From: Rheinheimera sp. A13L
GTDB lineage: Bacteria; Pseudomonadota; Gammaproteobacteria; Enterobacterales; Alteromonadaceae
Assembly (NCBI RefSeq): GCF_000217935.1
Contig: NZ_AFHI01000007.1
Location: 1-64,000, forward strand
Direction of reading: 5' to 3'
Length of the DNA stretch: 64,000 bases
A program made the position numbers and the translations under genes. Below are positions 1 to 64,000 of this stretch, one piece after another; position 1 is the first letter of the stretch, and each line of letters begins with the position of its first letter. The notes under the pieces were generated by a model, which saw only the letters and a program-made list of their open reading frames with translations, did not search any database and had not been told where the DNA came from.

Positions 1-25
1 TTTTCCGGTAGCCCTCAGCGAGTTG

Positions 26-2047
26 TTATTTTCGGGTATGCAGTTTCATCCAGTCAAATACTTCGTTGTACCAGCGCTCTGCATTACGTGGTTTTAAGAT
101 CCAATGGTTTTCATCGGGGAAAATCACTAATTTGGATTCAATACCCTTACGTTGCAAGGTAGTAAAAGCGCTCAGGCCTTGTGCATAAGGCACACGATAG
201 TCTTTTAAACCGTGGATCACCAACATAGGTGTTTTCCAGTTATCGACAAAAGCTGCAGGATTAAATTTCTGATAATCACTGTCTTTGTTCCAGACCGGGC
301 CACCTAAATCATGTTCAGGGAACCATAACTCTTCAGTACTGCCGTAAAAGCTTGGCATATCAAATAACCCAGCATGATTGACTAAACATTTAAATGCTTC
401 CGGCCAGTTGCCAGCAATCCAGTTCATCATGTAGCCGCCGTAAGAAGCACCTAAAGCACAGGCATTATTGCCATCCAGCCATTTTTCTTTTTCAGTAATA
501 AAAGCCAGACCTTTTTGTAAATCAACCAATGGCTTACCCGCCCAATCACGGGCAATAGAATCAGTAAAAGCCTGGCCATAACCTGTAGAGCCGTGGAAGT
601 CGATCATCACCACACCATAACCCTGAGCTGCCCATAATTGAGCATTCCAGCGGTAGTTAAACATATTGCCAAAGCTGCCTTGCGGGCCACCATGCACAAT
701 AAAAGCAATTGGGTATTTCTGGCCTTCTTTGAAATTGACAGGTTTCATCCAGTAGCCATGCACTGTTTCGTCATTGGCGCCCGGAAAATTAAACTGGGCA
801 AACTGGGCGAACTGAATATCGGCCAGAGCGTCTTTATTGACCTGGGTTAAGGCCGTTGGCGCACCGGTTTCAGCTGTGATTTGGTAGATATCTGTTGGCT
901 TGTCCAAGCTGTGATTGGTAAAAATCAGCTTATTACCAGCCACATTTAAGTAACCCGCTGTACCGTCAGCATAGACTTTGCTGATATCACCAAAACTGGT
1001 GTTAATAGCAAAAATACCATGCTGACCCGTGTCCTGAGCTGTAACGTAAATAGTTCTGTTGTCTGGACCAAATTTATAAGTGCTGATCGATCTGTCCCAT
1101 TCAGGCGCCAGTTCTTTGCGTTGCCCTGTCACCATATCCAATAAGATCAGGCCAAAACGATCGGCTTCGTACACTGGTTTTTTCATGGCTAAATAGGCCA
1201 TAAAACGACCATCACTGGAAAAGGAAGGTTTGGCATCCCATGCTGCATTGTCGCGGGTTAAGTTAATCTTTTCGCCGCCATTGACCGACACCTGAAAAAT
1301 ATCAAAGTTGGTATGCCAGGCTTGGTCTACTCCGGGGATTTTAGCGCTGAACACCAGATTTTTACCGTCTGGCGTAAAAGACACTTCTTTGATACCGGCT
1401 ATATCTGTGTTCCATTCAGGCAATAAATCTTTCGCATCTGTGACTTTTTTGCCGTTTAAATCGCTGATATACAAATGGCTTCTGAATTCATCAGCCCAGG
1501 TATCCCAGTGGCGCACCATCAGTTGATCGTAGACCATAGCGCTGTCCTGCTGACCTGCTTTTACCTGCTTGGCTTCCACTGTACAGGATAAGGTTTCGCA
1601 GCCCGGCTTAGCGGCCATTTGCAGCACAATTTTGCTGTTGTCGGCTGAAACTAAAAAACCATCGACATCCAGTGGTAAATCTGTGATTTGTTGTGCTTCA
1701 CCACCTGTCATCGGCAAACGCCAAACCTGAGAACTGCCAGAGCGGCCCGCCAGAAAATACAAGGCGCTGCCATCTTTGCTCCAGGCCACAGAGTGCTCTT
1801 TGTCCTCATTGTGGGTTAAACGACTGACTTTGTTGTTTTGCTGTAAGTCGATTAAATACAGATCTGCGCTGCTATCCGCAGGAGCCAGACCACCATTTTG
1901 TTGCCCATACACCAGATAACGGCCATCGGGGGAGACAACGACATCGTAGATTTTGTTTAATTTGTTCAGGTGTTCAATGGTCAGCGGGGTTTTAGCGACG
2001 GCGGCACTGCTGAGTAATGCAGTGGCGAGAAAGATCCAGGCTTTCAT
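26..2047 (-). CDS. Exported S9 family prolyl oligopeptidase-type peptidase
   Basis: This 673-residue serine peptidase belongs to family S9 (dipeptidyl aminopeptidase/acylaminoacyl peptidase type) and probably cleaves short peptides in the periplasm. An N-terminal signal peptide (MKAWIFLATALLSSAAVAK) precedes a beta-propeller of WD40-like repeats such as SPDGRYLVYG and FTPDGKNLVF. The C-terminal alpha/beta hydrolase domain holds the triad: Ser534 in GASYGG, Asp616 in GLKDYRVP and His648 in ENHW. Length is normal for the family. It lies downstream of the fumarase gene on the same strand, but a strong terminator separates them, so it is probably transcribed alone. The physiological substrate cannot be told from sequence. 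Confidence 0.93.
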   Translation of the reverse strand: MKAWIFLATALLSSAAVAKTPLTIEHLNKLNKIYDVVVSPDGRYLVYGQQNGGLAPADSSADLYLIDLQQNNKVSRLTHNEDKEHSVAWSKDGSALYFLAGRSGSSQVWRLPMTGGEAQQITDLPLDVDGFLVSADNSKIVLQMAAKPGCETLSCTVEAKQVKAGQQDSAMVYDQLMVRHWDTWADEFRSHLYISDLNGKKVTDAKDLLPEWNTDIAGIKEVSFTPDGKNLVFSAKIPGVDQAWHTNFDIFQVSVNGGEKINLTRDNAAWDAKPSFSSDGRFMAYLAMKKPVYEADRFGLILLDMVTGQRKELAPEWDRSISTYKFGPDNRTIYVTAQDTGQHGIFAINTSFGDISKVYADGTAGYLNVAGNKLIFTNHSLDKPTDIYQITAETGAPTALTQVNKDALADIQFAQFAQFNFPGANDETVHGYWMKPVNFKEGQKYPIAFIVHGGPQGSFGNMFNYRWNAQLWAAQGYGVVMIDFHGSTGYGQAFTDSIARDWAGKPLVDLQKGLAFITEKEKWLDGNNACALGASYGGYMMNWIAGNWPEAFKCLVNHAGLFDMPSFYGSTEELWFPEHDLGGPVWNKDSDYQKFNPAAFVDNWKTPMLVIHGLKDYRVPYAQGLSAFTTLQRKGIESKLVIFPDENHWILKPRNAERWYNEVFDWMKLHTRK

Positions 2048-2062
2048 AATTTCTCCCAGTAG

Positions 2063-2087
2063 AAAAACGCCCTGTGGGTCAGGGCGT
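2063..2087 (-). terminator. Rho-independent terminator of the fumarase gene
   Basis: A perfect 8-bp stem (acgccctg 2067-2074, cagggcgt 2080-2087) with a 5-base loop is followed on the minus strand by a T run (AAAAA at 2063-2067 on the plus strand). It lies just after the fumarase stop and before the S9 peptidase start. Confidence 0.85.
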
Positions 2088-2109
2088 CGTTTTCATTATA
2101 ATTTTATAG

Positions 2110-3633
2110 TCAGGCGCTTTGGTCAAGCTCAGCAATCTTCACTTTCCAAATAGCAGGCCCTTGTTTATGCACGTTATTTCCCTGACTGTCAACCGCCACT
2201 GTCACAGGCATGTCTTCTACGTCAAACTCGTAAATAGCTTCCATACCCAAGTCGGCAAAGGCCACAACACGGGACTTTTTAATGGCTTTGGAGACTAAAT
2301 AAGCAGCCCCGCCTACCGCCATTAAATACACAGCTTTGTGCTCTTTAATGCTTTCAACAGTTTTGTCGCCCCGTTCTGACTTACCTATCATGCCAAGCAA
2401 ACCCATCTGGCCTAACATCATGTCAGTGAATTTATCCATACGGGTGGCCGTTGTTGGGCCTGCAGGGCCAACCACTTCTGAACCTACGGCATCGACAGGG
2501 CCAACGTAATAGATAAAGCGGTTTTTAAAGTCAACGCCTTCTGGCAGCGCTTCGCCTTTGGCCATCATATCTGCAATACGTTTATGCGCAGCATCGCGGC
2601 CCGTCAGCATTTTGCCGGACAACAATACAGTTTCACCAGCTTTCCATTCCAGCACATCGGCAGGAGTGACAGTATCTAAATTGACACGGCGCACATTGTT
2701 ACCCAGCTCCCAGGTCACTTCCGGCCAGTCTTCCAGCTTAGGAGGAGTGAGTACCGCAGGGCCTGAACCGTCTAAATGGAAATGCACGTGACGTGTGGCC
2801 GCACAGTTTGGGATCATCACTACAGGCTTAGATGCAGCGTGAGTGGCAACAGACTTAATTTTCACATCCACTACTGTGGTTAAACCACCTAAACCCTGAG
2901 CACCAATACCCAGTTTGTTCACTTTGTCGTACAGCTCAACCCGCAGTTTTTCGTCGGCCGTTTCAGCGCCTTTTTCCAGTAAGTCCTGAATATCCACAGG
3001 CTCCATCAAAGCTTCTTTGGCAAGCACCGCAGCTTTTTCAGCTGTACCACCAATACCTATGCCTAACATGCCTGGCGGACACCAGCCAGCACCCATTTTA
3101 GGCAGAGTTTCCAGCACCCACTCCACCACTGAGTCAGATGGGTTTAACATCACCATTTTGGTTTTGTTTTCAGAGCCACCACCTTTGGCAGCAATAGCCA
3201 CTTCAACATGGTGACCTGCAATCATATCGATATGCACCACTGAAGGTGTGTTGTCCTGAGTATTTTTACGGGCACCTGCAGGGTCAGCCACAATGGAGGC
3301 GCGCAGCGGATTATGTGGGTTCAGATAAGCACGGCGTGTGCCTTCATCGACCATTTGCTGCACTGTCATATCGGTTTTATCCCATTTGACGTCCATACCA
3401 ATTTTGACAAAACAGGTGACAATACCAGTGTCCTGACAAATAGGTCTGTTGCCTTCAGCCGACATACGGGAGTTGATCAGAATTTGGGCTATGGCGTCTT
3501 TGGCGGCCTGGTTTTGTTCTTTGTGATAGGCCTTTTCTAAAGCCTGGACAAAATCCAGCGGATGATAAAAAGAGATGTACTGCAACGCATCTTCAATGCT
3601 GTCGATAAAGTCTTGCTGGCGAATTACCGTCAT
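2110..3633 (-). CDS. fumA: Fumarate hydratase, class I (iron-sulfur)
   Basis: This is the TCA-cycle enzyme interconverting fumarate and L-malate, in the oxygen-sensitive [4Fe-4S] class I form. The 507 residues contain the fused alpha domain (about 1-290) and beta domain (about 310-500). Three cluster cysteines are visible: Cys66 in ICQDTG, Cys185 in GWCPPG and Cys277 in PNCAATRH. The beta domain shows GPTTATRMD and VGGAAYL. E. coli FumA/FumB are somewhat longer (548 residues), so the A-versus-B label is arbitrary; fumA is used for class I. It appears monocistronic, with a terminator after it and a divergent promoter region shared with pabB. Confidence 0.95.
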   Translation of the reverse strand: MTVIRQQDFIDSIEDALQYISFYHPLDFVQALEKAYHKEQNQAAKDAIAQILINSRMSAEGNRPICQDTGIVTCFVKIGMDVKWDKTDMTVQQMVDEGTRRAYLNPHNPLRASIVADPAGARKNTQDNTPSVVHIDMIAGHHVEVAIAAKGGGSENKTKMVMLNPSDSVVEWVLETLPKMGAGWCPPGMLGIGIGGTAEKAAVLAKEALMEPVDIQDLLEKGAETADEKLRVELYDKVNKLGIGAQGLGGLTTVVDVKIKSVATHAASKPVVMIPNCAATRHVHFHLDGSGPAVLTPPKLEDWPEVTWELGNNVRRVNLDTVTPADVLEWKAGETVLLSGKMLTGRDAAHKRIADMMAKGEALPEGVDFKNRFIYYVGPVDAVGSEVVGPAGPTTATRMDKFTDMMLGQMGLLGMIGKSERGDKTVESIKEHKAVYLMAVGGAAYLVSKAIKKSRVVAFADLGMEAIYEFDVEDMPVTVAVDSQGNNVHKQGPAIWKVKIAELDQSA

Positions 3634-3829
3634 AGTCTGCTTGCCCTTTTACGAATTGCTTATTGGGAATATGTTTAAATGTAAGCCCTCTGTCTGTTCT
3701 GCATTCAGGCCAGACGGCTTTTCCTGTATTCATAATGTCAGTTGGGCTGATATGATACAGCGCAACAGATCCAGCGGCTAGTCAACAAGCGTATTTTTGC
3801 CGGAATTAGCCCGTTTTATGAGACAACTT

Positions 3830-5236
3830 ATGTCACAGTTTTTAAAGTTAGATGCCAAAGCACCGCATCTGTTGGACTATTTTTCAGCTATAGCAGCAGA
3901 ACCCTGGGCCATGCTGCTCGACTCAGCTGCCAGCAGCCACGTCAATAGCCGCTTTGATATTCTGGTGGCTCGTCCTGTTGCCACTTTAGTGTTTCAACGG
4001 GGTGAATTAACCCAAACCGAACAAGGCCAAAGCCAATTGCTGCAAATGGACCCTTTTGGCGCTTTGCAGCACCTGATCAGCAGTTATTTTCCGGATAAAC
4101 CAGAGTGTTCAGATCATACTGATTTACCTTTTGTCGGTGGTGCTTTAGGTTATTTTTCCTATGATTTAGGCACTGTGATTGAACCCGTACCACAAGCCGC
4201 AGATGCGGGTGCTTTGCTGCCGGATATGGCGGTGGGTATTTATCTGTGGGCTATTATTCTGGATAAACAACAGCAGCAGCTTTGGTATGTGGACTATCGT
4301 GGCAATGCGGCAACTCACTGGGCAGAAACTGCTCTGTTGTTTCACACCGCAGCAACCAGCAGCACCTTTGAACTCACCTCTGACTGGCAAGCCAATATGG
4401 ATAAGGCCAGCTACAGCCAAAAGTTTGATCAGGTGCAAAACTATCTGCAAAGCGGCGACTGCTACCAGATTAATTTAGCCCAGCGTTTTGCAGCCAGTTA
4501 CAAAGGCGATGAATGGCAGGCTTATTTAACGCTTCGCAGCAAAAATGCCGCACCTTTTTCAGCCTTTTTGCGTTTGCCCCAAGGCGCTGTTTTAAGTCTG
4601 TCGCCTGAGCGTTTTTTACAACTCAAAAACGGACAAGTGGAAACCAAACCTATTAAAGGCACCAGACCTCGTTTTGCAGACCCGGCGCTTGACGAGCAAA
4701 GTGCAGCACAGCTGCAAGCCTCGCCAAAAGACAGAGCCGAAAATGTGATGATTGTCGATTTATTGCGTAATGATTTAGGTAAACATTGTGTGCCAGGCAC
4801 GGTCAAAGTGCCGGCTTTGTTTGCTATTGAATCCTTTCCGGCAGTACATCATCTGGTCAGTACCATCACAGGCAGCTTAAACCCCAATGCCGATGCCTGT
4901 GATTTATTGCGTGGCGCTTTTCCGGGCGGCTCTATTACCGGAGCACCTAAAGTACGGGCTATGCAAATTATTGCAGAGTTAGAACCTCATAGCCGCTCTG
5001 TGTATTGTGGCGCAGTGGGTTATATCAACAGCAACGGCGATATGGACACTAATATTGCCATCCGCACTTTAGTGATGGCACAAGGCCAGGCCTTTTGCTG
5101 GGCTGGCGGTGGCATAGTGGCTGACTCACAAGTCGATGCTGAATACGAAGAAACCTTTCATAAAGTAAATAAAATTTTGCCTTTGCTTGGCAATATAGAA
5201 CGCCCGCCTTTGATGGCAAGGACAATGGAAGACTAA
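3830..5236 (+). CDS. pabB: Aminodeoxychorismate synthase component I
   Basis: PabB converts chorismate to 4-amino-4-deoxychorismate with ammonia from the PabA glutaminase, for folate synthesis. The N-terminal domain has the PWAMLLDSA and SRFDI signatures. The chorismate-binding domain has the PIKGTRP lysine (Lys276 from this start), DRAENVMIVDLLRNDL, GSITGAPK and YCGAVGY. The frame is open from a TTG at 3797. I prefer the ATG at 3830, because GAGA lies six bases upstream and the catalytic lysine then falls near the E. coli position; the ATG at 3818 is also possible. nudL follows after four bases and sdaA after that, the same order as in E. coli. Confidence 0.93.
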   Translation: MSQFLKLDAKAPHLLDYFSAIAAEPWAMLLDSAASSHVNSRFDILVARPVATLVFQRGELTQTEQGQSQLLQMDPFGALQHLISSYFPDKPECSDHTDLPFVGGALGYFSYDLGTVIEPVPQAADAGALLPDMAVGIYLWAIILDKQQQQLWYVDYRGNAATHWAETALLFHTAATSSTFELTSDWQANMDKASYSQKFDQVQNYLQSGDCYQINLAQRFAASYKGDEWQAYLTLRSKNAAPFSAFLRLPQGAVLSLSPERFLQLKNGQVETKPIKGTRPRFADPALDEQSAAQLQASPKDRAENVMIVDLLRNDLGKHCVPGTVKVPALFAIESFPAVHHLVSTITGSLNPNADACDLLRGAFPGGSITGAPKVRAMQIIAELEPHSRSVYCGAVGYINSNGDMDTNIAIRTLVMAQGQAFCWAGGGIVADSQVDAEYEETFHKVNKILPLLGNIERPPLMARTMED

Positions 5237-5240
5237 CCAG

Positions 5241-5804
5241 ATGAACCGGCAGCAGTTTTTACAACGTTTTTTCCTGCAACCCGGCAAGCAATCTATTTTG
5301 CTACAGGTTGAAAAAAGCAGAGCTGCTGCTGTGTTAGTGGTCCTGCGCGAACACGAAGGTGAACTGCAACTGCTGCTGACGAAGCGCAGCTCTGATTTAC
5401 GGCATCACCCGGGCCAAATCAGTTTCCCCGGCGGCAAAATTGAAGCCAATGAAAGCAGCCGGCAAGCTGCTTTGCGTGAAACCCATGAGGAAACCGGCAT
5501 AGCACCGGAGCAACTGCAGCTGATTGGCCAGTTGCCCAGTTATGCCACTGGCACTGGTTTTTTAATTCAGCCCTGGATTGCTTTTTTAACCGAAGAAGTG
5601 GAGCTCAAATTACAGGCCTCTGAAGTAGATTCTGCCTTTTGGCTGCCAATGCCTTTTGTATTCGAGCCACAAAATACTCACAGTGAATACTTTGCTATGC
5701 ATGGCCAGTCTCATCTGGTGCATTTTATGCCCTACGGCCCCCACCTGATTTGGGGTGCTACAGCCGCTATCCTCTATTCCTTAAAACAACAGCTGCATTT
5801 TTAA
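5241..5804 (+). CDS. nudL: Nudix hydrolase, CoA pyrophosphatase type
   Basis: This is a 187-residue Nudix hydrolase of the NudL/YeaB family, whose members cleave coenzyme A or similar nucleoside diphosphate derivatives. The Nudix box is intact: GGKIEANE through REThEETGI, about residues 63-85. It is preceded by the family-specific LLTKRSSDLRHHPGQISFPG stretch. It starts four bases after the pabB stop and is almost certainly co-transcribed with it. No signal peptide is present, so it is cytoplasmic. The exact substrate is inferred from family and synteny, not shown by the sequence. Confidence 0.9.
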   Translation: MNRQQFLQRFFLQPGKQSILLQVEKSRAAAVLVVLREHEGELQLLLTKRSSDLRHHPGQISFPGGKIEANESSRQAALRETHEETGIAPEQLQLIGQLPSYATGTGFLIQPWIAFLTEEVELKLQASEVDSAFWLPMPFVFEPQNTHSEYFAMHGQSHLVHFMPYGPHLIWGATAAILYSLKQQLHF

Positions 5805-5808
5805 ACTC

Positions 5809-5878
5809 GTAGGGCGGGACAGCCTAATTGACATCGGATTGGAATTTGAGACGGGCGGGGACAAGCCCCGCCCCTACT
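5809..5878. repeat. REP-like nested GC-rich hairpin after nudL
   Basis: An inner perfect hairpin (gggcgggg 5853-5860, ccccgccc 5866-5873) sits inside a wider inverted pair (gtagggcggg 5809-5818 and ccgcccctac 5869-5878). There is no T run, so it is not a classic terminator. It may still stabilise or end the pabB-nudL transcript. A related gggcggg hairpin lies at 19073-19093. Confidence 0.55.
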
Positions 5879-6027
5879 ACGGCTGCGTGTCTCGCTGTAA
5901 TCAAATCAACACAGCACCGCAAGGAACTTTGCTGTAATAAGCACCGACCAGTTACAAGGTGAGTTACGAAATCCATCAGCTTCCGTTAGAATGGCGCCCA
6001 ATTCCTATAACTAAAAGCAGGATCCGA

Positions 6028-7407
6028 ATGATTATTAGTGCTTTTGATATGTTCAGTATTGGTATTGGCCCGTCCAGTTCTCACACAGTTGGCCCAATGC
6101 GTGCTGCCAAAAAATTCTGTGAAAACCTGCAAGCCATGGGCTTGTTTGATCAGGTCACCAGCGTGAAGGCTGAGCTGTTTGGCTCTTTAGGTCAAACAGG
6201 TATTGGTCACGGTACAGGCAAAGCTGTGATTTTAGGTTTATCCGGCTATTTACCAGAAAACATAGAACCTGATGCTATTCCTGGTTTATTGAAGAAAGTG
6301 GATGAAAGCCAGACTATACAGCTGGATCAGCAACGCTCTGTTGCCTTTCCACGGGAAGGCGCCATTGTATTTCACCGTCGAAAAACTTTAAAAGAACATT
6401 CCAACGGCATGGAACTGATAGCTTATGCGGGTCATGAAGTGCTGTTCAGCGAAATTTATTTTTCTATTGGTGGTGGCTTTATTGTAAAAGCCGAAGATTT
6501 TGCCAAAGAAAAAGAAGCCGCCAGTCAGTTTGCTGCTGACAATCCGCCACCTTTTCCTTTTGAAAGTGGCGCAGAGCTGATGAAGCTCTGTAAAGAAAAC
6601 GGCTTATCCATTGCTGGTTTGATGATGGAAAACGAGAAGGTCCTGCGTAGCGAACAACAAATTCAGGACGAGCTGGGTAAAATCTGGTCGACTATGTATG
6701 ACTGCGTGCAACGTGGCATTCGCACCGAAGGCATTTTACCGGGTGGCTTAAAAGTAAAACGCCGTGCCCCTGCCCTGCATAAACGTTTAATGGCGGAAAA
6801 AAGCTCGGATCCATTGCAAGTGATGGACTGGGTGAATTTATTCGCTTTAGCCGTCAATGAAGAAAATGCAGCTGGTGGCCGTGTAGTCACAGCCCCGACT
6901 AACGGTGCCGCTGGTATTATTCCGGCTGTATTGATGTATTACGATAAATACATTCAGCCTGTCACGCCGGATATCTACTGTCGTTATCTGTTAACTGCAG
7001 CAGCTATTGGTATTTTGTATAAAAAGAATGCCTCCATCTCCGGTGCCGAAGTCGGTTGTCAGGGCGAAGTGGGTGTAGCCTGTTCTATGGCGGCAGGCGC
7101 TTTAACTGAAATTTTAGGTGGCTCTGTTGACCATGTTGAAAACGCCGCTGAAATTGGCATGGAGCATAACTTAGGCTTAACTTGTGACCCTGTAGGTGGT
7201 TTAGTGCAGGTGCCTTGTATTGAACGTAACGCTATGGGCTCTATTAAAGCCATCAACGCGTCGCGTTTGGCTTTACGTGGTACGGGGGAACACAAGGTAT
7301 CGCTGGATAAAGTGATTAAAACCATGTGGGACACAGGCCGCGATATGCAAAGCAAATACAAAGAAACGTCGCGTGGTGGGTTAGCCGTCAACATCATCGA
7401 ATGTTAA
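6028..7407 (+). CDS. sdaA: L-serine ammonia-lyase, single-chain iron-sulfur type
   Basis: This enzyme deaminates L-serine to pyruvate and ammonia using a [4Fe-4S] cluster. The 459 residues align end to end with the E. coli SdaA pattern: [20 protein letters not shown] at the start, SIGGGFIV in the beta domain, and cluster-type cysteines in [22 protein letters not shown] and VPCIERNA in the alpha domain. The frame is open upstream to 5959. The ATG at 6028 is preferred because AGGA stands five bases before it and the protein then starts where the family does. The pabB-nudL-sdaA order is conserved with E. coli, but a 220-bp gap suggests its own promoter. Confidence 0.95.
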
Positions 7408-7410
7408 ATC

Positions 7411-7590
7411 CCCTGCGTCCTTGAAGCCGCAGCGTTGTTGACTGCGCTACTCGCCCCAGTCACATGTTTTAGCGGATGAACTTTGCCTTCTGGCGAGCAT
7501 CCGCCTCAATCCTTAGACACATAGGACTACTATGCTCCTGGGGTCTCGCTCGCTTGTCGCCTAGCTGCAACATCAATTACTTTGGGGATT
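7411..7590 (-). repeat. Dispersed palindromic intergenic element, copy A (long-loop variant)
   Basis: On the minus strand this reads as the same element as at 14112, 21589 and 55649. It has an AAGTAATT-like left part, then CCCCAGGAGCATAGTAGTCC, then GGGGCGAG..CGCAGTCAACAACGCTG and CTTCAAG. The central loop is expanded by about 50 bp and carries its own small hairpin (gcggatg, gcatccgc). It begins four bases after the sdaA stop. Confidence 0.8.
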
Positions 7591-7632
7591 ACCCTGCGTT
7601 CTTGAAGCCGCAGCTTCGTTGACTACATGCTC
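7590..7632 (-). repeat. Truncated second copy of the dispersed element
   Basis: The stretch taccctgcgttcttgaagcc followed by a cagcttcgttgacta-type segment repeats the first 40 or so bases of copy A (7411 onward). It is directly adjacent and in the same orientation, then stops. It looks like a tandem remnant. Confidence 0.7.
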
Positions 7633-7635
7633 CAT

Positions 7636-7663
7636 AAAAAAACCGCCTCCCGGCGTTTTTTTT
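7636..7663. terminator. Bidirectional terminator between sdaA and the RND operon
   Basis: A CGCC/GGCG stem is flanked by seven A on one side and eight T on the other, so it can act on both strands. It serves the RND pump operon on the minus strand and can catch read-through from sdaA. Confidence 0.8.
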
Positions 7664-7675
7664 GTCTTGTCACTA

Positions 7676-10600
7676 TCACTTTTGCAGTGGTAACTCATCG
7701 GTTGGATACGTAGTCTCTTCAGAGCTTTTACTTCTGAACAAGCCTAAAAAGTCATCTAATATCACATACAACGATGGGATCAGCAGTAAGGTGATCACAG
7801 TCGCAAACAATATACCGTAGGCCAAAGACACGGCCATAGGCACTACAATTTGCGCCTGTAAGCTTTTTTCCAGCACTATAGGGGCCAGACCTAAGAAGGT
7901 TGTCACAGAGGTCAGCATAATAGGCCGAAAACGTCTGGTACCTGCCCCTACGACCGCTTCTTTTAATGGCATACCCTCACGGCGTGATTGATTGACAAAA
8001 TCGACCATCACCAGTGAGTCGTTCACCACTACACCCGCCAAAGCAATCAAACCAAATAAGGACATAATGCTGACACTTAAGCCCAGCAGCATATGGCCTA
8101 AGATGGCGCCAATTAAACCAAAAGGGATCACCGACATAATGATCAATGGCTGAGTGTAGGATTTCAGCGGTATGGCCAGCAGCGCATAAATCACAAATAA
8201 CGCCAACAGGAAACCCATGGCAAGATCAACCATTGCATCGGCTTCTTCCAGGCTAGCCCCTTCCAGCGCGGTTTCAATACCGTATTTTTGCGCAAGTTGT
8301 GGCAGTACTTTCTCCTGCAACTCTTTGGTGATTTTCATCGGCTCAGCCAGGGCTTTATCCACTGAAGCACTGATGGTGACAGAACGTTCGCCATCGACCC
8401 TGTTAATCGCCGAATAGCTTGGTTGTGCTTTGTATTCGGCCACCTGAGAAAATGGAACCTCGGCACCGGACGCAGTGCGTATTTTCATATTCTCCAGATT
8501 GCCTACAGAGCGGCGTTCTTCTTTTGGATAACGCACCATCACTTTCACTTCTTCGCCGTCGCGCTGAATACGCTGCGCTTCAGCACCATAAAAGCCCTGA
8601 CGCACTTGTGTGGCTAAGTCGGATAAATTAATACCCAAAGCTTCAGCCTGAGGTTTGATTTTCAGTACTATTTCATCGTTACCGCCACTGATGCTGTCTT
8701 CGATATCAAAAACGCCCTGATATTCCAGCATGGCAGCTTTGAGCTCTTCAGTGGCTAAACGTAACTGTTCCAGTTCCTTACTTTTCAGTTGGAATGAAAT
8801 ATCACCACCGCCACCACCACTGGTTGACGAGAAAATCTGCAGTGTTTTGACCCCGGCGATTTCCGGTATTTGCTCACGCCACAAGCGCACAAATTCATTG
8901 GCATCAATGTTGCGGCCTTCGCTTTTTGCCAGCTCAATCACAAAACGGCCACTGGTGTCCGACTGAGTAAAGGTTAAGCGGTGTTTTACCAACCCTTCTT
9001 CACCTGAAGCAATGATCTGCTCGTTGGTTTTCACCAAAGCGCTTTCCAGTTGCTGCATGGCCTGCACTGTCGCTTTGCCGGATGAGCCTTCCATCATGGT
9101 TAAATTGGCGTTGATAAAGTCGCTTGGAATATCTGGTAAAAATACCCAGCGTACATGGCCTCCGGCCACCAAACCTATAGTTAACAACAACATTGCAAAG
9201 AAACTGGTGGCAGTGATATAACGGTATTCAATACAGCATTCAATAGCGCGTTTATAGCGGCCATAAACAAAACGGTCGGTCGCTCCCGAGACTTTTAGAC
9301 GAACAAACTTTAAACCGTTACTACAGGCCCTGCCCATGCCATAAAACAGGCCTTTGCGCTGCTGGTCCCAGGGCTTGTCGTCCATCGCTATTAAATGCGC
9401 TGGTAAAATAAGCTTGGATTCCACCATAGAAAAAACTAAACATAAGATCACCACCCAGGCAATAGACTCCCAGATGGGGCCCTGAGGTCCACCGACCATC
9501 AACATGGGGATAAAAGCAGCTATAGTAGTCATGACACCAAAAGTAGCAGGCATGGCCACCCGTTGGGCGCCACGGATCACGGTTTCAGCCGACTTGCCAT
9601 ATTTTTCAATTTCGGTGTAGGCACTCTCCCCTATGATAATGGCATCATCGACCAGAATACCCAGCACAAGAATAAAACCAAACAAACTGATCATATTAAT
9701 AGAGACATTAAACATCTCTAATGGCATCAGCGCTATGGTGCCGAGGAAACACACCGGAATACCGACCATCACCCAAAAGGCGACACGGAACTCAAGGAAT
9801 AAAGTTAAGCTGATCAGCACCAATAAGGCACCAATCAGCATATTGTCGGTCATCAGATCAAGGCGGCCTTGCAGGTAATAACTGGAATCACCCCAGTAAT
9901 CGATTTCCATACTGTCGGGCAAATCGGCTTTTTTCTTCTCCACATAGTTTTTTACTACAGCAGCAATTTTTAGGGTGTTGTCTTCACCCACAGCATCCAC
10001 TTTAATAGAGACCGAAGGTTTGCCATTAAAGGTAGAATAAGACTCCATCTCGACAAAACCATCTTTGACTTGTGCAATGTCGCCTAACAACAAACGGGTG
10101 CCGTCCGCTCTGTTAATCAAGACGATGTCGGCAAAATCCTGCTGACGATAAGCCTGGCCTTTGGCACGCAATAAAATATTGCCGTTGTCGGCTTTAATAG
10201 AACCACCAGGCAGATCCACCGAACTGCCGCGTACAGCCGCCACCATTTGATCAAAGGTCAGGCCAAATTCACGTAATTTGTGCTCCGAGACTTCGATAGA
10301 TACTTCGTAATCCAAAGCTCCGACCACTTCCACCTTACTGACACCTGGCAGCTTTTTCAGCTCGTCCCGCACGTCTTTAGCAAATTCTTTCAAGCCACGC
10401 TGATCGGTATCACCATACACAGACAACCACAGCACATTACTTTGGAATTTAGTGTTGTACACCACAGGACGTTCGGTTTGCTCAGGAAAAGACGAGATGG
10501 AATCCACCTGCATCTTAATTTCGTTCATCAGAGTCTGAATGTCATAACCGGACTGAATTTCTACTTGAACTGTCGCTAAACCTTCCACAGCGTTAGAGCG

Positions 10601-10864
10601 GATTTTTTTAATGCCATTCAGGCTTCGCAGCGATTCTTCAATCTTGTCGACTATACCCTCTTCCACTTCCTGCGGCGCAGCCCCCGGATAAGCCACCCGG
10701 ATAGTGACTTGTTCCAGCTGAATTTCAGGAAAAGTCTGCTTTTTGATGGTCATTACACTGGCGATACCAGCCAGCAATAAAATAACCATCAATAAATTTG
10801 ATGCCACGCTATTGCGGGCAAACCAGGCTAACCAGCCTTTATGGGTTTGGTCCAGCTGCTGCAT
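7676..10864 (-). CDS. RND efflux transporter, inner-membrane permease
   Basis: This 1062-residue proton-driven pump of the AcrB/HAE-like superfamily expels substrates together with a periplasmic adaptor and an outer-membrane channel. It shows the RND architecture: a first membrane helix at about 23-41, a large periplasmic loop with YPGAAPQEVEE, helices 2-6 at about 335-485, a second periplasmic loop, and helices at about 870-1035. The proton-relay pair Asp406-Asp407 is present in LGILVDDAI. Its start overlaps the adaptor stop by one base (TGATG), implying translational coupling. No outer-membrane factor is adjacent, so a TolC encoded elsewhere is probably shared. Substrates are unknown. Confidence 0.93.
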   Translation of the reverse strand: MQQLDQTHKGWLAWFARNSVASNLLMVILLLAGIASVMTIKKQTFPEIQLEQVTIRVAYPGAAPQEVEEGIVDKIEESLRSLNGIKKIRSNAVEGLATVQVEIQSGYDIQTLMNEIKMQVDSISSFPEQTERPVVYNTKFQSNVLWLSVYGDTDQRGLKEFAKDVRDELKKLPGVSKVEVVGALDYEVSIEVSEHKLREFGLTFDQMVAAVRGSSVDLPGGSIKADNGNILLRAKGQAYRQQDFADIVLINRADGTRLLLGDIAQVKDGFVEMESYSTFNGKPSVSIKVDAVGEDNTLKIAAVVKNYVEKKKADLPDSMEIDYWGDSSYYLQGRLDLMTDNMLIGALLVLISLTLFLEFRVAFWVMVGIPVCFLGTIALMPLEMFNVSINMISLFGFILVLGILVDDAIIIGESAYTEIEKYGKSAETVIRGAQRVAMPATFGVMTTIAAFIPMLMVGGPQGPIWESIAWVVILCLVFSMVESKLILPAHLIAMDDKPWDQQRKGLFYGMGRACSNGLKFVRLKVSGATDRFVYGRYKRAIECCIEYRYITATSFFAMLLLTIGLVAGGHVRWVFLPDIPSDFINANLTMMEGSSGKATVQAMQQLESALVKTNEQIIASGEEGLVKHRLTFTQSDTSGRFVIELAKSEGRNIDANEFVRLWREQIPEIAGVKTLQIFSSTSGGGGGDISFQLKSKELEQLRLATEELKAAMLEYQGVFDIEDSISGGNDEIVLKIKPQAEALGINLSDLATQVRQGFYGAEAQRIQRDGEEVKVMVRYPKEERRSVGNLENMKIRTASGAEVPFSQVAEYKAQPSYSAINRVDGERSVTISASVDKALAEPMKITKELQEKVLPQLAQKYGIETALEGASLEEADAMVDLAMGFLLALFVIYALLAIPLKSYTQPLIIMSVIPFGLIGAILGHMLLGLSVSIMSLFGLIALAGVVVNDSLVMVDFVNQSRREGMPLKEAVVGAGTRRFRPIMLTSVTTFLGLAPIVLEKSLQAQIVVPMAVSLAYGILFATVITLLLIPSLYVILDDFLGLFRSKSSEETTYPTDELPLQK

Positions 10865-12084
10865 CAGGGTTTTACTCCTGATTCAGTGGCGGCTATCGCT
10901 GTTTTTTCCTTTTCGGCGTCATCCACGACAGGATCAGCGGATGTACGCAGCGCCATACCTTCCAGCGGGTTCGCTATAGCAGTTAATACCAGTTGCTCGC
11001 CTGAGTCTAAACCTGCACTGACATAGGCATATTCTTCGTCCATCCGCTGCACTGTAACAGTACGGATGTGTAGCTTATTATCCTTGCCAATAGTCAGTAC
11101 TTTTTGATCAGGTTTTAACAGATGCCGCTCAACCAGCACCAGATTTTCACCATTTTTGCCATCGATGCGGGCTTTGACAAAACGACCAAAACGCAGTGGG
11201 TTCAGGCCGCCGGCTTTTAAGCGATAGGGGTCTTTAATTTGTGCCACAGCGTAGATCACCCTGTTTTGATCATCCAGCATGCCTTCGGTGCGCACCAGAC
11301 TGGCATTCCAGTTCAGTTGCTGACCTGCCACTTCTGCAGATAGCAGCACTTCAGGTTGTTGCTGCTCAGATGGCGTTAAACCAGGCATATTTAAATAACC
11401 CACATCGTTATCCGATAAAGGCAAGCGTACTTCAGCAACCTCTGTGCCATAGATAGTGCCAAGGTCAAAACCACGACTGATAAACTGTCCAATATTGGCG
11501 TTTTTGGCTTTGACTATGCCATCGTAAGGCGCCCGGATCTCAGTACGGATCAGGTTACGACGGGCGTTTTCAAGTTCAGCTTCGGCTGAGCGAACATTGG
11601 CTAATTCCTGTGCCAGCTGTGGACGGCGTAAACCTAATTCAGGTGCTTTACCTGCACTGAATTCACTCCACTCTTTAGCCGCCACTTTACCCCTGGCTTT
11701 TTCTTCTTCTAACAAAGCCTGAGCGCGAGCCAGACTGGCTTCGGCCAATTTGACCGCCGTTAAATAGTCAAATTGCTCAACCTGAATAAGCAAGTCTCCA
11801 GCGCGAAAAAAACCACCTTCAACAAAGTTATCAGCAACCTTGACTATCACACCATTGACTTCAGAGGTCAGGTTGGTAATCACTTTAGGTTGCACCGAAC
11901 CTTGTGACCACACCTGATACGTCAGGTTTTGTCGATTGACAGCTTTAGCCTCGACGAATAAATCTTTGCGTGGCTCCTTTTTTTGTTCCGGAGGCTGTTT
12001 CGACGCTATAAATGCAATAGCGCCCACCACAGCGGCCACCACAATCAATACAGGAACCCCTGCTTTTACCCACTTGCCTGCCAT
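10864..12084 (-). CDS. RND pump periplasmic adaptor (HlyD/AcrA family)
   Basis: This 406-residue membrane-fusion protein would link the adjacent RND permease to an outer-membrane channel. It has one N-terminal membrane anchor (about 8-27), a lipoyl-like hairpin half (VNGVIVKVADNFV), a coiled-coil region rich in Ala/Glu/Arg (about 100-165), the second lipoyl half (RAPYDGIVKAKNANIGQFI) and beta-barrel/proximal domains. The frame is open to 12270. The ATG at 12084 is chosen because AAAGGA precedes it and the anchor then sits at the N-terminus. It is the first gene of a two-gene operon with the permease. Confidence 0.9.
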   Translation of the reverse strand: MAGKWVKAGVPVLIVVAAVVGAIAFIASKQPPEQKKEPRKDLFVEAKAVNRQNLTYQVWSQGSVQPKVITNLTSEVNGVIVKVADNFVEGGFFRAGDLLIQVEQFDYLTAVKLAEASLARAQALLEEEKARGKVAAKEWSEFSAGKAPELGLRRPQLAQELANVRSAEAELENARRNLIRTEIRAPYDGIVKAKNANIGQFISRGFDLGTIYGTEVAEVRLPLSDNDVGYLNMPGLTPSEQQQPEVLLSAEVAGQQLNWNASLVRTEGMLDDQNRVIYAVAQIKDPYRLKAGGLNPLRFGRFVKARIDGKNGENLVLVERHLLKPDQKVLTIGKDNKLHIRTVTVQRMDEEYAYVSAGLDSGEQLVLTAIANPLEGMALRTSADPVVDDAEKEKTAIAATESGVKP

Positions 12085-12114
12085 TTTTAGTCCTTTGGTC
12101 ACAAATTGATCTGA

Positions 12115-12148
12115 CACTATCTTACAGCTCAGTAGGCTGTAACAGTAT
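12115..12148. promoter_or_regulatory. Inverted repeat upstream of the efflux operon, possible operator
   Basis: ttacagc (12122-12128) and gctgtaa (12136-12142) form a 7-bp inverted repeat. Partial symmetry extends outward (actat.. / ..cagtat). It lies about 40 bp upstream of the adaptor start, where a TetR-type efflux repressor would bind. No regulator gene is adjacent, so the role is inference. The rest of the 423-bp gap (12085-12507) shows no other clear feature. Confidence 0.35.
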
Positions 12149-12507
12149 CTGCAGTTGTTAGCTTTTTTATCCGAAATGTGTCGAATAGAAAGACGGACCA
12201 CTGTTGTTTTTTCTTCAGCCAGATGCAAAAGCCTTAACACACAGGCTTTGCAGCAGATCCAATCTTCCATAGTATGTACTCTTCTTCAGGAATACTGTGA
12301 AGTTCCGACATATTTAGTTACAACTTCAGTCGTTTAATAGCGAATTCATCTATCTACATTCCAGAAAGTTATTTTGGGGACCGCTTTGGCTTGGTTATGG
12401 TGAAGAGGACCAGAATCGGGTTGTTTTTTAGACACTTTATTGTCATCACACAGCGATACACTGTAGTTTTGTGCCAATTGCCGGGTTAATTGAAGAAGGA
12501 CGCAGCT

Positions 12508-12816
12508 ATGAGTATTAGTAAACAGTATTTAAAAACCAAACCAGTATGCAAAGTCACTTTCACTTTTGCAGGTCATCAGTACCCACAAGCTCAAAGTGTA
12601 GCTTTAGCGGGAGATTTTAATAACTGGGATCCACAGGCCGTTTTGATGAAAAAAACCAAAAGCGGCGACTTTACCGCCAGCTTAAATCTGGATAAAGAAA
12701 AGCAGTATCAGTTCAGATATGTAGTAGATGGCGCAACCTGGCTGAATGACGATGAAGCCGATGCTTATGTACCGACTCAGGTCAGCTACGATCAGAACTC
12801 AGTGGTTCAGCTGTAA
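12508..12816 (+). CDS. Stand-alone CBM48/AMPK-type glycogen-binding domain protein
   Basis: This 102-residue protein consists only of the early-set carbohydrate-binding module found at the N-terminus of isoamylases and branching enzymes and in AMPK beta subunits. Visible signatures are VALAGDFNNWDP, the LNLDKEKQYQFRYVVDGATW strand-turn-strand and a C-terminal YDQNSVVQL. No catalytic domain or signal peptide is present. The ATG at 12508 follows GAAGGA by seven bases; a TTG at 12490 opens the frame but lacks support. No glycogen gene is nearby. A role in binding glycogen or another alpha-glucan is a family-based guess. Confidence 0.85.
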   Translation: MSISKQYLKTKPVCKVTFTFAGHQYPQAQSVALAGDFNNWDPQAVLMKKTKSGDFTASLNLDKEKQYQFRYVVDGATWLNDDEADAYVPTQVSYDQNSVVQL

Positions 12817-12826
12817 ACTGATTTAT

Positions 12827-12862
12827 AGGACAGTTACAAAGTTTAGACTTTGTGACTGTCCT
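12827..12862. terminator. Long hairpin between convergent genes
   Basis: A 16-bp stem (12827-12842 with 12847-12862, one G-T wobble) encloses the loop ttag. It follows the CBM48 stop by ten bases. It lacks a strong T run, so it may act as a transcript-end stabiliser or a weak terminator. Confidence 0.5.
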
Positions 12863-12868
12863 GAATTT

Positions 12869-12895
12869 AAGGTTCAGAGCCAAGGCTCTGACCTT
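12869..12895. repeat. REP-like hairpin with cagagcc/ggctctg arms
   Basis: The arms aaggttcagagcc (12869-12881) and ggctctgacctt (12884-12895) form a hairpin four bases from the KAS III stop. A sister hairpin with the same TCAGAGC/GCTCTGA core lies at 23878-23901, again at a gene end. Confidence 0.5.
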
Positions 12896-12898
12896 ATG

Positions 12899-14017
12899 TT
12901 AACGTTTTTCCAGTACCAGACAACCTACTGAGTAGCCTGCACCAAAGGAGCATAAAATGGCTTTTTCGCCGGATTGAATGCCTTCTTTGTTTTTATGAAA
13001 CGCGATCACAGAACCTGCTGAGGCTGTATTAGCGTAAGTATCCAACACCAGCGGCGCTTCTTCTGGCAAAGGGTCACGGCCTAAGATCTTTTTCGCGGCA
13101 AACAGGTTCATATTGATATTGGCCTGGTGTAACCACAAACGTTTTAAATCATCTGGCGCCACAGCTAAACGCTGCATCTCGTTTAAAATGACGTCGGCCA
13201 CTATAGGTAACAACTCTTTAAATACCTTACGGCCTTGCTGTTTAAAAAACGGCGCGTCAGGATCGCTTTCCGGATGGCAATGTTCGGTGTAACCAATATC
13301 ACAGCGAATATTGTTGGAAAACTCAGTTTTTAAACTCATGCCCAAAATACGGTAAGCGTTGTTGGACGTCACAGTCTCTTCAGCTTCGATAATAGTGGCG
13401 GTACAGACATCACCAAAAATAAAATGGCTGTCTCTGTTGGTGTAATTCACCTGAGGGGAGGCAAATTCAGGATTGACCACCAACACCACTTTGGCCATAC
13501 CACCACGAATAGCATTGACTGCATTGCTGATAGCAAAAGTGGCAGATGAACAGGCCACGTTCATATCAAAAGCATAACCCGAGGCACCTAATGCTTGTTG
13601 CAGTTCGATAGATAAGGCTGGATAAGGCCGTTGAATGTTAGAGGCAGCACAAATAATCAGATCGATATCAGCCGCAGTTTTGCCCGCTTGCGCCATGGCT
13701 TCCTGGGCTGCAACTATGGCCATTTCGACCATTTCAGGGTGTTCGTCTTCGCCACGTTTCGGAAACACAGGCATCATCACGGCCGGGTCTAAAATACCTT
13801 CTTTGTGCAATACATGGCGGGATTTAATACCAGAGGCTTTTTCTATAAACTCGCAGCTGGAATACTCCAAAGCGGCCAATTCACCGGCTTCAATATCAGC
13901 CGCATATTGCTCATTAAATAAATCGACATACTGATTAAAACTGGCGACTAACTCTTCGTTAGTCACAGTTTCGGTTGGAGTAAACAGGCCTGAGCCACTG
14001 ATCAGCACATTTTTCAT
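12899..14017 (-). CDS. Beta-ketoacyl-ACP synthase III family protein
   Basis: This 372-residue thiolase-fold condensing enzyme would use an acyl-CoA or acyl-ACP primer with malonyl-ACP. The catalytic triad of the KAS III family is present: Cys156 in NVACSSATF, His297 in WLHQANIN and Asn330 in YANTASAG. It is longer than housekeeping FabH (about 317 residues) and has an expanded N-terminus (about 25-75). It therefore resembles the FabH-like paralogues that feed medium-chain acyl-CoA into fatty-acid synthesis in pseudomonads more than FabH itself. It is monocistronic, and neither acpP nor fabD is adjacent. The substrate is not determinable here. Confidence 0.85.
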   Translation of the reverse strand: MKNVLISGSGLFTPTETVTNEELVASFNQYVDLFNEQYAADIEAGELAALEYSSCEFIEKASGIKSRHVLHKEGILDPAVMMPVFPKRGEDEHPEMVEMAIVAAQEAMAQAGKTAADIDLIICAASNIQRPYPALSIELQQALGASGYAFDMNVACSSATFAISNAVNAIRGGMAKVVLVVNPEFASPQVNYTNRDSHFIFGDVCTATIIEAEETVTSNNAYRILGMSLKTEFSNNIRCDIGYTEHCHPESDPDAPFFKQQGRKVFKELLPIVADVILNEMQRLAVAPDDLKRLWLHQANINMNLFAAKKILGRDPLPEEAPLVLDTYANTASAGSVIAFHKNKEGIQSGEKAILCSFGAGYSVGCLVLEKR

Positions 14018-14111
14018 TCAGAATAACCTTGTCATAAGTGCAACTTCTTTTAACGAGTTGCTGAATTGGTCGCTATTCTAGCCTAATTTCGCTGAAATCA
14101 GCCACTACGAA

Positions 14112-14293
14112 TATACCCAAACTAATTGGAGTTCCAGACAGGCGACTAGCGAATGAGCCCCAGGAGCATAGTAGTCCTATGTGCAATTGGATGGAAGCTA
14201 GAGTCAGCAAGCCATACCAAGCGGATAGTCCCCAAATAACTGGGGCGAGGACGCGCAGTCAACAACGCTGCGGCTTCAAGTAGGAAGGGTATA
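14112..14293 (+). repeat. Dispersed palindromic intergenic element, copy B (long-loop variant)
   Basis: The element begins TATACCCAAACTAATTGGAG and ends CTTCAAGTAGGAAGGGTATA, so its ends are inverted (TATACCC/GGGTATA). Inside are CCCCAGGAGCATAG and GGGGCGAGG..CGCAGTCAACAACGCTGC. About 55 bp are inserted at the loop after CCTATGTG, the same site where copy A is expanded but with different sequence. It overlaps the 3' end of the RDD gene. Confidence 0.85.
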
Positions 14294-15310
14294 TAGCACT
14301 ACAGTGCTGGCGACTTTGTCTTGTATAGCCTGACGGTTTGGATCCCAGAGTATCTGCGCGAAACCAACCAGACCTGTCGCAAGACCAGCACCATAACCGC
14401 CCTGTCTGCTAAAGGAAGCCCAAAGGCTTAATGGCTGGTTATCCAATTGCACAACCCGAATACGGGTCAGCCGCTTGCCTATGGTCTGGCCATTATTCCA
14501 ACTGGTGTAAAAGGTAAAATAAGCCATAGCCCAACCAAAACCTAAACCAAAGTCGGCCAGTATACCCTTCACCCATTTGATTAGGCTGTAATCAGAGTTT
14601 TTCAGTTTATCCAGCACTGAATAAGACTCTTCCTTCGCTGGCTTTGTAACAGGCGCAGTCGTCACTTGCTCTGCAACCACTTGTGGTTCAGCCACGTATT
14701 TATCCAGCAAGGCTCGTTTTTCAGCGCCTTTAAGTTCTGTGATATCCAACACACCATCGAGCAAATCGCGCTGATGTTCAGTGGTAACACCTGACTCCTG
14801 TAACTCAAGCGCCAGCGATTTTATTTTGTCTTCAACACAAACTTCATCACAAGCTTTGGCGGACAACTCTATCGACACTTTGGCCAGTTCAGCACCTGCA
14901 TGCGGAGTTAAGTTCAAATCAGCGGATGAGGTTGTCTCTTTTTCCTGCAAAAGCTGTGGTGCCCAGTTCAGCGTAAGCAGCATACACAAGGTCGCCAGTA
15001 CCATCAGCAGCAGATGATTTGTCTTTTTCGCTTTGTATCTGTTCCAACAGAGATACAGCATAGTGGGTAACACAAAAATCAGGCTGGCAGACGCGAGGCC
15101 ACTGATAATAACCCCATCTATGCCTATAGCCAGACCACGGCGCAGAGGTTTAGCCAAAGGCTGACCTATCAATTCATCCGACACCACAAAAGCATGAGGT
15201 GTGACTATTTCCCGTACTTCTTTTTTGGTTAACTGGTGGCCGGTTTCGTCGACAAAGGTGTCAGGCGCTACTTCTCTTAGGTCCTGATGTTCTGGCTGTT
15301 CCTGCTGCAT
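14276..15310 (-). CDS. RDD family membrane protein
   Basis: This 344-residue integral membrane protein carries a split RDD domain. The first part (RRGLAIGIDGVIISGLA, about 57-75) leads into two helices. A hydrophilic alpha-rich insert follows (about 120-240), and the second half carries GQTIGKRLTRIRVV and RQAIQDKVASTVVLY. RDD proteins often accompany MoxR ATPase/VWA genes, and here it follows them on the same strand (70-bp gap), so it is probably the last gene of that operon. The final five codons (YTLPT) and the stop lie inside repeat copy B, so the native C-terminus was probably replaced. Function is unknown. Confidence 0.82.
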   Translation of the reverse strand: MQQEQPEHQDLREVAPDTFVDETGHQLTKKEVREIVTPHAFVVSDELIGQPLAKPLRRGLAIGIDGVIISGLASASLIFVLPTMLYLCWNRYKAKKTNHLLLMVLATLCMLLTLNWAPQLLQEKETTSSADLNLTPHAGAELAKVSIELSAKACDEVCVEDKIKSLALELQESGVTTEHQRDLLDGVLDITELKGAEKRALLDKYVAEPQVVAEQVTTAPVTKPAKEESYSVLDKLKNSDYSLIKWVKGILADFGLGFGWAMAYFTFYTSWNNGQTIGKRLTRIRVVQLDNQPLSLWASFSRQGGYGAGLATGLVGFAQILWDPNRQAIQDKVASTVVLYTLPT

Positions 15311-15380
15311 TAAAAGTCCTGTAAATGCTTGATTAATAAGCTTGATTGATAAATCACTTTAATCAGTTCACAGCACCTTT

Positions 15381-16559
15381 TCAATGCCGCTTTGATAAAT
15401 TCCGGATAGCACCACTTAAACCGTCCAGCGTCATGCCATACATCTGGTTTTGCATCAGCTTTTGCATAATGGCAATGGAATGATAATGACCCCACCAGGC
15501 TTGAGGTTGGGGGTTGAGCCAGACCGCATTGGAAAAATGCGCCAACAGGCGTTTTAGCCAGACTTCTCCGGATTCGGGGTTAAAGTGCTCCACACTGCCG
15601 CCCGGATAAGTAATTTCATAAGGCCCCATAGTGGCGTCGCCAACAAAAATCACTTTGTAGTCACTGTGATACGTCTGCAAAAGCTGAGTTATAGAGACGG
15701 CATCAGCGGCACGCCTTTGATGAGTGCGCCATACCTGCTCGTAAGGGCAGTTATGAAAATAGAAAAACTCCAGATGTTTAAATTCAGTGCGGGCTGCAGC
15801 AAACAGCTGCTCGCACTCATGAATGTAATCATCCATGGAACCACCTATATCAAAAAACATCAGCACTTTAACCGCATTGTGCCGCTCTGGTTGAAACTGC
15901 AAATCCAGCCAGCCCGCTTGCTGAGCAGTGGCTTTTATAGTGCCGTTTAAATCCAGCTCTGTGGCTTGTCCGGTGCGGGCAAAACGACGTAGCTGGCGAA
16001 GCGCCAATTGCATAGCTCTGTGATTTAACTCTGCATTTTGATCAAAGTCTTTAAAATCACGTTTGTCCCATACTTTGACCGCTCGGCGCTGCCCACTGCC
16101 CTGCTGCCCAACTCTTATGCCTTCAGGGTGAAAACCATAAGCACCAAAAGGCGATGAGCCGCCCGTGCCTATCCATTTATTACCACCGGCGTGTTTTTCC
16201 TGTTGTTCTTTTAAACGCTGTTTAAATTGCTCCAGCAACTGCTCAAGCCCGCCTAAAGAAGCCAGTTTAGCTTTATCTTCCTCCGACAACTGACGAATAA
16301 GTCCTGGCAGCAGCCAGTGATCCGGAATAAGCGCAGCTAAATCCAGACTCTCGACCCCTTCAAAGTATTCTGCAAAAGCCCTGTCAAATTTGTCGTACTG
16401 GCTTTCATCTTTGACCAGACACAAACGGGCCAGCAGATAAAAATCATCTGTACTTGCAAAAATAAGTTGCTGCTGCAGCGCCTTAAGTAAATCCAGCAGC
16501 TCAGTGATGCTGGATTTCAGGCCGTATTTGCGTAAAGTTAAAAAAAACGAAATCAGCAT
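15381..16559 (-). CDS. VWA domain protein, CoxE-like
   Basis: This 392-residue protein has a C-terminal von Willebrand A-like domain. The metal-binding motif has the variant DIGGSMD form (Asp237 first) typical of CoxE-type proteins paired with MoxR ATPases. The N-terminal two thirds is helical and charged. The frame is open to 16613 through the ATPase gene. I choose the ATG at 16559, two bases downstream of the ATPase stop on the minus strand (TGATATG), because MLISFFLTLRKYGL matches the usual family start. It probably works with the ATPase upstream as a metal-dependent chaperone or cofactor-insertion pair; the client is unknown. Confidence 0.87.
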   Translation of the reverse strand: MLISFFLTLRKYGLKSSITELLDLLKALQQQLIFASTDDFYLLARLCLVKDESQYDKFDRAFAEYFEGVESLDLAALIPDHWLLPGLIRQLSEEDKAKLASLGGLEQLLEQFKQRLKEQQEKHAGGNKWIGTGGSSPFGAYGFHPEGIRVGQQGSGQRRAVKVWDKRDFKDFDQNAELNHRAMQLALRQLRRFARTGQATELDLNGTIKATAQQAGWLDLQFQPERHNAVKVLMFFDIGGSMDDYIHECEQLFAAARTEFKHLEFFYFHNCPYEQVWRTHQRRAADAVSITQLLQTYHSDYKVIFVGDATMGPYEITYPGGSVEHFNPESGEVWLKRLLAHFSNAVWLNPQPQAWWGHYHSIAIMQKLMQNQMYGMTLDGLSGAIRNLSKRH

Positions 16560-16560
16560 A

Positions 16561-17406
16561 TCAACGGCCAGCGCGACGAGCCATAAAGGCCAGTTTTTCC
16601 AGCAAAGCCACATCCTGCTCGTTTTTCAGTAATGCGCCATACAAAGGCATTAAACCGCCCTGATGCTGTTTATCTTGCAGCACAGATGGCGCTATTTGCT
16701 CAGCCAATAACAGTTTTAACCAATCCAGCAATTCAGAAGTCGAAGGTTTTTTCTTTAACGCATCCACTGCACGTAAATCAAAAAATACCTCCAGTGCTGC
16801 TGTCAGTAGATCGGCCTGCAAGGTCGGAAAATGCGCCAGCACTATTTGAGTTAAAGTGTCTTTGTCGGGAAAGCGGATGTAGTGAAAAAAACATCTGCGA
16901 AGAAAAGCGTCTGGTAGCTCTTTTTCGTTGTTTGAGGTAATAACCACTATAGGCCGCTGCTGTGCGCTGATGCGCTCACCTGTTTCGTACACATCAAAAG
17001 ACATGCGATCCAGTTCGTGCAACAAGTCGTTTGGAAACTCGATATCGGCTTTGTCGATTTCGTCGATCAAAAGCACTGGGCGCTTTGCTGCGGTAAAGGC
17101 GGTCCAGAGTTTACCCGGCTTAATGTAGTTACTGATGTTCGCCACCCGCTCGCTGCCCAACTGACCATCCCGCAAGCGTGACACTGCATCGTATTCATAC
17201 AAACCTTGCTGCGCTTTACTGGTGGATTTGATTTGCCAGTTAATCAAATCAGTGCCTAAACTTGCTGCCAGCTCCTCAGCTAAACGGGTTTTGCCCGTAC
17301 CAGGCTCTCCTTTGATCAATAAAGGTTTTTCTAAGGTGACTGCGGCATTCACGGCCAGCGCCAGTTCAGGCGATAAAATATAGTGTTCTGTGCTTTGAAA
17401 AATCAT
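16561..17406 (-). CDS. MoxR-family AAA+ ATPase
   Basis: This 281-residue AAA+ ATPase has Walker A GEPGTGKT (33-40), Walker B VLLIDEID (111-118), sensor 1 region VITSNNEKELPDAF and arginine-finger region RRCFFHYIRFPD. This subgroup is habitually encoded next to a CoxE-like VWA protein, which starts immediately after its stop here. It is the first gene of a likely three-gene operon (ATPase, VWA, RDD). It is distinct from the second MoxR at 55.8 kb, which has the [29 protein letters not shown] signature of the Bat-operon group. Confidence 0.9.
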   Translation of the reverse strand: MIFQSTEHYILSPELALAVNAAVTLEKPLLIKGEPGTGKTRLAEELAASLGTDLINWQIKSTSKAQQGLYEYDAVSRLRDGQLGSERVANISNYIKPGKLWTAFTAAKRPVLLIDEIDKADIEFPNDLLHELDRMSFDVYETGERISAQQRPIVVITSNNEKELPDAFLRRCFFHYIRFPDKDTLTQIVLAHFPTLQADLLTAALEVFFDLRAVDALKKKPSTSELLDWLKLLLAEQIAPSVLQDKQHQGGLMPLYGALLKNEQDVALLEKLAFMARRAGR

Positions 17407-17520
17407 CTGTACTGCTTCATTGTTGTTAGATGGGAATATCTTATATCAAATCTTTTCTTTCGTTTTAACTAAGCCCGAGTATTCTTATAACCATTCATCA
17501 GACCCTGAAGGTTTTTTATT

Positions 17521-18492
17521 ATGTCAAAGATCTACGAAGATAACTCACTGTCTATTGGTAACACTCCTCTGGTGCGCTTGAAGCGCGTCACATCTGGTGC
17601 CAATGTATTTGCCAAAATTGAATCCCGTAACCCAAGCTTCTCTGTGAAATGCCGCTTAGGTGCCGCTTTGATTTGGGATGCTGAGAAAAAAGGTCTGTTA
17701 GGCCCTGGTAAAGAAATTATCGAACCTACTTCTGGTAACACAGGCATAGCTTTAGCTTTTGTTGCGGCAAGCCGTGGTTATGCTTTAACTCTGACCATGC
17801 CCGCGACCATGAGTTTAGAGCGCCGTAAGTTGCTTAAGGCCCTTGGCGCCAATTTAGTGCTGACCGAAGGCGCAAAAGGCATGAAAGGCGCTATTGAAAA
17901 AGCCAAAGAGATTCTGGCATCAGAGCCGGATAAATATGTGTTGCTGCAACAGTTTGAAAATCCGGCCAACCCACAAATCCATTTTGACACTACAGGTCCT
18001 GAGATTTGGAATGACACAGATGGCAACATCGATATCTTCGTGGCTGGTGTAGGTACTGGCGGTACTATTACTGGTGTTAGCCGTTATATTAAGCAAGAAA
18101 AAAAACACCCGCTGATCAGTGTGGCGGTAGAGCCGGTCGATTCACCTGTGATAAGCCAGGCCCGTGCTGGCCAGGAAATTAAACCTGGTCCACATAAAAT
18201 TCAGGGCATAGGCGCTGGTTTTATTCCGGGCAACCTGGATTTATCCATTATTGATGCGGTAGAGACAGTGAGCAACGACGAAGCCATAGCTATGGCACAC
18301 CGTCTGATGAAAGAAGAAGGTATTCTGGCTGGCATTTCTTCAGGTGCAGCCGTAGTTGCCGCCAAGCGCCTGGCTGAGCTGCCAGAAAATGCCGGTAAAA
18401 ACATTGTGGTGATTATTCCAAGCTCAACAGAACGTTATTTATCCAGCGCTTTATTTGCTGACTTTTTTACAGAAAGCGAATTACAAGCTTAA
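17521..18492 (+). CDS. cysK: Cysteine synthase A (O-acetylserine sulfhydrylase)
   Basis: This PLP enzyme makes L-cysteine from O-acetyl-L-serine and sulfide. The 323 residues match the CysK pattern throughout: [13 protein letters not shown] lysine Lys43 in [51 protein letters not shown] and GIQ-type [16 protein letters not shown] stands ten bases before the ATG. A terminator follows, so the gene is probably monocistronic. No CysB-type site was recognised by eye. Confidence 0.96.
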
Positions 18493-18514
18493 TCAATACC
18501 TTAGATTTAAACCG

Positions 18515-18540
18515 AGGCCACTTTTGTGGCCTTTTTCTTT
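18515..18540 (+). terminator. Rho-independent terminator of cysK
   Basis: The stem aggccac (18515-18521)/gtggcct (18526-18532) with a TTTT loop is followed by TTTTCTTT. Confidence 0.88.
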
Positions 18541-18597
18541 ACTTTTGCCCCAGATTTCCCCAGACTGTAAGCCGAACATCTACTTTGAGTAAGACGA

Positions 18598-19041
18598 ATG
18601 CAAAAAATTTTAGTGCTGTTATTTTCGCTGCTGTTATTAGCTTGCTCTGAAGAAGCACCCAAAGTGAATGCGGACTTAGGTTCCCCTGAATTCGCTGCTG
18701 GCGAATTTTTTCATTCTTTATACACCACCAAAGATTTAGAGAGAGCCAAAGCACTAAGCACTAAATCCTATGCCCGTATTTTGGATGCATATGGCAATAC
18801 CCGAGGCGTAGTGCGAACTTTGTATAACATGAGTTTTGATGAAGTAAATATCAGCATTGACCGTACCGGCAAAAATCTGCGGGAGCAATACGGCAATACA
18901 GCTGAAATTACCATGTTGTTTGAAGGCAAAAGCAATGGTAATAAGAAGATAGAACTGCGTGTGGTCAAAATGGTCAAAGAAGACGGCCAGTGGCTGGTGG
19001 AAGGGGTTAAATCGGATCCTTACTCCAGAACCGCAGTGTAG
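18598..19041 (+). CDS. Small predicted lipoprotein, NTF2-like
   Basis: This 147-residue protein has a lipoprotein signal (MQKILVLLFSLLLLACS, Cys16 as the lipidated residue). The mature part reads as one alpha+beta domain: FAAGEFFHSLYTTKDLERAK then alternating strands ending VVKMVKEDGQWLVEGVKSDP. That layout is typical of NTF2-like/DUF4878-type lipoproteins. The residue after Cys is Ser, so outer-membrane sorting is expected. It lies between two terminators and is probably expressed alone. I do not recognise a specific function. Confidence 0.75.
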   Translation: MQKILVLLFSLLLLACSEEAPKVNADLGSPEFAAGEFFHSLYTTKDLERAKALSTKSYARILDAYGNTRGVVRTLYNMSFDEVNISIDRTGKNLREQYGNTAEITMLFEGKSNGNKKIELRVVKMVKEDGQWLVEGVKSDPYSRTAV

Positions 19042-19072
19042 TAAGGTCTCGACATAGGATCGAATAAAAGAC

Positions 19073-19100
19073 GGGCGGGCACAAAACCCGCCCTTTGTTT
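19073..19100. terminator. Bidirectional terminator
   Basis: The stem gggcggg (19073-19079)/cccgccc (19087-19093) is followed by TTTGTTTTT on the plus strand and by GTCTTTT on the minus strand. It lies between convergent genes. Confidence 0.8.
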
Positions 19101-19108
19101 TTATCAGC

Positions 19109-19840
19109 TTAACGTTTAAAAAACTGCTGTATAACCTGTTGGCATTCAGGACCTTTGAGTAAACGACTAAAATCAGCCAATTCCAGTTCTATCGCCTGCT
19201 TCACTGCACTGCCGCTTTTCATCAGTTTTTTACTGCTTTGTACTGCATCTGCAGGTAAAGCAGACAGCTTTTTCGCTTTGTTAAGCGCAAACTCCAACAG
19301 ATTTTCTTTGTCGACCAGCTGATTAACCAGACCCAAACGGTACGCTTCGTTGCCATCTATAGCTTCCGACAGCAATAACATACTGCTGGCTCGCTGATGC
19401 CCAATCAGTAAAGGTAATAACAGACTGGAACCTGCTTCCGGGCATAACCCCAACTGAGTAAAAGGCAGTTGGAAACGGCAATCGGACGTGCTGTAGACCA
19501 AATCACAATGCAGCAGCACTGTAGTTCCTATACCAATAGCCAGGCCTGCCACAGCAGCCACTACAGGCTTAGGAAACTTTGCCATTTCATACAAAAACAT
19601 CACTGTAGGATGAGCGTCGTTGAGCTCACCACTTTGTAGAAAGTCGGCTAAATCATTGCCTGAAGAAAAGCACTCTGCTGAGCCTTGCAGCAACACGACC
19701 TTGATTTCATCATTTTGTGCTGCCTGCTGTAACTGCTGCACTAATTGCTGATACATCAGCTTGTTGAGCGCATTTTTTTTATCCGGTCTGTTCAGGCTAA
19801 GAGTTAAAACGCCCTGATCCAGTGCTACATCAATACTCAT
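19109..19840 (-). CDS. Enoyl-CoA hydratase/isomerase family protein
   Basis: This 243-residue crotonase-fold protein has the N-terminal LSLNRPDKKNALN signature, an oxyanion-hole segment CFSSGNDLADF, the second oxyanion segment AGLAIGIGTT, and an acidic residue in LGLCPEAGSS at the catalytic Glu position. The full crotonase core is present but the C-terminus is short. It could be a hydratase or a delta3-delta2-enoyl-CoA isomerase, and sequence alone does not decide. It lies 21 bases after the gamma-glutamyltransferase gene on the same strand, so the two may be co-transcribed although functionally unrelated. Confidence 0.88.
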   Translation of the reverse strand: MSIDVALDQGVLTLSLNRPDKKNALNKLMYQQLVQQLQQAAQNDEIKVVLLQGSAECFSSGNDLADFLQSGELNDAHPTVMFLYEMAKFPKPVVAAVAGLAIGIGTTVLLHCDLVYSTSDCRFQLPFTQLGLCPEAGSSLLLPLLIGHQRASSMLLLSEAIDGNEAYRLGLVNQLVDKENLLEFALNKAKKLSALPADAVQSSKKLMKSGSAVKQAIELELADFSRLLKGPECQQVIQQFFKR

Positions 19841-19861
19841 TTTTGTTCTGATCCTTTTAGG

Positions 19862-21724
19862 CTACTGGCCAGCTGCTATGCCTTCACGGCGTGGGTCGGC
19901 AGCACCTTCCAAATGGGTGTTTTTAATCTCAATGGCATGAATGCCGCTGTTTAAGTCGGCTAATTTAGGTTGGTATCCAAGTACCAGCAAGGCAGGAACC
20001 AACTGGCTTAAATTGGTATTTTGCTCCAGCACTAAGCCGTCATTTCTGTGAGTAAAACGCGGTAAATTGGCGGCTTGTTGGGCATCCAACTTCCAATCCA
20101 GTACAGCTACTAAATTATGGGCCACGTAATTGATAATACGGCTGCCCCCAGGTGAGCCTGTGATATAAATCAGTTTGCCTTTCTGGTCAAACACCATCAC
20201 AGGAGCCATCGAAGAACGTGGTCTTTTGTTGGCTTCCACTCTGTTCGCCACCCAATAGCCATCTACTTTGGCCTGCAGCGAAAAGTCGGTCAGCTGATTG
20301 TTCAGCAGATAGCCATTGACCAATAAACCAGAACCAAAGGCGTTTTCAATACTACTGGTCATACTGACCGCGTTGCCTTTGCTATCGACTACAGATAAAT
20401 GGCTGGTATTGGCAAACTCAATAGCGCTGCCTGACGCCAGAGGTTCTACACCTTCAGGTTCGCCGGCCACAGCAGGCCCGCCTTCTGGCGCAGTCAATAA
20501 GCCTGAGCGTTGTTTTAAATAATCAGCAGCCAATAAACCTTGCACCGGAACCTTCACAAAATCCGGATCGGCAGCAAAACGTTCACGGTCGGCAAAAGCC
20601 AGTTTGCCAGCCTGACTGATCAAGTGAATAGCTTCCACTGAGTTGGGTTTGAATCTTGCCATGGGCTGATGCGCCAGCATGCCCATCATTTGCAATACAG
20701 CCAAACCACCAGAACTGGGCGGTGCCATGCTGCAAATTTTAAACTGCCGGTAAGGGATGCAGATAGGCTCACGCTGTTTAGTCTGGTAAGAACTTAAATC
20801 TTTCAGGCTAATATTGCCTGCATTAACAGGAGCTTGCTGCACTGCAGCCACCAAAGCTTTGGCATTGTCCCCCTGATAAAACGCCTTGCTGCCCTCTTTG
20901 GCGATGCGCTTCAGTAAAGCCGCATAATCCGGATTTTTCCGGACAAAGCCTGCCTGCAGCCACTGGTCATCGGTTGTAAAATAAGTCGCAGTGTCAGGAA
21001 ACTTAGTTAAACCCGGATTCCAGTTGGCTTTTAACAAACCAGCTAAACGGGGCGATACCACAAACCCCTGCTCTGCAGTTTGAATAGCGGGCGCAAAAAG
21101 CTCAGCCCATGGCAATACACCATGCTGCTGATGAGCCTGCTCCAGCGCTTTAATCACACCAGGAACCCCAACAGACTTGCCGCCAACAAAAGCATCACGC
21201 CAGCGCATCAACTGGCCTTGTTCAACAAACAAATCTGGCCCGGCTGAAGATGGTGCAGTTTCACGACCATCAATAGAAGTTAATTTGGCCTGCTGCTTGT
21301 TCCAGTGCAGCAAAAATAAACCACCACCAATACCTGAGCTTTGAGGCTCCACCAGCCCCAACATCAGTTGCATAGCAATAGCTGCATCCACTGCACTGCC
21401 ACCTTTGGCAAGAATGTGCTCGCCCGCTTTGACCGCCAGTGGATTCGCGGCAGAAGCCATATAATGTTTGGCTGTGATCAGTTGTTTTTGTTCTATAGCC
21501 GTGGTGGCTTCAGGATCTGTTGTTGTAGCAAATAAAGCAGAACTGCTGAACAGCAATGCCGCTGTCAGGACCCGAAAATTAAACTTCAAGCCTAAGTAAT
21601 TGATGTTGCAGCGCGGCGACCAGTGAGAGAGACCCCATGAACATAGCTTTCTTATGTGATTGGGGCGAGTGAGCGCAGTCAACAAAGCTGAGACTTCAAG
21701 TACGACGGGTTTAGTTGTTATCAT
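19862..21724 (-). CDS. ggt: Gamma-glutamyltransferase proenzyme
   Basis: This periplasmic N-terminal-nucleophile enzyme cleaves the gamma-glutamyl bond of glutathione and related peptides, after self-cleavage into two subunits. The nucleophile is Thr440 in NTSHLSVVD (numbered from 21724). PQSSGIGGG, CSMAPPSSGG and GSPGGSRIINYV are also present. The hydrophobic signal sequence (LKFNFRVLTAALLFSSSALFA) starts only at residue 46. Residues 6-45 are encoded by repeat copy C, which is in frame. The ATG at 21724 has a strong AGGTAGGA ribosome site. A TTG at 21589 would start at the signal peptide but has poor spacing. The usable start is therefore unclear. Confidence 0.9.
   Translation of the reverse strand: MITTKPVVLEVSALLTALTRPNHIRKLCSWGLSHWSPRCNINYLGLKFNFRVLTAALLFSSSALFATTTDPEATTAIEQKQLITAKHYMASAANPLAVKAGEHILAKGGSAVDAAIAMQLMLGLVEPQSSGIGGGLFLLHWNKQQAKLTSIDGRETAPSSAGPDLFVEQGQLMRWRDAFVGGKSVGVPGVIKALEQAHQQHGVLPWAELFAPAIQTAEQGFVVSPRLAGLLKANWNPGLTKFPDTATYFTTDDQWLQAGFVRKNPDYAALLKRIAKEGSKAFYQGDNAKALVAAVQQAPVNAGNISLKDLSSYQTKQREPICIPYRQFKICSMAPPSSGGLAVLQMMGMLAHQPMARFKPNSVEAIHLISQAGKLAFADRERFAADPDFVKVPVQGLLAADYLKQRSGLLTAPEGGPAVAGEPEGVEPLASGSAIEFANTSHLSVVDSKGNAVSMTSSIENAFGSGLLVNGYLLNNQLTDFSLQAKVDGYWVANRVEANKRPRSSMAPVMVFDQKGKLIYITGSPGGSRIINYVAHNLVAVLDWKLDAQQAANLPRFTHRNDGLVLEQNTNLSQLVPALLVLGYQPKLADLNSGIHAIEIKNTHLEGAADPRREGIAAGQ
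21589..21713 (+). repeat. Dispersed palindromic element, copy C, inside the 5' end of ggt
   Basis: It matches the family as AAGTAATTGATGTTGCAGCG, then GAGACCCCATGAACATAG, GATTGGGGCGAGTGAGCGCA, GTCAACAAAGCTG, ACTTCAAGTACGA and GGGTTTA. Its left terminus is degenerate. Read on the minus strand it is open in the ggt frame. Confidence 0.82.
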
Positions 21725-21860
21725 TATTTTTCCTACCTCTTACAGACCTTCACCTTACCTAGTCGGGCCAGTTGGATCAATGACTGATCTCAGTTTTCAC
21801 GTTAAAAGCCTTGACCTGAAGCGACGAATGCTTTTGCATAGCAGCATTTCTATACTGTGA

Positions 21861-22466
21861 ATGATGATGTTGATGAATTTTCGCGCCTTTTCTTCTTTTC
21901 ACTACGCTCTGCTGGTTTTTGCAGCCTCGCTGGTACTGCTGCATCTGCTGCCGGAGGCTGCCCGTTCAGTACTGGAATACCACAGAGCTCAGCCACAGCA
22001 AGTATGGCGCTCTTTCACCGGTCATTTACTGCACAGCAATCACTGGCATTTAGTGATGAATCTGGGCGCTTTGTTGCTGATGCTGATGTTGCATCAGCTG
22101 CATTACCAACTGAAATCTTTTGTGTTGTTGCTGCTGTCAGGTTGTCTGGGGATCAGCCTGCTTCTGTATCTGTTCAGCCCACAAATCCAGATTTATGTCG
22201 GTTTATCCGGCTGGTTGCACTGTTTTATTACCGTCGGTGCTTTGCTCGATATTCGACATAAAGTCCAGTCCGGCTGGCTTATTCTGCTGGGTGTGATAGC
22301 CAAAGTCACCTATGAGCAGTGGCAAGGACCAGACATGGAGCTGGCCGCCTTAATAGACGCCAATGTGGCCATAGACGCTCATTTGTATGGGGTGATTTGT
22401 GGTCTGCTGCTGGGGCTGCTGTATCTTGTCAGCACAAAGCCTGCAAAAAGTCAGGTTCAGCAGTAA
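21861..22466 (+). CDS. rrtA: Rhombosortase, rhomboid-family intramembrane protease
   Basis: This 201-residue multi-pass membrane protein carries the rhomboid core: HSNHWHLVMNLGAL (Asn67 region), the catalytic Ser116 in YVGLSGWLH and His174 in DAHLYG. The short length and these motifs fit the rhombosortase group, which processes proteins with a GlyGly-CTERM sorting tail. I saw no GlyGly-CTERM tail on any protein in this window, so substrates lie elsewhere. The start is uncertain among clustered ATGs (21861, 21864, 21867, 21873). The 3' end overlaps the convergent pseudouridine synthase gene by 38 bases. Confidence 0.82.
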   Translation: MMMLMNFRAFSSFHYALLVFAASLVLLHLLPEAARSVLEYHRAQPQQVWRSFTGHLLHSNHWHLVMNLGALLLMLMLHQLHYQLKSFVLLLLSGCLGISLLLYLFSPQIQIYVGLSGWLHCFITVGALLDIRHKVQSGWLILLGVIAKVTYEQWQGPDMELAALIDANVAIDAHLYGVICGLLLGLLYLVSTKPAKSQVQQ

Positions 22467-23115
22467 AGCTCATCAAGAGCCCGCTTTGTGGGTGAGTAAA
22501 TTCCAGTACAGTTGCATGCAATAGTAAACGGCTGCTTTGCTGTTGCTGCGCTTGGCTTGCATAAAATGGATCACCTAAAATGGCATGCCCTATGCTTTGC
22601 ATATGCAGCCGTAATTGATGAGAGCGCCCTGTGACAGGCTCTAATTGCACTAAAGAGGCTTGCTGCTGTGGTAACAAGCTCAGCACTTTGTAGTGCGTTA
22701 CAGAGGCTTTACCCTCTGCGCTGATTTTATACAAAGGCCTGTTGTCAGCGTCAGCCGCTATAGCTTTATCCACTGTACCTTCTGAAGGCTCTGGTACACC
22801 GGTCACCACAGCCTGATAAATCTTTTTTGTACCCCTGCTTTGAAACTCTTTGCTGATCGTCGTCAGCGCTTTTTTCGTCAGAGGTAACACCAATAAACCC
22901 GAAGTGTCATAATCCAATCGATGTACCACGGATGCAGAGGGGAATTCCAGTTGCACGCGGCTTATCAGGCAATCCTGATTTTGTGGATGCCGCCCCGGCA
23001 CTGTTAATAAATGCGCAGGCTTATTCACCACCAGCAGATGTTCATCCTGATAGACTAACAGCCATTTTTCTGTGGTCGCGGGTAAAATTGCCAAATCATT
23101 TAACGTCATTGTCAT
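22429..23115 (-). CDS. RluA-family pseudouridine synthase
   Basis: This 228-residue RNA pseudouridine synthase has catalytic Asp in VVHRLDYDTSGLL, the DEHLLVVNKPAHLL motif II and VTGRSHQLRLHM. It lacks the S4 RNA-binding domain of RluC/RluD and so is of the short RluA type. It is a diverged paralogue of the next gene, from which it is transcribed head to head. It probably modifies rRNA or tRNA; the site cannot be assigned because the neighbour fits RluA better. Confidence 0.88.
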   Translation of the reverse strand: MTMTLNDLAILPATTEKWLLVYQDEHLLVVNKPAHLLTVPGRHPQNQDCLISRVQLEFPSASVVHRLDYDTSGLLVLPLTKKALTTISKEFQSRGTKKIYQAVVTGVPEPSEGTVDKAIAADADNRPLYKISAEGKASVTHYKVLSLLPQQQASLVQLEPVTGRSHQLRLHMQSIGHAILGDPFYASQAQQQQSSRLLLHATVLEFTHPQSGLLMSFTAEPDFLQALC

Positions 23116-23218
23116 TTTAAATAACTAGATACAAAGTTGGCGCTAGTATGCCAGAATTGACGTCATAACTGCAGTAGCTATATCTGTACTAACCATCTGT
23201 ATTAATAAGAGTGAGTGG

Positions 23219-23878
23219 ATGCAAAGGCCTTTTGTGTATAACCCACCAGCCGAACCCTGGCTGGATATTTTGTATCTGGATAAAGACATTCTGGTCGTGA
23301 ATAAACCCAGTGGCTTATTAACCAATCCTGGCCGTGCTGAAGAGATGCAGGACTGCTTATTAAGCCGGGTGCAGCAGCAATTCCCACTCGCTCAATTAGT
23401 GCATCGCCTTGATATGAGCACTTCAGGTTTAGTGGTGTTTGCGCTGCGTCGTAAAGCGGAAGCAGCACTGAAACAACAGTTTGCCTCACGTTCAGTGAAA
23501 AAAATTTACCGCGCCAGAGTCTGGGGTGAAATTGCCGAACAAGGCATGGTGAATGCCCCGCTGATCGCAGATGCAGCCAAACCTCCTCTGCAAAAAATCT
23601 GTGAAAAAACCGGCAAAGCCGCTCTGACGCATTTTCAACGTTTAAGTTTTGATGGCCAAAGCAGTTTAGTGGAACTTCGTCCAGTGACGGGACGTTCGCA
23701 TCAATTACGGGTGCATATGCAAAGCCTGGGACATCCCATTTTAGGCGATGCTTTTTATGCTCATGATGAAGCTTATGCCGCAGCACCACGATTGTTATTA
23801 CAGGCTTTATGTTTAGAAGTGTACCAGCCGTATTCTTCGCAGCTGTTACGTTTTGAGTTGGAACCAGATTTTGAGTAG
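23219..23878 (+). CDS. rluA: Dual-specificity RNA pseudouridine synthase RluA
   Basis: This 219-residue pseudouridine synthase resembles E. coli RluA throughout: EPWLDILYLDKDILVVNKPS, HRLDMSTSGLVV with the catalytic Asp, KKIYRARVWGE, VTGRSHQLRVHM and ILGDAFYA. RluA modifies 23S rRNA U746 and tRNA U32 in E. coli. The start ATG follows GAGTGG. The stop TAG overlaps the beginning of a TCAGAGC/GCTCTGA hairpin. Confidence 0.88.
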   Translation: MQRPFVYNPPAEPWLDILYLDKDILVVNKPSGLLTNPGRAEEMQDCLLSRVQQQFPLAQLVHRLDMSTSGLVVFALRRKAEAALKQQFASRSVKKIYRARVWGEIAEQGMVNAPLIADAAKPPLQKICEKTGKAALTHFQRLSFDGQSSLVELRPVTGRSHQLRVHMQSLGHPILGDAFYAHDEAYAAAPRLLLQALCLEVYQPYSSQLLRFELEPDFE

Positions 23879-23901
23879 GGTCAGAGCAAAAGCTCTGACC
23901 C
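23878..23901. repeat. REP-like hairpin between convergent rluA and S9 peptidase
   Basis: Perfect 10-bp arms gggtcagagc (23878-23887) and gctctgaccc (23892-23901) flank an AAAA loop. There is no T run. It shares its core with the hairpin at 12869-12895. Confidence 0.6.
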
Positions 23902-23909
23902 TGATCCTG

Positions 23910-26363
23910 TTAAAGCTCTTGTTCAAATAAGCGGAAGATACGTTTGTATTCATCCAGCCAGCTGCTTGGCTGACGGAAACCATGAGGTTCTACCGGATAA
24001 ATCGCAGTCTCAAAGTTGGCATTTTCATGCTCAATCAAACGTTGCACTAAACGCACCACATCCTGGAAAAACACGTTGTCATCCACCATAGGCGCATTAA
24101 TCAACAGCTTGCCTTTTAATCCTTCAGTGAAGTAAATCGGCGAACTACGACGATAAGCTATTGGGTCTACATCAGGGGTATTCAGAATGTTTGAGGTATA
24201 GCCATGGTTGTAATAGGCCCAGTCACTGACAGGACGTAAAGCCGCACCTGCTTTAAACAGATCAGGTTCAGTGAACAAGGCCATAAAGGTCATAAAGCCA
24301 CCGTAAGAGCCACCATAAGTACCTACACGTTGTGGGTCAACATGAGCATTCGCCACCAGGTACTTCACACCATCAACTAAATCCTGAGTTTCAGGGGTAC
24401 CCATCTGGCGGTAAATAGCTGTACGCCAGTCACGGCCATAACCTTTTGATGCACGGTAATCCATATCCAATACGACATAACCTTGCTGGATCAACAGATT
24501 GTGGAACAGGTATTCACGGAAATAACCAGACCAGCCCAAGTCACTGTTTTGCAGATAACCGGCACCATGGTTAAAAATTACAGCGCGGCGTTTTTCACCC
24601 TGCTGATAATCTTTTGGCAAATAAAGCTTAGAAAACACAGGCTGTTTACCATGGCTGGATGGCACAGCAACTACTTGTGGTGCAGCAAGGTTTAACGCCA
24701 TCAGCTCTGCTGACACTGTATGAGTTAAACGGCTGACTTTGGCTTTAGGTTTGTTGTCCATCAGATATAACTCTGGTGGCGTTACAGTGTTGGACCAGGT
24801 CAGCAGCAGCTTGTTTTCATCCGGTGATAACTGATAGTCAGCCGAGCCTTTGAGCGCTGTCATTTGCTCCAGCTGGCCTGAAGCTAAATTGACACGATAC
24901 ACTTCGTAAATGCCAGGATGGCTGATATTGCCTTTGAAATACAGGTACTGATCGTTTTTAGTTAAACGCGGATTACTGACTTCAAAAGTACCGGCTGTCA
25001 GTTTTTTTGCAGTGCCATTGACGGGTTTAACATACAGATGGGCATAACCTGATTCTTCTGACAGGTAATACAAAGACTCTTTTTGGCTTAACCAGCCAAA
25101 GTCATTAAAGCTGTAGTTAATCCAGGCATCATCATGCAATCTGTGCTGATTCACCAGACGCTTCTTCGCAAAATCTACTGTCGCCAGCCAGCGGTCTTTG
25201 TTATCCCAGGCTTTGAGCATCACTGCCACTTGTGAACCTGAGCTGTGCCATTGAATAGCAGATTGATTCCAGCTCCAGTCATTGATCAGTTCAATAGCTC
25301 GAGGCGCTTTTTTCGACTGATAAGTTTTGCCCTGTGCTTTGGCATTTTCTGCTTTCACAGCCGCCAGCACATCTTCATCAAAACCAGGTAAGTCGTTGTA
25401 TTTCAGCTCTGTTGCCTGCTGAGTTTTCACATCAACCAGAAACAACTGGTGCGATTGAGGTTTTTGATCCGCCACACGACGACGTACTTCTTCAGCTGCT
25501 ATATCACCAGAAGCTGTGATGTAGTTGGGCATAATGTCAGTTTTATCACGCCATTCGCCTTTATCCGCTAACGCGACCAGCAACATATCGCCTTTTGGAG
25601 AGAGGCTGGCCGATGCAATGCGCTTGTCTTTATTCAGATAAACAGCCTGAATCGCCAGCGCATGGTTTTGCGCCGCCAGTAACTGCCGCTGTTCAAACTG
25701 TTCTGCTTTGTTTTTATGCGTCAAAGCAACAAAGTCGATGAGTTTGTGCTGTTCTTGCGCCAGATAGGAAGTTTCTACTTTAGGGGCCGCTGGTTTATCC
25801 GCATTTTTCAGGCTAACCAGTTCAGTGACAGCACCGCTGTTTAAATCCAGCACCTGATAAGTCCAGCCAGCACGGAATACCAAACGGCCATCCGCTAAAA
25901 ACTGCACTTCGTCATAACGGGTTGAGCTTCGTGTCACTTGCGTTAACTTGCCCTGATGTTTAACAAACACATTGCCTTCAAACAAATAAGCCAGCGATTT
26001 GCCATCCTGACTGTACACAGTGCGCGCCGATCCCATTAAATGCCAGTCGGCCATAGGCACTGCTGTTGCCAAAGCGCCCTGCTCCGCTTTTAAGCTATAC
26101 CAGTCCCGAATTTCTGAGCCCTGACGTTTTTGCTGAAAATACAACTGACTGTTGTTATCTGCCCAATAAGCCCCTTCAGCCGGACGACCTAACCAGTCCG
26201 GATGCGCCATAATTTGTTCCATAGTGAAAGGCGCATGGGCTGCATTTTCCGGCGCTTTTACACTGACAGGACTGAGCTGATAGGTTTGAGGTTCTGCAGC
26301 AACCGCAGAACCGATAAAACTTGCCGCGACAAAAGCCGCTACTAACCATGGTTTTGTTTTCAT
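23910..26363 (-). CDS. Exported S9 family peptidase (DPP IV-like)
   Basis: This 817-residue exported serine peptidase has a signal peptide (MKTKPWLVAAFVAASFIGSAVAA), a long beta-propeller half (about 50-560) and a C-terminal hydrolase domain. The triad is Ser686 in GGSYGGFM, Asp761 or Asp762 in MVDDNVFF and His794 in EPHGFRQP. The domain order is that of dipeptidyl-peptidase IV-like enzymes, probably acting on peptides in the periplasm. It appears monocistronic. It is one of three S9 enzymes in the window and is not close in sequence to the other two. Confidence 0.92.
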   Translation of the reverse strand: MKTKPWLVAAFVAASFIGSAVAAEPQTYQLSPVSVKAPENAAHAPFTMEQIMAHPDWLGRPAEGAYWADNNSQLYFQQKRQGSEIRDWYSLKAEQGALATAVPMADWHLMGSARTVYSQDGKSLAYLFEGNVFVKHQGKLTQVTRSSTRYDEVQFLADGRLVFRAGWTYQVLDLNSGAVTELVSLKNADKPAAPKVETSYLAQEQHKLIDFVALTHKNKAEQFEQRQLLAAQNHALAIQAVYLNKDKRIASASLSPKGDMLLVALADKGEWRDKTDIMPNYITASGDIAAEEVRRRVADQKPQSHQLFLVDVKTQQATELKYNDLPGFDEDVLAAVKAENAKAQGKTYQSKKAPRAIELINDWSWNQSAIQWHSSGSQVAVMLKAWDNKDRWLATVDFAKKRLVNQHRLHDDAWINYSFNDFGWLSQKESLYYLSEESGYAHLYVKPVNGTAKKLTAGTFEVSNPRLTKNDQYLYFKGNISHPGIYEVYRVNLASGQLEQMTALKGSADYQLSPDENKLLLTWSNTVTPPELYLMDNKPKAKVSRLTHTVSAELMALNLAAPQVVAVPSSHGKQPVFSKLYLPKDYQQGEKRRAVIFNHGAGYLQNSDLGWSGYFREYLFHNLLIQQGYVVLDMDYRASKGYGRDWRTAIYRQMGTPETQDLVDGVKYLVANAHVDPQRVGTYGGSYGGFMTFMALFTEPDLFKAGAALRPVSDWAYYNHGYTSNILNTPDVDPIAYRRSSPIYFTEGLKGKLLINAPMVDDNVFFQDVVRLVQRLIEHENANFETAIYPVEPHGFRQPSSWLDEYKRIFRLFEQEL

Positions 26364-26485
26364 TGATATTCTTTTTTAGTGGTGGTTGTAAGCTCTTTAT
26401 ACAAAGAAATAAGCCAAAGACCAAGAGTTGTGTGAATAGCATAGGTTTAATGGCTGGTGGCAGGCGATAAATGGAAAAGCATCAG

Positions 26486-26517
26486 AGAAAAACAGCCTGC
26501 GAAATGACTTCGCAGGC
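26486..26517 (-). terminator. Terminator after the EF-hand membrane protein gene
   Basis: Perfect 9-bp arms (gcctgcgaa 26495-26503, ttcgcaggc 26509-26517) are followed on the minus strand by TGTTTTTC. Confidence 0.82.
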
Positions 26518-26535
26518 CAGATACAACAAACAATC

Positions 26536-28698
26536 TTAATTCAGTTTGAACCACCAGAACACAGCACCAGCTAAAACCAGCAACAGGATCAGCAAAGTTC
26601 CCCAAGACCGTTTTTTCTCAGCAAAAGGATCGGCTAAGCTGCGTTTTGCGCCCGCAGGCAAACGAGCCAGTCCTGTTAAAGCAGCACCAAAAGGCACATT
26701 AATTTTAGCTCTGGTGTTCACCGCCCAGCCATTCGCATCCAGCAATGGCCCCAAATTACGCCGACGCAAGGTTAAAAAAGCCATCAACATCGAAGGCCCT
26801 GAGATCAGTATGAACACAGCAGCTATCACCAGCGGAATTTGCCACCAGACCAGCGAAAAAAGCCCGGCTATCATCGCAGCCAAAGCAGTACCAATAGCTC
26901 CTACGGCTAAACCCATAGCCGCAAAAATACCGGCAAACTTAGCAATATCAAAACCAGCGGCAGCAGGTGTTGCCGGCGCTGGAGCTGCGGCAACTGCAGT
27001 GACACCAGTGTTGGTTTTGGTTTCAATATCTTTATCGCGTGAGGCAGCAAACTTTTGTATCTGGCTTTCGATAAATGCAGCCACCCTTTTGTAAGGAGAC
27101 CAGAATGCCTGACCAATACTGACAGGCTGAGCCACCACTTTAGTCACCATGGCCCGCCAGTCCCGGCCTTGTCTGTCGTAAAACACACCGTTCCGGCCTG
27201 GTACCATTAATTCGTCTACATCTCCTCCGGTCAAAGCCGCTACTATCTGCAACGGGGCTTCACCTTTTCGCTCACAGGTACAATACACCAGATAACAACC
27301 GCTAAAAGGTGCCATAGTGGCATGACGCGCCATATCAGACACTTTGAGTACCAGCTCACAGCTGCGCTGATCCAGATACAAGGTTCCTATCTGAAAAATA
27401 GCTTTGTTTTTACTTTGATAAAAATCACTTAAAGACACAAAGTTACGTAACAAGGTGACTAAATCACGTTGATATCGCACTAAACGTTCGACGGCGTCGA
27501 CGTTATCAGCAAATACCGATGCAGAACGATCCTGAGCAATTAAGGCTTCAAGCCTGGCTTTGCCATCGCCAGCCACTATAGCCTGCAAACGCTCCGCAGC
27601 CAGTTGATGCAAGCTGGTATCAGGTTTAGCTGCTTGCCACAGACGCCACGGCTCTAACTGCTGGCAAATACTTTTCCACTGCTCCGCTGTTAAATGAGCG
27701 GCTTTCGTTTTACTTTTGCTCCCCAGCAAAGGGTCAACGACCAGGAGTTTAAATTGGCTCATCGCACTGGCCCAGGCCGGATTAATGCCTTCGCCCAGCG
27801 GTAAGGATTGCCCCGCAGCAATAGCGGCTAAAGGCAAAGCCGCAACATCCTTGTCACTGCTACTAATGGCTTTATTACTTAATAAGTCATACACAGCAAC
27901 AGCAGGATTTAAGGCTTCAGCAGCACGATTATCAAAAGCGGCCAACTGACAGCGAACAAAAAAGTCATCTACCTTGGCTTTAACCGCTTCAAAAGCAGCA
28001 ACAGCATCATTTGTTTTATCAGCTAAAGGACAAAACAGCGGATCAGCAGGATCAGCTGCGGCATGCCAGTCCACCACGGCAGCAGCTTGTTGGTAAAACG
28101 CATTCAGGCTATCACTGTGGATCCCCAAACCACCACTACGATCCGGCTGTCCGCCCTGAGTCTGAATAATTTCAGTGATCAGCTGCACCAGCTCGGGATC
28201 TGCGGTCAATTCGGCCATGACCACACCATCGCCATTAAAATGATGGGGCGAAAACAGCAGTGTCTTATCAGCCAGATCAGTAACCTGCAAGGGGTCGGCT
28301 TCCGTTTTACCTGTGATTTCCAGCACACGCAGCGCAGCAGCTTTGAGGTTAGCGCCTTCAGCATCCTGATCCTTAATGGCGCTCAGCGGTAAACCTGGCG
28401 CCTTAAACATGATTTCCGCATCCAGCACCCGCTCACAACTCCAGCGCACAGCAGAGAGAATTTCCGGCACCCGGATTTGGCCATCACCATCCTGATCCAA
28501 CAAAGCCAGAGTCCGGCAGTCAAATTCAAGGCCAGTGGTAGGACAGTTCAATACTGTCCAGAGTTTGGGGTCTAGTTCAGTTAAATGCTGCAGATCTGCA
28601 GCAGAGTCCAGCGCCACCTGATCAAAACCACCGGATCGGAAAAAACGCCATTTATGTTGAGATTGAATAGTTGCCAAAGCATGCTCTCCCTGAGGCAT
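26536..28698 (-). CDS. Uncharacterised EF-hand protein with C-terminal membrane helices
   Basis: I do not recognise a named family for this 720-residue protein. A canonical EF-hand loop (DQDGDGQIRVPE) lies at about residues 68-80, preceded by a conserved-looking LDPKLWTVLNCPT stretch. A weaker acidic loop (FNGDGVV) lies near 152. The middle is long, mostly helical and soluble. The C-terminal 170 residues hold an Ala/Pro-rich linker (AAAPAPATPAAA), about three membrane helices, a basic stretch and a final helix (LLILLLVLAGAVFWWF). There is no signal peptide, so the large N-terminal part is probably cytoplasmic. It stands alone between terminators. Calcium-responsive membrane function is a guess. 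Confidence 0.8.
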   Translation of the reverse strand: MPQGEHALATIQSQHKWRFFRSGGFDQVALDSAADLQHLTELDPKLWTVLNCPTTGLEFDCRTLALLDQDGDGQIRVPEILSAVRWSCERVLDAEIMFKAPGLPLSAIKDQDAEGANLKAAALRVLEITGKTEADPLQVTDLADKTLLFSPHHFNGDGVVMAELTADPELVQLITEIIQTQGGQPDRSGGLGIHSDSLNAFYQQAAAVVDWHAAADPADPLFCPLADKTNDAVAAFEAVKAKVDDFFVRCQLAAFDNRAAEALNPAVAVYDLLSNKAISSSDKDVAALPLAAIAAGQSLPLGEGINPAWASAMSQFKLLVVDPLLGSKSKTKAAHLTAEQWKSICQQLEPWRLWQAAKPDTSLHQLAAERLQAIVAGDGKARLEALIAQDRSASVFADNVDAVERLVRYQRDLVTLLRNFVSLSDFYQSKNKAIFQIGTLYLDQRSCELVLKVSDMARHATMAPFSGCYLVYCTCERKGEAPLQIVAALTGGDVDELMVPGRNGVFYDRQGRDWRAMVTKVVAQPVSIGQAFWSPYKRVAAFIESQIQKFAASRDKDIETKTNTGVTAVAAAPAPATPAAAGFDIAKFAGIFAAMGLAVGAIGTALAAMIAGLFSLVWWQIPLVIAAVFILISGPSMLMAFLTLRRRNLGPLLDANGWAVNTRAKINVPFGAALTGLARLPAGAKRSLADPFAEKKRSWGTLLILLLVLAGAVFWWFKLN

Positions 28699-28789
28699 TA
28701 GTTTTACCTAGCATAATTCAGAGCAGCCAGAGTTACCAAACCCTAAGTGAAGAAAGTCCTTAAATAACAACACAAAAGCAGAATTTTCT

Positions 28790-28817
28790 AAAAAAAGGCC
28801 ACTTATTGAAAGTGGCC
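28790..28817 (-). terminator. Terminator of azoR
   Basis: The stem ggccactt (28797-28804)/aagtggcc (28810-28817) is followed on the minus strand by seven T (A run at 28790-28796). Confidence 0.85.
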
Positions 28818-28864
28818 AAAGCTTGTGGGAAACAGAGTGAGTACAGAAAAAACCAACAGCCTCG

Positions 28865-29470
28865 TTAAGCAGCTACTGCCGGAGCTAATTCAGCGATACG
28901 GGCTTTTGCGGCAGAAAGTGCTTTTTCAGCGCTTTCCGGGCCCATATTTAAGCCTTCAGCATAGATAAAGTTTAAATCTTTTAAACCCATGAAGTTCAGT
29001 ATTGTATTGAGAAACGGAGTTTGTGAGTCCAATGCCGTGCCCTGATACAAACCGCCGCGGGTGGCAAAAATAAAGACTGGTTTGTCTTGCAGCAGGCCTA
29101 CAGGGCCGCTTTCAGTGTATTTAAAGGTCACGCCGGCTCGAGCCAGACGATCAAAATAGGCCTTTAACTGACTTGGAATACCAAAGTTGTACATAGGAAC
29201 GCCAATCACAATAGCGTCAGCCTTTTTAATTTGAGCAACAGCCTGGTCAGATAAAGCAGCCAAAGCTTTTTGTTCATCGCTACGGTCTGACTCTGGAGTC
29301 ATCCAGGCGGCCATTTCTGTCATAGTCAAATGGGGGTAGCTGTCCTGCACCAGATCCAGAGTTTCAGTGCTGAAACCTGCGGGTAAAGAAGCTAAGAATT
29401 GCTGACTTAGCTGAGTTGATTGACCTTTGTCGCCGCTTATCGAACTATTAATTACTAATACATGTGCCAT
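28865..29470 (-). CDS. azoR: FMN-dependent NADH-azoreductase
   Basis: This 201-residue flavodoxin-fold quinone/azo reductase has the same length as E. coli AzoR. Signatures include VLVINSSISGDKGQS at the FMN phosphate loop, VIGVPMYNFGIPSQLKAYFD, and FATRGGLYQGT. Such enzymes reduce quinones and azo compounds by two electrons and are tied to thiol/electrophile stress. The frame opens at 29509, but the ATG at 29470 has AGGAG eight bases upstream and matches the family start. It is divergent from the ECF sigma gene, sharing a 230-bp control region. Confidence 0.92.
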   Translation of the reverse strand: MAHVLVINSSISGDKGQSTQLSQQFLASLPAGFSTETLDLVQDSYPHLTMTEMAAWMTPESDRSDEQKALAALSDQAVAQIKKADAIVIGVPMYNFGIPSQLKAYFDRLARAGVTFKYTESGPVGLLQDKPVFIFATRGGLYQGTALDSQTPFLNTILNFMGLKDLNFIYAEGLNMGPESAEKALSAAKARIAELAPAVAA

Positions 29471-29702
29471 GGTGATTTCTCCTGTCGAGTTAGTAAAAAC
29501 AGAATACATTTTATTTTTTCGACAAAAAATCAGAATAAAACGAAGAAACCTTTCTATTTTTTAAACCAATCTAAAGTTGAATCCACAGCGTAAATAAAGC
29601 ACAGGCAAAAATGATACAGACAGGATTGGAATAATGTTGGATCCAACATCAGTTCAAAGGCATGATGACAGGAATTATCAGAGGCCCGGTATTCAAGGAT
29701 CT

Positions 29703-30284
29703 ATGTCAGTTCAACCACCAGATAATGCGCAGTGGGAACAAGCTTTAACTTTTATTGCAGTGGATCGCGATAAAAAAGCTTATTCACAGTTGTTCAGTTA
29801 CTTTGCACCACGTTTAAAAGCTTTTGGCTTAAAAATGTTTGGTAATGAGCAACAAGCCATGGAAATGGTGCAGGACACTATGTTGAATGTGTGGCAAAAG
29901 GCCAGGCTCTTTGACGCCAGCCGTGGTTGTGCTTCGACCTGGATTTTTACTATTGCCCGTAATGTACGTTTTGATATGTTACGCAAAAAACAAAGCCGTA
30001 AAGATGAACTCTCTGCCGACGATTTGTTTTTTGATGGCGATTATCCGGAACAGGAAGGAACGGACAGCAACGAATGGGACTTATGGTTGCTGGCGGAAAA
30101 AGTTGCACCCCATTTTGCCAAACTGCCTCCAGCGCAGCGTGATGTGATGGAAAAAGTGTATTTAGAGGAAAAATCGCATCAGGAAGTATCGGAAGAACTG
30201 GCTATTCCTTTGGGCACAGTCAAATCCCGTATTCGCCTTGCGCTCGACAGATTAAGAGAGGCCATTGATGATCCACGCAGTTAA
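29703..30284 (+). CDS. ECF sigma factor, RpoE/ChrR-partner type
   Basis: This 193-residue extracytoplasmic-function sigma factor has region 2 (about 20-90: AYSQLFSYFAPRLKAFGLK, MVQDTMLNVWQKA, TWIFTIARNVRFDMLRK) and region 4 (about 130-185: LPPAQRDVMEKVYLEEKSH, the helix-turn-helix LAIPLGTVKSRIRLALDRLR). The gene directly downstream encodes a ChrR-like zinc anti-sigma factor, which places it in the ECF group that answers singlet oxygen and related stress. An ATG at 29634 would add 23 residues and also has a GGA upstream. I prefer 29703 (AAGGA upstream) because region 2 then begins near the N-terminus. Confidence 0.88.
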   Translation: MSVQPPDNAQWEQALTFIAVDRDKKAYSQLFSYFAPRLKAFGLKMFGNEQQAMEMVQDTMLNVWQKARLFDASRGCASTWIFTIARNVRFDMLRKKQSRKDELSADDLFFDGDYPEQEGTDSNEWDLWLLAEKVAPHFAKLPPAQRDVMEKVYLEEKSHQEVSEELAIPLGTVKSRIRLALDRLREAIDDPRS

Positions 30285-30936
30285 ACATCACCCGGCGCTG
30301 GAGCTGCTGGAACAGTATATTGAAGCCAGTCTGGCCCCTGAATTAAGCCTGGCTATTGCAGCACACCTGGATCTGTGCCCACATTGTCAACGCATTAAGA
30401 TGGATTTGGAAGCTGAAGCCGGGGCACATTTGGCCGCCTTACCTCAGGCACAAAGCGCAGAAACTGACTGGCAACAGATGTTGGATTTTATTACCGATCA
30501 ACCAGAAGTTGCAGCGCAGCTGACCCAACGGCAGCCTTTTGCAGTACAAATTCAGAATAGTGAAATTTTATTACCAGCTTCGCTAAAGCCGCTGCTGAAA
30601 AACAAGCTGAAGTGGTTAAATTTAGGTGGGATCAGCTCGGCAAAGCTGGCAGGTGAAGACCAACACAATGTGTCTTTACTTTATATTCGTAAAGACAGCG
30701 AAGTGCCACAACATACTCATTTGGGTTTGGAAATCACCTTAGTCCTTAAAGGTAAAATCTACGACGAATCGGGTTGTTATGGTGAAGGTGATTTATTGAT
30801 TAATACACCAGACCATACTCATACGCCACGCACCATGAGCGAAGATTGTTTGTGTTTGTCGGTATTAACAGCACCACTGAAGTTTAAAAAAGGCTTAACA
30901 CGTTTGTTAAACCCTCTACAGCATCTGTTTTACTAA
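30268..30936 (+). CDS. chrR: ChrR-like zinc-binding anti-sigma factor with cupin domain
   Basis: This 222-residue partner of the preceding sigma factor has an N-terminal zinc anti-sigma motif (His33, Cys37, Cys40 in AAHLDLCPHC, with an earlier His) and a C-terminal cupin. The cupin has candidate metal ligands His149, His151, Glu155 (HTHLGLE) and His183 or His185 (DHTHTP). In Rhodobacter ChrR the cupin domain is needed to release the sigma factor under singlet oxygen. The ATG at 30268 overlaps the sigma gene by 17 bases and has GAGAGG upstream, so translation is coupled. A TTG one codon earlier is less likely. Confidence 0.88.
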   Translation: MIHAVKHHPALELLEQYIEASLAPELSLAIAAHLDLCPHCQRIKMDLEAEAGAHLAALPQAQSAETDWQQMLDFITDQPEVAAQLTQRQPFAVQIQNSEILLPASLKPLLKNKLKWLNLGGISSAKLAGEDQHNVSLLYIRKDSEVPQHTHLGLEITLVLKGKIYDESGCYGEGDLLINTPDHTHTPRTMSEDCLCLSVLTAPLKFKKGLTRLLNPLQHLFY

Positions 30937-30954
30937 ACAGGTGCTGGCTGTTGC

Positions 30955-30973
30955 GGCGACCTTTATGGTCGCC
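30955..30973 (+). terminator. Hairpin after the sigma/anti-sigma operon
   Basis: ggcgacc (30955-30961) and ggtcgcc (30967-30973) pair around TTTAT. No good T run follows, so termination is uncertain. Confidence 0.4.
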
Positions 30974-31010
30974 CGTCTATCTGTCGAAGCTAAGTACGAA
31001 AACCAAAAGT

Positions 31011-33281
31011 TCAGGCTAACAAAGCCACTCCACCTTTTAAGTTAAACACCAGCTCAAAGCCTGCCCTGTTAAGCACTTTGGCGGCTAATAAACTTCGATT
31101 TCCTGAACGACAAACCAATAATGTTGGCTGCTGTTCCATTTGATGATGATCGCTGTGCTGCTCTGCCACCTGCTGTACTAATGCCGACAAAGGCACTTCC
31201 TTACAGACTAAATCCGGCAAATACACGGACAAAGCGCCAGCGGCCTGCTCGTGAGGTTCACGTACATCCCAGATCTGTAAGTTTGGATACTGTTGTATCA
31301 AGGCAGCAATTTGATCTTTATCAATGACAGCTGTGGCGTCGGATGCACAGACTTCCACCACGCCACAAAAATGCCCTGATTGCTGGTGCAGCCAGTCGGT
31401 TTGACGCTGTAACTCGCTTAACCACAGTTCTGCTGTATCTTCAGTATTCAGCACCTGTTGCAACACTGGCTGCTCCTGCAACATCAGATCCCAGCGTGTG
31501 AAAAAGCGCTGGGCATAATCATGACTGGATAATAATAAGGTTTGAGGTTCAAGCTGCTGGCTCAAAGCGCGCAAACTCTGGCGAAACGCCTGGCTGTCAC
31601 CACCTGGTAAATCCAGCCGGCCTGTGCCACCCGGCAGAATAAAATCGCCAACCAAAGCAAATTTCTGCTGCTGTTTTTGTTCTGCAAATTGCCTTACCAG
31701 AATAGTCACGGCTTCAGGGCTATGACCAGGCGTTGCCACGGTTTCCAGCTGATATGCGCCCATCTTTATACGGGGTTCGGTCAAAGGCCAGCCGAGCGTA
31801 GTGGTATTTGCGTCACCCATCAGATCAGCTAATAAGGTCACCAGTTCAGGCCGGGCCGACGGATGATCTTTGTGCAAATGCGTATCCAGAATAGCCCGCA
31901 CTTTTAACTGATGGCCCTGCACCAAAAGCGCGATCCGGCTGGCCAGAGGCAATACAGCATCAATAATAATAACTTCAGAAGTTTCGGCCGACACCAGCAA
32001 ATAGCTGCATAAATCTTCATGTTTTAACTGCACTAAGCCTGCTAATGGCTGCAGCTCTGTACTGCTGGCGTCACTTAATACCAGACAACAGGAATTAACC
32101 ACCACCTTTAGTGCCAGAATAGCCTTGCAGGCTTGCTGACACTCCTCTGCTGTCATAGCCGGGCCAAAGGATAAACGAATAGCGCCCTGACTACGCCACA
32201 AGGGTAAACCCATTGCATTCAGCACAAAACTGGTCGGAATTTTAGAGCTGCAAGCCGAGCCAGAGCTAACACGAATACCAGCGGCATCAAACAAATCCAT
32301 AATGTCTTTGCTGGCAAAACCCGGCACAGAGAAGTTGATGGTGGTAGGGACTATATAAGGCCTGTCACTGTTCAGAACCAGATCAGGAAAGACCTGGCGC
32401 AGGGCGGACAGCAGTTGATCACGATAAAGCCACAGTTGCTGTTCTGGCTGAAAGACCGAACCTTCTTTTAATTTCAGTTGCTGAAATATCGCCTGCAAGG
32501 CTGCAATACCTGGTAAGTTTTCAGTACCTGAACGCAAACCACTCTCTTGCCCGCCGCCTGCTAATAATGGCTGATAAGGCGTACCTTTGCGTACATACAA
32601 AAACCCTATGCCTTTGGGAGCATAGAGTTTATGACCACTAAAGGGCGCGTAGTCTATGGTCATTTGTTCGAGCTGCAATGGCATTTTGCCAAGAGCCTGC
32701 ACACAGTCCACCATCCACAAAACGTCTGGGGCAACGGCACGGATGAGTTGCTGCAAAGCGGCAAGGTCCTGCTTTACACCTGTCTCGTTATTGGCAGCCA
32801 TAGTGCAAATAAGCAGGGTGTTTGGCAGTTGTGCACGAATAAAGTCAAAATCCAACAGGCCATGCTGATCGACCGGAATAGCTTTAATAGTCGCGCCCAG
32901 CTGCAACACATGGTTCCAGTGTTCAAGGCTCTGAGGCACAGCTTTGTGTTCAGTGGCCCCGTACAATAAGCTAAAAGTGGATCCTGTTTTTCCGGACATG
33001 CGGGCATGCAACAAAGCGGAGAAAATAGAACTCTGAATGCCTTCAGTGGCACCTGAGGTAAAAACGATGTCACCCGATCCTGCGCCAATCAGCTGACGAG
33101 CCAGTTGTCTGGTGCTTTCGAGCTCCACTTTGGCTTTAATACCTGTGCTGTGGCTGCTGCTGGGATTACCAAAACACTGCTGCATCGTATGCTGAACAGC
33201 TGCTGCAGCACAACTCAACACCGCTGTGGTGGCATTATTGTCCAGATAAATTTCTTGTGGCCGGATGACAGACTTTTGCAT
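31011..33281 (-). CDS. Triple fusion: cysteine desulfurase, persulfide-dioxygenase-like MBL domain, rhodanese
   Basis: This 756-residue protein joins three sulfur-chemistry domains. Residues 1-400 form a class V PLP cysteine desulfurase of the NifS/IscS type: PLP lysine Lys218 in SGHK and persulfide cysteine Cys344 in SSGSACSSK. Residues about 410-640 form a metallo-beta-lactamase fold with His468, His470, Asp472, His473 (THLHKDH), His520, Asp546 and His587, resembling ETHE1/persulfide dioxygenase or glyoxalase II. Residues about 660-756 form a rhodanese with Cys724 in CRSGNRS and WDVREPHE. The ATG at 33281 is chosen because the desulfurase begins there; the frame opens at 33386. A strong sigma70 promoter lies upstream. 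The cofactors and direction of sulfur flow are inference. Confidence 0.9.
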   Translation of the reverse strand: MQKSVIRPQEIYLDNNATTAVLSCAAAAVQHTMQQCFGNPSSSHSTGIKAKVELESTRQLARQLIGAGSGDIVFTSGATEGIQSSIFSALLHARMSGKTGSTFSLLYGATEHKAVPQSLEHWNHVLQLGATIKAIPVDQHGLLDFDFIRAQLPNTLLICTMAANNETGVKQDLAALQQLIRAVAPDVLWMVDCVQALGKMPLQLEQMTIDYAPFSGHKLYAPKGIGFLYVRKGTPYQPLLAGGGQESGLRSGTENLPGIAALQAIFQQLKLKEGSVFQPEQQLWLYRDQLLSALRQVFPDLVLNSDRPYIVPTTINFSVPGFASKDIMDLFDAAGIRVSSGSACSSKIPTSFVLNAMGLPLWRSQGAIRLSFGPAMTAEECQQACKAILALKVVVNSCCLVLSDASSTELQPLAGLVQLKHEDLCSYLLVSAETSEVIIIDAVLPLASRIALLVQGHQLKVRAILDTHLHKDHPSARPELVTLLADLMGDANTTTLGWPLTEPRIKMGAYQLETVATPGHSPEAVTILVRQFAEQKQQQKFALVGDFILPGGTGRLDLPGGDSQAFRQSLRALSQQLEPQTLLLSSHDYAQRFFTRWDLMLQEQPVLQQVLNTEDTAELWLSELQRQTDWLHQQSGHFCGVVEVCASDATAVIDKDQIAALIQQYPNLQIWDVREPHEQAAGALSVYLPDLVCKEVPLSALVQQVAEQHSDHHQMEQQPTLLVCRSGNRSLLAAKVLNRAGFELVFNLKGGVALLA

Positions 33282-33323
33282 GATTCGCCCCATATAACTA
33301 AAGGTTATATTATATATGGCAAC

Positions 33324-33352
33324 ATAATAACCAGCCGTTACAGCTGTGACAA
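33324..33352 (-). promoter_or_regulatory. Sigma70-type promoter of the triple-fusion gene
   Basis: On the minus strand TTGTCA (33347-33352) and TATTAT (33324-33329) are separated by exactly 17 bases. A very AT-rich stretch (TATATAATATAACC) follows before the start codon at 33281. That stretch could hold a repressor site, since GGTTAT and ATAACC flank it. Confidence 0.7.
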
Positions 33353-33393
33353 GGTGATAAAGGTAAGTACAGCTTATCGGATACAAGTAAAGA

Positions 33394-33608
33394 AACCACC
33401 TTCTGAAGATGGTGGCTTTGCGTGAAGCCTCTCAAAGGGGCCTTTTATCGAGTCAAAGAGTGACCACATCATCAGTTACTTTTTATTGAGTTTAAACCTA
33501 AAAACTTAATGCCTAACCCAAGCTTCGTATAGCCTACAAGAAAAATACGAACAAAGTTTCAGGTAAAGCCTGTTTGATGATAACCACCTAATGAAGTAGG
33601 TGGTTTTG
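33394..33608. mobile_element. Hairpin-bounded mini-element, possibly an IS200/IS605-derived remnant
   Basis: Two imperfect palindromes about 27 bp long bound a non-coding stretch of roughly 215 bp. The first (33394-33420) has AACCACCT..TGAAG..GGTGG. The second (33582-33608) matches it at 22 of 27 positions in the same orientation. IS200/IS605 elements carry subterminal hairpins of this kind rather than inverted repeats. No transposase gene lies between, so at most this is a non-autonomous relative. The interior shows nothing else I recognise. Confidence 0.4.
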
Positions 33609-33642
33609 GAGCCGAAAAAACAAAATCGCCTGGAGCGATTTA

Positions 33643-33852
33643 CACTCACATCGTCCTTGATGTTCGCCTCCGGCAGCTAAAGCTGTGCAAAACAGCTATC
33701 CTGCTGTTTTGTCACTCACATCGTCCTTGATGTTCGCCTCCGGCAGCTAAAGCTGTGCAAAACAGCTATCCTGCTGTTTTGTCACTCACATCGTCCATGA
33801 TGTTCGCCTTCGGCAGCTAAAGCTGTGCAAAACAGCTATCCTGCTGTTTTGT
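33643..33852. repeat. Three tandem 70-bp repeats
   Basis: Units start at 33643, 33713 and 33783 with an exact 70-bp period. Units 1 and 2 are identical, and unit 3 differs at two positions (cttgatg to catgatg, cctccgg to ccttcgg). Each unit holds a perfect hairpin AAAACAGC..GCTGTTTT and a smaller cagc..gctg hairpin. There are no spacers between units, so this is not CRISPR. The array abuts the left end of the insertion sequence. Confidence 0.92.
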
Positions 33853-33937
33853 GAACATTGGAGATAATTGGACTCCCCCAGCTCATAGAGCTGGGTTAAT
33901 ATTTTAGTTCTCACACAAAAATATTTTGGAGTCCAAC

Positions 33938-34975
33938 ATGCACAATATAATCGCAGGTGTTGATTTAGCAAAAGAAGAAATTCAGGTTTGTGTTTGTAAA
34001 CACAACAAGGTGCAGTCTAATCGGGCGCAGACACCGACACAATTTGCTTCTTGGTTAGCTTCATCAAAACCCATGACTATTGTATTTGAGGCATGCAGCA
34101 CATCAAATTATTGGAAACAAATCGCGCTAACACATGGGCATGATGCACGACTTATTTCAGCCAAACTTGTTGCCAGTGTGAGACAAAACCAAAAAACGGA
34201 TAAAAATGACGCCTTAGCCGTTGCTCAAGCTGCTCAACTCACTGATGTTTCATTTATTAACGGTAAATCAAAAGAGCAACAAGAACTCCAAACGTTAGCT
34301 CGCTTACGAGAACTTGCCGTTAAACATAAAGTGGCGATGCAAAATCAGATTAAATCTTTATTATTAGAATTTAATATCAGGGTGTCACCCAGCCAAGGCG
34401 GCTTAAGCCGTGTCGTTCAGGGAGTTCTGGAAGATGCTGAAAATGGCTTCTCCATGGTCTTTCGGGAAGCGTTAAATACTGGATGGCAGCAACTCCTACT
34501 CAGCATTGAAGCGATACACAAATATGATAGTTATTTAGAGAAAGCGGCAAATCAGCATGTGATTTGTAAAACTTTACAAGCATTGGAAGGCGTTGGCCCA
34601 CTGAATGCGATCAATCCCTATATTGCTCTCGGTTGTGGGGAAATGGGGCAATTTAAAAAAGGCCGGGATGCTTCTGCCTGCATTGGTTTAACCCCAGTTC
34701 AACATACTTCCGGTGGTAAAGTGAAACTCGGCTCTGTGGGTAAGTACGTTCAAAATAACACGATTAGAAGCTGCTTGGTGAGTGGCGCCATGTCAGCAGT
34801 TAACCATGCAACCCGACGTACGGCAAAAACAAAGAAAGACCTATGGATACAACAAATGGTCGAACGTAGGGGGAAGCGCTGCACTGCTGTTGCGTTGGCC
34901 AATAAAACAGTAAGAACTGCCTTTGCCATGCTAGCGAATGGAACAGAATATAAAGCAGAACTTTTGGCTGCTTAA
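33938..34975 (+). CDS. IS110-family transposase (DEDD recombinase)
   Basis: This 345-residue RNA-guided type recombinase has an N-terminal RuvC-like DEDD domain (GVDLAKEEI with Asp8, FEACSTSNYW, KTDKNDA) and a C-terminal domain with the helix-hairpin-like LQALEGVGPLNA and the ACIGLTPVQHTSGGK region, followed by the conserved Ser region of the family. The ATG at 33938 has GGAG upstream; a TTG four codons earlier opens the frame but is unlikely. The gene is full length with no frameshift, so the element may be active. Both flanking regions match no neighbouring gene. Confidence 0.93.
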   Translation: MHNIIAGVDLAKEEIQVCVCKHNKVQSNRAQTPTQFASWLASSKPMTIVFEACSTSNYWKQIALTHGHDARLISAKLVASVRQNQKTDKNDALAVAQAAQLTDVSFINGKSKEQQELQTLARLRELAVKHKVAMQNQIKSLLLEFNIRVSPSQGGLSRVVQGVLEDAENGFSMVFREALNTGWQQLLLSIEAIHKYDSYLEKAANQHVICKTLQALEGVGPLNAINPYIALGCGEMGQFKKGRDASACIGLTPVQHTSGGKVKLGSVGKYVQNNTIRSCLVSGAMSAVNHATRRTAKTKKDLWIQQMVERRGKRCTAVALANKTVRTAFAMLANGTEYKAELLAA

Positions 34976-35178
34976 ACAAGGTTTGTCAAACAACGATAAT
35001 GCTCGATAAAAGATGAAAATCAGCTTGTTTAGTCAGTGCTTCGCTCAGAGCTTTTAGCTCGCTATCGAGATTTGACAACAAGTTCGCGTAAATATCATAG
35101 AGCCAGGGATAGCTACCCAATTAGAGCTCGTACATAAGCACGCATTTATTCTTTCATTGATATTAATGTTGTTGACAA
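34976..35178 (+). ncRNA. Candidate guide RNA region of the IS1111-type element
   Basis: This non-coding stretch lies between the transposase stop and the right inverted repeat. It has nested complementary arms: tgtcaaa (34984-34990) with tttgaca (35071-35077), and ctcgata (35002-35008) with tatcgag (35063-35069), enclosing further small hairpins. In IS1111-group elements the guide (bridge/seek) RNA comes from this position. The RNA itself is not proven here; the assignment rests on position and fold potential. Confidence 0.5.
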
Positions 35179-35243
35179 GGGGGAGTCCACATAAGCGAAG
35201 CGACGATGGCCCGACAGGGTGAGCGCCATGGATGGCTGCAAAT

Positions 35244-35265
35244 AAAAACCGCCTTTCGGCGGTTT
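35244..35265 (-). terminator. Terminator of fadR
   Basis: The stem aaaccgcc (35246-35253)/ggcggttt (35258-35265) with loop TTTC is followed on the minus strand by a T run. Confidence 0.88.
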
Positions 35266-35269
35266 CAGA

Positions 35270-35983
35270 TTATTCGATTAAATCTTTTGGAATTTGTGAG
35301 CGTAAGCCAGCCCAGATTTTTCCGCTTTCTTTACCGTACTTACGTACCGCAAACACCACTTCATCATGTTTACCAGCTTCAGCATATTGCTTCAGTTGAT
35401 TGTAGTACTGACGCGCCAGTTCACGGGCTTCAGCGGATGAGAAGTAAAAACGGGCAATTTTGTTATACAAGCCACGGAAGCCATTTAAAATCAGCACATA
35501 AATACGGTTGGATGAATGCAACGCCATTTCATGGTTCAGGTTGTAATCAAAAGCTGCAAAAGCTTCGGCGGTATCCGCTAAATCTTCAGCACCGGCAAAA
35601 GAGGCAATCACCTGTTCTTTATGAGTTTTGATAGCACCACGAATATAAATAGCACTGATATTAGTGCGGGCAGATAATAGCTCGTCCACCAATTCAGGCA
35701 TACGTTCTTCATCTAAACGCGCCAGGGTTTCCAAAATATTTAAGCCTGAAGTTTCCCAGAAATTATTTACTTTAGTGGGCTTACCGTGCTGGATAGTCAA
35801 CCAGCCATCACGGGCTAAACGCTGTAACACTTCACGTAAGGTAGTACGAGTGACCCCTATCAGCTCTGACAGTTCACGCTCAGCTGGCAGAATGGAACCT
35901 GGAGCAAATTTACCATTCCAGATGGACTCAACAATATATTCTTCAGCAAAACCAGCTGGGCTTTGCGCTTTAATCAAATTCAT
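35270..35983 (-). CDS. fadR: Fatty acid metabolism regulator FadR
   Basis: FadR is a GntR-family regulator that represses beta-oxidation genes and activates unsaturated fatty-acid synthesis, and is released by long-chain acyl-CoA. The 237 residues carry a DNA-binding domain nearly identical to that of E. coli FadR ([58 protein letters not shown]) and the C-terminal acyl-CoA domain. ATG codons at 35989 and 35983 are both possible, with no strong ribosome site for either. A matching FadR-type operator lies upstream of fadI in this window. It is transcribed divergently from dsbB. Confidence 0.95.
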
Positions 35984-36171
35984 AGTCATGCGGAGGGGCC
36001 CGTTGTCATTATTATAATGTCAGATAAATGGCACTGATTGTACCAGAGACAAAGCAGTTAACAAGCTATGGATTAAAAATAGCTGTTCGACGTGCTGTGG
36101 GTTGTCTTTCGGCTGTTTTTGCCTTAGATTGACCGACTTATAGTTTTGTTTTATCAAACAAAGGGATCCGA

Positions 36172-36705
36172 ATGTTATCCAGTCTGGCAAAATGGTCAAA
36201 ACAACGATCGGCATGGCTCGTTTTAGCTCTGTCAGCCACGGTGTTGTTAGGTCTGGCCTTGTACTTTCAATATCAGATGAATTTGCAGCCTTGCATGTTG
36301 TGTGTTTACGCCAGAGCAGCATTAACAGGTGTGATTTTTGCAGCCCTGATTGCTTTAATATCGCCAACCAATGGTTTTTTGCGCTGGATAGCTTTATTAA
36401 CTTTTATCGCAAGTTCAGTCTGGGGTGTGTTGATCACCCAGGAACACATAGGTGTAGAGGAGCTGGTGCAATCCGGCGGTTTATATACCTGCAGTTTGTT
36501 TCCTGAATTCCCGCTGGGTTTGCCGTTAGATAAATGGTTTCCGGAAATTTTTAACCCTACAGGTATGTGTGGTGATATTGCATGGCGCTTTATGGACTTG
36601 TCTATGCCCGTCTGGACAAGAGTGATTTTTGTGGTTTATACGCTGCTGTCACTGATGTTAATTTTCAGCCAGTTTAAGAAGAAAAAATACAATCCATACG
36701 ACTAA
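36172..36705 (+). CDS. dsbB: Disulfide bond formation protein DsbB
   Basis: This quinone-linked inner-membrane oxidase reoxidises DsbA. The 177 residues show four membrane helices and both essential cysteine pairs: Cys41-Cys44 (PCMLC) and Cys107/Cys133 in the second periplasmic loop. AAGGGA precedes the ATG. It is flanked by fadR as in E. coli (where nhaB lies between), and a terminator follows directly. Confidence 0.95.
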   Translation: MLSSLAKWSKQRSAWLVLALSATVLLGLALYFQYQMNLQPCMLCVYARAALTGVIFAALIALISPTNGFLRWIALLTFIASSVWGVLITQEHIGVEELVQSGGLYTCSLFPEFPLGLPLDKWFPEIFNPTGMCGDIAWRFMDLSMPVWTRVIFVVYTLLSLMLIFSQFKKKKYNPYD

Positions 36706-36724
36706 GTTTCACATCTTAAGCAAA

Positions 36725-36747
36725 AGGAGCCAACAGGCTCCTTTTTC
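36725..36747 (+). terminator. Terminator of dsbB
   Basis: The stem aggagcc (36725-36731)/ggctcct (36736-36742) with loop AACA is followed by TTTTT. The A-rich left flank may let it also act on fklB from the other strand. Confidence 0.88.
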
Positions 36748-36764
36748 ATTTTAAAAACAACGAA

Positions 36765-37385
36765 TTAGCCAATAATAGCTAACAGTTCCACATCAAATAC
36801 TAAAGTACTGAATGGGGCAATTTTGCCACCAGCGCCACGCTCACCGTAAGCCAGGTTGTGTGGGATAGTTAAACGTAACTTGGTGCCAACTGGCATCAGT
36901 TGCAGCGCTTCAGTCCAGCCAGCGATCACGCCAGATACCGGGAATTCAGCAGGCTGACCACGGTCATACGAGCTGTCAAACACTGTACCGTCAATTAAAG
37001 TACCGTGGTAGTGCGTACGCACTGTAGAAGCTTTGGTTGGCTTCTCGCCTTCACCTTGTACTAATACTTCGTACTGTAAGCCAGACTCAGTCACTGTCAC
37101 GCCTGGTTTTTTCGCATTTTCAGCAAGGAAAGCTTCACCAGCACCGGCTAAAGCTTTGGCTTGTTCTTCCTGTTGTTCCTGCATACGCTGGCTGATCACC
37201 TGAAAAGCAGCACCAATTTGCTGTTCAGATACTTCTGGTTCATCACCCTGGAAAGCAGCAGCTAAACCTGCAGCGACCGCCAGAATATCCAAACCGTCAA
37301 ACGGATTGTCAGCCAGTTGCTGACCCATTTGCAGACCGATGCCATAGCTGGCGTGTTGCTCTAAGCTGGTAAATTTAGTAGACAT
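36765..37385 (-). CDS. fklB: FKBP-type peptidyl-prolyl isomerase (FklB-like)
   Basis: This 206-residue two-domain FKBP has an N-terminal dimerisation region (LEQHASYGIGLQMGQQL, long helix rich in Glu/Gln/Ala) and a C-terminal FKBP domain with VRTHYHGTLIDGTVFDSSYDRGQPAEFPV, GWTEALQLMPVG and LAYGERGAGGKIAPFSTLVF. It has no signal peptide, so it is cytoplasmic like E. coli FklB rather than periplasmic FkpA. The ATG at 37385 is chosen over 37412 because MSTKFTSLEQHA matches the family start. It lies downstream of yfcL (87-bp gap). Confidence 0.92.
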   Translation of the reverse strand: MSTKFTSLEQHASYGIGLQMGQQLADNPFDGLDILAVAAGLAAAFQGDEPEVSEQQIGAAFQVISQRMQEQQEEQAKALAGAGEAFLAENAKKPGVTVTESGLQYEVLVQGEGEKPTKASTVRTHYHGTLIDGTVFDSSYDRGQPAEFPVSGVIAGWTEALQLMPVGTKLRLTIPHNLAYGERGAGGKIAPFSTLVFDVELLAIIG

Positions 37386-37472
37386 AAAGTTCACTTGTAG
37401 TTTGGCGCACAAAGCGCGTTGTAGAAGCGCAAATCAAATTCGGCTTCAGTTTTAATCTGATGCACTATCAGA

Positions 37473-37751
37473 TCACGAAAGTTGTTGCAGTTGCTGCCAC
37501 AGCCCCAGCACTAAGCTTTGGTCCTGCTCTGTCAGCTCACCACCGGCAATAGCTAAATCCAGACTTTGTTGTACAGAACCCATAAGTTCAGCACGCTCAA
37601 ATTCCTGTTCGGTTAATTCTAAACGGCCGACAGCTAAATCAAAATGGCCACGCAAATAACCACCGGCAAATAATTCATCATCACTGGCTTTTTGCACCAT
37701 TGCATCTAAAAATTGGGCCACTTGCTGAATATAGGCCTGAACGTCCTGCAT
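37473..37751 (-). CDS. yfcL: YfcL family protein
   Basis: This 92-residue all-helical cytoplasmic protein has the diagnostic KASDDELFAGGYLRGHFDLA stretch of the YfcL family. The ribosome site GGAGGAG five bases before the ATG is excellent. The gene starts two bases after the NAD-kinase-like gene. In E. coli yfcL also lies a few genes from aroC and prmB, so the linkage is conserved. The function is not known. Confidence 0.9.
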   Translation of the reverse strand: MQDVQAYIQQVAQFLDAMVQKASDDELFAGGYLRGHFDLAVGRLELTEQEFERAELMGSVQQSLDLAIAGGELTEQDQSLVLGLWQQLQQLS

Positions 37752-37753
37752 TT

Positions 37754-38911
37754 TTACTCCTCCAGACCTAGTCTGTACATCACATAATCGTTGTAACCGA
37801 CCAGCACAGGGATCAGGCCCTGTAATTGCTGATCAAGCACAGCATCGCCTGTATCTGCCAATAAGGGCCGGCCTTCAAGCTGCTGCAATTTGGTTTTAGT
37901 CGCCACCAGGCAAATATTCGAACGGCCCACAGCACGGATAACAGCAGGACTTAACTGCTGATTACCCCGACCAAACACATGGCCCTGACCACCTATTAAT
38001 GTAATCACCAGTTTGCTTGGATAATCCTGCACCAGCGCCAACAACTCTGTGGCTGTCACATCGGACCCAATTAGCTTGCCATTTTCAACTACATCCACGC
38101 CCAACAGGGTATTCGGCAGGCCTAATTCTTTCATCACGGCGGCCACTGTGGAACCTGAGCCCATCACATAACGCACATCATCGTCCATGGTACTGGCGAT
38201 ATAAGCCGCTAAGTCATCAAGCACCAGCTCTTCGGATTCTTTGCCACCGTTTTTAACACTTTGAATGTAACGAAGTTCGGCTGGAATACGCATTTCGCCA
38301 AAACGTTTGGCACGCACTATGCCCTGCCGAAAGGCGGTTTCGTCTATGTCCATTACGGCAGCTTCGGTTAAGCTCACTAACTCGCCTTTCACCAGTTGGG
38401 CTATTACCTTACCCGCTGCCGATGGGCTGATGGCATAAACACCAGAGTGAATTTTACAACCTGCAGGTACACCGAGCACAGTAGCGAGCTCGCCGACCGC
38501 AGTACAGATATTGCGGGCTGTGCCATCGCCACCAGCAAATAACAATAAATCCACGCCCTGCTCTGCTATAGCTGCGGCAGCTTGTTCTGTGTCTTCTGCT
38601 GTAGTCTGTGTTGAGGACGGCGTATAACAAATCTGGTAATCAAAACCTAAAGACGCCAAAAGGTCAGCGCCCATAGCACCAGCAACGGTCAGTATTTGTA
38701 GTTGCTCTTTCAAAGGTAACAACTGCTCTAAGGCCAAAGCGGTTTTATTTTGCGCCTGAGGCACAGCTCCTAAAGCCAAAGCCTGTTCCACTACACCATC
38801 ACTGCCTTTAAGCGCTACAGCGCCACCTACTCCGGCAACAGGATTGATAATTAAACCTAAACGAAACTGACTGGCCACAGCACCCTCTACAGCGTAAAAA
38901 AAACGCCGCAT
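37754..38911 (-). CDS. ATP-NAD kinase-like protein
   Basis: This 385-residue protein has the diacylglycerol-kinase/NAD-kinase catalytic motif FAGGDGTARNI (about 126-136) and an N-terminal glycine-rich LGLIINPVAGVGG. The subgroup is usually called ATP-NAD kinase family or AcoX-like and is distinct from the housekeeping NadK. The substrate is unproven. The N-terminus before FRLGLI is weak, so translation may start up to 15 codons later. It lies in a same-strand run with aroC, the MFS gene and yfcL, and is coupled to yfcL by a 2-base gap. Confidence 0.85.
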   Translation of the reverse strand: MRRFFYAVEGAVASQFRLGLIINPVAGVGGAVALKGSDGVVEQALALGAVPQAQNKTALALEQLLPLKEQLQILTVAGAMGADLLASLGFDYQICYTPSSTQTTAEDTEQAAAAIAEQGVDLLLFAGGDGTARNICTAVGELATVLGVPAGCKIHSGVYAISPSAAGKVIAQLVKGELVSLTEAAVMDIDETAFRQGIVRAKRFGEMRIPAELRYIQSVKNGGKESEELVLDDLAAYIASTMDDDVRYVMGSGSTVAAVMKELGLPNTLLGVDVVENGKLIGSDVTATELLALVQDYPSKLVITLIGGQGHVFGRGNQQLSPAVIRAVGRSNICLVATKTKLQQLEGRPLLADTGDAVLDQQLQGLIPVLVGYNDYVMYRLGLEE

Positions 38912-38957
38912 TGTAGCCTTTTACACCCCTAATGCCCAGCAAGAACTCTTTACCGGG

Positions 38958-40121
38958 TTAAAGGTTTTGCTGTTGCCTGAGCGTTTTTGGTAAAGAAAAG
39001 GCCATCAGCGTTGCGCCTGCAGCCGCCACGGCCGCACTGACAAAAGTTAAAGTAGCACCTGGTCCGTCCGCCCATAATACGCCGGCGCAATAAGCGCCTA
39101 TAGCCCCACCCCCACCGTAGACCAAACCTGCATACAAAGCCTGACCACGGCTACGTTGTGCTGGTGCAAAAAAGCTTTGAATAAACTGCATAGCGCAGCT
39201 ATGTGCAAGTGCAAAACTGGCGGCATGAAATAACATACTAAAAGCCAGCCAATACCAATGCTGTGCCAGATAAGCCACGATCAGCCAACGTAGTATGGTA
39301 AGGCCATAACAGAAGGTCAGTAAAACGCGGTAACTAAAGCGGTTAAGAACCTTACCTGCGTAGAAGAACGCGACAATTTCTGCCAGTACAGCCAGCGCTA
39401 TCATTAACCCCGAGGTCAGCCCGCTGTAACCTAAATCGCGGCAATACAAAATAAAGAAACCATAAAAAGGCGCAAAACTGATTTGCATTAAAAAAGTCGC
39501 GGCCATAAAACGTAAAAACACCGGATGTTTAAACAAGGTTCTGAAGCGAATAGACTGCTGCCCTTCAGTGTTTTTCATGCTAAAAGACGGCAATAAAAAC
39601 AAAGTACCAAGCAGCAACGCCAGAAAAATAGTGGCGCCCCAGGTCAGAAACTCAGGTCCAAACTGTTGCAGCAACAAGCCGCCCAGGATCACCACCAGGA
39701 TATAACCCACGCTGCCTAAGCTGCGAACCTTGCCATACACTGTGCTGTCGTTATTCAAATAATGAAAAGCGCTGACTTCCAACTGCGGTAAAATAGCAGT
39801 CCAGAATAAGCTGAATAAACCCAGGCCAACGACCAGCGGCCAATAGCCAAAATCCATATAACTGCTCAGCCAACCGACAGAAGCCAGCACAGCACCAAAA
39901 CGCATCACACTAATGGGATCGCCTTTGCGTTCCACCACCATAGCCCATAAACTCGGACCAATAATCCGGGTGGTGGTGACTATTGCCAGCAGCAAGCCTA
40001 TATCGTGCGAATTAAAACCACGACCATCAAGAAACATCGGCAGGTAAGGTACAAAAATGCCCAATACGGCAAAATAAGCGAAATAAGCAAGCCCCAAAGC
40101 TGGGGTGGTGGCAAGTTTCAT
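38958..40121 (-). CDS. MFS transporter, HcaT-like
   Basis: This 387-residue protein has twelve predicted membrane helices and the MFS loop 2-3 signature region (RIIGPSLWAMVVERKGDP). Its start (TPALGLAYFAYFAVLGIFVPYLPMFLDGRGF) resembles the 3-phenylpropionate/nucleoside permease-like MFS group (MFS_1_like, HcaT). The substrate is unknown. It lies 89 bases after aroC on the same strand. Confidence 0.87.
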   Translation of the reverse strand: MKLATTPALGLAYFAYFAVLGIFVPYLPMFLDGRGFNSHDIGLLLAIVTTTRIIGPSLWAMVVERKGDPISVMRFGAVLASVGWLSSYMDFGYWPLVVGLGLFSLFWTAILPQLEVSAFHYLNNDSTVYGKVRSLGSVGYILVVILGGLLLQQFGPEFLTWGATIFLALLLGTLFLLPSFSMKNTEGQQSIRFRTLFKHPVFLRFMAATFLMQISFAPFYGFFILYCRDLGYSGLTSGLMIALAVLAEIVAFFYAGKVLNRFSYRVLLTFCYGLTILRWLIVAYLAQHWYWLAFSMLFHAASFALAHSCAMQFIQSFFAPAQRSRGQALYAGLVYGGGGAIGAYCAGVLWADGPGATLTFVSAAVAAAGATLMAFSLPKTLRQQQNL

Positions 40122-40210
40122 GGGTGTTCCACTACAAAAATTAACAGCACATTGGCCGCAGAGAAAAGAAAACGCCGCATAAAGCGACGTTTGTATTCTA
40201 CCTCAAAGCA

Positions 40211-41308
40211 CTAGCGCTGCCTTGCTATATCTGGTGTCGTGACCATCACATCAGCATTTTGTGCTCTGTGGCGCAGGAAATGATCCATCAACACTATCGC
40301 CAGCATGGCTTCTGCAATAGGCACAGCACGAATACCGACACAAGGATCGTGACGGCCCTTGGTGATCATTTCTGTTTCTTCACCACTGGTGGTAATAGTT
40401 TTACCTGGAATGCTGATACTGGAGGTAGGTTTTAACGCAATACTGACGTTAATATCCTGACCTGAACTAATACCGCCTAAGGTACCACCTGCATGGTTCG
40501 CACTAAAGCCTGCTAAGCTCAGCTCATCCCTGTGAGTAGAGCCACGCTGTTCAACCACAGCAAAACCATCGCCAATTTCGACAGCTTTGACTGCATTAAT
40601 GCTCATCATTGCATGGGCTATATCCGCATCTATACGATCAAATACAGGTTCGCCCCAGCCCACTGGTACACCTGATGCCACTACATTTATACGGGCTCCA
40701 ACTGAATCACCGTCTTTTTTCAGCTGACGCATATACTCATCTAACTGCTCAAGCACATCCACATCAGGGCAGAAAAAGGCATTTTGTTCTACCTGATCCC
40801 AGTCGAGTTTCTGTGCTTTAATAGGGCCAAGTTGCGCCATATAACCACGAATTTCGATACCAAACTTCGCTTTTAAATACTGCTTGGCAATGGCACCTGC
40901 TGCCACACGCACCGCTGTTTCGCGAGCGGAAGAACGGCCACCACCACGGTAATCACGAATACCAAACTTATGCCAATAGGTGTAATCAGCATGGCCTGGG
41001 CGGAACAGGTCCTTAATGGCTGAGTAGTCCTGTGAGCGCTGATCGGTATTTTCAATCAACAAACCTATGGATGCGCCCGTGCTATAACCTTCAAACACAC
41101 CGGATAAAATCTTGACGATGTCATCTTCACGCCGAGCCGTGGTGTAACGTGAAGTGCCGGGTTTACGCCTGTCCAGTTCATGCTGAATTTGTTCCAAATC
41201 GAGTTTTAAGCCGGGCGGCAAACCATCCACTATGCCACCAATGGCCGGGCCATGGCTTTCACCAAAGGTGGTCACTTTAAACAGTTGGCCTATAGAATTA
41301 CCCGACAT
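40211..41308 (-). CDS. aroC: Chorismate synthase
   Basis: This last shikimate-pathway enzyme makes chorismate from EPSP with reduced FMN. The 365 residues show [55 protein letters not shown] and the [23 protein letters not shown]-terminus. ATG codons at 41311 and 41308 are adjacent; the second is better spaced from AGGGGTG. prmB precedes it by about 50 bases, as in E. coli. Chorismate is also the substrate of PabB, encoded at 3.8 kb. Confidence 0.96.
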
Positions 41309-41356
41309 CATTCACCCCTGCGTATCTTTGTATTTTCTGAACATTAAACTTTTAAA

Positions 41357-42301
41357 CTAGGCTTCTAAACTATCCTGGTGTTTCACCAGGTCAGCTTTGC
41401 TGATGGCAAATACACCTAAACCACCACGTTCAAATTCCAGCCATTGCAATGGCAAATCCGGATACAGTTCTTGCAGCGCCACCATGCTGTTGCCGACTTC
41501 ACAAATCAGCCAGCCGCCATCGTTTAAATGCTCTGCAGCTTCAGCCAAAATACGGCGTGTCAGTTCCAAACCATCATGACCAGAAGCTAAACCTAATTCC
41601 GGTTCGTGATGGTATTCATCCGGCAAGTCAGCCATATCTTCAGCATCAACATAAGGCGGGTTGGTGACTATTAAGTCGTAAGTCTGACCTTTAATCGCAT
41701 TGTAGCCATCAGACAACATAGGAAACACCTGATGTTCCAGCTCATGTTGCTCGATATTAAATATGGCGACATCCAACGCATCTTCACTAATATCCAGCGC
41801 ATCCACTTCGGCATTCGGAAACTGTTTGGCGCAGGCAATAGCAATACAACCAGAGCCAGTGCATAAATCTAAAATACGTGCTGGTTGCTCTTTAAACCAG
41901 GGCGCAAAACCCTGGCTAATCAATTCGCCTATAGGAGAACGGGGTACTAACACCCGCTCATCCACATAAAAACTCAAACCACAGAAAAAGGCTTGCTGAG
42001 TTAAATAAGCTGCCGGAATACGTTGTTCCACACGCTGCAATAACAGATCACAAAAGACCCGCGCTTCAGAGCTGGTCACACGCAGTGGCAACAGGTTTTC
42101 AGTGATCCGTGCCATATCCAGACTATGGGCCAGCAATAAAGCCGCCTCATCCCATGGATTGTCGGTGCCGTGGCCAAAATAGATATGGGCTTTATTAAAC
42201 TGACTGACAGACCAACGTAACCAGTCATGGATAGAATGCAGCTCGCGGATGGCTTCGTCTATAATTTCCGCAGTCAGATGGCTGCTTTGGTGCTCTGTCA
42301 T
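41357..42301 (-). CDS. prmB: 50S ribosomal protein L3 glutamine methyltransferase
   Basis: PrmB methylates a glutamine of ribosomal protein L3 (Gln150 in E. coli). The 314 residues carry the AdoMet motif [13 protein letters not shown] and the catalytic NPPY motif in [12 protein letters not shown], plus the N-terminal helical recognition domain. It is the first gene of the prmB-aroC run and is divergent from smrB with only 35 bases between, so both promoters must overlap. Confidence 0.94.
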
Positions 42302-42336
42302 TGTGTTTTACTCGTTTGATTGGTTAGACTTCGGGC

Positions 42337-42915
42337 ATGCGAAAAAAAACACCAGTTTTAGCTCTTCTTTCTGAAGAAAAAAAGAACACTTCTTCATCTA
42401 CCAATCTTCCTGATGAAGATAAGCAGCTGTTCCGTGACTCGGTGACAGGCGCACGCCCCTTGCAGCAGGACAAGATACCTTTTGCCCGCCAACCCGGCAA
42501 GGTCAGAATGGCCGCCACTTTAACAAATAGCAGTCCAGATAGCCATTTGTTTTACTTTTCAGACCAGTACGAAGGTTTTTTAAGTGACGGTTCTACCTTA
42601 GCTTTTGTTCAGACGGGGGACGACCCCACTTTGGCCCGGCAATTAAAACGGGGCGAATTCCGCCCTGCTGTGGTGCTGGACTTACATGGCTTAACCCAAC
42701 TCCAAGCCAAAACAGAACTGGCTGGCTTATTGGCTTATTGTGAACAACAGCATTTTAACTGCGCTTGTGTGGTGCATGGCAAAGGTTTAGGAATTCTGGC
42801 CAAAAGAGTACCCAATTGGCTGGTACAGCATCCAAATGTGAGGGCTTTTCATACGGCCCCAACAGAATGGGGCCGTGATGGTGCTTTGCTGGTGTTACTC
42901 AGGACACCGACTTGA
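42337..42915 (+). CDS. smrB: Ribosome-rescue endonuclease SmrB
   Basis: SmrB cleaves mRNA between collided ribosomes, which starts tmRNA rescue. The 192-residue protein has a disordered N-terminal part and a C-terminal Smr domain with LDLHGLTQLQAKTELAGLL and CVVHGKGLGIL. It matches E. coli SmrB in layout. The 3' end overlaps sixA by 17 bases in the opposite direction. Confidence 0.93.
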   Translation: MRKKTPVLALLSEEKKNTSSSTNLPDEDKQLFRDSVTGARPLQQDKIPFARQPGKVRMAATLTNSSPDSHLFYFSDQYEGFLSDGSTLAFVQTGDDPTLARQLKRGEFRPAVVLDLHGLTQLQAKTELAGLLAYCEQQHFNCACVVHGKGLGILAKRVPNWLVQHPNVRAFHTAPTEWGRDGALLVLLRTPT

Positions 42916-43390
42916 CCAGATGGAGCATGCCTGGACAGGCATATTCCAGGAAGATCCCTCTGTGCTGATGGTAATCAATACAAGCCACACCTGCGGTGTC
43001 AAAAATAGGTGTCTGACCACTGCGGGTAAAAGCTTCAACTAAAAAGCTGACCAGCGGCATATGAGACACCAACAAAATTTTGGCCTGCGGATTTTCGGCA
43101 TACAGCATGTCAAGAAAATCGACCACGAACTGAGCATTGCCTTCAGGAACCAGATCTGTATTGAGTTCAACAGCTTGGCTTACCAACCCTTTTTGCACTA
43201 AAACTGCGGCGGTTTGCACAGTCCTGCGATAAGGGCTGGAGAAAATCCGGTCAAATGCACTATAGTGGTGATGCAGCCACTGGGCCATTTCACTGACTTC
43301 GGCCTGACCTGCTGCTGTTAATTGTCGTTCACTGTCGCTCAAGTACTGCGGTTCAGCTTCACCGTGCCGCATAATAACCAAATTAACCAT
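42899..43390 (-). CDS. sixA: Phosphohistidine phosphatase SixA
   Basis: SixA is a small phosphatase of the histidine phosphatase superfamily that acts on phosphohistidine proteins (ArcB, nitrogen phosphotransferase NPr). The 163 residues have the RHGEAEP catalytic motif at 8-14, IFSSPYRRTVQTA and the second histidine in LLVSHMPLV. The gene is convergent with smrB, overlapping by 17 bases, as part of the conserved sixA-smrB-prmB-aroC neighbourhood. Confidence 0.94.
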   Translation of the reverse strand: MVNLVIMRHGEAEPQYLSDSERQLTAAGQAEVSEMAQWLHHHYSAFDRIFSSPYRRTVQTAAVLVQKGLVSQAVELNTDLVPEGNAQFVVDFLDMLYAENPQAKILLVSHMPLVSFLVEAFTRSGQTPIFDTAGVACIDYHQHRGIFLEYACPGMLHLVKSVS

Positions 43391-43562
43391 TGTTGCTACC
43401 AGTTACAACTTCGCGACGCTCGCGAAAAGAGTGCGCTATGATAATGAAAGTTAATGCCGACAGTAACTGCTAATAAAGCATAAAATTGCGTTACTATATT
43501 CCTAATCGCTATGAAGAACCCTTGCCTTCCATATTTTCAGGGTTCCCGTCACGAGGCATAAA

Positions 43563-46334
43563 TTGAAAAAAAACCAGTTAATGCAAAGCCCTAACGATAA
43601 GCGTCAGTATTTAGCGCTGACTTTAGCCAACGATCTGCCGGTGCTCTTAGTACACCAACAAGACGCAGAAAAAAGTGCTGCGGCTCTGACTGTGAATGTC
43701 GGACATTTTGACGATCCGGCCGAACGGCAGGGTTTGGCGCACTTTTTGGAGCATATGCTGTTTTTAGGCACTGAAAAATATCCGGACGCCGGTGAGTACC
43801 AACATTTTATTAATCATCATGGTGGCAGCCACAATGCCTGGACTGGCACCGAACACAGCAGCTTCTTCTTTGATATTGACACAGACTACTTTGAGCAGGC
43901 TTTGGACAGGTTTGCCGATATGTTTCGCGCGCCTTTGTTTCACGCCGATTATATCGAAAAAGAACGTCAGGCCATTGAAGCTGAGTTTTCACTCAAACTC
44001 AAAGACGACAGCAGAAGGATTTATCAGGTTCACAAAGAAACTGTGAATCCTGCCCACCCTTTTGCCAAATTTTCAGTCGGTAATTTACTGACCTTATGTG
44101 ATACACCAGAACAAAGTCTGCAACAGGCAGTGCAGCAGTTTTTTAAAAGCCAGTACGGCACCCGCCGTATGAGCTTGTGTCTGGTCTCGCCTTTGCCCTT
44201 GCAACAACTGGAACAGCTGGTTCATCAGTATTTTGATGCCTTACCCAATGAGGTTTGTGCCAAAGCGGCTTTGTCGCAGCCTTTGTATCTGGCAGAACAT
44301 CAGGCCCTGCAACTTGATATAGCACCTCACAAATTCAGTCAGCGGCTGGTGGCCAGTTTTGCCTTGCCTGATATCCAGCCCTGGTACAAATACAAGCTGA
44401 TTTCCTTTTTGGCACATTTGTTAGGTGACGAAGGCCCCGGCTCTTTACTGGCATTTATCAAAGACAACGGCTGGGTCAATCAGCTCAGTGCAGGCGGAGG
44501 CATAGACGGCAGCAACTATAAAGATTTCACTTTGTCGTTTGAGCTGACAGAACAAGGCGTATTTGCCAAAGAACAGATTATTGAAGCTTTGTTTGGTCAG
44601 TTGCAATTACTGCGTCAGTCGCCCTTCCCGGAGCATCTGTTTCTGGAACGTCAGCGTTTAGTGCAGTGGAGCTACTTATATCAGGAGCCCAGCACCGCCT
44701 TGCAAGGAGCCTGTGATTTATCCGTCAATATGCAGCATTATCCGGTGGATGATTATGTCTACGGTGACTACCGTATGGACTTGCCGCCCGAAGCTTTGTA
44801 CCGCGAACTGCTGGGGCATTTCAGACCAGACAATATGAGGGTGATGTTTATTGCCCCGGACATAAAAGCCAACCGGGAAGCGCGCTGGTATCAGACGCCT
44901 TATAGTGTGCAGCCTCTGCAGCAAAGCCAGCTAAGCCACTATTTACAGGCTAAAGTGCCAGCAAGCAGCCATCTGCCGCAAAGTAACCCTTATCTGGTGA
45001 CAGAGCTGAATTTATTGGCTGACGCCGATCATATGACCAAGCCAGTGTTAGTGGCGAAGGAAAGCGGTTTTAAGTTGTGGTTTAAAGCTGATACTGATTT
45101 TAAAACACCCAAAGGTCATATTTTTGTGCAGCTGAATTTACCCAACTGCATTGGTTCTGTGACTCAGATGGCCAGCAGCCGTTTGTGGCTGGAGTTGTTT
45201 CAGGATCAGATCAACGAAAGCTTTTATGCGGCAACCACTGCAGGTCTGACTTACCATTTGCATGTGCAGCATAACGGTATCAGTTTGCACAGCAGCGGCT
45301 TAGCAGGGAACCAGATTAAATTGGTGGCAGATCTGTTAGCTCAGATGGCCTTTTGTCAGTTTGATGAGCAGCGTTTTAATGAGATCAAACGTCAGTTAAT
45401 ACGACACTGGCAAAACCACAGCAAAAATAAACCTGTCTCGAAGTTATTCAGCCAGTTATCCTCTTTGTTGCAACCTTTGAACCCGGATATAGATCAACTG
45501 GCGGCGGCTTTACAACAACAAAGCTTCAGCGCATTTATGGAGTTTCACCAGCAACTGCTGAAACAAGTTCATCTGGAAGCTTTTATGTTGGGCAACTGGC
45601 GTAAAGCGGACGCAGAACAGTTAAGTCAGGCGTTAAAAGGTTGGTTGTCTGAACAGCAGCAAGGCGAAGCTTTACCTCGTCAGCGTTACAACACTCAAGG
45701 GATCGGGCCTGTGTGGGTCAAGGTGCCAGTTGAACACAGTGATCAGGCGCTGGTGATTTATTTACCTTCACGGCAAAAGCGGCCTGTGGACATGGCGCTT
45801 TTTATGTTGGCTAATCATTTACTCTCCCCCGAATACTTCCATGTACTGCGAACAGAGCAGCAGCTGGGTTATCTGGTAGGGACAGGTTATGTGCCAATGA
45901 ACCTGCTACCAGGTATAGCTTTTTATATTCAAAGCCCTGCGGCTTCATGCGCGGATTTATACCAGGCCACTTTGGCCTTTTATAAAAACTTTTTGTCTGA
46001 ACTTGAAGAGCTGGATGAAGACGAATTTGTGCAAATGAAACAAGGTCTGGCCACCCAAATAAAAGAGCGCGACAGCAGCTTAGGTTCCAGAGCAAAACGG
46101 CTATGGCTGGCGATTGGGCAAGGCGATCATCAGTTTGATTTAAATGAGCAAATTGAACTGGCGCTGGAGCAACTCAGTCTGACCGATTTTATCGCGTTTT
46201 TTTACCAGTTATTGGCAGCAGATTACGATGCCATTTTCCTCGCTACAGGAGATAAGCCGGATCACAGTCATTTAACTGAGCAAAACCCGTTCAACTTATT
46301 AGAGAAATTGTCTTTATTGTCGGAATGGCTTTGA
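43563..46334 (+). CDS. ptrA: M16 family zinc protease (protease III/insulinase-like)
   Basis: This 923-residue metalloprotease has the inverted zinc motif His60-FLE-His64 in AHFLEHMLFLGTEKYP, followed by the downstream glutamate in QAIEAEFSLK. It has four M16 domains and the late LRTEQQLGYLVGTGY motif. It lacks an obvious signal peptide, unlike periplasmic E. coli protease III, so it may be cytoplasmic; the gene symbol is tentative. The start is a TTG with GAGG eight bases upstream; the ATG at 43581 is an alternative. It is monocistronic. Confidence 0.9.
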   Translation: MKKNQLMQSPNDKRQYLALTLANDLPVLLVHQQDAEKSAAALTVNVGHFDDPAERQGLAHFLEHMLFLGTEKYPDAGEYQHFINHHGGSHNAWTGTEHSSFFFDIDTDYFEQALDRFADMFRAPLFHADYIEKERQAIEAEFSLKLKDDSRRIYQVHKETVNPAHPFAKFSVGNLLTLCDTPEQSLQQAVQQFFKSQYGTRRMSLCLVSPLPLQQLEQLVHQYFDALPNEVCAKAALSQPLYLAEHQALQLDIAPHKFSQRLVASFALPDIQPWYKYKLISFLAHLLGDEGPGSLLAFIKDNGWVNQLSAGGGIDGSNYKDFTLSFELTEQGVFAKEQIIEALFGQLQLLRQSPFPEHLFLERQRLVQWSYLYQEPSTALQGACDLSVNMQHYPVDDYVYGDYRMDLPPEALYRELLGHFRPDNMRVMFIAPDIKANREARWYQTPYSVQPLQQSQLSHYLQAKVPASSHLPQSNPYLVTELNLLADADHMTKPVLVAKESGFKLWFKADTDFKTPKGHIFVQLNLPNCIGSVTQMASSRLWLELFQDQINESFYAATTAGLTYHLHVQHNGISLHSSGLAGNQIKLVADLLAQMAFCQFDEQRFNEIKRQLIRHWQNHSKNKPVSKLFSQLSSLLQPLNPDIDQLAAALQQQSFSAFMEFHQQLLKQVHLEAFMLGNWRKADAEQLSQALKGWLSEQQQGEALPRQRYNTQGIGPVWVKVPVEHSDQALVIYLPSRQKRPVDMALFMLANHLLSPEYFHVLRTEQQLGYLVGTGYVPMNLLPGIAFYIQSPAASCADLYQATLAFYKNFLSELEELDEDEFVQMKQGLATQIKERDSSLGSRAKRLWLAIGQGDHQFDLNEQIELALEQLSLTDFIAFFYQLLAADYDAIFLATGDKPDHSHLTEQNPFNLLEKLSLLSEWL

Positions 46335-46388
46335 CAGTGCGGACAACATTAGTTAACGTGAATTGATATCCATTAAAAAAGTCTGACT

Positions 46389-48626
46389 GTGCGCCTTACT
46401 CCTGTTTTATTGCTGCCATTAAGCCTTGTTATCACTGCACCTTTGCCTGTGTTTGCCGCAGGTTGGGAGCAGTTGCAACCTTATGTGCTGACAGTCATAT
46501 CCGCCCTTTCTGTTGTTGCATTAACGCTGGCTCATCTGAGCATAGTGCGGATGCGGCGTTACCAGTCCAAACTGGAACAAAGCGAAGAACGTTTACGCTT
46601 GTCTTTATGGGGCAGCGGTGATGAGTTATGGGACTGGGATATGCTGGAAGGTCAGCTGTATCGCTCCAGTTCCTGGCATCAACCTTTGGAAAAACCGGGC
46701 GACAGTCAGCAGTTTCCACCCAATCGCTCTGAGATCCATCCACAGGATGTAGAAAGAGTCACCAGTTCACTGCAACAACATATGCATGGCATGACCCCCA
46801 TTTTTGAAGCCAGCTATCGCATTAAAGCGGCAAACGGCCAATGGGTTTGGGTTTTAGACCGTGGCAAAGTGGTGCAATTAAATGAACAAGGTCAGGCGAT
46901 ACGGATGACCGGCACTTTAAAAAACATTCAGCAATTAAAAGAAACCGAAGAGCGCTTAAGCCTGTTTGCCCGTTGCCTGGATAATATCTCAGACGCTGTG
47001 ATGGTCTGTGACACTAATTTTGCTTTACTGGAAGTCAACCCTGCTTTTGTCAGCATGACAGGCAAAAGCCGTGAATCGGTGTTGCATAGCGTATTTGAAC
47101 TTTGTCTCTACCCTGCCCGGTTTTTACATGAAATCCGTCAGGCGTTGTTAGAGCAAGGCTATTGGGCCGGTGAAATTGAAGATAAACGCCATAACGGCGA
47201 GTTATTTCAGGCTGAGCTGAGTTTTGATGTGATTAGAGACGAACTGGGTCAGGTGCAGCAATTTGTTGGTGTAGTGTCTGATATCAGTGAGCGGAAAAAA
47301 CGCGAAGCCGAATTAAATCGTTTAGCGGACACCGACACCTTGACAGGCTTACCCAACCGCGCCCGTTTTTCCAGCCACTTAACTCAACTGGTACGTGAAC
47401 AGGTAGAACATGCACTTTTGGTGTTCGATTTAGACAACTTCAAAAAAATTAACGACTCTCTCGGCCATGAACTTGGCGATACCTTGCTGTGCAAGTTGTC
47501 TGAACGTTTAAGCCTGTTCACCCGCTTTAAAGCCAAGTTGTATCGCTTAGGGGGGGATGAGTTTGCTGTAGTACTGGAGAACACCAATGATATTCACAGC
47601 ATTACCAGTTTAGCGAAAGACTTGCTGAAACAAATTAACCTGCCCTTTTTTATCGAACAGCACGAACTGGCGATCACCAGTAGTATTGGCATCGTTTTGT
47701 ATCCGGAAGATGGCCACGACCCTCAGGCGCTGCTTAGAAACGCAGATACCGCTATGTATCATGCCAAACACGAAGGCGCCAACCGTTACCTGTTTTTTAA
47801 TGATTCGATGAACAAACTGGCGGTCAAACGTTTGCAGGTGGAAAATCTGATCCGTCACGGCTTAAAAGAAGACTATTTCACTGTGTTTTATCAGCCAAAG
47901 ATGGACATAGTCACTGGTCAGCTGGTGGGTATGGAAGCTTTGGTACGTTTTATTACCCCGAAAAAAGGCTTAATCAGCCCGGCCTCTTTTATTCCGGTGG
48001 CAGAAGAAACAGGCCAAATTCTTGAAATTGGTGAAGTGGTTCTGCAAAAAACCTGCGAGGACGTCAAACGCTGGATAGATATGGGTCTGTTTCATGGCCG
48101 TGTCGCCGTCAACTTGTCAGCCAAGCAGTTTATGCTGCCGTTTTTATGTGAGCAAATAGATGACATTCTGCAGCGCTCTGAGTTGCCCTCTTACCATCTG
48201 GAGCTGGAAATCACCGAAGGCACAGTGATGCAATCGCCAACTCTGGCGATAGATACCATGAAAAAGCTGCGCGCCCGCGGTATTCATCTGGCGATGGATG
48301 ACTTTGGCACCGGCTATTCGTCCCTGGCTTATTTAAAACAGTTTCCGCTGAATACCTTAAAAATAGATAAAGCCTTTATCGACGATATGAATACGGCCCG
48401 TGGCCGCAATATGGTGGACACTATAGTCACCATAGCGCACAACCTGAACCTGACAGTAGTCGCAGAAGGGGTAGAGCAAGCTGAGCAGTTACAGCAGCTC
48501 AAGCAGCTGCGCTGTGAGATTATTCAGGGGTATTTCTATAGCAAGCCGTTGTCAGCCCACGACTTTGGTTTGTTCTTAAAACAACAGAAACAGCAAAAGC
48601 CAAAACTGACTGCAGTGACTGGTTAA
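46389..48626 (+). CDS. Membrane PAS-GGDEF-EAL cyclic-di-GMP enzyme
   Basis: This 745-residue signalling protein has a signal-like N-terminus and a membrane helix (about 28-52). Two PAS domains follow (about 60-190 and 190-305), then a GGDEF domain with an intact GGDEF at 388-392, and an EAL domain with Glu516-Ala-Leu, NLSAKQF, EITEG, DDFGTGYSSL and AEGVE. Both active sites look complete, so it may make or break c-di-GMP. No RxxD inhibition site precedes GGDEF. The start is a GTG without a clear ribosome site. No partner receptor gene is adjacent. Confidence 0.9.
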   Translation: MRLTPVLLLPLSLVITAPLPVFAAGWEQLQPYVLTVISALSVVALTLAHLSIVRMRRYQSKLEQSEERLRLSLWGSGDELWDWDMLEGQLYRSSSWHQPLEKPGDSQQFPPNRSEIHPQDVERVTSSLQQHMHGMTPIFEASYRIKAANGQWVWVLDRGKVVQLNEQGQAIRMTGTLKNIQQLKETEERLSLFARCLDNISDAVMVCDTNFALLEVNPAFVSMTGKSRESVLHSVFELCLYPARFLHEIRQALLEQGYWAGEIEDKRHNGELFQAELSFDVIRDELGQVQQFVGVVSDISERKKREAELNRLADTDTLTGLPNRARFSSHLTQLVREQVEHALLVFDLDNFKKINDSLGHELGDTLLCKLSERLSLFTRFKAKLYRLGGDEFAVVLENTNDIHSITSLAKDLLKQINLPFFIEQHELAITSSIGIVLYPEDGHDPQALLRNADTAMYHAKHEGANRYLFFNDSMNKLAVKRLQVENLIRHGLKEDYFTVFYQPKMDIVTGQLVGMEALVRFITPKKGLISPASFIPVAEETGQILEIGEVVLQKTCEDVKRWIDMGLFHGRVAVNLSAKQFMLPFLCEQIDDILQRSELPSYHLELEITEGTVMQSPTLAIDTMKKLRARGIHLAMDDFGTGYSSLAYLKQFPLNTLKIDKAFIDDMNTARGRNMVDTIVTIAHNLNLTVVAEGVEQAEQLQQLKQLRCEIIQGYFYSKPLSAHDFGLFLKQQKQQKPKLTAVTG

Positions 48627-48685
48627 AAAGGTCTTGGGGCTTTAGCCTGACCGCATCAATACCACAAAACGAAAAAAAGCAAAAA

Positions 48686-48737
48686 GGGGTCAGGTCTTGA
48701 ATTTTGCATCAAGATGCAAAATTCAAGACCTGACCCC
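48686..48737. repeat. Perfect 25-bp inverted repeat with 2-base loop
   Basis: The arms 48686-48710 and 48713-48737 are exact reverse complements and begin GGGGTCAGGTCTTG. The repeat sits between two convergent genes, four bases from the maoP stop. It may act as a transcription block, but the size and perfection suggest a REP-type or mobile origin. Confidence 0.95.
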
Positions 48738-48741
48738 AATA

Positions 48742-49089
48742 TTAATCTGCGTCGTTATCTACAAAGGAGAAGTCTTCTCCACCATCTGCAATACGCTTCT
48801 TACCAAACACGGTATGGAATTTGCGTTTTTCCTGCAAACGTTGTTTGTACTTTATCCAGACCTTTTCATACTGACTGGCTGCTTCCTGCTCGCCTTTGCA
48901 AACAGCGATAAAACGTTGCTCTTCTTCATTGACTGGCTGGCGTGAGCCTGCTTCCAGTTCCTGCATGGCGTTGCCATGTTTTTCCAGCAGATTACCCTCT
49001 GCCAGAGTAAAGCGCCCGGACCTGGTGAATCCCTTAGGGAAATTCTGGTCATCGAAAAAGCGACGGTTAGCGACAAAACTTTGCTGCAT
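48742..49089 (-). CDS. maoP: Macrodomain Ori protein MaoP (DUF413)
   Basis: This 115-residue protein matches the DUF413/YifE family: SFVANRRFFDDQNFPKGFTR, LLEKHGNAMQELE, VNEEEQRFIAVCKGE and RKFHTVFGKK. In E. coli MaoP acts with a chromosomal site (maoS) to organise the Ori macrodomain. The ATG at 49089 has AGAGGA eight bases upstream; a GTG one codon earlier is possible. The gene stands alone, and I did not identify a maoS-like site by eye. Confidence 0.92.
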   Translation of the reverse strand: MQQSFVANRRFFDDQNFPKGFTRSGRFTLAEGNLLEKHGNAMQELEAGSRQPVNEEEQRFIAVCKGEQEAASQYEKVWIKYKQRLQEKRKFHTVFGKKRIADGGEDFSFVDNDAD

Positions 49090-49325
49090 CACTTTTTTCC
49101 TCTAATTTTGTTGTCTCTACAGCTATCCGAATCAAACTGTGCGCAGTATGGTAAACAAAATCAGACTCGTCAAACAAAAATTTTGCTTTGTCAAAAGAAA
49201 TGATTTTACTTTGTAGCAGAAGCGGCATTTTGCTCAGAAAATAAACGCAACTGTTTGACGAATAACCTTTTTAACCAGGCCAAACTGCAAATTTCGATAC
49301 CTGAAGCATAGCGGAAAGGATCGGC

Positions 49326-49517
49326 TTAAAAGAAATTAGAAAAGCGACCAAAGGCACGGCGTAAGGTGAGTCTTTTGTGGTTATGAAACAAAGGCAGCAC
49401 CAGAGGTCCCAAACACAAAGCAGCCAGAGCCCAGCGTTTGGCCGCCATACCGGCACGTAAAGCCGCAATATAAATACTGACACTGCTCAGACAAAAAAGG
49501 CTCAGGACAAAGACCAC
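49326..49517 (-). CDS. Small two-helix membrane protein
   Basis: This 63-residue predicted protein has two hydrophobic segments (VFVLSLFCLSSVSIYIAAL and LAALCLGPLVLPLF) joined by a short basic loop, and a basic C-terminus (HKRLTLRRAF). A GTG at 49517 has AAAGGGGAG six bases upstream. An ATG six codons earlier (49535) has its ribosome site too close. The positive-inside pattern supports a real protein. No function recognised. Confidence 0.55.
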   Translation of the reverse strand: MVFVLSLFCLSSVSIYIAALRAGMAAKRWALAALCLGPLVLPLFHNHKRLTLRRAFGRFSNFF

Positions 49518-49641
49518 GTTATACTCCCCTTTCATGCTCCCGATTCAAAAACGGCCGCAGTATACCAGCCTGCTGAACGACTGACTGATAAAAATGCAGA
49601 AAAATACGCCGAAATTTCGATCACGCCTGAAAAAAAGACAC

Positions 49642-49676
49642 AAAAAACCGGCGCGCATCACAGATACAGCGCCGGT
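49642..49676 (-). terminator. Terminator of the oligopeptidase B-like gene
   Basis: The arms accggcgc (49647-49654) and gcgccggt (49669-49676) flank a 14-base loop. A T run follows on the minus strand (A run 49642-49647). Confidence 0.8.
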
Positions 49677-49686
49677 AAATTTCAGT

Positions 49687-51822
49687 TTAAGACTTCGGAC
49701 TTGCCGGCAGCAGAGACAAAATAAAAGCGTATTCATCGGCTATTTCAATCATACGCGAGAAGCGTCCTGATTTACCGCCATGACCCGCTTCCATGTTAGT
49801 ACGGAACAATAAAGGCTGTTGATCCGTTTTGATGGTACGCAGTTTAGCAACCCATTTAGCCGGCTCAAAATACTGCACCTGGGAGTCATGCAAACCTGTA
49901 GTCACCAACATAGCCGGATAAGCCTGCTTTTTTAGCTGATCATAAGGGGAATAAGACAACATATAGTCGTAATAGGCTTTTTGTTTGGGATTGCCCCACT
50001 CATCAAACTCATTGGTGGTCAGCGGAATAGACTCATCGAGCATAGTAGTCACCACATCTACAAAAGGCACATGAGCGACCAGACCACTGTATTTCTCCGG
50101 AGCCATGTTGGCGATAGCGCCCATTAATAAACCACCTGCACTACCCCCCATCGCAAAGACTTTATCTTTAGCTGCATATTTTTCAGTGACCAGATAATCA
50201 GTCACATCGATAAAGTCAGTAAAGGTATTGACCTTGTTCAATAGTTTGCCGTTTTCATACCAGGCACGGCCCATTTCCTGACCACCACGAATATGAGCAA
50301 TAGCGTAGACAAAACCCCGGTCAACCAAAGAGATCACTGTGCTGCGAAAGGATGGCGCGCTGGAGATGCCATAAGAGCCATAAGCGTACTGATACAAAGG
50401 TGCTGTGCCATCTTTTTTCAGGCCCTTTTTATACAACAGACTCACCGGAATTTTAGTGCCATCCTGAGCAGTCGCCCAGACGCGTTCCGTCTGATAATTG
50501 TTTTTATCAAAACCACCTAAAACTTCCTGCTCTTTCAACAAACGTTTTTCGCCTGTTTTCATATGCATTTCGTACACAGACGACGGAGTGGTCAAGGAGG
50601 TATAACGGTAGCGAAACCACTGACTATTTTGTTCTGGATTGTTATCTGTTTTTGCCACATAAGCGGCTTCATCGGATTCGACATACCGGGCTTTGCTTAA
50701 ATCAGACCATGGCATCAAACGCACTCTGTCCAGGCCATTGCTACGCTCGTTAATCACCAGATAGTCGGTAAATAACTGGAATGAATCAATAAACACATCA
50801 GGGTTGTGGGCCAGCAACGGCTGCCAACGGCTACGATCACCTATCTGGTCATCCTTCACTGTCATCAGACGGTAGTTAGGCGCATCCCAGTCGGTCATGA
50901 TCACCCAACGGTTATCTATATGCTCAACTTCGTATTTAAAATCGCGCTGACGAGGCGCTATGGAGGTAAATTTGCCAGACTTATCATCACTTTTCAGCAC
51001 CAGCATCTCGTTCGACACAGTGCTTTCCAGCCAAACGACTACGTACTGATCATCTGCACTGTTGCCAACCCCCATATAAAAACTGCTGTCTTTTTCTTCA
51101 TACAGCAACTCATCTTTCGTCACATCCTGACCCAGAGTATGACGGCGCACTTTGGTGCCTAATAAAGTTTGAGGATCTTTTTCGATATAAAACAGCTGAT
51201 TGTTGTCCGCTGACCAGGCTAAAGAGGCTGCGGCCCCTGTAATAACAGAGGGTAAGTCTTTGCCTGTTCGCAAGTCACGCACTTTGAGGTTGTAATTCCT
51301 ACGGCCACTGGTGTCTTCCGCATAGGCCAGCAGTTGCTGATTTGGACTGACCTGAAAATTGCCTATCTGGTAAAAATCTTTCCCCTGGGCCAGGCTGTTG
51401 ACATCCAGCATCACTTGCTCTGCACCACCAGCTTTGGGTTTACGTGCATAGATAGGATACTCTTTACCTTGCTCATAGCGGGTGTAATAGGAATAGTCCC
51501 CTTTGATGGCAGGGACTGTGCTGTCATCCTGTTTCACCCGGCCGATAATTTCATCCGCCAGGGTTTTATTCAGTGTTTTGTAGTGATCGGCATACTGCTG
51601 GTAATACTGGTTTTCGGCATTCAGGTAAGCTAGAACTTCAGGAGCCTGCCTTTTATCATCCCTTAACCAATAATAAGGGTCTTGCCTGTCGCCATGTTCT
51701 GATTTAACCACATAGGGTTTGGTTGGCGCGACAGGGGCTGTTGACGGCATAGCGGCCATCAGTTGGATACTGGTAAGCATGGCAACTCCATAACCAAGAA
51801 TACGGAACGGATTGGGCATCAT
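49687..51822 (-). CDS. Exported oligopeptidase B-like S9 peptidase
   Basis: This 711-residue prolyl oligopeptidase-family enzyme has an N-terminal signal-like segment, then the PYYWLRDD start of the S9A propeller. The catalytic domain has YQYAYGSYGIS, HIRGGQEMGRAWYE and the triad Ser561 in GGSAGG, Asp in GLHDSQV and His in EAGHGGKSGR. This is the oligopeptidase B pattern (cleavage after basic residues), here in an apparently exported version. ATG codons at 51822 and 51819 are both possible after AGAGAGA. Terminators lie on both sides. Confidence 0.92.
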   Translation of the reverse strand: MMPNPFRILGYGVAMLTSIQLMAAMPSTAPVAPTKPYVVKSEHGDRQDPYYWLRDDKRQAPEVLAYLNAENQYYQQYADHYKTLNKTLADEIIGRVKQDDSTVPAIKGDYSYYTRYEQGKEYPIYARKPKAGGAEQVMLDVNSLAQGKDFYQIGNFQVSPNQQLLAYAEDTSGRRNYNLKVRDLRTGKDLPSVITGAAASLAWSADNNQLFYIEKDPQTLLGTKVRRHTLGQDVTKDELLYEEKDSSFYMGVGNSADDQYVVVWLESTVSNEMLVLKSDDKSGKFTSIAPRQRDFKYEVEHIDNRWVIMTDWDAPNYRLMTVKDDQIGDRSRWQPLLAHNPDVFIDSFQLFTDYLVINERSNGLDRVRLMPWSDLSKARYVESDEAAYVAKTDNNPEQNSQWFRYRYTSLTTPSSVYEMHMKTGEKRLLKEQEVLGGFDKNNYQTERVWATAQDGTKIPVSLLYKKGLKKDGTAPLYQYAYGSYGISSAPSFRSTVISLVDRGFVYAIAHIRGGQEMGRAWYENGKLLNKVNTFTDFIDVTDYLVTEKYAAKDKVFAMGGSAGGLLMGAIANMAPEKYSGLVAHVPFVDVVTTMLDESIPLTTNEFDEWGNPKQKAYYDYMLSYSPYDQLKKQAYPAMLVTTGLHDSQVQYFEPAKWVAKLRTIKTDQQPLLFRTNMEAGHGGKSGRFSRMIEIADEYAFILSLLPASPKS

Positions 51823-51970
51823 TCTCTCTCTTTTTTGTGCTTGAGTTTAGTGATTAAAAACAACAAAACGTTAACACAGCCGCTGTTTTACAGCCAGAAC
51901 AGCGGCAGATAATGCGACGAATAAGATGTAACAAAACAAAACGACGCCAAGACAACAGATAAAATAAGCA

Positions 51971-52006
51971 AAAAAAAGGCTGCTATCGGACAGATAGCAG
52001 CCTTTT
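51971..52006 (-). terminator. Terminator of the fadIJ operon
   Basis: A perfect 14-bp stem (51974-51987 with 51993-52006) with a 5-base loop is followed by T residues on the minus strand. Confidence 0.9.
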
Positions 52007-52023
52007 CTGGAGCAAAGGATGGC

Positions 52024-54165
52024 TTAATAGAAAGTGGTATTTTGTTCTGCTTTTTCCAGCAACAGCTTGCTTGGGGCAAAACGTGCACCAAAACGGCTCT
52101 CAAAGCTACGCAGATGCGCTACTAAAGTGGCAGCACCCATTTGGTCGATGTAGCGGAACGGGCCGCCGAGAAACGGCGGGAAGCCGATGCCAAAGATGGC
52201 ACCTATATCACCATCGCGGGCACTGCTGATAATTCCTTCTTCTAAGCAGCGCACGGCTTCGTTCAGCATTTGCACCACGCAGCGCAGCGCTATTTGATCG
52301 CCGCCCAACTTAGCCGCAGGATTTAAACCCAGTATGGTATACACCGAAGCATCCACCTGCTTTTTGCCCTTAGCTTTGGCACCGTACAGATAAAAACCTT
52401 TTTCAGCTTTACGGCCTTTACGGCCATCGGCCAATAAACGGTCAAAGGCTGCTGGTGCGGCAAAACGCTCCCCCAGTTCTTTCAGCAGAATTGGGGAGAT
52501 TTTTGCGCCTACGTCTATACCCACTTCATCGAGCAAGGTAATAGGACCTACAGGGAAACCAAATTTCACCAGCGCTTTATCCAGCGCTTCCACAGGTTCA
52601 CCTTCGAGCAGTATATTGGCCGCTTCGTTCATATACAGTGCCAGAATACGGTTAACGTAAAAACCTGCGCCATCTTTAACAACGATAGGCGTTTTGCCTT
52701 GCTTACGGGCAAATGCCACAGTAGTTGCAATAGTTTCAGCCGAAGTTTTGTCATGCGCTATGACTTCAACCAATGGCATTTTATCCACAGGAGAGAAGTA
52801 ATGCAGACCAATCACATTTTCAGGCCGGGCCGCTTTAGCCGCAATTTGGCCTATTGGCAATGAACTGGTGTTACTGGCAAAAACAGTATGTTCTGAGCAA
52901 TTGGTTTCGATATCGGCGACCATTTGCTGTTTTAAGTTTAAGTCTTCAAATACAGCTTCCACCACTAAATCCACATCATGGAAACCGCTGTAATCTGTCG
53001 TACCCGTCAGCAAGGACATTTGCTTTTGCACTTCAGTCTTAGTGACAAAACGCTTACGCAGCTTTTTCTCCAGCAGGCTGTAGCTGTATTTCATTGCATT
53101 GGAAATACCCTGCTGGCTGATATCTTTAATCCGCACCGGCACACCTGCTTTAGTCGCAGTGACATTGGCGATACCACCGCCCATCAGACCGCCGCCTAAA
53201 ATAGCTGCTTTGTGCACTTTACGTGGCACCACATCCCCTGCACCAGTCTCTTTTTTCATCTGAGTGGTGGCAAAAAATAATGAACGTAAGGCTTTGGACT
53301 CGCTGGTCATGCAAAGCTCACCAAAAGCTTTGGCTTCCACATCCAGACCTTTATTAAAACCGCCATCCACGCCGGCTTTAATCGCCTTAAGGATTTTAAG
53401 CGGTGCCGGGTAATTGCCATGAGTTTTAGCTAAAGTTTGTTTTTCTGCCTGACTAAACACGATGGCGCGGCCAAAAGGTGTTTTTTCCAGCACTTTACCC
53501 ACAAAGTTCAGTTTGACGTCACGAGCTGCCGGTTTGCCTTTCAGCGCCAACTGCACTGCGGCCTCCAGCAAAATACTTTTAGGGACCACGGCATCGACTA
53601 AACCGATTTTTTTTGCCTGAGCAGCACGCAGCTGCTTGCCGGTTAAAATCATATCCAAAGCTTTTTGAATACCAACCAGACGAGGTAAACGCTGAGTACC
53701 ACCGCTGCCAGGCAATAAACCCAGCTGCACTTCAGGTAAACCCAGGACAGTTTTGTTGTCTGTAGTCGCAACACGGGCATGACAGGCTAACGCCAGTTCT
53801 AAACCACCACCTAAACAAGGGCCATGAATAGCAGCCACTAAAGGAATAGATAAAGCTTCGAGCTGGTTAAACACCAATTGACCCATGCGGCCAATATCTT
53901 CGGCTTGCTGTGCTGTAGTGCAACCATCCAGCATAGAAATATCAGCACCGGCGATAAAGGAATCCGGCTTGCCACTGATAATAACTAAACCTTTGATGTC
54001 TTTATTGTTTTTTATTTCACTGAGCAAAGATTTAATTTCATCAGCAAAAGCAGCCTTGAGCACATTCATGCTCTCGCCTGCCACATCCATGCTAATGACA
54101 CCAATCTGATCAGGGCGAATGCTTAAGCTAAAAGTTGATTTTGTATCGAGAGTCGGCTGGCTCAT
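52024..54165 (-). CDS. fadJ: Fatty acid oxidation complex alpha subunit FadJ
   Basis: This multifunctional beta-oxidation enzyme combines enoyl-CoA hydratase (about 1-190, with IAGADISML and [19 protein letters not shown]) and 3-hydroxyacyl-CoA dehydrogenase (from about 315, [18 protein letters not shown], then [30 protein letters not shown]). The 713 residues match FadJ length. The start overlaps the fadI stop by one base (TAATG), so translation is coupled. The fadI-fadJ order marks the FadIJ pair rather than FadBA. Confidence 0.95.
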
Positions 54166-55475
54166 TATTCAGTCTCCACTATCATGGCTGCGCCTAAACC
54201 ACCTGCAGCACAAGCCGTGGTTAAACCAATACCACCACCACGACGTTTTAATTCATTTAAGGTTTGAGTGATTAAGCGGGTGCCTGTTGCCGCAAAAGGA
54301 TGGCCATAAGCTAAAGAGCCACCTATGACGTTAAATTTCGCCATATCAATTTCACCTATGGCTTCAGCGCGACCCAGCTTTTCTTCAGCAAATTTCTTGC
54401 TGCCAAACATTTTCATATTGGCCAGCGCCTGAGCAGCAAAAGCTTCATGCATTTCAATCAGGGTTAAGTCTGACAGTTTCAGACCGGCACGGTCCAAAGC
54501 AATAGGAGTCGCATAGGATGGGCCCATCAGCATATCTTCCCACACATCAATGGCGGCAAAAGCATAGCTGCGGATATAACCCAGCACTTCATAGCCCATG
54601 GCTTTAGCACGGCTTTCGGTCATCATCAGTACAGCGGATGCACCGTCTGTTAAAGGGGTGCTGGTGGCCGCTGTGACAGTACCAAACTGACGGTCAAATA
54701 CAGGCTTTAACTTGCTGTACGATTCCAGTTTGGAATCCATACGAATATTGTTATCGATTTCAAGGAAGGTTTTGTACGGCTCAATATGAGCGGCCATCAC
54801 TTCATCTTTTAATAAACCATCTTTCCAGGCTTGCGCCGCTAAGCTATGTGAACGGTGTGCCATCGCATCCTGATCAGCACGGCTGATACCATGAGTTTTG
54901 GCCATTTGTTCAGCGGTATCACCCATCGACAAACCAGTGGTGTATTCAGCCACTGCAGGAGGTACTGGTAATAAATCTTTTAAACCTAAGCGGCGGAAAA
55001 TCGCCAGTTTTTGGCCAAAAGTTTTGGCTTTGTTTAAATCCACCAAAGCACGGCCTAATTTTTTGCTGACACCAATAGGTAAAACAGAGCTTGAGTCTGC
55101 ACCACCAGCAATAGCGATTTCTGTGACTCCAGCCATCATGCTTTCGGCCACACTAACTACAGACTGGAAGCTGGTAGCACAAGCACGGGTAACGCTGAAG
55201 GCATCTGTATGCACATTCATGCCTGTGCCTAACACGATTTCACGGGCAATGTTTGGTGCTTCCGGCATTTGTACAACTTGACCAAAAACCAGTTGATCTA
55301 TTAACTTGGGCGACAATTCGCTACGGATCAGCAATTCGTTGACCACCAGCTTGCCAAGTTCCAGCGCTGAAACGCCATGGAATTCGGTCGCTTGTTTAGC
55401 AAATGGAGTACGCAGACCACGCACTATGGCGATACGGTCTCCCTGACGTGTGGTAAGTTGTAGTGGCGCAGCCAT
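54165..55475 (-). CDS. fadI: 3-ketoacyl-CoA thiolase FadI
   Basis: This thiolase beta subunit cleaves 3-ketoacyl-CoA in the last step of beta-oxidation. The 436 residues are the same length as E. coli FadI. The nucleophilic cysteine lies in [11 protein letters not shown], the second histidine in [12 protein letters not shown] and [10 protein letters not shown], and the second cysteine in TACAAGGLG. The ATG at 55475 has AGAGGA six bases upstream; a TTG two codons earlier opens the frame but is not needed. A FadR-type operator lies 27 bases upstream. Confidence 0.95.
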
Positions 55476-55501
55476 GGACAATCCTCTTAGTGTGACTCGT
55501 G

Positions 55502-55516
55502 ACAGGTCTGACCTGT
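55502..55516. promoter_or_regulatory. FadR-type operator upstream of fadI
   Basis: ACAGGTCTGACCTGT is a perfect 7-1-7 palindrome containing the GGTCNGACC core of the FadR site. It lies 27 bases upstream of the fadI start, a position expected for repression. FadR itself is encoded at 35.3-36.0 kb. Confidence 0.7.
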
Positions 55517-55551
55517 AGATGTTTTTGATTGTAACCAGAGATTAGGTAAAT

Positions 55552-55567
55552 TAAAACACTTGTTTTA
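55552..55567. promoter_or_regulatory. Possible PsrA-type site upstream of fadIJ
   Basis: TAAAACACTTGTTTTA is symmetric and fits the loose AAAC-N4-GTTT arrangement of PsrA, a second fatty-acid regulator in gammaproteobacteria. No psrA gene is in this window, and an AT-rich palindrome can arise by chance. Confidence 0.25.
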
Positions 55568-55648
55568 AAAGCAACTGAACCTTATATAAAAGCAAGTGGT
55601 CTTAGCCTAGCTTTTTTTTGAGCTAACTGCTTGGAAAATAAACAACAA

Positions 55649-55776
55649 TATACCCAAAGTAATTGGAGTTGCAGAGAGGCAACAAGAGCGTGAGACCCCG
55701 GGAGCATAGTTTAGCTATGTGACAGGGGCGAGAGCACGCAGTCAACAAAGCTGCAGCTTCAAGTACAAAGGGTTTA
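55649..55776 (+). repeat. Dispersed palindromic intergenic element, copy D (compact form)
   Basis: This is the simplest copy, 128 bp: TATACCCAAAGTAATTGGAG, TTGCAGAGAGGC, GAGACCCCGGGAGCATAG, GCTATGTGACAGGGGCGAG, GCAGTCAACAAAGCTGCAGC, CTTCAAGTACAAAGGGTTTA. The ends are inverted, and CATAG/CTATG plus CCCC/GGGG form a central hairpin. It fills most of the gap between the fadI promoter and the Bat operon. Confidence 0.88.
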
Positions 55777-55812
55777 ACTGACGACGATAACTAAAAAACA
55801 GTAGTAGGTATT

Positions 55813-56766
55813 ATGGTAAAGGCATTCTCCGCTTTAAAGGATTACCTGGACAGTCAGGTCTTAGGCCAGCATGCGCTGACCGAGGGTATTTTGTTGGCAT
55901 TGTTGGCCAATGGTCATTTACTGGTAGAAGGCCCACCGGGTTTAGCTAAAACCAGAGCAGTCAATGCGTTGGCACATGGGGTGGAAGGTCGTTTTCACCG
56001 CATTCAGTTTACGCCGGATTTATTACCCGCCGATTTAACAGGCACAGATATTTACCGCCCTGAAACCGGGCAATTTGAGTTTCAGGCTGGCCCTTTGTTT
56101 CACCATATTATTCTGGCCGACGAGATTAACCGCGCTCCTGCTAAAGTGCAGTCGGCCTTGTTAGAAGCTATGGCGGAAAAACAAATTACCGTAGGTCGCA
56201 AAACCTACGCCTTGCCCGAGTTGTTTTTAGTGATGGCAACCCAAAACCCGCTGGAGCAGGAAGGTACTTATCCTTTGCCTGAAGCCCAGCTGGACCGTTT
56301 TTTATTGCACCTCAAAGTGGATTATCCGGATGCAGCGACAGAACTGGCTATTTTACGTTTAACCCGGGGTGAAGCTTTAGCTCATGAAAAAACCAAACTC
56401 AGCCCTATCAGCCAGGCTGATATTTTTGCCGCCCGTCAGGATATTTTAAAACTGCATATGGCCGAAAGCCTGGAAAACTACATAGTGCAGCTGGTGATGG
56501 CGACCCGCAATGCCGCAGCCTACAGCGAGCAACTGGCAAAATGGATAGCTTATGGCGCCAGCCCCCGCGCCAGTATTGCACTTGAGCGTTGTGCCCGTGC
56601 TAAAGCCTGGTTGGAAGGCCGTGATTTTGTTACGCCGGATGACATTCAGGCAGTATTTTTTAATGTGTTACGTCATCGCCTGATCTTAACCTACGATGCT
56701 GAAGCTCAGGGTTTAAGCACAGATGACGTACTCAGAGAGATTTTAAAACTGGTTCCTGTAGCCTGA
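55813..56766 (+). CDS. MoxR-family AAA+ ATPase of the Bat operon
   Basis: This 317-residue AAA+ ATPase has Walker A GPPGLAKT (40-47), Walker B LADEIN (101-106), and the MATQNPLEQEGTYPLPEAQL signature of the MoxR group that heads Bat/DUF58 operons. It is the first of six same-strand genes spaced by eight bases or less or overlapping. Together they resemble aerotolerance (Bat) or MoxR-VWA chaperone systems acting on membrane or periplasmic proteins; the client is unknown. Confidence 0.93.
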   Translation: MVKAFSALKDYLDSQVLGQHALTEGILLALLANGHLLVEGPPGLAKTRAVNALAHGVEGRFHRIQFTPDLLPADLTGTDIYRPETGQFEFQAGPLFHHIILADEINRAPAKVQSALLEAMAEKQITVGRKTYALPELFLVMATQNPLEQEGTYPLPEAQLDRFLLHLKVDYPDAATELAILRLTRGEALAHEKTKLSPISQADIFAARQDILKLHMAESLENYIVQLVMATRNAAAYSEQLAKWIAYGASPRASIALERCARAKAWLEGRDFVTPDDIQAVFFNVLRHRLILTYDAEAQGLSTDDVLREILKLVPVA

Positions 56767-56776
56767 TGTATTTTTG

Positions 56777-57718
56777 ATGAATACCCAACTTCAGCTTGAA
56801 CAACTGGCCACAGACGGTATCCATCTGGATTTACCGCAGTTGTTGGCCTATCAGCGTCATCATGCTTTGCTGGATTTAGCCCCTAAAATGGCTATTCAAA
56901 GTAAGCTCGCTGGCTCCTATCTGGCCCGCAGTAAAGGCCGGGGTATGGAGTTTGATGAAGTACGGCATTACCAACCCGGTGATGATGTGCGCACCATCGA
57001 CTGGCGGGTCACTGCACGCACAGGCAAAGTGCACACCAAATTATTCCGCGAAGAAAAAGAGCGGCCAGTGTTTATCCTGACCGATTTATCTGAGTCGATG
57101 CGTTTTGGTACACAACTACTGCTCAAGTCGATTCAGGCTGCACATTTAGCCGCCTTATTGGCCTGGCATGTGCGGGAAACCGGCGACAAACTCGGTGGCC
57201 TTGTATTCAGTGAACAGCAGTTGCTGGAGCTTAAACCTGCAGCGCGCAGTCAGGCCGTATTAAGGTATTTAAATGCACTGATTAAAGTGCAGCAACATCA
57301 GGGCATGGCGGCAGAGTCCAACATTAATCATGCTTTGGGTTTAATGCGCCGTTTAGCCCGTCCAGGTGCACTTATTTTTGTGATCTCAGATTTCAGCACA
57401 CTTGACGCACAAGGCTTGCGCCATTTGCAGGCCATGCGCCAGCATAATGAAATTCGTTGTGTGCATATTACCGATCCTTTGGATCTGCAACTGCCCTTGT
57501 CTGCTTCGGGTCTGGCGGCGGTCACAGATGGTGTGGAGCTAAAAACCCTGGATTTAGGTTCCTCCCTGTTAAAAGACAGTTATAAGCAGCAGCAACACCA
57601 GTGGCAACAGGCTTTGCAATTGAACTTAAAAAAGCTCAACTGCCGCTATTTAGAAATAAGCGCAGCCTTGCCTTTGATTGAACAATTAAACAGGAGTTGG
57701 CCTGATGGCGAACACTGA
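56777..57718 (+). CDS. DUF58 domain protein
   Basis: This 313-residue DUF58 protein shows the hallmark SKGRGMEFDEVRHYQPGDDV, then RTIDWRVTARTGKVHTKLFR, followed by a degenerate VWA-like fold (VFILTDLSESM with a DxSxS-like DLSES). It is the standard partner of MoxR in Bat operons. The ATG at 56777 is preferred over the TTG one codon upstream. Its end overlaps the next gene by 14 bases. Confidence 0.9.
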   Translation: MNTQLQLEQLATDGIHLDLPQLLAYQRHHALLDLAPKMAIQSKLAGSYLARSKGRGMEFDEVRHYQPGDDVRTIDWRVTARTGKVHTKLFREEKERPVFILTDLSESMRFGTQLLLKSIQAAHLAALLAWHVRETGDKLGGLVFSEQQLLELKPAARSQAVLRYLNALIKVQQHQGMAAESNINHALGLMRRLARPGALIFVISDFSTLDAQGLRHLQAMRQHNEIRCVHITDPLDLQLPLSASGLAAVTDGVELKTLDLGSSLLKDSYKQQQHQWQQALQLNLKKLNCRYLEISAALPLIEQLNRSWPDGEH

Positions 57719-58163
57719 ACCCCAACTGGCGTTGGCTGATATTCAGGAGCCACTGCTCAACACCTTCTGGCCACCGGCCCCAGGCTGGTGGTTGCTGACT
57801 GTGCTGGTGATTGTACTTTTGGCCTATGGCTTTCGTTTTTTCTGGAAAAAATGGCAAAAAGCCTTGCCCTTGCGTCAGGCTAAAGCAGAATTGCGGCTGA
57901 TTAAAGCATCAGATCAGAGCGCTGAACTGAATGAGTTACTGAAACGTCTGGTGCGCTGTTACAGCCCGGGTCATAGCGTATTGTCTGCTCCGGTGAAACA
58001 CTGGCAGGAGTTTTTACAACAACAATTACCCCAACAGCCTTTACCTGATTTACAGAAAGTGCTGTATCAATCGGTATCGGATCAGGCTGAATTCGCCATT
58101 TATCGGCAATTTGCTGAAACCTGGCTGCATAAAGTTTCTGTTAAACAGCTGGAGCGGCTTTGA
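57705..58163 (+). CDS. DUF4381 domain membrane protein
   Basis: This 152-residue protein has one membrane helix (about 27-45, WWLLTVLVIVLLAYGFRFFW) after a short N-terminus with the DIQEPLLNTFWPPAPGWW motif typical of DUF4381. A soluble helical C-terminus follows. GGAG precedes the ATG. It sits between DUF58 and the first VWA protein in the Bat operon, overlapping both. Molecular function is unknown. Confidence 0.88.
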   Translation: MANTEPQLALADIQEPLLNTFWPPAPGWWLLTVLVIVLLAYGFRFFWKKWQKALPLRQAKAELRLIKASDQSAELNELLKRLVRCYSPGHSVLSAPVKHWQEFLQQQLPQQPLPDLQKVLYQSVSDQAEFAIYRQFAETWLHKVSVKQLERL

Positions 58164-59155
58164 TGTTTGAATTCAGCTACCCCTGGTTGTTTTTGTTATT
58201 CCCTTTGCCTTTGTTGCTGCGACGTAAAACGCAGCAGCAAGGCAGCCCTTTAACACACAAAGCCCTGATTAAAGCCGGCTGCCAGGGACATGGCCTGACA
58301 AGTAAAGCGCCCCGCTCTGTCAAAACCTTACTCGCTTTACTCTGTTGGTGTTTTTTAGTGCTGGCCGCCACTCAACCTCGATGGCTGGGTGAAACTGTCA
58401 CCTTGCCACAACAAGGCCGGGATCTGATGTTAGCGCTGGATTTATCCGGCTCTATGGCGATCAGTGATATGCAGCATCAGGGCCAGAGCATAGACAGACT
58501 GCAAGCCGTGAAGCTGGTGGTCAGCGATTTTATTCAAAAGCGCAAAGGCGACCGTATTGGTCTGATTTTGTTTGGTGATGCCGCTTATCAACAAACCCCT
58601 TTAACCTATGACTTAACCACTATTCAAACCATGCTGGATGAAGCAGTACGGGGTTTAGTTGGTGAACGTACCGCCATAGGTGAAGCCATAGGTCTGGCCG
58701 TTAAACGGCTGAATACTTATGAAACCTCAAACAAAGTACTGATTTTGTTAAGTGATGGCGCCAACACAGCTGGAGTTATTCAGCCAATGGAAGCCTTACA
58801 ACTGGCAAAAGCCGCAGGGGTCAAAGTGTACACTGTGGGCGTGGGTGCCGAACAAATGGTGCAACAAAGCATTTTTGGCCGTCAGTTGATCAACCCGTCG
58901 CAGGATTTAGATGAAGTGCTGCTGACCCGTATCGCAGAAGAAACTGGCGGTAAGTATTTCCGCGCCCGCGACTTAGCTGAACTGGCACAAATTTATAAAT
59001 TGCTGGATCAGTTAGAGCCGATAGAGCGTGACCAAATCAGCTATCGTCCACAGCAAAGCCTTTTACATTGGCCTTTATTGGCCGCTTTGTTTTGTTCTGT
59101 GTTACTTGCCTTAAGCCAGGTGCGCTTTGCAGGGAGAATAAAAAATGTGGGCTGA
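58163..59155 (+). CDS. batA: VWA domain membrane protein, BatA-like
   Basis: This 330-residue protein has an N-terminal membrane helix pair (about 5-20 and 53-70), a VWA domain with an intact metal site Asp93-x-Ser95-x-Ser97 (LDLSGSMA), the later LLSDGANTAG aspartate, and a C-terminal membrane helix (about 300-320). The ATG overlaps the preceding stop (TGATG). The next VWA gene starts ten bases before its end. The domain likely faces the periplasm. Confidence 0.9.
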   Translation: MFEFSYPWLFLLFPLPLLLRRKTQQQGSPLTHKALIKAGCQGHGLTSKAPRSVKTLLALLCWCFLVLAATQPRWLGETVTLPQQGRDLMLALDLSGSMAISDMQHQGQSIDRLQAVKLVVSDFIQKRKGDRIGLILFGDAAYQQTPLTYDLTTIQTMLDEAVRGLVGERTAIGEAIGLAVKRLNTYETSNKVLILLSDGANTAGVIQPMEALQLAKAAGVKVYTVGVGAEQMVQQSIFGRQLINPSQDLDEVLLTRIAEETGGKYFRARDLAELAQIYKLLDQLEPIERDQISYRPQQSLLHWPLLAALFCSVLLALSQVRFAGRIKNVG

Positions 59156-60974
59156 TTTTCATTGGTTAAGGCCAGAGTACTTTTGGTTAATCTTGCCTGC
59201 TGTGTTGATTTGGTTTTTGTTTGCCAAACTACGTCAGCCACAAAGCGCATGGCAACATTGGATAGCGCCGCATCTGCAAAAAGAATTACTCACAGTGCCA
59301 GCCACACAGCAGCAAAAACCGCAGTTGTGGTTGCTGCTGCTCGTCTGGCTCATTAGCGTGATTGCCCTGGCTGGCCCTAGCTGGGAAAGGTTGCCGCAGC
59401 CTGTGTTTCAACTGAAAAAAGCCACCGTCATTTTGATGGATATGTCGATGTCGATGCGCGCAACAGACTTAGCACCGGACAGATTAACTCAGGCCCGCTT
59501 TAAAGCGCTGGACTATATCAATGGTGTAAAAGAAGGGGAACTGGCTTTGGTCAGTTTTGCCGGCGATGCTTTTGTGATTTCACCTTTGACTCAGGATCAC
59601 AATAACGTCCGGTTGCTGTTGCCTGAACTGAGCCCCGATATTATGCCGGTACAAGGCTCCAACCTTGAAGCCGCCCTGCTGCTGGCCGATCAGCTGCTCA
59701 AACAAGGCGGTTATCTGCAAGGAGACGTGGTGCTTTTTACCGACGGCTTTGCCTCTGGTGATTACCCTCGTTTACGTGATTTGATGGACAATTGGCCGCA
59801 TCGTTTATCTGTACTGGCCTTTGGCACCACCCAAGGCGCACCGGTGCGTTTAAGTAATGGTGAGTTATTAAAAGACCGCCAGGGCGCTATAGTTTTACCT
59901 CGTGTTCCTTTGACACAGTTACAGCAGCTGGCTGAACTCCGCTCTGGTGTTTTTGCTGTGGCAGCTTCTGAAGAAAGCGATGTTGAAGCTTTGCTCGCCC
60001 TGAAGCCATTAGATAAAAAAACTGACAGCGAAGAGCAACAAAAACTTTTTGGTGATCAATGGCAGGACAACGCCGTTTATCTGGTCTGGCTGCTGTTACC
60101 TCTGGCTTTGTGGCTGCATAAACGCGGCGCCTTGACTGTATTTGTACTGGTGCTGTTTTTACCCAAAGCAGAAGCTTTTGAATGGAATGACCTGTGGCAA
60201 ACAAAAAGTCAAAAAGCGCAGCAGTCTTATCAACAAGGAGATTACAACAGCGCCTGGCAAGACTTTGACGACCCGCTGTGGAAAGGCAATGCAGCCTATA
60301 AAGCCGGAGATTACTCTGCAGCTGAGCAGTCTTACCGGAAGCTCGACAATGCAGACTCATGGTATAACCTTGGCAATAGCCTGGCCCAGCAGCAAAAATA
60401 TGAAGAGGCCATTGAGGCCTATCAGCAGGCTCTGGCTAAAAACCCGGAGCTTGATAAAGCCCGACAAAATATAGATGTGGTGAAAAAAGCCCAGGAGCAA
60501 CAACAGCAACAACAGCAACAACAAAACCAGCAGCAAGGTGAAGGCAAAGAGCAGGATCAGCAGCAAGGCGAATCATCCGACGATCAAGGCGAAGGGTCAC
60601 AATCTTCACAACAACAGTCTGATGAGCAATCCTCTGAGCAACAATCTTCCGAACAGCAGTCGGAGCAGCAAGCTGATGATGCGGCGTCTCAAAAAGATCA
60701 AGCGCCAGGTCAAAGCGAGCAACAGCTACAAGAGCAGCAACAAGCCACTGAACAAGCAAAACAAGAGGCAGAAAAACAGCAGGAAGAGCAACAGCAACAC
60801 AAAGCTATTTCTGAAGCCTGGCCTAATGCAAACGCTGAACAAAGTCAGCAACTGGATAATTTATTACGCAAAGTACAAGACGATCCTTCTTTGTTATTAC
60901 GCCGTAAGATGGCGCTTGAATATCAAAAACGTCGTTATGATCAACCACCAGCCGGAGTTGTCGAAGAATGGTAA
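59145..60974 (+). CDS. batB: VWA-TPR membrane protein, BatB/BatC fusion
   Basis: This 609-residue protein joins a BatB-like part and a BatC-like part. The BatB-like part has membrane helices near 11-27 and 62-77, a VWA domain with Asp99-x-Ser101-x-Ser103, and a membrane helix pair near 310-342. The BatC-like part has TPR repeats (about 355-445, AWYNLGNSLAQQQKYEEAIE type). A long Gln/Ser/Glu-rich low-complexity stretch follows (about 450-570) and a conserved helical end (LLRRKMALEYQKRR). In Bacteroides-type operons batB and batC are usually separate. GGGAG lies eight bases before the ATG. Confidence 0.9.
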   Translation: MWADFHWLRPEYFWLILPAVLIWFLFAKLRQPQSAWQHWIAPHLQKELLTVPATQQQKPQLWLLLLVWLISVIALAGPSWERLPQPVFQLKKATVILMDMSMSMRATDLAPDRLTQARFKALDYINGVKEGELALVSFAGDAFVISPLTQDHNNVRLLLPELSPDIMPVQGSNLEAALLLADQLLKQGGYLQGDVVLFTDGFASGDYPRLRDLMDNWPHRLSVLAFGTTQGAPVRLSNGELLKDRQGAIVLPRVPLTQLQQLAELRSGVFAVAASEESDVEALLALKPLDKKTDSEEQQKLFGDQWQDNAVYLVWLLLPLALWLHKRGALTVFVLVLFLPKAEAFEWNDLWQTKSQKAQQSYQQGDYNSAWQDFDDPLWKGNAAYKAGDYSAAEQSYRKLDNADSWYNLGNSLAQQQKYEEAIEAYQQALAKNPELDKARQNIDVVKKAQEQQQQQQQQQNQQQGEGKEQDQQQGESSDDQGEGSQSSQQQSDEQSSEQQSSEQQSEQQADDAASQKDQAPGQSEQQLQEQQQATEQAKQEAEKQQEEQQQHKAISEAWPNANAEQSQQLDNLLRKVQDDPSLLLRRKMALEYQKRRYDQPPAGVVEEW

Positions 60975-62617
60975 AGCAGTGGTTAGGCTTATTTTTAATA
61001 CTAAGTAGCCCGGTCTGGGCTTTTACTGAGTTAAAAGTATCTTTAGATAAAAACCCTTTATTGTTGGGTGAAACTGCAGTGCTGGAACTGGTCGCTGACG
61101 ATCAGGTGGCACATCAACCGGATTTTTCTGTACTGGATCAACATTTTATAGTGCAAGGCCCTTCTATGGGGCAGCAAATGCAGATCATCAATGGCAAGGC
61201 CAGCCGCACCACCAGCTGGCGTTTATTATTAAAAGCCAAAAAAGCTGGTACTTTTGTTATTCCGGCCTTTCAAATTGAGGACATCAGTTCCTCCGCTATT
61301 GAAGTGCAGGTCGTAGAGTCTTCAGCCTCGACTCAAAACAGCAACGACCCTGTGCTGTTTTTACAAAGCAGCCTGGATAGCAGTGAGCTGTATGTGCAGC
61401 AATTGGCCTATCTGGACGTGAAAATCTTTTTTCAGGGCGATTTACAACGAGGTTCACTCAGCGAACCTAAAGTGGATGGCCTGAGCATAGAACAACTGGG
61501 CAAAGACAAAGAAGGCAGCGAACTGGTCAATGGCGAACGTTATCGTACTTTTACCCGCCGCTACCGGCTTATACCCGAGCGTAGTGGTACTTTTGTGCTG
61601 CCAGGTTCCACCCTCAGCGGCGAAATGCTGGACAGAAATTCAGGCCGTTATGATTATTTTGCTCAAACCAAAGCGGTCAGTGCCACAGCCAGTGATTTAA
61701 CTATTGAAGTCGCTCCCAGACCAGAGCATTTTCCGGGCGACTGGCTGATTGCAGATTTAGTCAGTTTAAATGAGGAGTGGAGCCCGGCAACCGACCTGTT
61801 AACTCAAGGCGAACCTGTCACCCGTACTATTACCTTAACTGCATTAGATGTAGCAGAACATCAGTTGCCCGACTTGCCTCTGAACGCACCTGATGGTGTG
61901 AAGCTCTACAAAGAACAGCCTCAGGCCAAACAAGCAGAACGTAATGGCACCCTGGTGGCGCAAAAAGTCTTTAGCATGGCTGTGGTTGCCAACAAAACAG
62001 GCGAACTGGTGTTGCCTGAAGTAAAGCTGCCATGGTGGAATAAAAAAACCAATTCAGTGCACTACGCTACCTTACCGGAAAAGCGTTTAACGGTAGAACT
62101 AAACCCTGAACTGCCGCAACAAAGTAATGCAGCTGTGGTGGTTCCTGCTTCACAAGGAGCAGGGTCAGTCACAGAGATCACCGAAAACAATCCTTGGCAA
62201 TGGAATTACACCAGTTCAGTGCTCAGTGCACTCTGGCTTTTTTCTGTGGTTGCATTGCTTTGGTTCAGACCAAAAAGAGCCCTGGCCGTAAAAACCAGAG
62301 TGCAAAGTTCAGCTTCAGCCAAAGCCAATCCGAAAAAGCTACAACAAGCTTGTCATAACAACGATGCGGGCCCGGCAAGACAGTGGCTGATGTTGTGGGC
62401 TCAGCAACAATTTGGCAAAGCCCCTGCCTCACTGACCGAATTAGCGCACTGGTGCAAAGATGAAAACTTCGCGGAGCAATTACAGTTGCTGAATCAGCAG
62501 CTGTATCAAAAAGATCAACAAAACTGGCAAGGCAAAATGTTATGGATTTGCTGGTCAAAATTATCACTGGAAAAATCTGAGGACAAAAACGCTCTGCCTG
62601 AATTGTATCCGGAATAA
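60968..62617 (+). CDS. batD: BatD-like protein
   Basis: This 549-residue protein has a signal peptide (MVKQWLGLFLILSSPVWA), a large beta-sandwich periplasmic region beginning with LDKNPLLLGETAVLELVADD, a membrane helix (about 418-434, LWLFSVVALLWFRP) and a helical cytoplasmic tail. This is the BatD/oxygen-tolerance layout. It overlaps the previous gene by seven bases and is the last gene of the Bat operon. No terminator was seen in the 121-bp gap that follows. Confidence 0.9.
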   Translation: MVKQWLGLFLILSSPVWAFTELKVSLDKNPLLLGETAVLELVADDQVAHQPDFSVLDQHFIVQGPSMGQQMQIINGKASRTTSWRLLLKAKKAGTFVIPAFQIEDISSSAIEVQVVESSASTQNSNDPVLFLQSSLDSSELYVQQLAYLDVKIFFQGDLQRGSLSEPKVDGLSIEQLGKDKEGSELVNGERYRTFTRRYRLIPERSGTFVLPGSTLSGEMLDRNSGRYDYFAQTKAVSATASDLTIEVAPRPEHFPGDWLIADLVSLNEEWSPATDLLTQGEPVTRTITLTALDVAEHQLPDLPLNAPDGVKLYKEQPQAKQAERNGTLVAQKVFSMAVVANKTGELVLPEVKLPWWNKKTNSVHYATLPEKRLTVELNPELPQQSNAAVVVPASQGAGSVTEITENNPWQWNYTSSVLSALWLFSVVALLWFRPKRALAVKTRVQSSASAKANPKKLQQACHNNDAGPARQWLMLWAQQQFGKAPASLTELAHWCKDENFAEQLQLLNQQLYQKDQQNWQGKMLWICWSKLSLEKSEDKNALPELYPE

Positions 62618-62738
62618 AAGTGAACCGTGATTGACAGCAGCACTCTGTTTATCTGACTAAAAAAACTGGCTGTAGTCCATGGCTATTGATAGCATGCGAC
62701 CACTTTAAAACTACTATAAAAAAAACAGGAGAATCACA

Positions 62739-64000
62739 GTGGCCACGGCAACCATTTTAGCTTTATCCATTTATTTTTTATCTATGCTGGCAATAGGCCT
62801 GTACGCCTACCGCCAATCCAGCAGTAACTTATCCGACTATATGTTAGGTGGCCGTAAACTGGGCCCGGGCGTTACTGCTTTATCCGCTGGTGCCTCTGAT
62901 ATGAGTGGCTGGTTACTGATGGGTGTTCCAGGCGCTATGTATGTCGCTGGTATATCCCAAATCTGGATTGGTGTTGGTTTAGTCATAGGTGCTTACCTGA
63001 ACTACATACTGCTGGCACCTCGTTTTCGGGTTTACACTGAATTGGCAAAAGATTCCATCACCCTGCCCGACTATCTGGAAAATCGTTTCTCCGACCCGAC
63101 CCGGTTATTACGTCTGGTATCTGCCGTCGTCATAGTAGTGTTTTTTACCTTATACACCTCATCAGGTATGGTCGCTGGCGGTAAATTATTTGACGAAGTT
63201 TTTGGTCTGGATTACGAATTTGGTTTGTTCCTGACTGCTGGTGTGGTCATTACTTACACTTTATTAGGTGGTTTCCTGGCCGTCAGTATGACTGACTTCG
63301 TGCAGGGCATTATCATGTTCGTGGCTTTGGTTGCTGTTCCATTGGTCGCTTTTGGCGCTTTAGACCAACCCACTCAGCTGTTCACCACCATAGAGCAACT
63401 GAATCCAAAACATCTGGATTTATTCACCGGCACCAGTGCACTTGGTATTATTTCCTTATTGGCCTGGGGTTTAGGTTATTTTGGTCAGCCACATATTATT
63501 GTGCGTTTTATGGCAATACGTTCGGTAGCAGACTTTAAAGCAGCACGTCGTATTGGTATGTCCTGGATGATCATCTCCATTTTAGGCTCCATGGCGGTAG
63601 GTTTTGTCGGTATCGCTTATGTTCAGCAAACTAAAATACAGCTGGAAGACCCTGAAACCATTTTTATTCTGCTCTCCCAGGTGTTGTTCCATCCATTCGT
63701 AGGTGGTTTGTTATTAGCCGCTATTCTGGCGGCCATTATGAGTACCATCTCTTCTCAGCTTCTGGTCACCTCCAGCGCATTAACTCAGGATTTTTTCAAA
63801 ACCTTTTTACATAAAAACGCCAGTGACAAACTACAGGTATTGGTTGGACGTGCTTCGGTTTTTGCTGTGGCTCTTGTGGCCATCCTGCTTGCCCTGGACA
63901 GCAACAGCTCCATTTTAGGTTTAGTCGCCAACGCCTGGGCTGGTTTTGGTGCAGCTTTTGGTCCTGTGGTGCTAATGAGTCTTTACTGGAAGCGAATGAA
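62739..64000 (+). CDS. putP: Sodium/proline symporter PutP (partial, cut by window end)
   Basis: This sodium-solute symporter imports proline. About 420 residues are visible before the window ends. They show YMLGGRKLGPGVTALSAGASDMSGWLLMGVPG, SITLPDYLENRF, TLLGGFLAVSMTDFVQG, GYFGQPHIIVRFMAIRS and AAILAAIMSTISSQLLV, which is the PutP pattern. The start is a GTG with AGGAG seven bases upstream. No stop or frameshift appears. It lies after the Bat operon, likely with its own promoter; putA is not in view. Confidence 0.93.
   Translation, partial: MATATILALSIYFLSMLAIGLYAYRQSSSNLSDYMLGGRKLGPGVTALSAGASDMSGWLLMGVPGAMYVAGISQIWIGVGLVIGAYLNYILLAPRFRVYTELAKDSITLPDYLENRFSDPTRLLRLVSAVVIVVFFTLYTSSGMVAGGKLFDEVFGLDYEFGLFLTAGVVITYTLLGGFLAVSMTDFVQGIIMFVALVAVPLVAFGALDQPTQLFTTIEQLNPKHLDLFTGTSALGIISLLAWGLGYFGQPHIIVRFMAIRSVADFKAARRIGMSWMIISILGSMAVGFVGIAYVQQTKIQLEDPETIFILLSQVLFHPFVGGLLLAAILAAIMSTISSQLLVTSSALTQDFFKTFLHKNASDKLQVLVGRASVFAVALVAILLALDSNSSILGLVANAWAGFGAAFGPVVLMSLYWKRM

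Follow-up and report, generated by a model that had tools for sequence, protein, structure and literature searches.

A cysteine desulfurase–persulfide dioxygenase–rhodanese fusion gene in Rheinheimera sp. A13L, a candidate three-step cysteine-sulfur oxidase

In Rheinheimera sp. A13L, a single gene encodes a chain of 756 residues in which a cysteine desulfurase (CD), a metallo-beta-lactamase (MBL)-fold domain that is most plausibly a type I persulfide dioxygenase (PDO) and a rhodanese (Rhd) follow one another, and we consider it fairly probable (roughly 0.6) that the product would serve as a three-step cysteine-sulfur oxidase contained in one chain. CD would pass the sulfur of L-cysteine to its residue C344 and release alanine; the sulfane sulfur would move on to C724 of Rhd, with glutathione (GSH) as its most likely next acceptor, giving GSSH; and the mononuclear-iron PDO would react this persulfide with O2, yielding sulfite, which would then be exported or oxidised, and freeing the thiol. 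Each step has a precedent, in the relay of the Pseudorhodoferax CD-Rhd enzyme or in the GSSH coupling of Blh, and joined together the steps would give a net conversion of cysteine and O2 to alanine and sulfite. The architecture, the intact sites, their conservation and the selection acting on them are read from sequence, and from these we infer the reactions, their order, GSH as the carrier and the regulation.

Domain architecture and distribution of the fusion

The gene and its upstream elements lie in the window, by which we mean the whole stretch of 64,000 nucleotides that was analysed (contig NZ_AFHI01000007.1, positions 1 to 64,000). Their positions are as follows.

31011..33281, minus strand: CD-PDO-Rhd fusion gene, 756 aa, recognised by its frame, Pfam domains and the same domain order in relatives
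32088..33254, minus strand: NifS/IscS-like CD domain, about residues 10-398, with PLP lysine K218 and persulfide cysteine C344
31359..32054, minus strand: putative type I PDO domain, about residues 410-641, with iron triad H468, H520 and D546 and the further residues T467, H470, D472, H473, R555, D557, H587, Y589 and C639
31023..31328, minus strand: Rhd domain, about residues 652-753, with a CRSGNR loop containing C724, and D672 and R674
33324..33352, minus strand: candidate sigma-70 promoter, TTGTCA-17-TATTAT, a 10/12 match, seen by eye also upstream of close homologues
33292..33310, minus strand: candidate operator, the 7-5-7 palindrome ATATAACCTTTAGTTATAT, located after the -10 box and ahead of the start codon

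The frame runs from the ATG at 33281 to the stop at 31011. An alternative TTG start would lengthen the product to 791 aa; since it lies upstream of the candidate promoter and palindrome, the ATG is preferred. Pfam assigns Aminotran_5 (class V aminotransferase; residues 11-382, 6.7e-61), Lactamase_B (residues 426-473, 1.8e-6, which passes the cut-off) and Rhodanese (residues 658-752, 5.1e-8), bearing out, together with the frame, the original prediction that three enzymes share one chain of 756 residues. K218, C344, H468/H470/D472/H473, H520, D546, H587 and C724 all stand at the positions it had assigned. Taken as a whole, that prediction is partly supported: its domain identities, intact catalytic residues, PDO label and notion of self-contained sulfur disposal fit the evidence, with the qualifications given below; for redox signalling, which it offered as an alternative role, the analysis turned up no evidence either way.

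The first domain has the class V aminotransferase assignment, PLP lysine and catalytic cysteine of a CD, and both K218 and C344 are kept in 86/86 homologues. This is the fair count, because the motif used to extract a larger set of 111 homologues includes the CD cysteine, so that C344 is present in 111/111 by construction. The best NCBIfam models are NifS, DndA and IscS, all under their equivalog cut-offs (NifS, TIGR03402: 282 bits versus a curated 530.75); to judge by profile, the domain is a relative of NifS, not NifS itself. The CRSGNR loop of the Rhd domain conforms to CxxGxR, with C724, R725, G727 and R729 kept in 109/111 homologues and replaced by gaps in the other 2. The larger set, nearly all from Rheinheimera's order, goes back to 138 loci tried, which gave 131 proteins; together with the Rheinheimera query these made 132, reduced to 111 by duplicate removal on the last 600 residues. 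Seven loci were missed: a fragment (L032), a non-homologue (L116) and the homologues L050, L071, L138, L142 and L143, passed over by the extraction motif, with L050 and L071 included in the 86-sequence set. Proteins shorter than 700 residues among the 111 are L060 and L021, at contig ends, and L031.

Joining of separate genes during assembly is ruled out by end-to-end matches in independent genomes; where relatives might have held the parts as separate genes, they have the same three-domain order, and the fusion is genuine. Within the genus it is full length in 18/21 other genomes, contig ends cutting the remaining 3. Outside the genus, 38 genomes of the family and order were covered: 4 have it full length, 33 lack a long match, and G031 has a form without a working PDO. 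With one genome taken per species, 79 of the best-scoring 80 of 590 confirmed loci, a list that favours full-length copies, are complete (to at least residue 751) and the last is cut by a contig; these 80 include Rheinheimera, Alkalimonas, Arsukibacterium, Alishewanella, Thalassotalea, Thalassomonas, Pseudoalteromonas, Shewanella, Colwellia, Paraglaciecola and Psychrobium. At E <= 1e-70, the order yields a match in 43/394 genomes and 13/114 genera, with 40 matches running end to end, G501 read as complete, and G031 and G776 having a decayed PDO (proteins were read residue by residue for part of the 43). An even sample of the class, searched with the relative L028, gave 1/369, namely this Rheinheimera genome. 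The corresponding phylum sample gave 12/398 at 1e-62: nine cover the whole fusion, two match in the desulfurase only, and in G1033 a long open frame contains a decayed PDO. Among 72,556 plasmid records, 3 match the fusion protein, all from Pseudoalteromonas, and a CD-Rhd query returned the same three records; one copy is annotated 'aminotransferase class V-fold PLP-dependent enzyme' and two have no listed feature. The fusion gene is conserved but patchy, and is accessory.

Decay of the PDO domain in a second family

The three domains evolve at different rates. Over 57 rows, pairwise identity averages 66% in CD, 40% in PDO and 46% in Rhd. Comparison with seven close relatives gives dN/dS values of 0.025-0.058 for CD, 0.037-0.103 for PDO and 0.026-0.139 for Rhd (two of the seven saturated), values that are rough because dS is often >1; against five more distant relatives it is 0.065-0.083 for CD and 0.21-0.28 for PDO, from three computable pairs each, and no Rhd pair was computable. 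The PDO part is changing more rapidly than CD, and among close relatives it is under purifying selection.

A second family (f213), which belongs to Rheinheimera's class, came to notice through the phylum sample; 38/145 of its genomes match at 1e-70. Reading 37 of the 38 proteins (G1208 was left out), we found K218 and C344 kept in 37/37 and the Rhd motif in 36/37, the Rhd of L205 being hidden behind a run of N, and H468, H520 and D546 together in 0/37. One protein, L171, has lost H468 alone of the iron triad. The PDO profile still finds remnants in 33/37 (E 8.2e-49 to 5.4e-6, many of these matches spanning the first part of the profile only), and L191-L194 give no match to it: these proteins, about 510-525 aa long, consist of CD and Rhd only, and 140-143 residues lie between their CD and Rhd cysteines. 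In a tree of the CD domain, the 37 proteins form one clade (SH-aLRT 99) with L146, which has an intact PDO and comes from Rheinheimera's order, and this clade is nested within intact sequences; as the two nesting branches reach 87 and 89 only and the outgroup consists of three long-branched sequences, the direction of change rests mainly on the PDO remnants. To judge from these, the PDO was once present in f213 and was later lost.

Rheinheimera's own family offers parallel cases in L031 and L144, where the PDO site is dead and CD and Rhd remain; the fusion at L031:6733-8544 (G031) is 604 aa long, its PDO lost and its CD and Rhd cysteines kept. CD and Rhd have outlasted the PDO in f213, where it is either dead or missing, and this makes the two look like the core of the protein and the PDO like a separable end-step. 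This pattern lends weight to a reading that we regard as somewhat unlikely but the strongest of the alternatives, namely that the persulfide or H2S produced by CD and Rhd would be the real output, serving protein persulfidation or sulfur supply, and that the PDO would be a safety valve for excess. The retention of CD and Rhd residues in f213 with the triad complete in none speaks for it, as does the oxidation of roGFP2 from cysteine by the Pseudorhodoferax CD-Rhd enzyme, described in the part of PMC8931425 available to us. Against it stands Rheinheimera's group, where the iron triad persists: among the 111 homologues, H468, H470, H520, D546 and H587 are retained without exception outside L031, L144 and the contig-cut L021 (in L031 a D and an H fall on two of these columns by chance of alignment). 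This retention and the purifying selection on the PDO suggest that its turnover matters in Rheinheimera's group.

A further, composite proposal also draws on the f213 series: the protein would be a single-chain oxidase whose PDO is fed internally by the Rhd or CD persulfide, with no free thiol, and would also be the ancestor of CD-Rhd enzymes through PDO decay. As a whole it seems to us unlikely; its ancestry half, the derivation of CD-Rhd enzymes by decay of the PDO, is supported by the sequences described above.

Identity of the MBL-fold domain and the sulfur carrier

Profile, fold ranking and residue spacing all favour PDO over glyoxalase II, so the earlier choice of a PDO and not a hydrolase is upheld, and each of the three rankings puts the leading PDOs well ahead of glyoxalase II. 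Because a fold search with the full-length protein was swamped by desulfurases, residues 404-756 were folded and searched separately. The domain has the 2-His-1-Asp iron triad (H468, H520, D546), the motif THLHKDH, in which K replaces the A of T-H-x-H-A-D-H, and a C-terminal cysteine, C639 (human ETHE1 C247, AcPDO C224), which is kept in 109/111 homologues and missing only as gaps in the 2 others. Like human ETHE1 and AcPDO, which unlike the fusion are stand-alone enzymes, it combines the triad and the essential cysteine with THxHxDH, GR-D and HDY motifs, and the spacing from D546 to Y589 is equal.

H468, H470, D472, H473, H520, D546 and H587 correspond to the seven-ligand set of binuclear glyoxalase II, in which the positions of D472 and H473 bind the second metal. 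The original prediction spoke of seven metal ligands; the seven residues are indeed present, but as a ligand set they belong to glyoxalase, whereas PDO iron takes three, mapped from the AcPDO paper to H468, H520 and D546. In AcPDO, D61 and H62, the equivalents of D472 and H473, are essential second-sphere residues, and R139A and D141A abolish activity. Of the 111 homologues, 36 lack D472 or H473, 94 retain R555 (N in 14) and just 55 retain D557 (N in 39); the Rheinheimera protein itself has all four. This variation suggests that some homologues may have weak or altered PDO activity; given such losses, PDO chemistry may differ in many of them.

The route by which sulfur would reach the iron depends on the carrier. 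AcPDO and PpPDO contact GSH through a lysine (K212 and K216, respectively), and we found no conserved lysine near residues 620-638 of the fusion, where the alignment is weak. This, and the presence of all sites in one chain, would suit a PDO that takes sulfur directly from the cysteine persulfide of Rhd or CD, with no free thiol. We hold such direct transfer to be improbable, given that R555, D557 and Y589, counterparts of catalytic or GSH-site residues in AcPDO, are present, and that PaPDO, according to the part of PMC12856154 available to us, used GSSH, with no detectable use of cysteine persulfide; this preference favours GSH as the carrier in the proposed oxidase.

That the domain is instead a glyoxalase II-like thioester hydrolase is very unlikely: although the GloB model (TIGR03413) gives it more bits than the Blh model (NF040641, DUF442 plus PDO; 37 bits versus a curated 625, from the PDO part alone), which counts against the PDO reading, both are far under cut-off (GloB: 53 bits versus a curated 200.8), the rankings place PDOs first, the drift of D472/H473 counts against a two-metal hydrolase, and the PDO-type C639 and H587-D588-Y589 are conserved among the homologues.

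Genomic context and relation to known fusions

The gene had been placed behind a strong promoter. A sigma-70-like match is present, but shuffling the sequence yields promoter-like matches about as often (3.0 expected against 4 found), and its presence in close relatives is the better argument. The palindrome ATATAACCTTTAGTTATAT occurs once intact and once with a mismatch in the Rheinheimera genome; G037 also has a perfect copy, which falls within a reading frame and could be coincidental. Matches at 12/14 positions or more occur in 50/85 upstream regions, with 35 lacking them, and in about 0.7% of mononucleotide shuffles; the motif comes from this gene itself, related rows are counted repeatedly and the distance to the start varies, so these counts are support, not proof. 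The BigR and HlyU operators in the available parts of two papers gave no usable match to it. A regulator may perhaps act at this candidate operator, and the fusion gene is probably transcribed alone. Upstream of the fusion in Shewanella (for example at L074, L076, L083, L088 and L105) stands a repeated element, TGATCTTGATCATT, which we take to be a CRP/FNR-like site and which was not seen upstream of the Rheinheimera gene.

The neighbour clusters shown, the 30 largest, include no partner gene conserved across clades. The fadR, dsbB, chrR/rpoE and azoreductase neighbours occur only in the Rheinheimera-Alishewanella-Arsukibacterium-Alkalimonas group, with fadR/dsbB on one side of the fusion gene and a convergent chrR-rpoE pair on the other. 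Within the window, fadR, which in relatives is much closer, is set apart from the fusion gene by an IS110 RNA-guided transposase gene (33926-34975) and, directly before that gene, three tandem 70-bp repeats (100%, 100%, 97%; 33643-33852). Elsewhere, a presumed BNR/Ycf48-like repeat protein gene adjoins the fusion on opposite sides in two distant genomes (L027:6638-7696, L031:5681-6676), what we take to be a branched-chain-amino-acid-type ABC binding protein gene adjoins it at all three f213 loci examined (L191, L193, L168), and in L170 (G796) a desulfurase is joined in frame to the end of a presumably molybdopterin oxidoreductase-like protein, in an open frame of 1143 aa, a further unusual desulfurase fusion.

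At L031, the fusion is directly 3' of what we take to be nqrM and a row of Na+-NQR genes, which may point to a connection with Fe-S or iron maturation. This neighbourhood and the NifS/IscS-like CD domain are what might recommend a third desulfurase that would serve the assembly of Fe-S clusters or cofactors, its other domains being regulatory, a role we consider highly improbable because, by the gene names we presume, the neighbour clusters shown hold no recognised Fe-S partner common to the clades, 351/394 genomes of the order have no match at 1e-70, and this genome has two further desulfurase-like genes. The proposed oxidase finds company in the same genome, where a gene row at L005:1108-3177 encodes a stand-alone PDO-like protein, an adjoining TauE-type sulfite exporter and a rhodanese, and L007 has another PDO-like gene; PDO chemistry with sulfite export thus appears at home here, and the row is a likely outlet for sulfite.

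Among known systems, the natural CD-Rhd fusion of Pseudorhodoferax sp. Leaf274 (WP_056898193.1, 54 kDa), as described in the available part of PMC8931425, relays a persulfide between C334 and C466 in vitro, its Rhd cysteine making CD turnover in the presence of GSH about nine times faster (kcat 8.2 versus 0.93 per second). Like it, the Rheinheimera protein has the desulfurase in front and a single rhodanese behind; unlike it (cysteines 132 apart, no PDO reported in that part), the cysteines here are 380 apart with the PDO between, so that the protein is not a CD-Rhd fusion in the sense of one with no other domain. L191-L194 resemble the Pseudorhodoferax build, and by this resemblance that enzyme likely belongs to the f213 clade. 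BpPRF/PpPDO (PDB 5VE3-5VE5), the best profile match over the PDO and Rhd domains, likewise places a type I PDO before a rhodanese; it lacks a desulfurase and has the GSH-contact lysine not found here. Sulfurtransferase and PDO are also coupled in one chain in Staphylococcus aureus CstB and in Blh of Xylella and Agrobacterium, the latter through GSSH (PMC5823870, in the part available); Blh, however, uses DUF442, is fed from sulfide or thiosulfate and has no desulfurase. The Rhd-PDO fusions of cable bacteria, in the available part of PMC13047784, unite Rhd with a PDO-like domain whose metal motifs vary by clade; unlike the Rheinheimera protein, they have the rhodanese in front and no desulfurase.

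In the parts available, PMC8931425, PMC11763069, PMC12319549, PMC9774590, PMC10135228 and PMC13047784 describe only CD-Rhd, CD-TusA, PDO-Rhd or Rhd-PDO combinations, and the text of PMC8300815 contains neither 'fusion' nor 'dioxygenase'. A CD-PDO-Rhd triple fusion was not found in the open-access literature (titles and abstract starts, among the matches listed; subscription journals are mostly outside this scope). With CD-Rhd and PDO-Rhd fusions known separately, the triple fusion appears to be a further form of the sulfur-relay fusions; new here is that f213 homologues keep CD and Rhd while the PDO decays or disappears.

In the fusion, the source of cysteine sulfur, its carrier and its sink are brought together in a single protein, from which one would predict that cysteine can be converted directly to alanine and sulfite. 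Its homologues form a natural series from an intact PDO, through the loss of one ligand in L171 and a destroyed site, to no PDO at all, which provides ready comparisons on the purpose of the oxidising step and suggests how CD-Rhd enzymes may have originated.
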